A stretch of 38,968 nt of DNA from Pseudobdellovibrionaceae bacterium (GTDB lineage Bacteria; Bdellovibrionota; Bdellovibrionia; Bdellovibrionales; UBA1609), in contig JAUVAX010000021.1 in the NCBI GenBank assembly GCA_030591685.1, forward strand, positions 1-38,968, read 5' to 3'. The translations under genes and the position numbers were made by a program. Below are positions 1-38,968 of this stretch, one piece after another. The stretch's first letter is position 1. Each line of letters starts with the position of its first letter. The notes beneath the pieces are model-generated. The model searched no databases. It was not told where the DNA came from and saw nothing but the letters and a program-made list of their open reading frames with translations.

Positions 1-6
1 GGCTGA

Positions 7-26
7 ATTCAAGTTTCTAGTGCAAC
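7..26 (+). repeat. IS30 left terminal inverted repeat
   Basis: This 20-base end matches the reverse complement of 1018-1037 at 16 positions. The shared blocks are ATTCAAG and CTAGTGC. Confidence 0.75.
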
Positions 27-99
27 TCTTAGCGAAATGAAAAAAGGTCACCCATCTAGTACCTATTTTAGTCGCTAAACAAAAAGATAGGAGTTGCAC

Positions 100-1035
100 A
101 TGGGCAAATACCAGAGGATGACCTTTGAAGTAAGATGCCAGATACAGGCATATATGCAAGCAGGATATTCAGTCCCGCAAGTTGCTGATTTAGTTGGGTT
201 TAATAAATCAAGCCTGTATCGAGAGCTATCAAGGAATACACCGGGGCTAAGTTATTCCCCAGACAAGGCAACTCGAATAAGCCGTGAGAGAAGAAAAAGA
301 CAAGGTCGTAAGCTAAAAATAAAAGGCCGCCTAGAGGGCATAATTATTGATAAACTCATGCAAGGCTGGAGTCCGGAGCAAATCAAAGGTCGCCTCGCTT
401 CCGAGACTGATCTCATGGTAAGTCCACAAACAGTGTACAGCTATATAGAGCGAAACTCTTGTTTTAAACTTACACTTCGCCGAACTCGCCAACGAGGCCG
501 TGGACGCTACTCACAGAGGAGGAATCGATGGTCTAAAAGGCTTCATATTAGCAAAAGGCCTGAAATCGCAAACAACAGAGGAAGAATAGGAGATTGGGAA
601 AGAGATGCCATGTACGGAGCGAACCGACAACAATTACTTGTGTGTACAGACCGAAGGTCAAAATATACAAAGATATCAAAAATAAAAACTCTTACTTCGA
701 GATGGGTAAGTCTTGAAACAAAAAAACTTTTAATATCAACAGGTAAACCTATTCATACGATAACAAATGATAATGGTACAGAGTTTAGAGGCTGCACAGA
801 CATAGGAGTGCCAATCTACTACTGTACTCCTATGACGCCACAGCAAAGAGGAACTGTTGAAAATACGGTAGGTTTATTAAGGCAATTTATAACTAGAAGA
901 ACCAACTTAAGTTCACTAAATGATGAGCACATACAACAAATAGAAGATTTGATTAACCATCGGCCCAGAAAGGGTCTTGACTACAAGACCCCTTATGAGG
1001 TTTTCTATGGAAAATCTGTCGCACTAGTTTCTTGA
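100..1035 (+). CDS. IS30-family transposase
   Basis: Transposase of the IS30 family, 311 residues, which would cut and join the ends of its own element. The N-terminal helix-turn-helix (about residues 5-50, pattern MTFEVRCQIQAYMQAGYSVP then KSSLYRELSRN) is typical of IS30 HTH_38 domains. The C-terminal integrase core shows the DDE triad as D in GDWERDAM, D in TNDNGTEF and E in RGTVENTVGLLR, with the family ending NHRPRKGLDYKTPYEVF. I chose ATG at 100 because AGGAG at 89-93 lies 6 bases before it; an in-frame TTG at 94 sits too close to that site. It is shorter than E. coli IS30 transposase (383 residues) but within the range of compact relatives. No frameshift or stop is seen. Confidence 0.93.
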   Translation: MGKYQRMTFEVRCQIQAYMQAGYSVPQVADLVGFNKSSLYRELSRNTPGLSYSPDKATRISRERRKRQGRKLKIKGRLEGIIIDKLMQGWSPEQIKGRLASETDLMVSPQTVYSYIERNSCFKLTLRRTRQRGRGRYSQRRNRWSKRLHISKRPEIANNRGRIGDWERDAMYGANRQQLLVCTDRRSKYTKISKIKTLTSRWVSLETKKLLISTGKPIHTITNDNGTEFRGCTDIGVPIYYCTPMTPQQRGTVENTVGLLRQFITRRTNLSSLNDEHIQQIEDLINHRPRKGLDYKTPYEVFYGKSVALVS

Positions 1036-1037
1036 AT
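1018..1037 (-). repeat. IS30 right terminal inverted repeat
   Basis: This is the right end of the element. The transposase stop codon TGA (1033-1035) lies inside it, so the repeat also encodes the C-terminus of the protein. Confidence 0.75.
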
Positions 1038-1126
1038 CTGGACGGGCACTTGGTGTAGCTTTAAAGCCAAAGCCAAAGCCAAAGCCTACGCGTCATAGTG
1101 TTAAAAGTAAAAAAGCCCAAAGTTAA
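1037..1126 (+). pseudogene. possible 3' tail of a gene disrupted by the IS30 element
   Basis: Directly right of the element one frame reads on without a start codon as ESGRALGVALKPKPKPKP, then TRHSVKSKKAQS and a TAA at 1124-1126. The basic, Lys-Pro-rich ending resembles a natural protein C-terminus, so this may be the tail of a gene the element entered. Only 6 bases are visible left of the element, so the upstream half cannot be checked. It could also be a chance open stretch of 30 codons. Confidence 0.3.
1063..1086 (+). repeat. hexanucleotide tandem repeat (AAAGCC)x4
   Basis: Four perfect copies of AAAGCC lie 26 bases right of the IS30 element. In the open frame they encode alternating Lys-Pro, so a change in copy number would lengthen or shorten that stretch without shifting the frame. 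Confidence 0.9.
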
Positions 1127-1264
1127 CAAAAATTGAGCTTTAATATTTGTTTAGCCTTTTATGTTTGATCAAAAGTCTATGGCGACTAATTTTGCCTTGA
1201 AGGTCAATTCATTTGGTGTTTCATATATGTTTTGTAGGGGCATGGGTTTTAATTAGGGGTAATG

Positions 1265-2302
1265 ATGGATAATTCTATTGAGAGCGCGCCAGTGGCTACA
1301 TTTAAAGGGTCCCAAGTTGGAGTGGATTATAACTTAATTGCACGTGAATTTTTAAAAGCCCTTCGAGGCGATCTTTCGCAAAGGGATTTAAGTGCACGTC
1401 TAGGGTTTAGTTTTAACCAAGTCGGAAAGTGGGAAAGCGGCCATAAACAAATTAAGTGGACAGATATAGTTAGCGTAATCCAAGAATTAAATATTGATTT
1501 ATTGCACCACTTTCATTGTTTTTTTACATTTATAGATAAGCCGAGAGACATTACAGATATATCAGGGTTGTTAGAGCAAATATGCTCAAACTACCAGGCC
1601 GAAGACAAACGATATGCTGAGCTTGTCAAAAAATGGAAGGCGAGGAGTTCCTCCCCGGGGCTTGTTGATTTTTTACAAATCTTAGATTTTCAATCAGGGA
1701 TGTTGATAGGTTGGATAATGTCATTTGTTGACGTTAATAAAATCGAGAGCCTTTCAGTACGTTACGAAGAATTAATGGTTAGGATTGGCCTAGTTAGGGA
1801 CAACCCTCAGGTGATTTACGTAAACGCAGCACTGCAGTTACAGTCGTATAAACAATTAGATCATCACGACGAGCAAATATTAACTGAACATGCTTGTTGT
1901 ACTATTTCAGACCTAAGAAGAACACTTTTAGATTTAGTAGAGAATAAAATTATTTTTTTTGACGGCAACAAATATCATCCCTGTGGTTTTGACTTTAGCT
2001 TCTCTTCGCTCCGTCATCCAAATCTTAGAAAATTTATTAAATATACAACGCAACTAGCAGGCGAAAAGTTCCCAGAAAAACTAGGGGTTGTCGATTATAG
2101 TAAAATAAAAAATGCCGCCCGTGCCTCAGCGCATGTGACAGCTCTCTCGTCATCAGCGTCGTATAAAATCGACAAGCTTTTATCAAAATTTCATAATCAG
2201 GTCCAAGATATAGTCAAAAAAGATAAAGAACAAAAAGACCACGTTCAGATAATGATTTTTCATAGTTTTGCCTCAAATATAGCAGACAAATCAGAGCTTT
2301 AG
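1265..2302 (+). CDS. XRE-type HTH regulator with DUF4423/TIGR02147-like C-terminal region
   Basis: Probable DNA-binding regulator of 345 residues. The N-terminus carries a lambda-repressor-type helix-turn-helix (about residues 25-75: FLKALRGDLSQRDLSARLGF, then QVGKWESGHKQIKWTDI). The rest resembles the sensor half of TIGR02147/DUF4423 proteins: a helical region that includes a winged-helix-like stretch (ILTEHACCTISDLRRTLLDL then a basic wing), and a long basic C-terminal helix. There is no signal peptide, so it is cytoplasmic. ATG at 1262 is also possible, but AGGGGT (1255-1260) is better spaced for ATG at 1265. It is convergent with the nitroreductase-like gene, 20 bases away. The target is unknown; similarity to the family is judged by eye. 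Confidence 0.7.
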   Translation: MDNSIESAPVATFKGSQVGVDYNLIAREFLKALRGDLSQRDLSARLGFSFNQVGKWESGHKQIKWTDIVSVIQELNIDLLHHFHCFFTFIDKPRDITDISGLLEQICSNYQAEDKRYAELVKKWKARSSSPGLVDFLQILDFQSGMLIGWIMSFVDVNKIESLSVRYEELMVRIGLVRDNPQVIYVNAALQLQSYKQLDHHDEQILTEHACCTISDLRRTLLDLVENKIIFFDGNKYHPCGFDFSFSSLRHPNLRKFIKYTTQLAGEKFPEKLGVVDYSKIKNAARASAHVTALSSSASYKIDKLLSKFHNQVQDIVKKDKEQKDHVQIMIFHSFASNIADKSEL

Positions 2303-2322
2303 GTTTTTAAAAGTAAAAATTC

Positions 2323-3474
2323 TTAGGGCCTTTTTTGGGAGTTTGAGATATCTAAAGTGACCTCAGAGATTTGTTTTTTGGGGGCACGCAAAAGGACTTT
2401 GTCAGTGCTGGGCAGTCCTACACGAAACATCCATGTCGGGGTTTCGTTGTCGTCCCAGTTAAAATATTTTTTTAAACCCCTGTGGTTTTTTTTAAAAAGA
2501 TTAATAAATTTTGAGCTCATAATTTTGGGTGGTGCTTTGCTGGCAGTAGCGGTGACGCCAAAAGGTGTTATGGTCATGGGCTGCGCACTGATGCCCTCTT
2601 TAGTCAAATTTAACCAAAAATAAAAGCAACGGTGCCCGGTATTAATAAAGGCCTCTGTTGATAGATCTTTTTGGGTAAAAAACACTAGCTGACCCGTGTT
2701 TTTTAAAATGAAACGGGTTTTTAAACGGGACATGGTTTTCAAGTAAAGGGGCCAAATAATGTTTACAAGCCAAGGAAACCTTCGAAGAAGTCTTAACTGC
2801 ATATTTTCAGAGAAGCTTAAATTTAAGTTGGGGGCCGTTAAACCCTGGGTCGCAGTTATGATTTCTTTTTTTGTGAGTTTAAAGGTTTCAACAATATCCT
2901 TAAACACTTGTGGTGTTTTGAAAAGGTAGTCTTCACTAGTTGCGATAATGCGATTGATTTTAGCGCTAGGGTTGGCAAAGTAAAACTCGCCATTACTAAT
3001 TTTAGGGTGAGACGTTAACGACAAGAGCTTTTTAGAAAGCTCTTGCGATGGGCTTTTAAAGCTTCTTCGGTCCGTGAAGCGATCATGTAGCGCCCTTACC
3101 AAGGGGCTGAGAGTTCGTTTTTTAGAAAAAAACTTCACAGTAAGCCACGGGAGAGCTTCGTTTGAATAGTCCTTAGAGAGTTGACGGATCGGAGACATAT
3201 TCATTTTTGAAGTTTCGATATTAAGAGCCTCAATGAGGCAGCCAAGAGAAAAAAACGAACCTTGGTTATTATAATTTAAAGCATGTCTTCCGAGTGCATC
3301 TAGGTGGTAAACTTCTAATACGTTTTCAATCCACTTAAAACGAAAGGGCTGTGCGTTGTCCCCAGTAGGGATACATTGGGCGGCGGTGATTATGGCTGTA
3401 CGCTGCTCATCAGTAAGTGAGCAAGGCGTGAGTTCTAAATTAATAGACGCATTACTTTGCATTACTTGTGACAT
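2323..3474 (-). CDS. nitroreductase-fold protein
   Basis: A 383-residue cytoplasmic protein that looks like a large nitroreductase/Acg-type flavin-fold protein. The N-terminal segment TAAQCIPTGDNAQPFRFKW corresponds to the FMN-phosphate-binding SPSGDNxQPW motif of that superfamily. It is followed by an LGCLIEALNI helix and a RFTDRRSFK motif, matching the RRTxRxxF pattern. The C-terminal part has ISAQPMTITPFG and a final GLP-x-R segment, as in ThiF-associated nitroreductases. If FMN binds, it could reduce an unsaturated or nitro compound, but the substrate cannot be told. A purine-rich site (GAGGGGGAG) precedes the ATG. It stands alone and convergent with the regulator at 1265. Confidence 0.6.
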   Translation of the reverse strand: MSQVMQSNASINLELTPCSLTDEQRTAIITAAQCIPTGDNAQPFRFKWIENVLEVYHLDALGRHALNYNNQGSFFSLGCLIEALNIETSKMNMSPIRQLSKDYSNEALPWLTVKFFSKKRTLSPLVRALHDRFTDRRSFKSPSQELSKKLLSLTSHPKISNGEFYFANPSAKINRIIATSEDYLFKTPQVFKDIVETFKLTKKEIITATQGLTAPNLNLSFSENMQLRLLRRFPWLVNIIWPLYLKTMSRLKTRFILKNTGQLVFFTQKDLSTEAFINTGHRCFYFWLNLTKEGISAQPMTITPFGVTATASKAPPKIMSSKFINLFKKNHRGLKKYFNWDDNETPTWMFRVGLPSTDKVLLRAPKKQISEVTLDISNSQKRP

Positions 3475-4099
3475 AACTCCCCCTCAATCTAATGGTAGCC
3501 TAATGCACTCCTCGATAACTGGTAATTTACTTAATGTTTCCATATTTGCTATGGCAGTGGTTAGAAATAGAGACATTCAATCGTGTTACTTTTAAGTTAA
3601 GATCTTGCAAGGGTGGGGCCAGATAGCACAATAAATGCTCCTGTAAGTATTCGAATATATAAAGTATTTTATGGTTAATAAATTTTGAATCAGATTCGTA
3701 CGTATAACTACAACGTAATGATAAAAATTTGTACAGACAGTCGTCTCGTTTTGGTATTTTTATGTGCTCAACTCAACGGTGTCCATATCAAGGGGTAGGT
3801 TGATGCTTATTATGGGGCCTCTTATAGGTAAGGCACATTGTAATTTAGATATGGCAATAATTAGGGGGTGACTATGAGTAGTAACTCATAGTTTACAAGG
3901 CATTTAGTAACACGCGGGTTTGAGAGGTGTAACTGTTCAGATTCAAACGGCCATCGCAACGCCTCTTATAGTACTTCTTCGGCGGGCGACCTGTAGTCTG
4001 GGGTTTTTTAAGCGTAGATAATGCCTTGAGTCCGAAGATCAGTGCTGAGTTTATAATGGTTGCTTCACAATGAGGCCTATTGATAGGATTTTATGAGTT
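3475..4099. other. 625-base intergenic region between divergent genes
   Basis: No gene could be supported here. It must hold the promoters for the nitroreductase-like gene (leftward) and the TIGR02147 gene (rightward), but no convincing -35/-10 pair stands out. The only clear structure is a perfect 9-base inverted repeat at 3871-3892, listed separately. The length is unusual for this gene-dense window. Confidence 0.6.
3871..3892. repeat. perfect 9-bp inverted repeat, possible operator or hairpin
   Basis: ACTATGAGT, four bases, ACTCATAGT. It lies about 210 bases before the TIGR02147 gene. It has no T-run, so it is not a terminator; it may be a binding site or an RNA hairpin. Confidence 0.4.
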
Positions 4100-4951
4100 A
4101 TGAAACCAAGTATCTATGAGCATACAAATTACCGCACCTATTTGCAGGCCTTTGTCAGTTTTAAAAAAGCCAAGCAGCCTCAGTGGACCTACGGTCAGTG
4201 GGCAAAGGCTTTAGGTTTAAAGGCGACAACATCTATTACTATGGTGCTCAATGGTCAAAGGCAACCCGGTGAAGGGTTAGCTCGATCATTAGCCTTGTAC
4301 TTTAAATTCGATGAGAACGAGCAACACTATTTTTACAACTTGATTCAACTTTCTAAGGCAGGGACCGAGAGTCACCTCAAGGAAATTTTAAAAAAAGAAA
4401 TCACCCTTCACGCCGCTAGAGAGTCAAAAGACGTTCTTGATCCCAACGTATTTACAATGATTTCTAATTGGTATTATTTAGCCATTCGCCAAATGGCAAA
4501 GACTCCCTATTTTAACCCCAGCGCTAAATGGATTGTTAATTCACTTCGGTTTTCAATCACTGAAAAAACCGCTGAACATGCGGTGAGGACGTTAAAAAAA
4601 TTAAAACTACTGGCTGTAGACAAAAACGGAAACATAACCCTAAGCAAGGCCCCTGTTTCTACTGAAAACGATGTGGCCAGAGAGGCCTATAAGATTTATC
4701 ACGAAGAGGTCACGAAGCTGGCATTAAAAGCCATTCGAACAATACCCGTTCATGAAAGGCAATTTAGAGCCCTGACCCTGCCTATATCAAAAAATCAATT
4801 GCCACAGGCTAAAGAGTTAATCCAAAAATTTGCAGATGATTTTGATAAACTGTTGTACTGCTCTGAAGGGGGTGAGATTTATCATTTAAACCTTCAACTG
4901 TTCCCTGTGGCCAGTTTAAACAATGATCAAAAAGGGGCCAAAGAGCTATGA
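4100..4951 (+). CDS. TIGR02147 family regulator
   Basis: A 283-residue protein of the TIGR02147 family, known mainly from Fibrobacter and Bdellovibrio relatives. The family signature is plain: YRTYLQ near residue 12, then WTYGQWAKALGLKATTSITM, VLNGQRQPGEGLARSLALYF and FDENEQHYFYNLIQLSKA. The first part forms an HTH-like domain. The second half (residues about 120-260) begins ISNWYYLAIRQM and contains a winged-helix-like segment ending in VDKNGNITLSK. Such proteins are thought to be regulators coupled to a neighbouring exported protein. Here the stop overlaps the start of the metalloprotease gene (ATGA), so the two are translationally coupled. It has no signal peptide. Confidence 0.88.
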   Translation: MKPSIYEHTNYRTYLQAFVSFKKAKQPQWTYGQWAKALGLKATTSITMVLNGQRQPGEGLARSLALYFKFDENEQHYFYNLIQLSKAGTESHLKEILKKEITLHAARESKDVLDPNVFTMISNWYYLAIRQMAKTPYFNPSAKWIVNSLRFSITEKTAEHAVRTLKKLKLLAVDKNGNITLSKAPVSTENDVAREAYKIYHEEVTKLALKAIRTIPVHERQFRALTLPISKNQLPQAKELIQKFADDFDKLLYCSEGGEIYHLNLQLFPVASLNNDQKGAKEL

Positions 4952-5982
4952 ATATTATATTAAAAGTATTTATATTTATTATGATGCCACTGATGGTTTT
5001 TTCAAGTGAGGGGGGCGATCAGGTAGGTAATGGCGGTGGCCTCGGGGAGCAGAATGTTTACTACGGGTTTATAAATCTAAAAAATATTTATCTTTTCTGC
5101 TTGAAATCAGATCAATGTTTGTCTAATAAAAAAGAGAAAGCTCTGCTTACAAAAATTTATAATTCACTAGATCAAGAGTATAAAGGAACAGGTATATTAA
5201 GGTTTCTATCAGGTCATGATCGACCAGATATATTTAAAATTAATGGTCAATTCAAAGCTGCAGTGACGGGCAACAAGGTTGGCGATATAATTTATATAAA
5301 CACAGATCGTTTGTATAAAAAAAATCATCAAGGGTATGTTGAGCCTGTTGGCATTGGTTCTGCGATGGGCCTTTTGACCCACGAGCTTGGGCACCATCAC
5401 AATATTTTGGAACATGACTTTTTAGAACTACTAGGCTCTCGAATTAGAGCATTTTCAACTTTTTCAATGACCCAGCTTTATGTTGATAACTATCTTGATG
5501 GAACAAATATACGATCCCCACTTTTAAAATTAACAGGTATTCATAAGCAGCTCATAACAGGGCGTTATTTAGATGGCGCGCAAAGTTCATTGTTATTTGC
5601 CGATGAAAATTTTTTACATGACTTAACCCCATGGGTTAGTGATGCAGTTAGTGTTTGCCCTCGTTTTCGAAACAACCCTGCAAGTAAAAACATAGGTTAT
5701 CGGTTATTTGATATTAAATGGGGTGATATGTATTATAGGGACGGCAGTGAGGCACACCGTACTTACGTAATTACCTCAAGGGTTGAACTTTTTTGTGAAG
5801 ATAACGTTGATACAAGTTATCCAGTTAGATTTGATACCTCTCGTAAGTTAATCATTAAACTACCCATTGAATATACGTATAAAAGAAACTCTGGAGTGTT
5901 GAATTCATATTGGGGCCTGAGGAGAGGGCTTATCCAGGTAAAGTTTGCTTCAGATGAGTTAAAGTTGGGACCCTTTTTTTAG
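4948..5982 (+). CDS. secreted HExxH metalloprotease-like protein
   Basis: A 344-residue exported protein with an N-terminal signal peptide (about residues 1-19, hydrophobic core ILKVFIFIMMPLMVF). The mature part begins with a Gly-rich GGDQVGNGGG segment seen in many exported proteins of Bdellovibrio relatives. A zinc-protease motif lies at residues 145-149 (HELGH, in LLTHELGHHHNILEH). The third zinc ligand is unclear; no GxxH follows, so it is not a standard metzincin. The rest is beta-rich and not recognised. The gene overlaps the TIGR02147 regulator by 4 bases and its 3' end overlaps the convergent acyltransferase gene by 53 bases. Zinc binding and proteolysis are inferred from the motif only. 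Confidence 0.7.
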   Translation: MNIILKVFIFIMMPLMVFSSEGGDQVGNGGGLGEQNVYYGFINLKNIYLFCLKSDQCLSNKKEKALLTKIYNSLDQEYKGTGILRFLSGHDRPDIFKINGQFKAAVTGNKVGDIIYINTDRLYKKNHQGYVEPVGIGSAMGLLTHELGHHHNILEHDFLELLGSRIRAFSTFSMTQLYVDNYLDGTNIRSPLLKLTGIHKQLITGRYLDGAQSSLLFADENFLHDLTPWVSDAVSVCPRFRNNPASKNIGYRLFDIKWGDMYYRDGSEAHRTYVITSRVELFCEDNVDTSYPVRFDTSRKLIIKLPIEYTYKRNSGVLNSYWGLRRGLIQVKFASDELKLGPFF

Positions 5983-6634
5983 AAATAAGCTTTGCTGGCA
6001 CACCCCCCCAAATTTCACCAGGGCCTATGTGAGTGCCCTTTAACACGACAGCGTTCGCTGAGACCAGGGCGTCGTCATCAATCACGACTCCTTGAAATAC
6101 AATTGCTCCCGCACCAATGGTGACGTTATTGCCAATTTTTATTCGTTGATAGGAGAGGTGACTGTTCTCTAGCGCATGAGGTATAAGGGCGGCTTGGTGA
6201 CCCACAATACAGTCTTCACCAATCTCAACAAAAAGGCCATCTTGTACAGACCCTGAACTATATGAGTTTCGCCCCATCTTAGTGCCCAGGCCAAGTAAAA
6301 TGAGTTTTGATATGGGGAGAGGTAAAACATGACTTTTTAGAACAGGTATAAAAAAAACAAGATAAAACAGGAGGTGAATATGGTGAGAAAACTCCTCTTT
6401 AGAGTTTACCCGAATATTACCCGTAGGGATGGGCCAGAAAAATAGAAAAGTACGATATGTTATGATTGAAAATATAAAACTAAGTATAAGAGTAAGGAGA
6501 ACTGTTGCTATTGGCCGATACATGCCAAGCTCCAACTGACTGAGCCCTAATAAAGTAAGTGTAATGCCACCTAAAATAATAGCTGTGGACATAAATAAAA
6601 AGCATACTATTTGTAATAAACTAACCTTTCTCAC
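5930..6634 (-). CDS. membrane-anchored hexapeptide-repeat acyltransferase
   Basis: A 234-residue protein with two N-terminal membrane segments (residues about 7-30 and 40-68) and a further hydrophobic stretch around 88-105. A left-handed beta-helix domain follows (about 115-222). The hexapeptide pattern is visible in SVQDGLFVEIGEDCIVGHQA, IKIGNNVTIGAGAIVFQGVV and ALVSANAVVLKGTHIGPGEI, ending in WGGVPAKLISKK, the usual close of this family. It probably transfers an acetyl or other acyl group to a surface sugar or polymer. The start is GTG, set by AAGAGG six bases before it. The last 53 bases overlap the 3' end of the metalloprotease gene on the other strand. Confidence 0.78.
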   Translation of the reverse strand: MRKVSLLQIVCFLFMSTAIILGGITLTLLGLSQLELGMYRPIATVLLTLILSFIFSIITYRTFLFFWPIPTGNIRVNSKEEFSHHIHLLFYLVFFIPVLKSHVLPLPISKLILLGLGTKMGRNSYSSGSVQDGLFVEIGEDCIVGHQAALIPHALENSHLSYQRIKIGNNVTIGAGAIVFQGVVIDDDALVSANAVVLKGTHIGPGEIWGGVPAKLISKKRVPTLTHLKQTLPG

Positions 6635-6854
6635 CTTAGACCTCTTAATTTATAAAGCTTATATGAGCACTCACTAATATTGTATTGTAAGGTTTAGGTT
6701 TATAACAGCGACCAGACATAAAAACCGTGAGCAGGTGTGCTCACAAGAGTGATCTTAATAGTTTAAACTACATAATTTAATGCGTAAGGTATACAGCACC
6801 GTTGACCTGAGCCCTCTTTAAAAGAAAAAAATAAGCAGTGCCAGGGCCGCTGAC

Positions 6855-7310
6855 CTACTGGGCGTTATTATGGTCTATGGCCATTTGAATACAGTTTGGG
6901 ATATAGTCTTTAGAAACTTGTTTAAAAACCCCATTTTGTGAATAAATATGTTTATAAAAGTATGAGTTGCTACATATTGATAAGATCAAACTTTCGTGCC
7001 TGTTACTGAGCGCCCTTCTTAAAGAGTCATTCATTAACGTACAGTTTTCGGGAGTGGGCATATATAAATGCAAGACCCTTTTGGATTGACCATTCTCCAT
7101 ATTAGTAGAGTTGATATTTAGGTATTGAGAAACACAGGACACTGAGTATTTATAGCTCTCATCAGGCTCAGACCCACCGCCACTCATGCGCCTTGAGACC
7201 TCATTAAGTAACTGGCGGTCGGAGGCTTCTCGCAAGCACCTCTGACCATTGTTAGCAAAAAGAGTTTGAGTTAAAAATAAAGTAAAAACTAAAATTAAAA
7301 GGCTTCTCAT
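6855..7310 (-). CDS. small exported protein, unknown function
   Basis: A 151-residue protein with a clear signal peptide (MRSLLILVFTLFLTQTLFA, cleavage likely near residue 19). The mature part has six cysteines, including C25 just after the start, which could form disulphides outside the cytoplasm, and a Gly-rich RMSGGGSEPDESYKYS stretch. A strong ribosome site (GGAGGGG) precedes the ATG. I do not recognise a domain. It lies alone between the acyltransferase and the divergent membrane protein. Confidence 0.7.
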   Translation of the reverse strand: MRSLLILVFTLFLTQTLFANNGQRCLREASDRQLLNEVSRRMSGGGSEPDESYKYSVSCVSQYLNINSTNMENGQSKRVLHLYMPTPENCTLMNDSLRRALSNRHESLILSICSNSYFYKHIYSQNGVFKQVSKDYIPNCIQMAIDHNNAQ

Positions 7311-7429
7311 CGGTATCCCCTCCCCAAAGGTCAGTGCTTTAAGTTAAATTTTTATCACAAATTTTAAGGCCAATACAATTTAATATTTACTTTAATGACC
7401 TCTCGCCACTAATGTCTGCTTGTTTTTAG

Positions 7430-7546
7430 GTCATATTTGTTGCCAAGTCGCTAGAGAGAGGCCTGAAGGCATCAGCGTCTGAGTGGGACTTTTTTTTATG
7501 GATTATTGTTGTTATGGGGTACCATGTGACAGAGATCATGGATTAA
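7430..7546 (+). pseudogene. decayed C-terminal remnant of a paralogue of the next gene
   Basis: In one frame this stretch reads ...KASASEWDFFLWIIVVMGYH and stops at TAA 7544-7546. It aligns without gaps to the C-terminus of the membrane protein at 7583-8245 (SAIAWAGFSIWIIVIMGYFA). The DNA also matches: about 30 bases at 7497-7526 match the 3' end of that gene at 8184-8213 with few differences, and a second block around 7433-7456 resembles 8120-8143. There is no start codon and an in-frame TAG lies at 7427-7429. I read it as the tail of a tandem duplicate that has otherwise been lost. Confidence 0.6.
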
Positions 7547-7582
7547 AGATAATATTTATTTTTACAAATGAGGTTTGATTTT

Positions 7583-8245
7583 ATGCTTATCGGTCACTTT
7601 GCTGTTGGTATGTGCGCTAAAAAGGCGAGCCCCAGCGTAAACTTAGCTGTTTTTTTTATAGCCGCACTTTTTGTAGACTTAATATTTCCGATATTTGTAT
7701 TATTAGATATTGAGCATGTTTCAATAGATCACTCTATAACCCCGGTAGTGCCGTTTAACCTTTCACACTACCCCTATTCACATAGCCTTCTTATGTCCGT
7801 TGTTTATAGTTTATTGGCTTTTATATTGTGTACTAAGTGGTTTAAATCTAAAAAAATTAGTTTTATAGTCGGACTCTCTATATTTTCTCATTGGATTTTA
7901 GATTTTATAACTCATGTGCCGGACCTCCCCATCACATTTGGTGACTATAAAGTAGGCCTAGGGTTATGGAACAGTATTTGGGGTACAATTATTATTGAAG
8001 GCAGTCTATTTATTATAGGTGTTTATTTTTATCTAAAAAGTAAACCTGGATTTAATAAAAAAAGAAATATTATTTTCTGGAGTATGATTTCTCTATTATT
8101 AGTGGCTTATTTTTGGGGGATATTTGGCCCCAAGCCGCCAGAAAATATTCCTGAAAGCGCCATCGCCTGGGCGGGGTTTTCTATATGGATTATTGTTATC
8201 ATGGGGTACTTTGCAGATAAAAAAGAAACCTCTAAGCTAACGTAG
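7583..8245 (+). CDS. DUF457/YdjM-like integral membrane protein
   Basis: A 220-residue protein with about six membrane segments. It resembles the DUF457/YdjM group of membrane proteins, sometimes called membrane-bound metal-dependent hydrolases. The conserved histidines and acids are visible: GHFAVG at the start, VDLIFP, YPYSHSLL, and FSHWILDFITHVPDLP. Members are linked to membrane maintenance, but no reaction is settled. An upstream in-frame ATG at 7568 has no ribosome site, while TGAGG at 7569-7573 is well placed for ATG at 7583, where family members usually begin. Its 3' end overlaps the convergent GDPD gene by 9 bases. A degraded paralogue tail sits just upstream. Confidence 0.7.
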   Translation: MLIGHFAVGMCAKKASPSVNLAVFFIAALFVDLIFPIFVLLDIEHVSIDHSITPVVPFNLSHYPYSHSLLMSVVYSLLAFILCTKWFKSKKISFIVGLSIFSHWILDFITHVPDLPITFGDYKVGLGLWNSIWGTIIIEGSLFIIGVYFYLKSKPGFNKKRNIIFWSMISLLLVAYFWGIFGPKPPENIPESAIAWAGFSIWIIVIMGYFADKKETSKLT

Positions 8246-9121
8246 TTTTAGAGACTTTAAATAAGTAATAAGGCCCTTAGGGTCATCAGTTATAATGGCG
8301 TCGACCCCAATTTTTATTAAGTAGTCCCATGACGGCTTGTTGTTCGCCGTCCAGGGGGCAACGAGGACCCCGTTTTTATGCAAACGTTTGACCATACCTT
8401 TAGTAATCCAATACTGATTTGGCGATATATAATCGGCATCAATGGCTTTTGCCGCCGCAACTAAGTCCACCATAGACTCGTGGGTGAGTTGGCTAATTTT
8501 AATTTTGGGCTCTAATTTTTTGACCCACTTAAGGGTTCGATAATCAAAAGATTGCACGATGACTCTTTTGCTCATGCCGTGGCGCTTTATTTCATGAACG
8601 AGTAGCTTGGCAAAATCTTTTGGCGAGGGGCTTAAGTGCGGTATAGAGGGTTTAATTTTTGTTTCAATATTAAACTGTACCGTTTTTGCAGTATTTAGCT
8701 TTGAGTTTTTTACTAAATCAAAGACCTCAGAAAGTGTGGGTATTTTTTGCCCAGGTTGCTTTACTTGATTTTTAAATCGAGGGTTTATGAGGCTTCCGCA
8801 ATCATAAGTTTTAATTTGCTTGAGCGTCAGGCCCCTAATAGCAACGGGAGCTTTAAAACGCTTTTTTTGATCATCCAGGCAAATAACGGGGTCAACAAAC
8901 GGGTCATGTGAAACCACAAGCTTGTTATCTTTAGTTACAGCGAGGTCAAGCTCTATAAAATCAACCCCAACATCAAGGGCGTAGCTAAAGGCCGATAAAG
9001 TGTTTTCGGGGCGAACGGCCCTGGCTCCTCTGTGTCCGTGGACACTGATTTTTGCAGCAGCATTAAAGTTTATAGTTAGCAAAAAAAAGGTGCAAAACAT
9101 AATAGTTTTAATTTGTTTCAT
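8237..9121 (-). CDS. exported glycerophosphodiester phosphodiesterase
   Basis: A 294-residue enzyme that would hydrolyse deacylated phospholipids to glycerol-3-phosphate and an alcohol. A signal peptide (residues 1-23) sends it across the inner membrane, as for periplasmic GlpQ. The GDPD motifs are complete: HRG at 30-32, PENT at 38-41, ELD at 57-59 (metal ligands) and SHDP at 71-74, with APWTANN and DAIITDDP near the end. The gene overlaps the upstream antiporter gene by 4 bases (ATGA), so both are made from one message. Together they form a scavenging unit: periplasmic release of glycerol phosphate, then uptake. It could be of the glpQ or ugpQ type; exported form and context favour the former. 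Confidence 0.9.
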   Translation of the reverse strand: MKQIKTIMFCTFFLLTINFNAAAKISVHGHRGARAVRPENTLSAFSYALDVGVDFIELDLAVTKDNKLVVSHDPFVDPVICLDDQKKRFKAPVAIRGLTLKQIKTYDCGSLINPRFKNQVKQPGQKIPTLSEVFDLVKNSKLNTAKTVQFNIETKIKPSIPHLSPSPKDFAKLLVHEIKRHGMSKRVIVQSFDYRTLKWVKKLEPKIKISQLTHESMVDLVAAAKAIDADYISPNQYWITKGMVKRLHKNGVLVAPWTANNKPSWDYLIKIGVDAIITDDPKGLITYLKSLKLR

Positions 9122-10443
9122 AAGGCCTCTTTAGAGTTACTTTTTTGTTGATAAATTTTGCTCATACTCATCGCCGCAATAGTTGAGAACAGAGCACACG
9201 CGATGAGTAAATAAAAAACACTCGCCCAGCCAAACTGATCTGACATATAACCAGTGGCCCAAATAGAAACAGCGGCTCCTACGTACCCAAATCCGTCAAT
9301 TAATCCGGTGCATGTCCCGGCCCCTCGGGTGCCAGCGATATCAAGAGTTAAGCAACCGCTGCTCATCGAGTATGGCCCCAGAAGAAAAAACCCAGCCAGG
9401 CCCGAAAGAGCCACAATGATCCACTGGCTAGAATGATCACCCAGGGTAAATATGGCCATGAGTACTAAGCTCACAGTAAGGGCGGCGAGCATGATCCACA
9501 TCATGCGGGCGCGATCACCATTTTTAGCATGGTTATCCGTGTACCAGCCTAAAAATATAGTACCCACGCACCCAGCAAGGGGGAACATGGCAGATTTAAA
9601 AATTGCATCTGTTGAGTCCAGGCCAATATCAGTGAATAACTGAGTCGTCCAAAAGAAAAATATTTGCCTTAGTATTGTGGTGAGAACACTATAGACCAAT
9701 AAAATATGAAACAGGCGCATTGAAAACAAAGAGCGCATCACGTCGAGCGGGTTCACTGTTTCTTCAAGAGTGTCGTCATCTAACTCAATTTTTGCCAGGG
9801 CCTTTTTATTTGAAGGGGGGAACTCCACACCTGGGTAAACTTTATGTGGCGAAGACTTTGAGGCCAAAAAAGACCAAATAAAAACAACAAATAAAATACT
9901 TGCAGGTATAAAAAACACATACTGCCACCCGTAACCAAGGCTAATTATAGTCCCAGCAAGGAGGGTCGAAACAACCCCGCCAAATTGAAAGTTAAGACTA
10001 ATAAACCCCATGATGGTCCCGTTTTTTTCAGCCGGGGTCCAAGCGCCCACTGTTTTTGCGAGTCCACCCCAGCCCATGCTTAAAAAATAATGACCAAACG
10101 ACCAGGCAATAATAAACCAAATAAGTGTAGAGCCTTGAGCAAACATTAGGTTAGCAAAAATAGAGCCAATCATGCCGAGTAAAAATATTTTTCTCCCCCC
10201 CACTCGGTCACTCAAGGGGCCATTTACAAACTTACCAATGGCGTAAACAATTAAAGCGGTAGATCCAATAGCGCCTAGGTCTGTATTTGAAAACCCAAAG
10301 GTCTCTTTTAATAGCGGCAGTGCTGCGGAAATATTTTTTCTGCACAAGTAGTAGCCTACATAACCAAATAACATGACAGCATAGGTGCTCAGTTGCCATC
10401 TTTTAAGGACGGTGGCTTCTTTTGGTGTGGGTTGTCTTAGCAT
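9118..10443 (-). CDS. organophosphate:phosphate antiporter, GlpT-like MFS transporter
   Basis: A 441-residue major-facilitator protein of the OPA family, which swaps glycerol-3-phosphate or a sugar phosphate for inorganic phosphate. It has 12 membrane segments. Family marks are GYVGYYLCRKNISAALPLLK (first helix), GPLSDRVGGRK (loop 2-3 motif), SFGHYFLSMGWGGLAKTVGA and WTPAEKNGTIMGFISLNFQF. The ribosome site AGAGAGG precedes the ATG. It is the first gene of the operon with the exported GDPD, which makes glycerol-3-phosphate the most likely substrate; hexose phosphates cannot be excluded. A run of nine C residues on the coding strand lies 44 bases before the start. Confidence 0.88.
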   Translation of the reverse strand: MLRQPTPKEATVLKRWQLSTYAVMLFGYVGYYLCRKNISAALPLLKETFGFSNTDLGAIGSTALIVYAIGKFVNGPLSDRVGGRKIFLLGMIGSIFANLMFAQGSTLIWFIIAWSFGHYFLSMGWGGLAKTVGAWTPAEKNGTIMGFISLNFQFGGVVSTLLAGTIISLGYGWQYVFFIPASILFVVFIWSFLASKSSPHKVYPGVEFPPSNKKALAKIELDDDTLEETVNPLDVMRSLFSMRLFHILLVYSVLTTILRQIFFFWTTQLFTDIGLDSTDAIFKSAMFPLAGCVGTIFLGWYTDNHAKNGDRARMMWIMLAALTVSLVLMAIFTLGDHSSQWIIVALSGLAGFFLLGPYSMSSGCLTLDIAGTRGAGTCTGLIDGFGYVGAAVSIWATGYMSDQFGWASVFYLLIACALFSTIAAMSMSKIYQQKSNSKEAL

Positions 10444-10486
10444 AAGGCCTCTCTATGCTCTGGGGTAGTAAATCAAATCAGATTAA

Positions 10487-10495
10487 GGGGGGGGG
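10487..10495. repeat. homopolymer run G9
   Basis: Nine consecutive G on the plus strand (C9 on the coding strand of the antiporter), 44-52 bases before its start codon. Such tracts are prone to slippage. Confidence 0.9.
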
Positions 10496-10665
10496 ATCCT
10501 TCTGAACATACCCCTTTTAAAAGCGCCCCTAAATTTTTAATAATTGAAATGTACTTAATTCCATTAATTACACAGAGCAAAATCATTAGGCCACGATTAT
10601 TGAAGATAATTGTAAAACTTATAAGGATTTGAAAGTTGATGATTGCACGGCTGTATATTTCATAC

Positions 10666-10709
10666 AAAAAAGAACATGTGAGTTTACTACAGTAAGTTCT
10701 CCACATGTT
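10666..10709 (-). terminator. rho-independent terminator after the DTW-domain gene
   Basis: On the minus strand AACATGTG (10709-10702) pairs perfectly with CACATGTT (10680-10673), and inner bases add a short TTAC/GTAA stem. One base later comes a run of six T (10671-10666). It lies about 107 bases after the stop of the DTW gene. The plus strand also has five T after the stem, so it may act both ways. Confidence 0.55.
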
Positions 10710-10815
10710 TTTAACATAATGATCTTTAGAGCAGAGGTTGGTTGAGTGTGCATAAGTGAATTTTTAATTTAAGTCTATTAGCTGGGTCACATTTTAATGC
10801 TCATTTAAAGTTAAT

Positions 10816-11520
10816 TTAATTAGGGTTGATAGAGCGCCAAGTTTTTTGAGTTTTTAAGCGCTCTATTTGTTGCTCAACCATCCAGTTAAAGGGGGTTAGT
10901 AAATGATCATGCTCTCGATTTTTTATGTTAAACCCCTGGCTGGGGCCCAGCAGCTCAATAATGTGGTGCACGGCCTCGAGAGTAGAGTAACACATGGGGC
11001 TTGGTTGTTTTCGAACGCGTATATTTGAGGGTTTAACAGGAGTAAAGCAAAAACGAGGCAGGGCGTTTAAATTTGGGCTTCTCGTCATCATTTTACCAGC
11101 ATTAGACCATGTGCCATCGAGGACAAAGACTCTTAACTTTCGAGAGCTTGTAAAGCGATTGGACCTTTCTGTGTCAGATAAAGAGGTGACATCTATAGAG
11201 CTTTCACCGCGAGCGAGAACAATATTATTGTAACTCTTATCAGCAAGCAGGCGATTGACCGTAGGACAGTTTGAAAACTCACTGCCCCTTATAATGTGTG
11301 AATTTTTAAGACTTAAGTAAGCCATGCGGCCCGTGGCAATTCTTCGACGTGACTCAATAGGGTGTATGAGTACGACGAACTCTATGTTTGGGTCAAAAGG
11401 AGTTATTTTTTCACAAAAACAATTAAATGAGGGCTGCCAACAGTCAGTACAAATGGTGCGCAAAACCTTTTTTAACTCAACTTTTGGAGGAGCTGTTCTT
11501 TGAAGCAAAGGCGCCATCAT
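10816..11520 (-). CDS. DTW-domain tRNA-uridine aminocarboxypropyltransferase
   Basis: A 234-residue cytoplasmic protein of the DTW family (TapT/TuaA, formerly YfiP/YtdD). These enzymes transfer the aminocarboxypropyl group of S-adenosylmethionine to a uridine in tRNA, making acp3U. The N-terminal cysteine cluster is C24-x2-C27-x6-C34-x-C36. The naming motif appears as DGTW (135-138) in FVLDGTWSNAGKM. The segments VLIHPIESRRR and CYSTLEAVHHIIELLG also fit the family. No strong ribosome site precedes the ATG. It appears to be a single gene with its own terminator downstream. The exact tRNA position cannot be told from sequence. Confidence 0.85.
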   Translation of the reverse strand: MMAPLLQRTAPPKVELKKVLRTICTDCWQPSFNCFCEKITPFDPNIEFVVLIHPIESRRRIATGRMAYLSLKNSHIIRGSEFSNCPTVNRLLADKSYNNIVLARGESSIDVTSLSDTERSNRFTSSRKLRVFVLDGTWSNAGKMMTRSPNLNALPRFCFTPVKPSNIRVRKQPSPMCYSTLEAVHHIIELLGPSQGFNIKNREHDHLLTPFNWMVEQQIERLKTQKTWRSINPN

Positions 11521-11785
11521 AAATAAAACTCAAAATACGAAGATTTATTATAACCAAACGTAATTGGGTGAAAAATTTTTTTAAAAACCGCAAGGTGAGT
11601 TATAATTAGGGATCTCCTGATCAACGCTGGTTTGTACAGGCAGGTTACTTTTATTTTACAATTATAACAACCTCATACTTTAGTAAGTCTTCTCTATGCC
11701 GTGCCCCAGAGATTAAAGCCACGACCCTAAGTGGTGTAGTCATTATTAGGGTTAAAAAGAGTTATAGATGTGCGTCGAGTTATTT

Positions 11786-13654
11786 TTAATCTTTATAAAA
11801 GGTTCTGGGATTTCCATTAAGTATTACATCGCGCCCGTTGGGGTGAGGAGTAGTTTCAAAATTAAAAAACCTTCTATATAAACGTGCGTGCACTTTAGAT
11901 GTTATTACATATATTTGTTTTACTTCGTCCTCAGCGCGGTAACTGTTTGCAACCACCTTAAAAAGCTCTCCGAGCAGTTCAACATCCTTTTGGTTAGTTA
12001 CGGTAAGCCGACCAAACTCAACAACTTTACCCCCATGACGATCAAGATTTATGGTTCCTTTAGAGGCGATCTCTATAGGTAAAAGCTCCTTGGCATTTTT
12101 TGACTCTACAATGGTTATGCCTCCGGTAAAATTTGAAGGTCCTTTTGGTGGACCTCGACTGGTGATTAATAATTTTGAGCGAGTAGCCACATGGTTACTC
12201 TCATCAATAAACTCTTTTATTTCCTCAGGGGTGAGACTTAATTTTTTTGAATATGTATCGCTAACATAGTCCCAGTACTTTTCGGGGATCCCTTTGTATT
12301 CAGATTTATCAATTAAACTCTTTTTAGATAAATCAATGTACGTAAACGTTTTATTGTCTTTAAGCGTACGAAATTGATAGCCTACAGTTTTTTTGGGCAA
12401 AGTATTCAGGGGGTGTTTTGTGACTTGGATGACCATTTCATCAACACTCCATGCCCGATTAACTCCTGAAAATTGAGGCTTTAAATTATTTCTTTTAATG
12501 ATCCCGACCATTTTGGATAAGCCAGGTGATGCAGCAACACCCGCAAGTCCTATGGTTTCGATTGTTGTTTGTATCAAAGCATCTGATTTGCGCTCTAAGC
12601 ACTCATGATAAAGCTCAGTTGAGACGGAGCTTGAGACCCTAAGGGCGTTGAGTTGTCGACATTCAGAATTTACAGAGGTTAAAATATTATAATTCTTCAT
12701 GCCATACGCGGCCTGTAATGCTGTCGTGGTCTTAGTAGATCTCGAAAAGCGAGCCAGAGAACTTAAAACCTTCGACCCCGTACTGACGGTTTTAATTAGT
12801 GCCGGCGCACCAGCAGATGCCAACATAATAACAGCTGTGCTGGTATTGATAACGGTTTTTACGGTTTTAATATTTTTTTGTGCCGCCATTAATCGACAAT
12901 AGCTATTTTGATCCTTAGAATCTAGTTCGTTTGACAACGAGTAGGTTTCTGCGGCCGCCAGAACCATTGGGTATTTATGAATAACTTGCTCCAATAAGTG
13001 TGGCTTACGGGAGGTCCTATCAAAATTTAAAGGGAGCATCTTAGCTTTTGAATAGGCAACTTTAAGTTCAGCAAGATTTTTATAAAACTCAGCGAGAGCA
13101 CTATTTAAGTGGCCCTTAAACGTGTCCTCATTAAAACTTGAACCTTCATTAGAAAAAAATGAAGAAAGCTCGTTGGATGCCAGGATGGGCTGCTGAATTA
13201 AAAAGGCAGAAATTAAATTATCGGCCATTTTTTTTTCGTCTTCGAGATCTAAAATCCATCCTCTTGGGCACTTCATTCTTTTTCTACAGGTGTCTTCTTT
13301 TTTTTGCAAAATATGACGTTGTTTATAAAGTTCTTTTAACGTTTTTGCGGCCCCAATAAGTGGCCTTAGTTGTGGGGGCTCAATTGTTTTGTCCCCGTCT
13401 TTAAATGAGAACATAGGTGCAATATATCGCTTAACGGGCGCATACTGCTGGGCTACCCGATCTAAAGACTCAAGCGAGTATTCAATAGTTTTTTTTATAA
13501 ATAAAAGGTCTTTTAAATCATTAGGTAGCGTCAGCGTAGCGGGACTCTCTTCGCTACAGGTAGACGCAGGGCAATCGACGCCCCAGGCCTCATTCAGTGA
13601 GAACAGGGTAGACATAGTTAGAGTTACTAGGGTAATAAATTTTAAAAAAATCAT
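11786..13654 (-). CDS. exported protein with N-acyl-amino-acid-synthase-like C-terminus
   Basis: A 622-residue protein with a signal peptide (about residues 1-25, ending NEAWG). The N-terminal half is helical, with several cysteines (CPAST C near 28-33 and a CRKRMKC pair) and a hydrophobic stretch around 270-300 (STAVIMLASAGAPALIKTV). The last ~100 residues look like a GNAT-type acyl transferase of the FeeM/N-acyl amino acid synthase group: LLPIEIASKGTINLD, then VVEFGRLTVTNQ, then IYVITSKVHARLYRRFFNF, matching the E-x-GRL strand and the HxRxYRRLGF-type motif of that group. If real, this acyltransferase-like domain is oddly placed in an exported protein. It is followed by no partner gene. The domain call is by eye and needs a profile search. 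Confidence 0.55.
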   Translation of the reverse strand: MIFLKFITLVTLTMSTLFSLNEAWGVDCPASTCSEESPATLTLPNDLKDLLFIKKTIEYSLESLDRVAQQYAPVKRYIAPMFSFKDGDKTIEPPQLRPLIGAAKTLKELYKQRHILQKKEDTCRKRMKCPRGWILDLEDEKKMADNLISAFLIQQPILASNELSSFFSNEGSSFNEDTFKGHLNSALAEFYKNLAELKVAYSKAKMLPLNFDRTSRKPHLLEQVIHKYPMVLAAAETYSLSNELDSKDQNSYCRLMAAQKNIKTVKTVINTSTAVIMLASAGAPALIKTVSTGSKVLSSLARFSRSTKTTTALQAAYGMKNYNILTSVNSECRQLNALRVSSSVSTELYHECLERKSDALIQTTIETIGLAGVAASPGLSKMVGIIKRNNLKPQFSGVNRAWSVDEMVIQVTKHPLNTLPKKTVGYQFRTLKDNKTFTYIDLSKKSLIDKSEYKGIPEKYWDYVSDTYSKKLSLTPEEIKEFIDESNHVATRSKLLITSRGPPKGPSNFTGGITIVESKNAKELLPIEIASKGTINLDRHGGKVVEFGRLTVTNQKDVELLGELFKVVANSYRAEDEVKQIYVITSKVHARLYRRFFNFETTPHPNGRDVILNGNPRTFYKD

Positions 13655-13887
13655 ATTAGCGCCCTTTTTTGTCTAGTCACGGCATCGAAGTGTAAGGCCA
13701 ATAGTCTAATTATAATACAAAGCTTATCTTTGCGTGAAATTAACACTCAGAAAGTAAGAGACGCTTGGTTATTTATGCCATGTAGGCAGAGAGGTTTTAT
13801 AAAAGTAATAAATATCAAAGGGTTACAGCCACGAATTTTAAGGGGTAGTTTGAGGTGATAATGGTTAAACGTCTCAAGTTGAGCCAG

Positions 13888-14442
13888 TTAACTAGGGCAG
13901 AGAGGCTCAGTGTTAGTTAAGTATTGTTCAGTGAGTTCTTCAATGAATGAAACATGGCTGCTGTTGATTTCTTTCCAGAGCCTGTTTTTGCTCCAACCAT
14001 AGCCCCACTTAAAGGGGAGGCCTGTGCGAGGGCCACCAGATATTCTGACAGCTCTGTAGTATGAGTAGGCCGTGAGTGTTGAAGCCACGGTCTTCATGCA
14101 AGCATAAAAAGTTTGATCGGCATTGAGCCGGTCTGACTCTGATCCGCCTAACCAGTAGTTATAGTCGTGTTGTATGCAGCATGGCAGGTAGGATTTTTTG
14201 CTAGTAAGGCTTGAATCAGGAGAAATACTACACCCATCAGTTTCAAAGGGTTTTAAATAGTTATCAGAGGGCTCCTCTATAGGCTCGACGGTTTTTGCCA
14301 TCTCAAGTCTTTTTTTGGCGGATTCAATAATTCTGGGGAGTGCTTTGCAGTTATAAATAACATCGATGTCATTTTCTGCCGAGGCGATATTTATGTAAAT
14401 AAAATGAATCATTAAATAGTAAATTAAAATTTTCATAAGCAT
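13888..14442 (-). CDS. exported phospholipase A2-like protein
   Basis: A 184-residue protein with a signal peptide (residues about 1-22, KILIYYLMIHFIYINIASA). The centre carries a PLA2-type active-site pattern: a calcium-loop-like FETDGCSISPD (66-76), then CCIQHDYNYW (88-97) with the CCxxHD motif, His92-Asp93 as catalytic pair, and a second acid at D109 (LNADQTFYACM). Prokaryotic and group XIV PLA2s have a comparable CxxHD-Y arrangement. It would cut the sn-2 ester of phospholipids outside the cytoplasm. Start codons at residues 1 and 3 (ATG-CTT-ATG) are both possible. It stands alone, leftward, between the 622-residue exported protein and the aldehyde dehydrogenase. Activity is inferred. Confidence 0.65.
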   Translation of the reverse strand: MLMKILIYYLMIHFIYINIASAENDIDVIYNCKALPRIIESAKKRLEMAKTVEPIEEPSDNYLKPFETDGCSISPDSSLTSKKSYLPCCIQHDYNYWLGGSESDRLNADQTFYACMKTVASTLTAYSYYRAVRISGGPRTGLPFKWGYGWSKNRLWKEINSSHVSFIEELTEQYLTNTEPLCPS

Positions 14443-14658
14443 CGATCCGAGTCTAAAAAATAATAATGAATAAGAACACTAACATAAGTTTAGACTCTGT
14501 GAGCTGTAAACACGGAAAAGATGAATTATTTATATGTTTATCGATAAGCTGAAAGGATTCTGCGCCCCGGCGGTCATTTGACAGCAAGAGGAGACCCCAT
14601 GGATTGAAGGGTTTTAACAGGGTTACACTACGGTGGGGAGGGGCATACCTTCAACATA

Positions 14659-14686
14659 TTGACAAAAGGCTTTTGAGACCTAATAT
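14659..14686 (+). promoter_or_regulatory. sigma-70 type promoter of the aldehyde dehydrogenase gene
   Basis: TTGACA at 14659-14664 and TAATAT at 14681-14686 are separated by 16 bases. Transcription would start near 14693, leaving a leader of about 33 bases before the ATG at 14726. Confidence 0.7.
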
Positions 14687-14725
14687 TAAACGAGCACCAG
14701 GTTTATTTAAAAAGGACTTAAAAAA

Positions 14726-16051
14726 ATGAAAACACTAAAAACCTTTAACCCCTCAACAGGGGATTTAATTAAAGAGCTAGAAGTCACCACAGACAAAGAA
14801 ATTCAAAATATAGTTTGTCGGTCAAAAGAGGTTCAAAAATTTTGGGGTGCAAAAACAGTTAAAGAGCGTGCTGATTTAATAGTAAAATCCTATGAGGGCA
14901 TTGAGGCACATAAACAAGAGCTTGCAGATTTAATACACTTAGAGATGGGTAAAACCCCAGTCGAGTCTTTAAGAGAGGTAGAAATTTACATTGGGGGCAT
15001 TAAAAACATGGCCCTAGAGGTAATAGATGCCCTTAAGCCCTCTGAAAAAACTGACGGTAAGGTAACCACAACAACCTACCACGACCCCCTGGGTGTTTGT
15101 GCAAGCATCACCCCTTGGAACTTTCCTTTAGGCATGCCCCACACCCTTATGATGCCAAGCTTAATGGCTGGTAACACGGTTATTTTTAAACCGTCTGAAG
15201 AGGTCCCTTTAATTGGTATAATGTACGCAGAGATATTAAATAAAGTTTTACCAAAAGATGTTTTAACCGTCGTTATTGGTACAGGTGATCAAGGTAAAAA
15301 ATTGGTCGAATCTGATGTGCAGTTGATTACTTTTACAGGCTCTCAAGCGACAGGCAAACATATATTAGAGCATGCGGGTAAAGATTTAAAGCGAGTGCTC
15401 CTGGAGCTTGGTGGTAAAGACCCATTAATTGTACTTGAAGACGCTGACCTAGGTGCGGCCGCACAGTTTGCGGCCGCGAATAGCTTTAGAAACACCGGTC
15501 AGGTGTGCGTGAGTACTGAGGTGATTTATGTTTTAGAATCTCAGGAGAGAGAGTTTTTAGAAAAATTAAAAAAATACACCGCCGACATTCAAGTGGGCTC
15601 TATGATACATAAAAAACAACGAGATCATGTGCTAAAGCAGGTTACAGGTGCCTTAAGCGCCGGAGCACAACTTGAGTACGGCAACCCAAAGGCTGAAAAA
15701 ATACAGCCGATAATTTTATCAAAACTGACTCCCGATATGGATATTATGATTAACGAAACCTTTGGCCCGGTGGCCTGTGTGGTAGCTGTTAAGACCCCTG
15801 AAGAGGCCGTAGAGTTAGCAAACAGACCTAACTATGCTTTAGGGGCCGTTGTGTTTGGGGGAGATCTTGAAGGGGCTAAAAAAATAGGTCGCCAATTGAA
15901 GGCCGGCATGGTGGGGATTAATAAAGCCTCCGGCGGGGTAAAGGGCAGCCCCTGGGTCGGTGCTGGCCAAAGTGGTTATGGTTTTCACGGCTCTGCAGAG
16001 GGGCACCGGCAGTTTACTCAACTCAGAATTCTAAGTGCTCCCAATATATAA
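14726..16051 (+). CDS. aldehyde dehydrogenase, succinate-semialdehyde type
   Basis: A 441-residue NAD(P)-dependent aldehyde dehydrogenase that would oxidise an aldehyde to its acid in the cytoplasm. The catalytic residues are all present: N132 in TPWNFPL, E227 in LLELGGKDP, and the nucleophile C261 in GQVCVSTE. NETFGPVACV and the ending SPWVGAGQSGYGFHGSAEG fit the GabD/SSADH branch, short form. It starts with ATG after AAGGAC, 10 bases away, and has its own promoter. It appears to be a single gene. The substrate is not certain; the semialdehyde call rests on general resemblance. Confidence 0.85.
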   Translation: MKTLKTFNPSTGDLIKELEVTTDKEIQNIVCRSKEVQKFWGAKTVKERADLIVKSYEGIEAHKQELADLIHLEMGKTPVESLREVEIYIGGIKNMALEVIDALKPSEKTDGKVTTTTYHDPLGVCASITPWNFPLGMPHTLMMPSLMAGNTVIFKPSEEVPLIGIMYAEILNKVLPKDVLTVVIGTGDQGKKLVESDVQLITFTGSQATGKHILEHAGKDLKRVLLELGGKDPLIVLEDADLGAAAQFAAANSFRNTGQVCVSTEVIYVLESQEREFLEKLKKYTADIQVGSMIHKKQRDHVLKQVTGALSAGAQLEYGNPKAEKIQPIILSKLTPDMDIMINETFGPVACVVAVKTPEEAVELANRPNYALGAVVFGGDLEGAKKIGRQLKAGMVGINKASGGVKGSPWVGAGQSGYGFHGSAEGHRQFTQLRILSAPNI

Positions 16052-16296
16052 AAGGTTTAAATTTTAGTAAGCATCAAAAAAAAGTAAAAAAAATTTTAAA
16101 CACTAAAACAAATTAAAGCTCTATTCATCTTGATTTTGATTTAGTGTCTTGAACTCTTCATATTGATCTATCATAAGTAGGTTCATCTAAATTTAGGACT
16201 AAAGTTCAGTATGGTTATCTCCGAATAATACATCGTAGTTTTTTTGAGACGCCAAATCTCAAGAATGTTCAATGCGGTACGTTTAAGGAGGTTTTA

Positions 16297-18033
16297 ATGT
16301 TAAAAGGTGTCAGTAATTTAATTAGTTTTTATTTTATTTATCTCGGTTATTTTTATTAGTTTTCAAAATTGTGGCGGGGGGTTTCAACCGCCTGTAGAGT
16401 TTTCATCTTTATCCTCAAATGGTTTAAGTAACGAAGTCAGTATTAAAAATATAAGTGTTGATCAGTTTCTTACTGTAGGTGCCACGCTGGACTTATTTGT
16501 AACCTTAAACAATGCCCCGTCCGATGTTACTTATGTTTGGCAAAAGGGTTCTGATGATATTGACTCGAGTACCAGTAATACTCTCTCCGTCGGATCTGTT
16601 GTAACTTCTGATGCGGGCCCTTATAGTGTTAATGTATTTTCTGGAGGCGAACTTTTAATTGAGAGCCAAGATATTTCAGTATATGTTGTATAAACAGCTG
16701 TGACTTGTACTTCTTATTTATTCCCAGTCGATAACAATGGGATTATTACATGTGAGCCTCAATTGATCAACTGTGACCCTCAAGATTCAAACTCTAATTA
16801 TTTACAAAACATGGCTTCATGTGTAGAGATTTTAAATACAACGACAGGGAGCCTTGATCTTGTGAGCTTTACTTGTGACAGTGGTTATGCTGTTGATACT
16901 GCGACAAGCACATGTAGCTTAATAACGCAGTATTTTATATTTTGGCCCCCCTCAAACTATAATTGAGGGAAGCGAAATAAATTTATCCATAACAGTATCA
17001 AATGACCCGGGGGATTTAACTTATCATTGGGTTGGCCATGGCGCCGAATTACAAACAGGCACAGAAAGTACATATCAAAAGTCAGGGGCTGTTGTTGCCG
17101 ACACTGGTAATTACTATGTTGAGGTTCATAATTCGTTAGGCTTATTGTTGAGGAGTGAGAATGTCTTAGTCAGCGTTGTTACTGGGTCTGTGAACGGCCC
17201 TTCAAGTCAGACTTTTAATGCGAGTACAGGCCTGTGTGTAAACAACACTGTTGATTGCTCTGGTGAAGTCGGCATGTCGACCTGTATCGACACTTTTAAT
17301 ACAACAACTAATGTATATGATCGAACCTACACCTGTGGCTCTGGGTACATACAAAACACCACAGCTGGCACGTGTGAGCTTATGCAAGCTCTAAGTGCGC
17401 CGACATTTAGTTTATCGGCAGGCACATATGCGCCTGGTCAATCCCTTGTAATATCAGGCCCCCCAGAAGCTACTATTAAGTATACAACTAACGGGAGTGA
17501 CCCCGCTTGCTCGGGCTCAAACACGTATACTTCACCCCTTACTATAAACACAACCCAAACAGTAAAAGCAATCGCTTGCAAAGCTGGTAGCAGCCCCTCT
17601 TCAATTGCAAGCACTGGGGAGTATATAATTTCAACCGTTACTTGTGCATGGAGAAAGGATTACATTGGTCAAGCGTCAGATCCTGCGCCTGTTGGGACGG
17701 TTATGTATGGTTTTGCAGGGTACGTTGGATGGAGTGATGAAGTCGGTACCACGACTCCAAGAGATTCATTTGTCCAGTGTACTTATCATGGTGTTTATGT
17801 GGCGGGGTCGTGGGACGAAGGGTGGCCCTACAGGACTGATTTTATATGTAGCGCAGATGGTAAATGGTATGCGCAGCGTGCGTATTATGCGGTCGCAGAT
17901 AATTGTGCATCGGTTCCAAACTAACCTCTGTATTGAAGCCTGCAATGATATTAATTACTGTGCATCAGTGTTGCGATTAAAAACTGACTCTGATCCAGTG
18001 GCACACGTTGATGAATTTTACTGCAGGTCATAA
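16297..18033 (+). pseudogene. broken lipoprotein gene: Ig-like repeats, Cys-rich modules, CHB_HEX-like domain
   Basis: One long gene of about 577 codons is readable if four lesions are repaired. It has a perfect ribosome site (AAGGAGG, 16285-16291) five bases before ATG 16297. Dropping one T from the T5 run at 16326-16330 gives a lipoprotein signal peptide ending FISFQNCGGG. An Ig-like domain (to about 16690) ends at an in-frame TAA at 16691. A Cys-rich module follows. Dropping one C from C6 at 16946-16951 restores the frame into a second Ig-like domain (TYHWVGHGAELQTG, DTGNYYVEV). A second Cys-rich module resembles the first (NTTTNVYDRTYTCGSGY against NTTTGSLDLVSFTCDSGY). A chitobiase/beta-hexosaminidase C-terminal-like domain (about 17400-17630) is next. 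The last frame change, just before TAA 17922, opens the tail CIEACNDINYCASVLRLK, ending at 18033. All three shifts are +1. Confidence 0.75.
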
Positions 18034-18130
18034 TGTGCAGAGCTCTATCCCTGGTTTATGAGGACAAAAGAGCGACGAAACAAAAATTACTATTTTATTG
18101 GTAAAAAATGTTGCAAAAGTATAAATCAGG

Positions 18131-18136
18131 TATACT
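18131..18136 (+). promoter_or_regulatory. candidate -10 box for a leaderless transcript
   Basis: TATACT lies only eight bases before the ATG at 18145, and there is no ribosome site. A TTGCAA at 18111 is 14 bases away, short for a -35. If used, transcription would start at or next to the start codon. Confidence 0.35.
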
Positions 18137-18144
18137 TTTAATTT

Positions 18145-19020
18145 ATGACAATTATTCCGATCCTTGGATTTAGCGAGCCTTTTAACTCCATCACCCACCT
18201 TCTTGGTGCCGTGGTGTCATTTGTGGCCGCCTATTTTTTGATCTATAGGGGGCGGGGCAATAGTAATAGGGTCATTGGGTTATTAATTTATTCATTTTGT
18301 CTTATATTTCTTTTATCAATGAGTGGCGTTTATCATTTGTTAGAAAAAGGCGGCGAGGCCAATTACGTTTTACATGTTCTTGATTATACAGGCATATTTG
18401 GGCTTATTTCGGGGACATTCACACCCATACATATAATTTTATTTCGAGGCCTGCATAGGTGGTTAGTGCTTGTTATTGTATGGACGCTTTCAATCACGGG
18501 GCTAACATTAACGGCCGTGTTTTTTTCGCAAATACCACAAGGCTTTAACTTAAGTGTATTTTTGTTTTTAGGTTGGATAGGGCTTTACACCCTTTGGAAA
18601 ATATACCACATGCACTCAAAAAGACTTGTAAAGCTCATGTTGTATGGCGGGGTTTCATACACTGTGGGGGCTATTATTGAGTTTGCTCAGTGGCCTGATA
18701 TTATACCTGGGGTTATTGACCCTCATGGGATATTTCATATTTTTGTTCTGTTGGGGGCTTATTTTCATTGGCGGCTTGTGTATGAAATTTCAAAATATCC
18801 TATAAGCTCTAAAATCACCATTATTGTTAGAGAACTACCGGAAGGGGTGTTTCAAGCCGTGGCCACCTCTGAGAAGGTTTCTTTTACTGGAGGGTCGGTA
18901 AAAGAAATTAAAGAAACTGTGTTAAAGTGGATTGAAAATGAATACCACCACTCTATGAGGCCTACATTTATTAACTTCAAGTACACTCAAGAAGAGGACC
19001 TTTGTTTAAAACCCAAATAG
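18145..19020 (+). CDS. haemolysin III / PAQR family membrane protein with C-terminal extension
   Basis: A 291-residue integral membrane protein of the HlyIII/YqfA/PAQR family, with seven predicted membrane segments in residues about 10-215. The conserved metal-site residues are visible: FNSITHLLGA, the SGVYHLL motif, LDYTGIFGLISGTFTP, and DPHGIFHIFVLLGAYFHW with two late histidines. Family members may be metal-dependent hydrolases related to ceramidases; bacterial function is unsettled. Family members are usually near 200-220 residues, and here a soluble tail of about 75 residues (from ITIIVRELPEG) is added. No ribosome site is seen; a -10-like TATACT lies close to the start. Confidence 0.85.
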   Translation: MTIIPILGFSEPFNSITHLLGAVVSFVAAYFLIYRGRGNSNRVIGLLIYSFCLIFLLSMSGVYHLLEKGGEANYVLHVLDYTGIFGLISGTFTPIHIILFRGLHRWLVLVIVWTLSITGLTLTAVFFSQIPQGFNLSVFLFLGWIGLYTLWKIYHMHSKRLVKLMLYGGVSYTVGAIIEFAQWPDIIPGVIDPHGIFHIFVLLGAYFHWRLVYEISKYPISSKITIIVRELPEGVFQAVATSEKVSFTGGSVKEIKETVLKWIENEYHHSMRPTFINFKYTQEEDLCLKPK

Positions 19021-19156
19021 GTCAGTTAATAATTTTAGAGGCCCACTTTGTTGAAAGTAAATCTATCACCACTCTTATAAAGCATTAAATTTTATAAACG
19101 CGTTAAAACAAGATCCATTCACTAGGCCAGTGTCGACTAGCTATTTTTAAGTAGAA

Positions 19157-19171
19157 GCTCCCATGGGGAGC
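19157..19171 (-). terminator. weak hairpin after the RlmN-like gene
   Basis: GCTCCC and GGGAGC form a perfect six-base stem with a three-base loop. On the minus strand the bases after it are only moderately T-rich, so terminator function is uncertain. Confidence 0.3.
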
Positions 19172-19186
19172 GTTATGTATAGGCTC

Positions 19187-20224
19187 TTAATTAATTGAGG
19201 TGTTCAGTTGTCCACAGGCGGCGAGTACATCGTCACCCTTAGTGTCTCTAATAAGGGTGGGTATTTTATAAGTGTCCAATATTTTTTTAAAGACCTTAAC
19301 GGTTTGTAGTGGGGGTCTTTTATATTGAGAGCCCGGAAAGGGGTTAAAGGGGATGAGGTTTACATAAGCCCTTTTACCAGCGAGTAGTTGCCCCACTTCA
19401 TGGGCGTCTATTTGGGCGTCATTAAAATCATAAATCAATAAGTACTCATATGTGATAAATTGTTTTTTTTGAAGCTTTAGGGCGTCAATAGAGTTGATAA
19501 CACCTTTAAGGGGGTATTTTTTGTTAATAGGTATAAGCTGAGTTCGCTTTTCATCAAAGGGCGAGTGTAGTGAGAGGGCCAGATTTACCGGAGGCATTTC
19601 TTTGTTCCATTTTTTAAGCCCAGGCAAGTAGCCCGAGGTAGAGATGGTGATTTTTTGAGAGCCTATAGATAACCCATGAGTAGATAAAAAAATCTCACAA
19701 GACTTTTTAACCTCATTAAAATTATGTAGTGGCTCCCCTTGGCCCATAAAAACGATATTTAAAATACGCTCTTCGCCGAGGCGATTTTGCTTTAACCATC
19801 TCCAGGCCTCAAGGTATTGCCCGACGATTTCGTGTGCTAAAAGGCTTCTTTTAAACCCCTGAACCCCTGTAAAACAAAAAGAGCATTTCATAGCACAGCC
19901 CGCTTGAGAAGAAAGGCAAATGGTATATTTTTTATTAAAAGGTATAAGTACGGACTCTATTTTTTGACCACAAGTGAGTTTAAAAATTAATTTTACTGTG
20001 CGGTCTTCAGATTGAAGGACGGATTCAAGTTTAGGCAAGTGAAAGTGAAAGTTATCGTTAACAAAGCCTTTGGTTTTAAGAGAAATATTCTCAGGGCAGG
20101 CTTCGACCTTTTTTTTTTTAAAGTGCCAGTTATGTAAAGTGCTGGCGGCATGGGGGTTGAGGTTGTTATTGAGCAACAACTCTCTTAAGTCATCAAAGCT
20201 CGTTGCATAGAAGGCCTTTTTCAT
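19187..20224 (-). CDS. RlmN/Cfr-family radical-SAM RNA methyltransferase
   Basis: A 345-residue radical-SAM enzyme of the RlmN/Cfr group, which methylates an adenosine at carbon 2 (RlmN: 23S A2503 and some tRNAs) or 8 (Cfr). The iron-sulphur cluster cysteines are C110, C114 and C117 (GCAMKCSFC). The SAM-binding motif reads FMGQGEPLHNF, and the methyl-carrying cysteine is C337 in VLAACGQL. The length is nearer Cfr (349) than E. coli RlmN (384), and the MGMGEP motif is altered to MGQGEP, so this may be a paralogue rather than the housekeeping RlmN. It follows the SDR gene by three bases and is co-transcribed with it. Confidence 0.82.
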   Translation of the reverse strand: MKKAFYATSFDDLRELLLNNNLNPHAASTLHNWHFKKKKVEACPENISLKTKGFVNDNFHFHLPKLESVLQSEDRTVKLIFKLTCGQKIESVLIPFNKKYTICLSSQAGCAMKCSFCFTGVQGFKRSLLAHEIVGQYLEAWRWLKQNRLGEERILNIVFMGQGEPLHNFNEVKKSCEIFLSTHGLSIGSQKITISTSGYLPGLKKWNKEMPPVNLALSLHSPFDEKRTQLIPINKKYPLKGVINSIDALKLQKKQFITYEYLLIYDFNDAQIDAHEVGQLLAGKRAYVNLIPFNPFPGSQYKRPPLQTVKVFKKILDTYKIPTLIRDTKGDDVLAACGQLNTSIN

Positions 20225-20227
20225 TTT

Positions 20228-21784
20228 TTACCAATCAATGGGTCGATAGTCTTTTAAAAATTTACCGCACCAATGTTGACCGGTAAGGATGCCGTCAAAA
20301 AATGGGTCACAAATTCGGGCGGCCCCGTCGACTATATCCAGTGGGGGTTGAAAATCATGAATGTCCTCTTTAAGTTTCGCTAATTGGGCAGGGTCCTCAT
20401 CGGTGACCCATCCGGTGTCGACCGCATTTACATAAATACCATGGTTTGCTAATTCACCGGAGCTTGTGTTGGTGAGCATATTTATGGCGGCTTTTGCCAT
20501 GTTTGTGTGAGGGTGGCGAGGCTCTTTTTTAAAACGTTGAAACTTGCCCTCCATTGCCGTGACGTTAACAATGTGTTTTTGTCCGGTATTATCTCTCTTC
20601 ATCATAGGCGTCAGTGCATTACAAAGAACAAACGGGGCCACAGCGTTTACAAGTTGTACCTCGAGCATTTCAGAGGTGTTTATTTCTCCTAATTTTAAAC
20701 GCCAACTGTTTGTGGTCCGTAAATCAACTTGTTGTAAGTCAGCATCTAGCTGCCCCTTGGGGAAGACCTCTTGAACTTTCAGTGAGTCATCATAAGAGTA
20801 AGGGACTTGCGATAATTGTGCAGAGGCTCTTAGCCCCACCCCAGGCCCTTGACCGTGCCAAATTACGGGCAAAGCACTTTCTGAGGCCATGTCGGTATTG
20901 CAAAGTCCGTTAAGCTGTCGGGTGCAAGCGTGGTGCTCACTTAAGAGTTGTTTTTCTTTTTCGTTAAAGCTTGAAAGTTCTCGAGCTTCATTTTTCATTA
21001 AGTGCTTGTAAAAACCAGGTGGGCGGCGAACGGTTTGAGCCGCATTATTTAATAGTAAATCAAGTCGATCATATTTTTGCTCGATAAAGCGAGCAAAAAT
21101 CTCAACACTAGGGGTATGACGTAAATCAAGCCCGTAGATTTGCAGGCGGTGCCCCCAGCTATTAAAGTCAGGCTCTTTAGAGTATCTAATCGCTGAATCC
21201 TTTGGAAACCGAGTAGTAGCGATCACCCTTGCCCCGGCTCGTAACATCATTAACGTTGCATGATAGCCAATTTTTAATCGAGAGCCTGTAATAAGCGCGA
21301 CCTGTCCTTTAAGTGAGGCGGTTTGAAACCTCTTCTTATAATTTAAATCAGCACATTTCATGCACATGGTATCGTAAAAATGGTGAACCTGTTTAAATTC
21401 AGCGCGACACACATAACATCGGCGTGGAGACTTTAGCTCACCAACCGCTTCACACATAGACGCGTCTGAGGATGAAATTTGTAAAGGGGCTGAAAACACA
21501 TCAGTTGTTCTTGCTGAACGTATGCCGGTTTTAGCTCTAAGGGCCTTGTCGTGTTTAACAAGAGCATGCTTCTTGGCGGTACGTTTAATCTTTCCTCTTT
21601 TTCGAGCCTCATATTTATCGGGCCTTGAAAGTTGTCCTGCGGCAATGAGTAAATCTTTTCGTTCGGCCTTAGTAAGTAGGCTGAGCTGTGAGGTGTCCCG
21701 CACAAGATTTTGTAAAACTTTAATAGCTGATTTAATGGAGTCAGGTGAAATTGTTTTTTTCTCTTTATGCTGTTCATTGCACAT
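20228..21784 (-). CDS. atypical SDR oxidoreductase with N-terminal zinc-ribbon-like segment
   Basis: A 518-residue protein. Residues 1-120 are basic and helical, then C123, C126, C141 and C144 (CYVC...CMKC) form a likely zinc knuckle. A Rossmann domain follows ([20 protein letters not shown] from about 162), with the SDR motif [12 protein letters not shown]. The usual YxxxK is changed to TNMAK and the serine motif to NVTAMEG, so standard SDR catalysis is doubtful; I recall this replacement as a trait of this long SDR subfamily. Start: an ATG at 21820 is open, but AAGAGG lies about 10 bases before ATG 21784. First gene of an operon with the RlmN-like gene. Substrate unknown; a role tied to RNA is only suggested by the neighbour. 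Confidence 0.7.
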
Positions 21785-22156
21785 ATACTTAAGGCCTCTT
21801 AAGGGTGGTAGACCATCCATATAGCCTAATCTTGTGCTAATGGCATGTATAAAAAAAGCTCATTTATAAGAGAGAGCCTTAGGGTGACTAATTTTGGTAT
21901 AACCTAAGGGCTTAATCAAAAAGAGCTTTGTAGATCAGTGACTCATGTAGCCACCCCTATTTTTTTAAGGGACATAGGTTGTTTATATACAGGACGTATA
22001 ACTTTTAGTCGTCGTACGGTATTGGGGCGTGCTGCCTTTAGTTGTTTTAATGGGTTAGCAGTGAAATTTACGTATTAACGCGATGCTAACGCCCCCTGTT
22101 TTGACCTGAGGTACAATATTTATAAGTGAGATGGTTCTTATAGCTTAGGAGTGAGT
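21785..22156. other. 372-base region between divergent genes
   Basis: No gene is supported. It contains an imperfect inverted repeat at 21875-21883 and 21903-21912 (AGCCTTAGG against CCTAAGGGCT, one bulge) upstream of the SDR operon, which could be an operator or a leader hairpin. A TTGACC at 22101 has no well-spaced -10 box. Confidence 0.5.
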
Positions 22157-23002
22157 ATGAAAAAAGGAATGTATGTTAAATATGTTGTACCACTTAGTCT
22201 AGCAGCATTGCTGGGCTTTTCAAATAACGCTAAGGCGGAGACGAGTGACGCTCCACCTATGATCAAAATCGCACAGAGCACAGCTAAGTCAAATTATTCA
22301 CTGAGTTCGGTGATGGTGTATGGCTCTTGTAATAGGCCCGGGTCGAGAGTGAGTATTAAAGTCGAGCACAGAAACCCATATAGCGGGTATGTGAGTTATG
22401 CGTACAGGGACACGAAGTGTCTATTTAACTCAATATTTGCAACGATTTTTCTAAAATTTGAACTAAGAGCAAATAGTATTTATGCAAGCGGGCCAATAAG
22501 AGTTACAGCAGCCATGAGAGGGTCATCCTATGCATATGTAGCTCAAGATGTTCGTTATCGTACTTATTATAGAGGTATTACTCGGTTTGTAGAGACCGTC
22601 ACAAAAGTTTGGAGAGATTCGTCGGTTCATAGAATCACGTTAACAGGGATTTGCTCTGTTAGGGGCGCTGTCATGCATATTGCCATATTTTCGGGTGGCC
22701 CAAATACGTATAGGTTAGTTGAAGCAAAGTGTAACTATTTAAGTACCTACATTGTTTCTCTTAAGGTCCCTAAAGCTGAATATGGGTTCTATGCGGCCTT
22801 TGTCGTAGAGAGTATTTATGTGGGTGATGAGGCTGATGGCACACCTCTTGTTCTGAGAAGCTTTAGGTTTAATGGGTTTAAGAGTGACCCCGGCTTAACA
22901 TACTTTGGGTATCACTTTACTTGGCAGGAAATTTACAAACACTACTTTGAGCCTACAATTTACGCCATTAAAGATTCAGTTGAAGCTTATGCAAGCCTTT
23001 AG
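22157..23002 (+). CDS. exported protein with two Ig-like repeats
   Basis: A 281-residue protein with a signal peptide (residues about 1-27, VVPLSLAALLGFSNNAKA). The mature part has two similar segments of roughly 80 residues: one from SVMVYGSCNRPGSRVSIKV to the KCLFNS strand, and one from ITLTGICSVRGAVMHIAIF to the KCNYLSTYIVSLKV strand. Each has a cysteine in the first strand (GSC/GIC) and one in the middle (KC), the pattern of bacterial Ig-like domains held by a disulphide. Function unknown; binding or surface display is likely. GTG at 22151 directly abuts the AGGAG (22146-22150), so ATG 22157 is the start. A strong bidirectional terminator follows. Confidence 0.72.
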   Translation: MKKGMYVKYVVPLSLAALLGFSNNAKAETSDAPPMIKIAQSTAKSNYSLSSVMVYGSCNRPGSRVSIKVEHRNPYSGYVSYAYRDTKCLFNSIFATIFLKFELRANSIYASGPIRVTAAMRGSSYAYVAQDVRYRTYYRGITRFVETVTKVWRDSSVHRITLTGICSVRGAVMHIAIFSGGPNTYRLVEAKCNYLSTYIVSLKVPKAEYGFYAAFVVESIYVGDEADGTPLVLRSFRFNGFKSDPGLTYFGYHFTWQEIYKHYFEPTIYAIKDSVEAYASL

Positions 23003-23065
23003 AGGGGTAAGCAAGGCGTATTAAAGGGTTTTAATCTTCTACAAGAAACAAAATATAAAAAATGG

Positions 23066-23100
23066 CAATGCTGGGCTTAAAAGTCCGGCATTGTTTTTTT
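23066..23100. terminator. strong bidirectional rho-independent terminator
   Basis: An 11-base stem (CAATGCTGGGC with GTCCGGCATTG, all positions paired counting G-U) closes a six-base loop and is followed by seven T on the plus strand. On the minus strand a T-run follows after three bases. It sits between the convergent genes 22157-23002 and 23141-24508. Confidence 0.85.
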
Positions 23101-23140
23101 AAAAATCTATGGGGCAAGCTGAGTGCTCACAGCGGGTTGT

Positions 23141-24508
23141 CTATTTTCTACGACTGGCGGGGGATCTTCGTCTTACAGAACAACCTAAAAATAAAGCTCG
23201 GTTGCAATCGCGTTTAATTTTATTCCTTAAAACTGAAAAACTCTCTGTCGAGTATTTATTATCAACGTCCGGAATAGGAGATACGCCGCTTAATGATGAA
23301 GTAAACACTCGGCCACTACTAAGTGTGTAATCCGTCTCTAGTGGTGTGGTTTCTAGTTCAAATGAGTTTTCAGTAAACTCAGCGCCCGGAGGCATGTTTT
23401 CACAAATCGGATCGCCGGGGTAACGCAAGCATATAGACAATAATTCGTTCTCAGAGTAAGAGGTCATGCAGCTACTAGGGTCTTGATCACAGAGAGGGTT
23501 TGAGGATAATGATTGTTTTATACACGTAGGAGACGCACTATTTCTCAAATGACTGCAATAAGGCTTTGAACTTCTTTTGGTGCAAAACCGTTTTTCTGAA
23601 CTAGCACCAGAGGAGTTATTGCAATAAACCCTTACAAATCTTTGACACGTTGAGCTTGGCGATTTTCCCTCACTCGAACAGCGCTGGAGCAAAGGGGCCT
23701 CACAGGTTTTTTTTGAAAAATTCTTACCTAAAGAGCAATTAATACGGGGGGTGGGAGGAGGCTCTTTTCGGGCAATTTTTACTTTCCTAGGTCTTACTCG
23801 GACTTTTCGCTCTTGCGGTTTTTTAGAGGCGATTGTTCTCTTAGAGAATTGAGCAATAAATCGTTTAAAGCGACGCTCACAACTCTTGGCATTTATCGTA
23901 GAGCTCTTAACCTTTGATGATTTTTTAATTATTTCACGGAGTCCATCCTGAATTTTAACCCGAGCGCTATTAGTATGTTTGAGAGCTCTATTTAGGGTGG
24001 TCTTTGAGGTGGGTATGGCAGCTTGGGCTGTTTTATTAGCGCTTATAGAATGGTTGAGTAGATTAACAACTTTTTTTTGCTTAAATGACGAACACTCTAA
24101 AACCGCCCTCTTCATATCAGAGGATGTTGTACTGCATGTCCCCTGTAGTTTAGCGGCATCTTTTACAGGAGAATTATTTTTTATAGCTTTTAAAGCGTCC
24201 ATAAGACGAGAGCCCTCGGCCTCGACTTTTGCTAAGAGCGGGAGGCATCGGTCAATGGATCTTTGAATTTTAATAACCTCTTCATTGGCCTCAATGGCAG
24301 CATCTAACGCCTTTTGTTTTGAAATGAAACCAGTTGTGGTTGTCGGCCTTGCTTTTGCTATTAGGCCCTCGGCCGCTTGTGATTCCTTTGCGGCATTATA
24401 CTTGGCAGAGTTTGATCTAGAGTTTTTAGCTCCAAATGTGGGACTACAAAAAAGAACAATTGGTAAAAGTATAACAATGTAATTTTTTGCTTTCAAAATG
24501 CTCCTCAT
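23141..24508 (-). CDS. exported basic, cysteine-rich protein, unknown function
   Basis: About 455 residues with a signal peptide (KNYIVILLPIVLFCSPTFGA). The first 200 mature residues are helical and polar, likely coiled-coil (EANEEVIKIQRSIDRCLPLL). A basic linker follows (RKVRVRPRKVKIARKEPPP). The next ~120 residues are rich in cysteine, with spaced C-x(6-10)-C pairs suggesting several disulphides. I recognise no domain. The start is uncertain: an ATG at 24562 precedes the signal peptide by over 20 residues; ATG 24508 is taken here, but TTG 24496 has the better ribosome site (GAGGAG four bases before). Codon use is like the neighbours. Confidence 0.65.
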   Translation of the reverse strand: MRSILKAKNYIVILLPIVLFCSPTFGAKNSRSNSAKYNAAKESQAAEGLIAKARPTTTTGFISKQKALDAAIEANEEVIKIQRSIDRCLPLLAKVEAEGSRLMDALKAIKNNSPVKDAAKLQGTCSTTSSDMKRAVLECSSFKQKKVVNLLNHSISANKTAQAAIPTSKTTLNRALKHTNSARVKIQDGLREIIKKSSKVKSSTINAKSCERRFKRFIAQFSKRTIASKKPQERKVRVRPRKVKIARKEPPPTPRINCSLGKNFSKKTCEAPLLQRCSSEGKSPSSTCQRFVRVYCNNSSGASSEKRFCTKRSSKPYCSHLRNSASPTCIKQSLSSNPLCDQDPSSCMTSYSENELLSICLRYPGDPICENMPPGAEFTENSFELETTPLETDYTLSSGRVFTSSLSGVSPIPDVDNKYSTESFSVLRNKIKRDCNRALFLGCSVRRRSPASRRK

Positions 24509-24886
24509 TTGTTTGTCATTCTGTCTGGGGTTAAGTAGTTGCCTTAGTTCTTTAAAAATCAAGACCTACAGAGCTATGACTGGTTAATTAATTTATCGGC
24601 CGCAAAAGAAAGGAATATTAGTCGCGGGGGCAATAAAGTAGAGGCTCAACATCACTTTGGACCTTGGTCATATGGCTCTCGCTGAAGTGGTTCATATGGG
24701 GGGGGGAGAGATACCAAAATAAAGTTTAATCGGTCTGATTTGCTCTCTGGGCGCACAAGGACCTTAGTCGGGTTTAATGCTGTTAGTTGGTGAATGTCAG
24801 GGTGAATACTTTAAGAGGGTGTTGAGAGGTAAAGTCTCGCTAAAAATAACTTTTAAAGCGAGGCTCTAGGATAAAATAGCTTTTAA
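24509..24886. other. 378-base intergenic region with a poly-G tract
   Basis: No gene, tRNA or convincing promoter pair was seen. It holds a G9 run at 24698-24706 upstream of the cysteine-rich protein gene, whose promoter must lie here. Confidence 0.5.
24698..24706. repeat. homopolymer run G9
   Basis: Nine consecutive G about 190 bases before the start of the leftward cysteine-rich protein gene. It is the second G9 tract in the window. Confidence 0.9.
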
Positions 24887-25594
24887 TTAATCGCACATGT
24901 TAACGCGGTACTTACTGCGACCGTTATAATTAATAAGCTCTGGGTTAATTGGTAAAATAAGAGTTCGTCTGTTTCCGTTTTTTGAGTTTTTAACTCTAAT
25001 TCTGAGATCGGTGGCAAACTCAGGCACGCAGCGAGTGTATTGATTGCTGCTCACTGTGGGGAGTTTGTATGAGAACTTTTTTGCTTTACCTTCGTATGCA
25101 TTGCTGCCCGTTGGTATGCGGAGCGCTTGAAGCGAGGCAATAGAGGTGCCATTTACAAGGAGCTCAGCACTAAGTATTTGTAGGCTTGGACGTCTTGAAA
25201 TCACTCGTGCGCAAATCCTAATGTCTCGCTTTCTTTTGTAGATAATGCTTCCCCCGCGATCAAGCAAACCACCGTGGTCTTGTTCGTTAACTACACAATT
25301 TGTAACAGTCAAAGGGGGGGCAAGTCTTAAGTTTTCAACTGATCTTTCTAGTTGGTCAAGGTGTTCTCTCATGTCAAAGATGGCATGCAGATAATCATTT
25401 TTAAAAGACTCAATGTCGTGCTTATTTCTGAGAGTGGTGAGCTCGGCGTTTAATGACTGCGTTTTAGAGAGCTCTATTTTTAGCTGATTAGAGGCTTTTA
25501 AAACAGCCCTTTTCCCGATAACAGAATTTCTTTTGTCATCAGCAAATACATTAACTGTCGAAAGCAGTAATAGAGCGATTAAAAATTTCTTCAT
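24887..25594 (-). CDS. exported coiled-coil protein, unknown function
   Basis: A 235-residue protein with a clean signal peptide (MKKFLIALLLLSTVNVFA, cut after residue 18). Residues about 30-90 form a heptad-rich helix, likely a coiled coil (LERSVENLRL at its end). The C-terminal ~140 residues look beta-rich, with four cysteines (NCVV, ICAR, RCVPEF, NMCD) that could pair outside the cytoplasm. I do not recognise the domain. It is a single leftward gene. The coiled coil suggests oligomerisation. Confidence 0.7.
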   Translation of the reverse strand: MKKFLIALLLLSTVNVFADDKRNSVIGKRAVLKASNQLKIELSKTQSLNAELTTLRNKHDIESFKNDYLHAIFDMREHLDQLERSVENLRLAPPLTVTNCVVNEQDHGGLLDRGGSIIYKRKRDIRICARVISRRPSLQILSAELLVNGTSIASLQALRIPTGSNAYEGKAKKFSYKLPTVSSNQYTRCVPEFATDLRIRVKNSKNGNRRTLILPINPELINYNGRSKYRVNMCD

Positions 25595-25835
25595 GTAAAA
25601 CCCCCCAGGTTTTAAAGTTATTAATATATTGGTAGAGTGAGACTCTACACGCTTTACTAGCTTAAGTTGGGGTTCAAAGGAAGGTCCGCTAAATAAAAAC
25701 TATTAAATGAATATAATTCATAAAAAAAAATAAATCGGAAATAAAATTATTACCTATATGGTGTTAGTAAAGTGAGGAGGTCCTGTGATCGGTACAAACT
25801 GTAACCTATGTGCCCGGTGCGGACACTGGGAGTTG

Positions 25836-25911
<76 letters not shown>

Positions 25912-25959
25912 TCTCAGTGTAAAAATATGAGGTACTAGGTAGCCTTATTGGCATAATTC

Positions 25960-25965
25960 TGTCAA
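25960..25965 (-). promoter_or_regulatory. candidate -35 box for tRNA-Phe
   Basis: A perfect TTGACA on the minus strand about 50 bases before the tRNA. No good -10 box is found at standard spacing, so the call is tentative. Confidence 0.3.
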
Positions 25966-26010
25966 ATCCTTATCTTGCGACCTCTCGCATTATTTGGTAG
26001 AAGGTTTGCT

Positions 26011-27021
26011 ATGAATTTAATAAACGAGTTAGTTAAAAATCCTTTTGTATTGGCTCCTATGGCGGGCATTACAGACAAAGCCTTTCGTGGCTTTATGCGG
26101 CAAATGAACTGTGGCCCTGTAATCACTGAACTCGTGAGCGCAAAAGGCCTTCAATATAATAGCGAAAAAACATTAAAGCTTATGCAGTTTGACAGTTATC
26201 AGCATCCTGTTGGCGTTCAAATATTTGGTGAGGATTTACAGACCCTTTCTGAGGCCGCTAAATTTATTGAGGGGATGGGGGCTGACTTTGTTGACTTAAA
26301 TTTTGGCTGCCCGGTGCCTAAGGTTGTAAAAAAAGGGTCTGGGTCGGCAGTGCTTAAAGACTTATCGAAGTTAAAAAAAATTTTAAGGGCTACAAAAAGT
26401 GCCGTGAGCATACCTGTAACAATCAAGGTGCGTACAGGCTGGGATGCACAAACAAGAAATACAGAACAGGTGGCTCAGATTGCCTATGACGAGGGGATTT
26501 CGTGGGTAGCTATACACGGTCGAACAAGGGCCCAGGGGTATTCGGGGCAGTCTGACTGGGACTATATCCGGCGAGTAAAGTCTGAGGCGCGATTGCCTAT
26601 CTTGGGTAATGGTGACATCACAACCCCGCAGTTAGCCATTAAAAGACTAGAAGAGAGCGGATGCGATGGAGTAATGATCGGCCGCGGGTGTTTAAAAAAC
26701 CCATGGATCTTTCGAGAGGCATTAAATTTATATTTAAAAAAGAACCATAATGTTCATCATGATTTTAAAGGATTATTTCAAGACCTTTATGAAAAGATGG
26801 CGAGCTTTCATGACGAACGAATTGCAGGCCTGCAAATCAAAAAACTATCAAGCTGGTTTTCAGCCGGCTACCCAGGGGCCGCCAACTATAGGCGTGAGCT
26901 ATTCAAAATCAAAGAGCATGATGAATTAATGGGTTATATAACTAACTATTTTTCCAATATTAGTAATCAGCCACAAAAAGACACGAGCAGCGAGTCGTTT
27001 TTAATGGGCGGGCACGGCTAA
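26011..27021 (+). CDS. dus: tRNA-dihydrouridine synthase (DusB-like)
   Basis: A 336-residue FMN enzyme that reduces uridines in the D-loop of tRNA. Family motifs are complete: PFVLAPMAGITDKAFR near the start, the active-site cysteine C100 in DLNFGCPVPKVVKKGSGSA, VTIKVRTGW, AIHGRTRAQGYSG, LGNGDI and GVMIGRGCLKNPW. The ending (AANYRREL) is of the DusB/Dus type. The frame is open from 25975, but AAGG six bases before ATG 26011 and the family's usual N-terminus favour the latter. It is divergent from tRNA-Phe. The DusB label is by resemblance; the specific tRNA position is not shown by sequence. Confidence 0.9.
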   Translation: MNLINELVKNPFVLAPMAGITDKAFRGFMRQMNCGPVITELVSAKGLQYNSEKTLKLMQFDSYQHPVGVQIFGEDLQTLSEAAKFIEGMGADFVDLNFGCPVPKVVKKGSGSAVLKDLSKLKKILRATKSAVSIPVTIKVRTGWDAQTRNTEQVAQIAYDEGISWVAIHGRTRAQGYSGQSDWDYIRRVKSEARLPILGNGDITTPQLAIKRLEESGCDGVMIGRGCLKNPWIFREALNLYLKKNHNVHHDFKGLFQDLYEKMASFHDERIAGLQIKKLSSWFSAGYPGAANYRRELFKIKEHDELMGYITNYFSNISNQPQKDTSSESFLMGGHG

Positions 27022-27110
27022 AGTCATAATTATCTGCAATTGAAGTCTAGTAAAAATTAAATACATTAAGTTCTTCACGAGCTCCCATTAAAATACTATG
27101 TGGGTGAAAT

Positions 27111-28022
27111 ATGAATTATATTCTAGAGGCACGGGGCATTAAAAAAAATGGCGCGACAGATGAGCGCATTAAATCACTGAGTATTGATTTAATGGCAAAA
27201 GAGTCTTTAGCCATCGTCGGGATTCAAAGGGGTATAATTAAAAGCATTAGGGATATTTTAAGTGGCAATAGCACCTTTGACTCGGGCGAGCTATTTATAA
27301 ACGGGTTAAACTCAAAGTACGGCAAAACAAAGGCACACATTGGGCTTGTGAGCACGGATTATGGCTTGGACCCTAGGTTTACAGTTTTAGAAAATTTAAA
27401 CTTATATGCAAATTATTTTTCTTTAGATAAAAGTGAGTATAAAAAGCAAAAAGAGCACCTATTAAAAGAGTACAATTTAGAGTCGGCTCTGGAGAAACTA
27501 CCTTGTGAATTATCATTAATTGAAATTTTAAAAATATTAATTATCAGGGCCACTATCCCAAGCCCTGAGATAATTATTGCCGAAGAGCCAGCAGGGCTAA
27601 GTGCATCGTCTCGGCGGAGCTATTTAGATCTCTTAAGGCAGGCGACAAAGGGGAGGCGGGCTCTTGTTTACCTCACAACTCATACAATAAATATTGAAAG
27701 TTACTTTTCAAGGGTGGCTGTGTTTTTTCAAGGTGAGATCGTTTGTGAGGGTCCCCCAGACAAACTTATAGAGGAGAGGGTCGGGCAGGTCGTCGCTATT
27801 TTCTCTACAAAGGACAGGGATAAAGATTATTATATAAAAAAAATAAAAGCAGACCATAGCTATCAAATTATAAATAATAAAATCAGATTATATTTAAGTA
27901 ATAAAATGGATTTAAATGAAGCCATGGAGTTCCTCCCTGGAGAAAACTTGATTTATCGACAAAGCCGCTTAGAAGATGTTTTGGTAAAAATGCAGGGGCC
28001 TAAAGCGCTGGAGGAAGTATGA
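27111..28022 (+). CDS. degenerate ABC transporter ATP-binding protein (pseudo-ATPase)
   Basis: A 303-residue protein with the full ABC ATPase layout (CcmA/NodI/DRA type) but with most catalytic motifs lost. The Walker A region reads VGIQRGIIKSI (36-46), with one extra residue and without the GxxGxGK glycines. The Q-loop glutamine is T82. The LSGGQ signature is LSLIE (134-138). In Walker B the aspartate is A157 (IIIAEEP). The D-loop aspartate is S164. Only E158 and H-loop H191 remain. The frame is intact, and it overlaps the permease gene by 4 bases. ATP hydrolysis is very unlikely as a homodimer; a structural role or pairing with an active ATPase from elsewhere are options. Confidence 0.85.
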   Translation: MNYILEARGIKKNGATDERIKSLSIDLMAKESLAIVGIQRGIIKSIRDILSGNSTFDSGELFINGLNSKYGKTKAHIGLVSTDYGLDPRFTVLENLNLYANYFSLDKSEYKKQKEHLLKEYNLESALEKLPCELSLIEILKILIIRATIPSPEIIIAEEPAGLSASSRRSYLDLLRQATKGRRALVYLTTHTINIESYFSRVAVFFQGEIVCEGPPDKLIEERVGQVVAIFSTKDRDKDYYIKKIKADHSYQIINNKIRLYLSNKMDLNEAMEFLPGENLIYRQSRLEDVLVKMQGPKALEEV

Positions 28023-28816
28023 TAAGGGCATTGCGCTTTAAGAAAAAAGGTTTACTCAATTTTTACACTCCCAATATAAATTCGCTCGTATTCACGAAAA
28101 GAAACTATAAGGCTTACAAAAAACAACTTATAACATCATTACTGCAAACTGTTGCCGAGCCAACATTATATTTTCTCATTTTTTCATATGGTATTAGCCT
28201 GTTTTTGGGAGCTCAACATGCATATATAGAGTTTTTATTTCCGGGGTATATAGCTTTTTGTGGTTTTAATTTAGGTTTTATAGAAAGCTCGTTTGGTGTG
28301 AGTCGCCGCCTTGCAGATAGGGGTGTTTTTGAGTCCATAAAACTGTCCCCAATAAATTTAGAGGACATCGCTTTTTCTGAACTAGCATGGTCAACACTTA
28401 GAGCACTATTTTGCCAAATCTCAATTGTTCTTGTATATATTTTTTTTACAAGAAGTTTACAATGGTCTCTTGTTTCTATCATATTTATGGGGGCACTTTG
28501 CTCATGGCTGGGGGCTGCAATGGGCCTTATCACTTTATCTCTGAGTAAAAAACCAGGCACAGCAAGTTATATTCAAAGTCTTTTTATTCTTCCGTTTTCA
28601 GCTGTTTCAGGTGTGTTCTTTCCTGTAGAGCAGCTGCCAAGGGGTATAGAGGCTCTTTTGTTTATAGCCCCCTTTACCCATGCAACGTCTATAATAAGGA
28701 GTGCGCTTGAGGGGGGCTTTAACTCAATATTTTATGTACAGATAGCTATTTTATTTTCATTTCTAGTGTTTTTAACAAATGTCTCGGTGACAATGTTTGC
28801 CTCAAAGCTTAAGTGA
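28019..28816 (+). CDS. ABC-2 type transporter permease
   Basis: A 265-residue inner-membrane protein of the ABC-2 (NodJ/DrrB) family with six membrane segments. The family signs are an amphipathic N-terminus followed by TVAEPTLYFLIFSYGISLFL, the FPGYIAFCGFNLGF segment, a cytoplasmic RRLADRGVFESIKLSPI stretch, and a late PFSAVSGVFFPVEQLP helix. It would export or flip a lipid-linked or hydrophobic compound. Its start overlaps the stop of the degenerate ATPase gene (ATGA), so the two are coupled. The permease itself shows no decay. Confidence 0.85.
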   Translation: MIRALRFKKKGLLNFYTPNINSLVFTKRNYKAYKKQLITSLLQTVAEPTLYFLIFSYGISLFLGAQHAYIEFLFPGYIAFCGFNLGFIESSFGVSRRLADRGVFESIKLSPINLEDIAFSELAWSTLRALFCQISIVLVYIFFTRSLQWSLVSIIFMGALCSWLGAAMGLITLSLSKKPGTASYIQSLFILPFSAVSGVFFPVEQLPRGIEALLFIAPFTHATSIIRSALEGGFNSIFYVQIAILFSFLVFLTNVSVTMFASKLK

Positions 28817-28830
28817 GCTTAGGGATTTTT

Positions 28831-28855
28831 AAATTAAATTAAATTAAATTAAATT
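28831..28855. repeat. pentanucleotide tandem repeat (AAATT)x5
   Basis: Five perfect copies. The repeat covers the last three codons and the TAA stop of the leftward epimerase/dehydratase gene and lies just after the ABC permease gene. Confidence 0.9.
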
Positions 28856-29827
28856 ACAGTCCTTGGCCCACTGAACGCTCTCTTTAATGGCAGCCTCTGC
28901 GGGGATGGGGTTAAGTTTTAAATATTTTTTAGCTTTAGTATTATCGAACCAGTGGTAAAGCGTGGAGGTCCATGCCGTTTCGCCATTGAGGGTTGGTTTT
29001 TTGCCAAAGCGCTCGAGTTGATCGCCGACATAGCCTAGGGTGCGAACAACAGGGTTTGGTAAGTAAAATTTAGGGGGTTCGACTCCAGAGAGTCGAGCAA
29101 TGGTTTTAAAAAGCTCTTTGATGGTGATGTTTTCGCCAGCAAGAATGTAGCGTTCACCACACTTTCCGTTGACCCAGGCTTCATGTGTCGCTTTCACAAC
29201 ATCTCGTATAGAAATTATATTTACACCACCTGAGGTGTAAACTTTAAACTCACCGCGCGCTACTTTTAGCTGGGTCTTTCGACTTGATTTTTTAGCGTCA
29301 CCTGGGCCGTAAATAGTTGAGGGGTTTACAATAACGGCATCTAACAGCCCATTTTTTGCGGCCGTCATGACATGCCTTTCGGCCTCTCTTTTGGTTTCAA
29401 AATATCCAAGGTTTAAGTGGTGAATGTTAAACTCAGAGTCTTCATTTAAAACTTGATTTTTATTAAACCCTGCGCCCACGGCAACAACAGATGAAAAGTG
29501 AACAAGGCGCTGAATTTTATTTTTCACACAGGCTTCAATTACATTTTTTGTGCCCTCGACGTTTACTTTTTGCATAAGAGCTCTTTGAGATCTCTTGTAG
29601 CCTATGACCCCGGCAAGGTGAAACACATGATCAATATTTTTAAACGCACTATTTAATGATTCTAAACGAGTAACGTCCCCAATAAGGTGGCGTATTTTTA
29701 AGCCCTTGAGTTCAGAGAGATCGCTGTTTTCTCTGTGTAGGACTGTTACGTCATAACCCTTCTCAACAAGGTGGCGGGTCATCCAAGACCCTGTAAAGCC
29801 ATTTGCGCCTGTTACTAAAATTCTCAT
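28844..29827 (-). CDS. NAD-dependent epimerase/dehydratase (extended SDR)
   Basis: A 327-residue extended SDR that would act on a nucleotide sugar, a sterol-like or a dihydroflavonol-like alcohol using NAD(P). The cofactor loop is TGANGFTGSW (6-15), the central strand HVFHLAGVIG, the serine motif VHFSSVVAVG, and the catalytic pair lies in GYFETKREAE (YxxxK). SIRDVVKATHEAW and ERYILAGENITIKEL are family features. The start ATG follows GAGAGG. The stop lies inside an (AAATT)5 repeat. It is divergent from the CNMP-MotAB operon and convergent with the ABC operon. The exact substrate is unknown. Confidence 0.85.
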   Translation of the reverse strand: MRILVTGANGFTGSWMTRHLVEKGYDVTVLHRENSDLSELKGLKIRHLIGDVTRLESLNSAFKNIDHVFHLAGVIGYKRSQRALMQKVNVEGTKNVIEACVKNKIQRLVHFSSVVAVGAGFNKNQVLNEDSEFNIHHLNLGYFETKREAERHVMTAAKNGLLDAVIVNPSTIYGPGDAKKSSRKTQLKVARGEFKVYTSGGVNIISIRDVVKATHEAWVNGKCGERYILAGENITIKELFKTIARLSGVEPPKFYLPNPVVRTLGYVGDQLERFGKKPTLNGETAWTSTLYHWFDNTKAKKYLKLNPIPAEAAIKESVQWAKDCNLI

Positions 29828-30035
29828 AACCTCTCCAAGTGTGTAAAGTTAATGCATCGATGTATGTAAGTAAAGTAGCGTGACGATTTTTATATACTTA
29901 TTTCTAGAGGGGGGGCGCTGAACAGGACAATTAATATTAATAAAAGCTAAGGTCTAAGGTCTTGTGTTCGTCGACTCTAGTGCCCAAAATCATCATAAAG
30001 TGATAAATTTAAGCTATTAAGTAAGGAGTATACCT

Positions 30036-30503
30036 ATGGGCTATGAGAGCCTACTTAAAAATGTATATTTATTTAAGCAATTTAGCCCTAGTGAGATCGA
30101 AAAGGTAAGCGAGGGTATACAGTTGTTGAAGCTCCCAGCAAAAGCTAAGGTGTTTTCTGAAAATGATAAAGCAACCGCTTTATATGTAATCAGTTTTGGT
30201 TCGGTTGCGATACAGCAAAAATCAGATACGGGAGAAAAAATAGAGGTTGCGGTTCTTGGTATAGGTAGCCATTTTGGTGAAATGGCATTTATTGATGGGG
30301 AGCTGCGCTCCGCCTCGGCTGTATGTATGGAGCCCAGTGAGATCATTAAACTTTCTTACGTGAAATTAGAAAATCTAATTTCAAAGGATTTTGAGATGGC
30401 CGCAAGACTTTATAAAGAATTAGCCTATTTTTTGGCGGGTCGATTAAGAGTTACAACTAATGATTTGTCTTTTTCCCGTGAAAAAAACTTATCCTATTTT
30501 TAA
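30036..30503 (+). CDS. cyclic-nucleotide-binding domain protein
   Basis: A 155-residue protein made almost wholly of one CNMP-binding domain. The phosphate-binding cassette is well kept: FGEMAFIDGELRSASA with E82 and R91-S92, so cAMP or cGMP binding is plausible. There is no DNA-binding or kinase domain, so it is not a CRP-type regulator. A strong AAGGAG site precedes the ATG. It ends 17 bases before motA and is probably first in the same message, which suggests it senses a nucleotide signal for motor control or is simply co-expressed with it. Confidence 0.85.
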   Translation: MGYESLLKNVYLFKQFSPSEIEKVSEGIQLLKLPAKAKVFSENDKATALYVISFGSVAIQQKSDTGEKIEVAVLGIGSHFGEMAFIDGELRSASAVCMEPSEIIKLSYVKLENLISKDFEMAARLYKELAYFLAGRLRVTTNDLSFSREKNLSYF

Positions 30504-30520
30504 TAAGCGAGGTTTAATAA

Positions 30521-31279
30521 ATGGATTTTACAACTATAATCGGAGTTTCAATTGGTGTTGCCGCAATATTTTTAGGCAATCTTTTAGAGGGGGGGCATTT
30601 CTCAGCCCTCATTCAGTTTACTGCTTTTATAATAGTGTTTGGTGGAACCCTGGGGGCCACAATTGTATCAAATACTAAGGAGGGCTTAAACCGGTCTATT
30701 GACCTTTTTAAAGCAACACTTAAAAAGGATGATGAAACAAGATTTAAAAAAGCGGCCAACCAAATTGTGGATGCAGCAACAATAGTTAGAAAAGAGGGCC
30801 CCTTAGCTTTAGAGAAAAAGATACACAGCTTCGACGATCCATTTATGCAGGCCGCCTTTAGATTTAGCCTTGATGGTGTTGACGCCAAACAAGTTGAGGA
30901 GGTTTTTTACAATCGCATTGATGTAGAGGATTTAAATGGGCAATCCGGTGCAAAGGTTTGGATGGATGCGGCGGGTTTTGCCCCGACAATTGGGATTATA
31001 GGGGCCGTATTGGGGTTAATACATGTCATGGGTAACCTTTCTGATACGACTCAACTGGGCAAGGGCATTGCTGTAGCCTTTGTGGCTACAATTTATGGGG
31101 TTGGATCTTCAAACTTAGTATTTCTGCCTATCGGAAATAAAATAAAGGCCAAGTTAAAAAACCGAAAACTATTTCAAGAGATGATTGTTGCTGGAGTTGT
31201 CGAGGTATCAAAGGGGTCAAACGCACATGTTGTGTCAGTAAAAATGCAAAACTATATAAGTTCATCACGGTTTAGGTAA
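30521..31279 (+). CDS. motA: flagellar motor stator protein MotA
   Basis: A 252-residue inner-membrane protein with four membrane segments, two early (3-20, 30-50) and two late (about 148-168, 180-205). The typical MotA features are GGTLGATIVS, the cytoplasmic loop with KEGPLALEKK, the proline-containing segment AAGFAPTIGIIGAVLGLIHV and GIAVAFVATIYGVGSSNLVF ending in LPIGNKIK. With MotB it forms the ion-driven stator. It lies 3 bases before motB. No second motor pair is in the window. Confidence 0.92.
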   Translation: MDFTTIIGVSIGVAAIFLGNLLEGGHFSALIQFTAFIIVFGGTLGATIVSNTKEGLNRSIDLFKATLKKDDETRFKKAANQIVDAATIVRKEGPLALEKKIHSFDDPFMQAAFRFSLDGVDAKQVEEVFYNRIDVEDLNGQSGAKVWMDAAGFAPTIGIIGAVLGLIHVMGNLSDTTQLGKGIAVAFVATIYGVGSSNLVFLPIGNKIKAKLKNRKLFQEMIVAGVVEVSKGSNAHVVSVKMQNYISSSRFR

Positions 31280-31282
31280 AAA

Positions 31283-32023
31283 ATGCGAAGAAGTACAAAT
31301 CAAGAGGAGCATGAGAACCATGAACGTTGGCTTGTCTCCTATGCCGATTTTATAACGCTCTTGTTTGCTTTTTTTGTGGTTCTATATGCAACCTCTGAAA
31401 GTAACGAAAAAAAGAAAAACGAATTTCAAAAATCAATAAAAAAATACTTTTTGGGAGCCATAAGTGCTGGCCCTTCAGGGGAGGCCTCGGGCTCTGGCAA
31501 GGGTGAAAAACACAAATACGACGCAATAATTGATAGCCCGATAAAAAGATTCAATAAATTAAAAGCAGCGACGAGGGGTTTACAAAAAAACTTAGAGAGC
31601 CTGATAGAGTCGCAAATATCCACGGAAGAAACAAAAAAATATATTTTAGATATTTATAGTGACGAACGAGGGGCTCGATTAATATTAAATGCCAATAAGA
31701 TTTATAAATCAAAGGGCGCTCGTCTTAAAGAATCTTCATTTAATTTTTTAGATAAAATGGCATCCATTATTAAAAAGTTAGAAAGACAAATCGTAATAGA
31801 AAATCATATTAGTACTGCGCTGGCTCCCGGTGACGAGTACTCTCGGTGGGGGTTGACGTCAGCTAGATCGGCTCGTTTTTTGAGTTACTTGCACGCTCAG
31901 CACAATCTCTCTTATGAGCAACTGGTGCCGGTGGGGTTCGCCTCGACCCGCCCGCGAGTCCCTAGGGGGGCTGACAAAAGAAACTCCCGTATTGAGCTTG
32001 TGTTTAAAGATTTACGCATGTAA
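31283..32023 (+). CDS. motB: flagellar motor stator protein MotB
   Basis: A 246-residue stator protein. The single membrane helix (about 17-37) has the ion-binding aspartate D22 in SYADFITLLFAFFVVLYA, typical of proton-type MotB. A plug/linker region rich in Gly-Ser and Lys follows (SGEASGSGKGEKHK), then an OmpA-like peptidoglycan-binding domain (about 140-242) with WGLTSARSARFLSYL and RNSRIELVF. The ribosome site is AGGT, five bases before the ATG. It forms an operon with motA and the CNMP-binding gene. Confidence 0.92.
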   Translation: MRRSTNQEEHENHERWLVSYADFITLLFAFFVVLYATSESNEKKKNEFQKSIKKYFLGAISAGPSGEASGSGKGEKHKYDAIIDSPIKRFNKLKAATRGLQKNLESLIESQISTEETKKYILDIYSDERGARLILNANKIYKSKGARLKESSFNFLDKMASIIKKLERQIVIENHISTALAPGDEYSRWGLTSARSARFLSYLHAQHNLSYEQLVPVGFASTRPRVPRGADKRNSRIELVFKDLRM

Positions 32024-32356
32024 GTCGTTAAAAACACTCTAAAAACAATAGCTTACAATAATTGTCACAGAGGTGTGTTAAAAATGTACGGCCTTACTTT
32101 TTCAAAAACAACTGTAATTATAAGTAGTTAGTAAAATAGAGCCTTTTTTTGGGGGCAATAAGCTCAGGGTTGCCGCATAGGCCTATTTTTTGGGCGAGAG
32201 GGCTCGATTTAATATGTACACCGTGGAGTCAGACAAGTGTGTGTTTTCAGGTGGTTAGGGGTCTCCGTCACTCAAGGCAGCCATTTAGGGCGCCTGGAAT
32301 GGAGTTTGCTTCTAGATAGTGTGAGTCGAACCCCTGCCTAAATAAAGGACGCCCAA
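32024..32356. other. 333-base intergenic region before the 1276-codon gene
   Basis: No gene, tRNA or clear terminator is seen. It must hold the promoter of the large gene, but no -35/-10 pair stands out. It is somewhat richer in G+C in its second half. Confidence 0.5.
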
Positions 32357-35300
32357 TTGAAGCCCTTAAAAGTATTACTTCATAAGACACTTACAGTTAT
32401 TTTTACATGGACTTTTTTGTTTCCAGGCGCAGCCCTTGCGGCATCAACAGGTGAAACACCGGCCACAATCAAAAGGCCCACAAGGGGACAGCTCGAAAAG
32501 ACGGCTCAAAAAATTATCGATTCAAATCGGTCCTTTCAAATTTTAATGTCCAGCAAGGCCCGTACTCATTACACTGATAAAAAACTTAAAATGGCAAAGG
32601 AGCAGGCTCGCCCAGCCAATCAAAAATTTTTCTCAAGAGAGACTGACCGTTTCAAAAGGGTAGCAAAAACAACAGCCAAAGATTCGGTTTTCTTTTTTGC
32701 AGCAGGTGTTCTTGTGAGTCGGTTTTACTCAACGGTTGCTGGTGAATGGATGGGTAAGGCCAAATACCTCACAGACCCTCAAACACTAGAAACCAATTTT
32801 GAACAACTCAAAAGTCCCGAAGGCTTTGCCCACTTTTTTTTGTTTATAGGCGCAATGGATTACTACAATGATTTGACTAGGTCTATGGTTGAAAATAAAA
32901 AAGACTTGTCCCCTAAGTTAAAAAAGTTTTTAAGTGGCAAGTACAATGGATATGCAGGCATGGCTGTAGCAACTGTCGTTGCTAGTATTGTGATGGAGAT
33001 GACTATTGGTATTAAAGACTGCACTTATGCAAAAATTGCAGACTCACATAACGCGATTAAATTTGACCAAGGTTATAGTGATGTTGAATTATCAAAAAAA
33101 CAACAACATATAGAGGCTTGTGATGCCCTATACATGAAATGGATCTCCGGTAAGGGGGTGCAGATTTTAGCTACACAGATGGTCAGCCTGGTAGCGGCGG
33201 CGGGCCTAGGCGGGATTCTTCAGAGTATGGTGTTTTCTCCTGTTGCATCGGCAAAAAATGGGCTGTCTGTTCTGGGAAAATATGGCGCTGCGGCAACAAA
33301 AAAACTAGAGGAATCAGGGTTTAAAAGTAGAAATAAAAAACCAACTAGAAAAGTTAAATACAGTGCCGCTAAAAAAATTGCTAAAAGCAAGCTAACACGG
33401 CAGTTAATAAAAGCTAAAACTGCTGGACTTGGTATAATTGGCAGTATTGCGGCAGTAAAAAACGTACTTTTAGCCATGAACCCCATGCCTATTGCTAAAG
33501 TTATACAGTTCACATTCTTTTTAGCTGCGCAAACATTAATAGAACCCCTAGTAGAAGAGGTGAACGGGGCGATTAACACAAAGTTTTTAATTAATGCCGA
33601 AAACAGACTCGTTAAAAGTATTGCTGTCTCTAAACAAAAGGGGTGGAGCGATAGCTCTATTGAGAAAAAATCAAAAATACATCGCCGGTGTTCTCGGACG
33701 GGTAAAAACTGCAAAGGTATTTTAGAGAGTTTAAAGTTCTATACTCACGAAAACAGAGACTGGCGCATGCATAAAATGGCGACAGCCTCGCTAGCAAATG
33801 CCAATTGGTTTGACTATGTCATAGACATGACTAAGCGGTACGATGGGGCCAAGCTTTTTTACGAAAAAATAATTACAGACATTGACTTATATGATTTTAA
33901 AAAAGGTGTTATCCCCCCATTTGATGCTGTGTTGCCTGTAAAAATTGAAGATGGACAGCTAATTTACTATGGCGAGAGAGATGAGTCTTTATATTCGTAC
34001 ACATTAAGGCCGGGGGTAACATTTGAAGAAGAACAAAAAGAGCCTGAACAGACAGGACTGCAAAAACTAGAAGCCCTGCAGTCGGATTTTGAAAAAAACA
34101 TTATTGTTCTTAAAGAAATGCCTGATGATATTTCTTTTGAAGAGTCTGCTAATTTTTTGTTCACCCTGGATCAAGAGTCCTTTTTTGAAATCCTTAATTT
34201 TTCAGTAGAAGATTTAGCCCAGGCAAGTCGTGAAGATAAAGATTCAAATGAAACCGACGTAGAGTTTTTCTTTAAGGAAGTTAAAAGAAAGGCTCGGCTA
34301 AAAGCACCAGAACTTATACAAACAGCAAAGTTACGAGTTAAAGACGAAATTGAAAGCCATGAAAAGTCTATTGTTGATATTAAAGCTGAACGTGACCGAA
34401 TCATTAACGCCAACAGAACGCTTCATACAGAGCTATTAGCTGGAGTTAACTTAGAGGGGTATAATAAATATGATGTAGGACGGGTTATTAACATAAAGTA
34501 CGCAGCCCAGTTAATAAAAAAGAAACTCGACCACTGGAAGGCCAATGAGGACCAATACCCCGTAGTGACTACAGTAAAAGGGACTCAGTATGATATGTAT
34601 CTTGAAAGAATTAATCTAAACAAACTTTACGATTTATTTTCGTCAAACCGTAAGGCCGACTGGTCCACGGGTGTAAAATTATTAGATGATTCAGTGAGAG
34701 GCCCTAGAAATAGGTGCAAAAAAATAAAGATTAGCCTCAAAGACTTTGACCCCAGCGTTGATTCTGAGGAGCTATTTGTAGAAACCTATATACTCACAGG
34801 CACTAGTTATGAGCTATTTTGTACAAAAGACCTCGTCTACGACAGGCTTGGGTGGCCAAAAGTACAAACCTACATTAATAATTATTTAGACGATTATTCA
34901 GAAGAGGTTTTAAAATCAAATAATGACATTAGAAATATTCATTTAAAAAAGGTTTCTGGGTTTAAAATTGATAACGCCGCTGAGGACTTTTTAACTCACA
35001 TGGTCTGTGGGCCAAGAGTATCAAGTTCACCTGAAACTTTAATTAAAGATACTGGTACAGAGTTTATTGGTGAAGGGCTGCCGTGGACAAGCCTTACTTT
35101 TTTACCCCCAAGAATTGTAAACGTAAAAGGGAACATATGCAAAAAAAGCATAGTTAATAAGCTATCACTCTCATCAAAAAGTATTTATGAGTCTGAATTT
35201 CAGGTAACAACTAAGTATAATCAAAAAAAGACGTATACAAACCTTCTCTCACTTGTTCAAGAGAATATTATGGACACGGCGATTGGTCCTATTCGATGCG

Positions 35301-36187
35301 CTGAGACAGTAAATTACCCTGAAATTCCGATGCTTCCTGGCCAAGAGAAAGGCCAAGAGCCAGTTTCAACTAATGTTGATAAAACAAAAGGCTACCCGTC
35401 TTGCAACTATGGCACCTGGGAGGAGAGCTTTTCTCTTTGGTGGAGCAACAACGTCGCAGGAGCTTTTGAGGTTCAAGTAGAGCATGCAAAAAAAATATAC
35501 GGTAAAATTGTAGATGAAGTTATTAGCCCGGCTTTTTATGGCCATAAAGCGTATGATCGTGACAGCTATAAAGAGGGTGTATTTAGTGTTCAAGAGAACA
35601 TGGGGGTGTCAGATGCAATTAAAATTGAGTGGTCAGTATATATAAACGAGGTTCTGTCAAAAATTTACACGTCTTCTGTGAGAGAATTAAAGGCCGGTGT
35701 GAGTGAAAAATCACAGGCCAATATTAAAATGAAAAAATGGGGTCAGTCGTTATTAGCTGTACTTGGTGAGTATTTGACTATGAATAAATATAAAAAGCTT
35801 GAAACACAAGAGGTAGAGGCTCGGTATATTTTTTCTTTACTCAATGCTTATAAAAGGGCCGTAAGTCTTTCAAGTGGTGAGCTTCAAGCAGAGATTAAAA
35901 ACTTAAAGGCAAAAATTAAAAGTATTCAGAGCGCCCCCTCGCACCCAGACGCAGGGAGTTTGTCTGAGTACAAAAGAAGACTTCAAGTTTTAACCGGAGC
36001 AGATCAGGGTCAGCAGGCTGAGGAGGCCTACGCTATAGCTCAGTCGGGTTATGAACTCGTCACGTTAACAGAGGTGGAGCTTTCAGGGGCACAAAAAAAG
36101 GTCATTGAAAGAGCCATAAGCGCCATGGAGTCAATAGTGATGGAAGTGAGTCAGTACCGAGGATTTTTTACAGACCTCACTCAATAA
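32357..36187 (+). CDS. very large exported/membrane protein, unknown function
   Basis: A 1276-residue protein starting with TTG, with AAGGA eight bases before it. A signal peptide (residues about 1-29, TLTVIFTWTFLFPGAALAA) is followed by several hydrophobic segments in residues 110-410 (FFFAAGVLVSRFY, YAGMAVATVVASIVMEM, ILATQMVSLVAAAGLGGIL, VIQFTFFLAAQTLI). The rest is soluble, helical and charged, with paired cysteines (CSRTGKNC and others) and coiled-coil stretches near 650-700 and 1190-1240 (LKAKIKSIQSAP). I recognise no domain. Its length suggests an envelope structure or host-interaction role, but nothing proves it. It is followed at 225 bases by a small exported protein. Confidence 0.75.
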   Translation: MKPLKVLLHKTLTVIFTWTFLFPGAALAASTGETPATIKRPTRGQLEKTAQKIIDSNRSFQILMSSKARTHYTDKKLKMAKEQARPANQKFFSRETDRFKRVAKTTAKDSVFFFAAGVLVSRFYSTVAGEWMGKAKYLTDPQTLETNFEQLKSPEGFAHFFLFIGAMDYYNDLTRSMVENKKDLSPKLKKFLSGKYNGYAGMAVATVVASIVMEMTIGIKDCTYAKIADSHNAIKFDQGYSDVELSKKQQHIEACDALYMKWISGKGVQILATQMVSLVAAAGLGGILQSMVFSPVASAKNGLSVLGKYGAAATKKLEESGFKSRNKKPTRKVKYSAAKKIAKSKLTRQLIKAKTAGLGIIGSIAAVKNVLLAMNPMPIAKVIQFTFFLAAQTLIEPLVEEVNGAINTKFLINAENRLVKSIAVSKQKGWSDSSIEKKSKIHRRCSRTGKNCKGILESLKFYTHENRDWRMHKMATASLANANWFDYVIDMTKRYDGAKLFYEKIITDIDLYDFKKGVIPPFDAVLPVKIEDGQLIYYGERDESLYSYTLRPGVTFEEEQKEPEQTGLQKLEALQSDFEKNIIVLKEMPDDISFEESANFLFTLDQESFFEILNFSVEDLAQASREDKDSNETDVEFFFKEVKRKARLKAPELIQTAKLRVKDEIESHEKSIVDIKAERDRIINANRTLHTELLAGVNLEGYNKYDVGRVINIKYAAQLIKKKLDHWKANEDQYPVVTTVKGTQYDMYLERINLNKLYDLFSSNRKADWSTGVKLLDDSVRGPRNRCKKIKISLKDFDPSVDSEELFVETYILTGTSYELFCTKDLVYDRLGWPKVQTYINNYLDDYSEEVLKSNNDIRNIHLKKVSGFKIDNAAEDFLTHMVCGPRVSSSPETLIKDTGTEFIGEGLPWTSLTFLPPRIVNVKGNICKKSIVNKLSLSSKSIYESEFQVTTKYNQKKTYTNLLSLVQENIMDTAIGPIRCAETVNYPEIPMLPGQEKGQEPVSTNVDKTKGYPSCNYGTWEESFSLWWSNNVAGAFEVQVEHAKKIYGKIVDEVISPAFYGHKAYDRDSYKEGVFSVQENMGVSDAIKIEWSVYINEVLSKIYTSSVRELKAGVSEKSQANIKMKKWGQSLLAVLGEYLTMNKYKKLETQEVEARYIFSLLNAYKRAVSLSSGELQAEIKNLKAKIKSIQSAPSHPDAGSLSEYKRRLQVLTGADQGQQAEEAYAIAQSGYELVTLTEVELSGAQKKVIERAISAMESIVMEVSQYRGFFTDLTQ

Positions 36188-36194
36188 TTGATAA

Positions 36195-36212
36195 ATTTCT
36201 GTAATCAGAAAT
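36195..36212 (+). other. perfect hairpin after the 1276-codon gene
   Basis: ATTTCTG and CAGAAAT form a seven-base stem with a four-base loop, 8 bases after the stop. No T-run follows, so it is more likely an mRNA-stabilising hairpin than an intrinsic terminator. Confidence 0.35.
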
Positions 36213-36362
36213 GTAGCTGTGGTACAAAACCACCTATTAGAGAGTAAGGTAAAAGTAAGTGATAATGAAAACCTGGCACCCTAGTTGCATTGTTAAATAG
36301 TAAGAAAGAACAGCTTATAGAGCGCTAATTCAAAGGCACAACAGGCTGCTAGAGTTAACCAG

Positions 36363-36391
36363 ATTGTAAATATTTTAGTCAATTTTACAAT
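36363..36391. promoter_or_regulatory. 8-bp inverted repeat upstream of the small exported protein gene
   Basis: ATTGTAAA and TTTACAAT are separated by 13 bases and end 21 bases before the ATG at 36413. The spacing (centre to centre about two helical turns) suits a dimeric regulator, or the leader RNA could fold here. Confidence 0.35.
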
Positions 36392-36412
36392 TATTCGAAA
36401 AGGAAACAAAAC

Positions 36413-37168
36413 ATGAAGAAGCTCATCATAATAACAGCAATAGTAGCCATGTCAGCTCCAGCTTTCGCCATAAGAAAGGGCAAAGGCCCTAGAGACAAAG
36501 GTAAGCAGGAACAGAAAAATATTGAGAAAAAAGCAGTAAAAGCACGCATGGGGACGCGAACTGATAAGGTGCAAAAATCAAATGATCTTGCTGAAAACAT
36601 TGAAAAAGCCTATGGCCGGGTTGGTGAGAGTATTAAAAAATTAGCCAACGAGACTTCTTTAGGGCTGATTTATCCTAAAAAGGCTCAAAGAATGATTGAA
36701 GAAAATGTGACAAGCTTTTTAAATGCTAACAAGCTCGTAAAGGAACAATTAGAATCTGACAAAACAGAAATTGGTGAGTTAAAGCTAGAGACCATGGAGA
36801 ATTCTAAAGATACAGTCGGTGTTGTCAGTGAGTTACTGCAGGTAAAATTATCTAAAAAAAGTACCCAGTTTACTAAAAAAGACAAAGAAGAGGTTGATGA
36901 TTTAGTACAACTTTTATATGTCATGTCGTATCACATTGAAGACGTTGTAGCTAAATCAACAGACATGAAGACAGTAAAAAACTTTAATATATTAGCTAAA
37001 AGTATTAACAAGAATATTTCAGGTCGCGAGATTGATGTTACAGAGGCCGTAAATAAAATTATTGGAGAGTACTTAAAGTTGGCCCGAGGTGAAGAGCCCA
37101 CACAGGCAAAAATAGATGCTTTCAAAAAAGAAATGAAAGAGGCCTGCAAAAAAGGTGTTGCAGCCTAA
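36413..37168 (+). CDS. small exported helical protein, unknown function
   Basis: A 251-residue protein with a signal peptide (KKLIIITAIVAMSAPAFA, cut after residue 19). The mature part starts very basic (IRKGKGPRDKGKQEQK) and is then almost entirely helical and Lys/Glu-rich; it contains one cysteine, near the end (EACKKG). No domain is recognised. AAAAGGA precedes the ATG by eight bases, and an inverted repeat lies just upstream. A bidirectional terminator follows. It may belong with the large upstream gene, as it is the next exported protein on the same strand. Confidence 0.72.
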   Translation: MKKLIIITAIVAMSAPAFAIRKGKGPRDKGKQEQKNIEKKAVKARMGTRTDKVQKSNDLAENIEKAYGRVGESIKKLANETSLGLIYPKKAQRMIEENVTSFLNANKLVKEQLESDKTEIGELKLETMENSKDTVGVVSELLQVKLSKKSTQFTKKDKEEVDDLVQLLYVMSYHIEDVVAKSTDMKTVKNFNILAKSINKNISGREIDVTEAVNKIIGEYLKLARGEEPTQAKIDAFKKEMKEACKKGVAA

Positions 37169-37197
37169 TTAGAGTTTAATTTTTGTTTTCCTTTTTT

Positions 37198-37229
37198 AAA
37201 AAAGCTACACATAATGTGTGGCTTTTTTT
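37198..37229. terminator. bidirectional rho-independent terminator
   Basis: An A-run, then GCTACACA, a three-base loop, TGTGTGGC and a T-run. The stem is about 13 bases long with one G-U pair, and T-runs occur on both strands. It lies between the convergent genes 36413-37168 and 37233-38225. Confidence 0.85.
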
Positions 37230-37232
37230 ATT

Positions 37233-38225
37233 TTAGTACTCCCTCTCAATTTTAATCGATACGAGCTTCACAGGTATTCGGGGCCGATCATTTGCCTTTA
37301 CAGGCACTCGTCCAATAATGTGAACGTTTTTCATGCCCTCTATAATTTGACCAAACACTGTGTATTTATTGTTTAGCGATTTTTGTGGTCGCAGGGTAAT
37401 ATAAAACTGACTTCCATTAGTATTGGGCCCAGAGTTGGCCATGGCTAGCGTGCCCTCTTTATCGTGCTTTAATCCGGGGTGAAATTCGTCCTCAACAGTA
37501 TAACCGGGCCCTCCTCGGCCATTACCCAGAGGGTCGCCGGTTTGAATGATATACCCCCTGGAAATAATATGAAAATCTAAGTTTTTATAAAAAGGTGTGT
37601 TTTTATAAGTACGCCCCTTGTAGCGATAGATTTTTGTGCCCTCAACAAGGTTAATAAAGTTGGCCACATTTTTTGGAGCTCTTAAATGAAACAGCTTTGC
37701 TTTAAAGGGTCTGACTTTTTTACCAGAAATAGTGACATTAAAAATTGCATAGTAGGCTTTCACTCTTTTTTTAGTGGCAGGGGTGTCTTTAACAGGCGCC
37801 TGAGTGGGTGTCTTAGCACTGTCACTGGGTTTGAGTTCAGCTGAGGGGGCAGGGCTAGGGCTTGCTTCGTCAGCGTTACTAGGGGCCTTGCTTGTTTTTT
37901 TCATAGGCGAGGGGGAGGCTGTTTTACCGGACTCATTTAGGGGCGGCAAAGGGAGGTTATTTTTTTTAGGTGACAATTTAGATGACGGCACCGGAGCGCT
38001 ATCACTCGATGCTGGTTTTTGAGTTGAAGTGCTTGGTTGAGCGTTACTGTTTTCAGAGCTGCCAGTGGTAACTTTGTTCGCGCCCACAGGTGATTTTTTA
38101 TTTACATCAACCGCAGGCTCAGATTTTTTTAAAACCTCAGTTGGGCCAGGACTGCTCGATTGAGAGAACAGGTCGTGCCCTGAGAGTAATACGAGTAAAG
38201 TGATAACAATAAATATTTGTTTCAA
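37233..38225 (-). CDS. exported cyclophilin-type peptidyl-prolyl isomerase
   Basis: A 330-residue protein with a signal peptide (1-21), a long Pro/Ser/Lys-rich disordered linker (about 22-150), and a cyclophilin domain (158-330) that would speed proline isomerisation during envelope protein folding. Domain marks are VANFINLVEGT, IIQTGDPLGNGRGGPGYTVE, TLAMANSGPNTNGSQFYIT and YTVFGQIIEG. The position of the catalytic arginine of human CypA (R55, in FHR) is I220 here (DFHIISRGY), so activity may be reduced, or R224 may take its place. The start is TTG, with GGAGG six bases before it. The GlnE gene lies upstream on the same strand. Confidence 0.88.
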   Translation of the reverse strand: MKQIFIVITLLVLLSGHDLFSQSSSPGPTEVLKKSEPAVDVNKKSPVGANKVTTGSSENSNAQPSTSTQKPASSDSAPVPSSKLSPKKNNLPLPPLNESGKTASPSPMKKTSKAPSNADEASPSPAPSAELKPSDSAKTPTQAPVKDTPATKKRVKAYYAIFNVTISGKKVRPFKAKLFHLRAPKNVANFINLVEGTKIYRYKGRTYKNTPFYKNLDFHIISRGYIIQTGDPLGNGRGGPGYTVEDEFHPGLKHDKEGTLAMANSGPNTNGSQFYITLRPQKSLNNKYTVFGQIIEGMKNVHIIGRVPVKANDRPRIPVKLVSIKIEREY

Positions 38226-38274
38226 GAGGCCCTCCCCCGGTTCGCTTTAAGAAAAGTATAATAAAAACGCTAGC

Positions 38275-38968
38275 TTAAGATTTTTTAAGCGTCAAGTGTT
38301 TTAGGGCCTCAAGGCTGTCATGAAGATAGCTATGCAGCTGTTGGGGCAACTCATCAGCGTTAGTCTTAAGCACCTGTGTAAGGCCTAAGAAACTCTCTGA
38401 GTTAAATATAAGTTCACTCCCAGAGTGTTGGGAGAGCAGTTGATACAGCTGCTCCACAGCCCTAAGTCGAGTGTATATTCGGCAGAGTGTCTTTGCTTCT
38501 TTAGAGTCAACTTGTTCAAAGGTAGCAATTGTATTTGCCGATATCGGTGCAATTTTATGAATCAGCAAATACTGCTGAATAGAAAACTCAATATCAATAA
38601 GTCCACCGGGTGAGTATTTTAAATCAAGGCCCTGTGCTTTAGGGCTTTTTATAAGCTTTGATTTAATGCTAATAAGTTCATCGACCTCAGCCTGATTTAA
38701 TGTACTTTCGAGGGCCCAAGTGTGAATACAGTTAGAGCTAAGGTCACTGGCGAGGCTCCTTGCTCGTAAGTAGGCCTGCCTTTGCCAGGGAGCCGCTGTT
38801 TTAGTTAAAAATATTTTTAACTGATCAAAGCTAACAAGTAAGGGCCCGGCATTGCCACTCGGGCGTAACCTCAGGTCAATATCATAAAGAGTCCCGCCGC
38901 TGTGCTGGTCCTGAAGTCGTGAAACAAACCGCCGCGCAATTTTAAAATCGTTTTCACTGGGCTTATTA
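38275..38968 (-). CDS. glnE: glutamine synthetase adenylyltransferase, C-terminal part (5' end outside window)
   Basis: This is the last 230 codons of a GlnE-type protein; the beginning lies beyond the right edge. The nucleotidyltransferase core shows GGTLYDIDLRLRPSGNAGPL, then WQRQAYLRARSLASD and LKYSPGGLIDIEFSIQQYLL, which match the GlnE motifs (D-x-RLRP, W-x(3)-A-x-x-RAR, GG-x-x-DIEF). GlnE adds or removes AMP on glutamine synthetase in response to PII and glutamine. The remaining ~110 residues are the helical C-terminal domain, so this is the adenylylating half. It is the first of two leftward genes, 49 bases before the cyclophilin gene. Confidence 0.9.
   Translation of the reverse strand, partial: NKPSENDFKIARRFVSRLQDQHSGGTLYDIDLRLRPSGNAGPLLVSFDQLKIFLTKTAAPWQRQAYLRARSLASDLSSNCIHTWALESTLNQAEVDELISIKSKLIKSPKAQGLDLKYSPGGLIDIEFSIQQYLLIHKIAPISANTIATFEQVDSKEAKTLCRIYTRLRAVEQLYQLLSQHSGSELIFNSESFLGLTQVLKTNADELPQQLHSYLHDSLEALKHLTLKKS

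Follow-up and report, generated by a model that had tools for sequence, protein, structure and literature searches.

The window (the whole stretch of 38,968 nt analysed, from a genome of 2.66 Mb in 98 contigs) carries two overlapping genes on its forward strand: a 303-aa NodI/DrrA-type ABC ATPase with a broken ATP site, hereafter a pseudo-ATPase (27111–28022, +), and a 265-aa NodJ-type ABC-2 permease with six TM helices (28019–28816, +). Both open reading frames, and their coupling at an ATGA-type junction by a shared 4 bp, are present as the sequence-only reading of this DNA had described them. The ATPase matches Pfam ABC_tran at 33.4 bits (cut-off 25), the weakest full-domain match among about 30 in the genome, and the permease matches ABC2_membrane at 66.4 bits (cut-off 26.9). 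The top NCBIfam families are NodI (TIGR01288; 69.2 bits, curated cut-off 424) and NodJ (TIGR01291; 88.8 bits, curated cut-off 206.65), neither score reaching its cut-off; assignment to the NodIJ type follows from full-length alignment with canonical orthologues of an ATPase that has a C-terminal domain and lies beside an ABC-2 permease. That NodI-type domain (residues 225–303; 27783–28019, +) retains G225, Y240, R283 and D289 and near-canonical constraint. AlphaFold2 models of the ATPase and permease have pLDDT of 91.1 and 92.7, respectively. The best match of the ATPase model in the PDB is 4YER (TM 0.79, whole length, 302 columns), with NosF as a further fold match, and Foldseek with the permease model found the ABCH, KpsM, TarG and Wzm exporters (TM about 0.6–0.66).

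The conserved locus is marked by the upstream neighbour dusB (tRNA-dihydrouridine synthase; 25975–27021, +; TIGR00737 at 329 bits, cut-off 293), with a DusB of 53–69% identity in the corresponding position of almost every locus in the family. It also includes a convergent gene for an HpnA-like SDR epimerase (28844–29827, −; TIGR03466 at 230 bits, below the cut-off of 368), homologues of which adjoin the locus in relatives. In the family of the window (f1) the layout is dusB-nodI-nodJ followed by convergent mtgA-like and/or HpnA-like SDR genes; in families f8, f5 and f2 and in the outgroup the pair comes after typA/bipA, usually with mtgA next (TypA, MtgA and SDR being named on inspection of their sequences or from homology with the window gene, and family-library runs covering dusB and SDR only). 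The upstream gene is typA/bipA in f8, f5, f2 and f11 and dusB in f1, f3, f4 and f9, and across this switch (L033, L103, L135–L137 and L203 versus L020, L032, L035 and L036) the pair and the downstream mtgA are often kept. In most relatives an mtgA-like gene precedes the SDR gene, on the side of dusB (or nodJ); the locus in the window has lost this gene (28816–28844). The pair has been deleted from eight or more genomes of the same family. In f1 genomes without it, dusB is in most cases followed directly by mtgA and/or the SDR gene (mtgA at L170–L179, which lack nodIJ), and no NBD or permease remnant was detectable. In the sister genome G005 (L139) a run of N (masked bases; 3448–3879) lies just upstream of dusB.

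Erosion of the ATP site in the window and in relatives

The motifs of the ATPase were read by alignment against 41 canonical orthologues, which show essentially no variation at any of the eleven catalytic positions. At Walker A (residues 36–47; 27216–27251, +) VGIQRGIIKSIR replaces LGPNGAGKS/TTx; the protein has GIQRGIIKS where the canonical sequence is GPNGAGKST, one residue out of register, with Ile at the last Gly and at the Lys (K43 to I) and a Lys one residue further on. The Q-loop has Thr for Gln at position 82 (27354–27356, +), and the signature region (residues 134–139; 27510–27527, +) reads LSLIEI for LSGG(M/Q)K, with SGG changed to SLI. From Walker B to the D-loop (residues 154–164; 27570–27602, +) IIIAEEPAGLS replaces LLFLDEPTTGLD, with D158E, E159 kept, one residue deleted and D164S; Walker B itself is IIIAEEP versus the canonical L(I/F)LDEP, A157 falling at the preceding hydrophobic Leu position. 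At the H-loop, Thr stands for His at position 190 (27678–27680, +), with a His one residue on. Only Walker B is thus near intact (EE for DE), the other five motifs being changed. The alterations that the sequence-only reading had seen in Walker A, the Q-loop (T82), the signature and the D-loop (S164) are borne out by this alignment, which adds the H-loop (H190 to T) as also broken; Walker B, said to be changed at A157, is indeed altered, but more mildly than that implied, since the Asp is conservatively replaced (E158) and the catalytic E159 is kept. A compensated frameshift was rejected, as the other two frames contain no canonical motif across these positions and are broken by stops, and so was sequencing error in the motif codons, because comparable erosion is present in 11 other genomes.

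Among 59 relatives searched, full-length orthologues were found at 25–33% identity, and permease-profile searches of the family (47 genomes), order (141) and class (144) yielded about 80 pairs of this type; a scan of genome contigs returned one distant match only. Canonical pairs are found in nearly all of f8, in f3, f4, f5 and f9, in part of f1 and in the same-class outgroup f11. Eroded pairs are present in 12 genomes of two families, nine in f1 (G000, the source of the window, and G005, G006, G007, G009, G017, G025, G027 and G033) and three in f2 (G036, G044 and G049), mostly at the same chromosomal position; G015 is a partial case outside the 12 analysed. In every eroded genome the two ORFs remain open, with the G027 permease cut off at a contig end. 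Erosion is graded: all 12 lack the His of the H-loop and the Asp of the D-loop, 11 the Gln of the Q-loop and the two Gly of the signature, five the Walker B Asp, four the Walker B Glu and four the Walker A Lys (the window protein, G025, G036 and G049). Walker A (GxxxxGKS/T) is intact in 7/12, several of which also have the Walker B DE. Replacement residues differ among lineages and reveal no new active site that the lineages share. In f8, G070 (L122) has Q-loop Gln changed to Thr and the signature LPVGF with Walker A, Walker B and the His intact, which may be the same erosion just beginning in a different family. Several genomes, among them G049 and G017 with their eroded pairs, also carry a second NodIJ-type subgroup (e.g. 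G049:C214, G017:C76, G110:C1:257059 and G042:C1:358128; permease E about 1e-57), the members read (L041, L042, L045, L067, L068 and L070) having canonical motifs.

Loss of constraint is concentrated in particular parts of both proteins. In the catalytic columns of the ATPase mean column identity falls from 0.91 in canonical to 0.27 in eroded pairs, versus 0.38 and 0.29 in the C-terminal domain, and E6, R8, G59, L134, Y240, R283 and D289 are kept in 12/12 eroded genomes. The permease has diverged in step with the ATPase and to the same degree. Its strongest losses of constraint are at residues 97–113 (28307–28357, +), comprising the end of TM2 and the first cytoplasmic, NBD-facing (coupling) loop, and at residues 174–183 (28538–28567, +), the second such loop. 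The lowest-ratio windows, residues 91–109 and 175–189, correspond in the predicted topology to the TM2–TM3 and TM4–TM5 cytoplasmic loops with adjoining helix ends, and the difference between the NBD-facing loops and the rest of the permease is significant, if not overwhelming (p 0.005–0.016). External and re-entrant parts keep more constraint, and P48, E89, W124, P192, F201, P202, P218 and R227 are kept. Motor and transmission are relaxed together and the membrane core less. The permease, previously described as healthy and intact, is open and foldable, yet as diverged as the ATPase and relaxed in its NBD-facing loops.

Selection and the number of origins

Synonymous divergence (dS) is saturated in all pairs, so that omega is bounded below 1 and has no usable value; only rejection of omega = 1 was used, and the G000/G007 permease pair gave no information. 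Two pairs of genomes, G036/G049 (with a shared two-residue Q-loop deletion) and G009/G027, very probably descend from common ancestors that had already lost the ATP cycle, and in both omega = 1 is rejected (LR 106 and 132, respectively). Across the two, second codon positions are 66–70% identical and third positions 33–37%, with 27–28% expected by chance (in G036/G049, 66%, 33% and 28%). An unconstrained frame of 300 codons at this GC content would stay open with p about 1e-9, and neither gene contains a stop in the source genome or its eroded relatives. Rejection of omega = 1 for these post-loss pairs (dS saturated), the open ORFs and the predicted structure are those of a pseudo-enzyme under selection, its catalytic residues lost. 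The earlier suggestion of a conserved pseudo-ATPase in place of simple decay is upheld by the same open frames and omega test, by a predicted fold that is intact and by recurrence in independent lineages. Orthologues with canonical motifs, which together with a dN/dS near 1 had been proposed as the sign of simple decay, do exist; a dN/dS near 1 was not found. Both subunits have evolved several times faster than in canonical lineages, and this acceleration, together with the deletion of the pair noted above, indicates that the system is dispensable. Its retention elsewhere does not appear passive, because other lineages of the family have removed the pair without trace.

The ancestral pair was canonical, as same-class outgroup genomes carry a canonical typA-nodI-nodJ arrangement. 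On a tree of RpoB, RpoC and DusB the eroded state needs six changes, five of them forced by well-supported branches, and a single origin occurs in no bootstrap tree of this set. In the pooled tree of NBD and permease the eroded rows fall together on very long branches and one clade is not rejected (p-AU 0.185), a grouping likely caused by long-branch attraction. In trees built with a single eroded lineage added to the canonical rows, the eroded pair of G033 joins the canonical pairs of its own genus (G022 and G059) with support of 96/98; for G017 the p-AU in this test was 0.109. In f2 the eroded pairs come after typA, and in f1 after dusB. That erosion took place independently in G033 and in f2, at the least, is well supported, and independence of the remaining events is probable. 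Spread of a single eroded paralogue by transfer was rejected from the placement of G033 with its congeners and from the differing typA and dusB contexts, and ancient tandem duplication with differential loss was rejected because no genome has two copies of this locus type.

Explanations for a retained pseudo-ATPase

The main rival to selected retention, considered unlikely, is slow decay, in which function is lost stepwise and the eroded genes are intermediates towards the clean deletions of sister genomes. Same-family genomes without the pair, where mtgA and SDR come straight after dusB, acceleration of both genes, and graded erosion with lineage-specific replacement residues would all be expected of such a process. 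However, synonymous sites are saturated and yet both ORFs are open in every eroded lineage, an outcome of very low probability for unconstrained frames; neutrality is rejected for the pairs that share the loss, and constraint on the C-terminal domain is nearly normal. A most unlikely alternative is that an active ATPase encoded elsewhere pairs with or replaces the degenerate subunit, leaving the permease ATP-driven. The genome has about 29 well-scoring ABC ATPase domains from which a partner could be drawn, and some importers share ATPases. Against this, every NodI/DrrA-like ATPase gene found has its own adjacent permease, a search at 1e-3 yielded a single NodJ-type permease of this kind, and the permease loops expected to touch an ATPase are relaxed. 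A composite ATP site combines the Walker A of one subunit with the signature of its partner, and neither site of a heterodimer could be complete since the degenerate subunit lacks both. With no orphan (unpaired) NodI-type ATPase seen among the own-genome ATPases examined, dimerisation with an ATPase from elsewhere, as the sequence-only reading had suggested, is not supported. Binding of nucleotide without hydrolysis, the subunit acting as a nucleotide-sensing gate, would suit the seven genomes with intact Walker A, some with the Walker B DE as well, but the Lys position is lost in four others, including that of the window, and the Q-loop and signature needed for an ATP-sandwich dimer are lost almost everywhere; this too is very unlikely.

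The favoured explanation, which is probably correct, is that the ATP motor and its transmission were repeatedly dismantled and that the complex has persisted as a membrane assembly independent of ATP, with both subunits under selection. The starting point was an ordinary ABC-2 exporter of NodI-type ATPase and NodJ-type permease, as the canonical pairs at the same locus show. The Q-loop, signature, D-loop and H-loop were lost repeatedly, ahead of Walker A and Walker B, which some lineages went on to lose, and in parallel the two NBD-facing loops of the permease lost constraint; the open frames, the fold as predicted, the C-terminal domain and the signature residues of the permease have been retained. 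The two proteins would still form a membrane complex, in which the pseudo-ATPase may be a structural cap or a subunit for assembly, with the permease dimer perhaps working without ATP-driven cycling. Candidate roles are a passive flip path for lipid or lipid-linked glycan, or an envelope scaffold; relatives of the permease fold export lipids or lipid-linked glycans, and the vicinity of mtgA at the locus type points towards the envelope. A more specific version can be put forward only tentatively, as a little less than evenly balanced: that at least five separate conversions took place in this order, the ATP-sandwich and hydrolysis elements and the coupling loops going first and the nucleotide pocket afterwards, and that the pseudo-ATPase is an obligate structural subunit.

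If true, pumps would have been turned into passive membrane devices along an evolutionary route taken more than once. An ATP motor is what defines an ABC transporter. This locus offers natural, independent losses of the motor at one syntenic position, while close relatives, even of the same genus, still have the canonical ancestral state. Such a set is a natural test of what remains possible for an ABC-2 permease deprived of ATP and of which NBD regions matter for reasons beyond ATP. It also indicates the sequence of losses, Walker A and B going after the H-loop, D-loop, signature and Q-loop.

Known systems and other genes in the window

NodIJ/DrrAB-type exporters (TIGR01288, TIGR01291, TIGR01188) share with the pair the order of ATPase then permease, the overlapping ends, a full-length fold with the NodI C-terminal domain and a six-TM ABC-2 permease, but here the ATP site is destroyed, scores are far under the cut-offs and the NBD-facing loops are relaxed. 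Type V/ABC-2 exporters (KpsMT, TarGH, Wzm-Wzt, NosFY and ABCH-9C) have similar permease and ATPase folds and are all ATP-driven. In heterodimeric exporters (BmrCD, MsRv1273c/72c, TAP and PatAB) degenerate catalytic residues are kept by selection (PMC12038006, PMC4046567). Those transporters keep one full consensus site via the partner subunit, whereas here there is a single ATPase gene with motifs lost on both faces and no partner evident, no second NodI-type gene being paired with it; the pseudo-ATPase state appears to have arisen from a homodimeric ancestor. Solitary BioY is a transporter that works without its NBD/ATPase. The engineered MsbA-MD is an ABC membrane domain that works without ATP, although it failed to support lipid-related function (PMC8660845). 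In both of these the NBD is removed or absent, unlike the constrained, predictedly folded pseudo-NBD retained here. In the open-access literature searched on pseudo-ABC and inactive ABC-2 ATPases, all papers found deal with degenerate sites of heterodimers, which is weak evidence of absence, and in that literature no lone, homodimer-derived pseudo-ATPase retained with an ABC-2 permease and recurrent at one locus was found.

Elsewhere in the window, a gene for a DUF4423 protein (4100–5982, +) has a stop overlapping the start of a gene for a 344-aa protein with no Pfam match. A 530-aa short-chain dehydrogenase (20228–21820, −) has two separated adh_short stretches in Pfam, the best at residues 376–472, and from its sequence reads as a large insertion or fusion. 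Beyond the SDR gene are a small cyclic-nucleotide-binding protein (30036–30503) and a MotA/MotB-like pair (30521–32023), the latter upstream of a gene (32357–36187, +) encoding a 1276-aa protein with no Pfam match.
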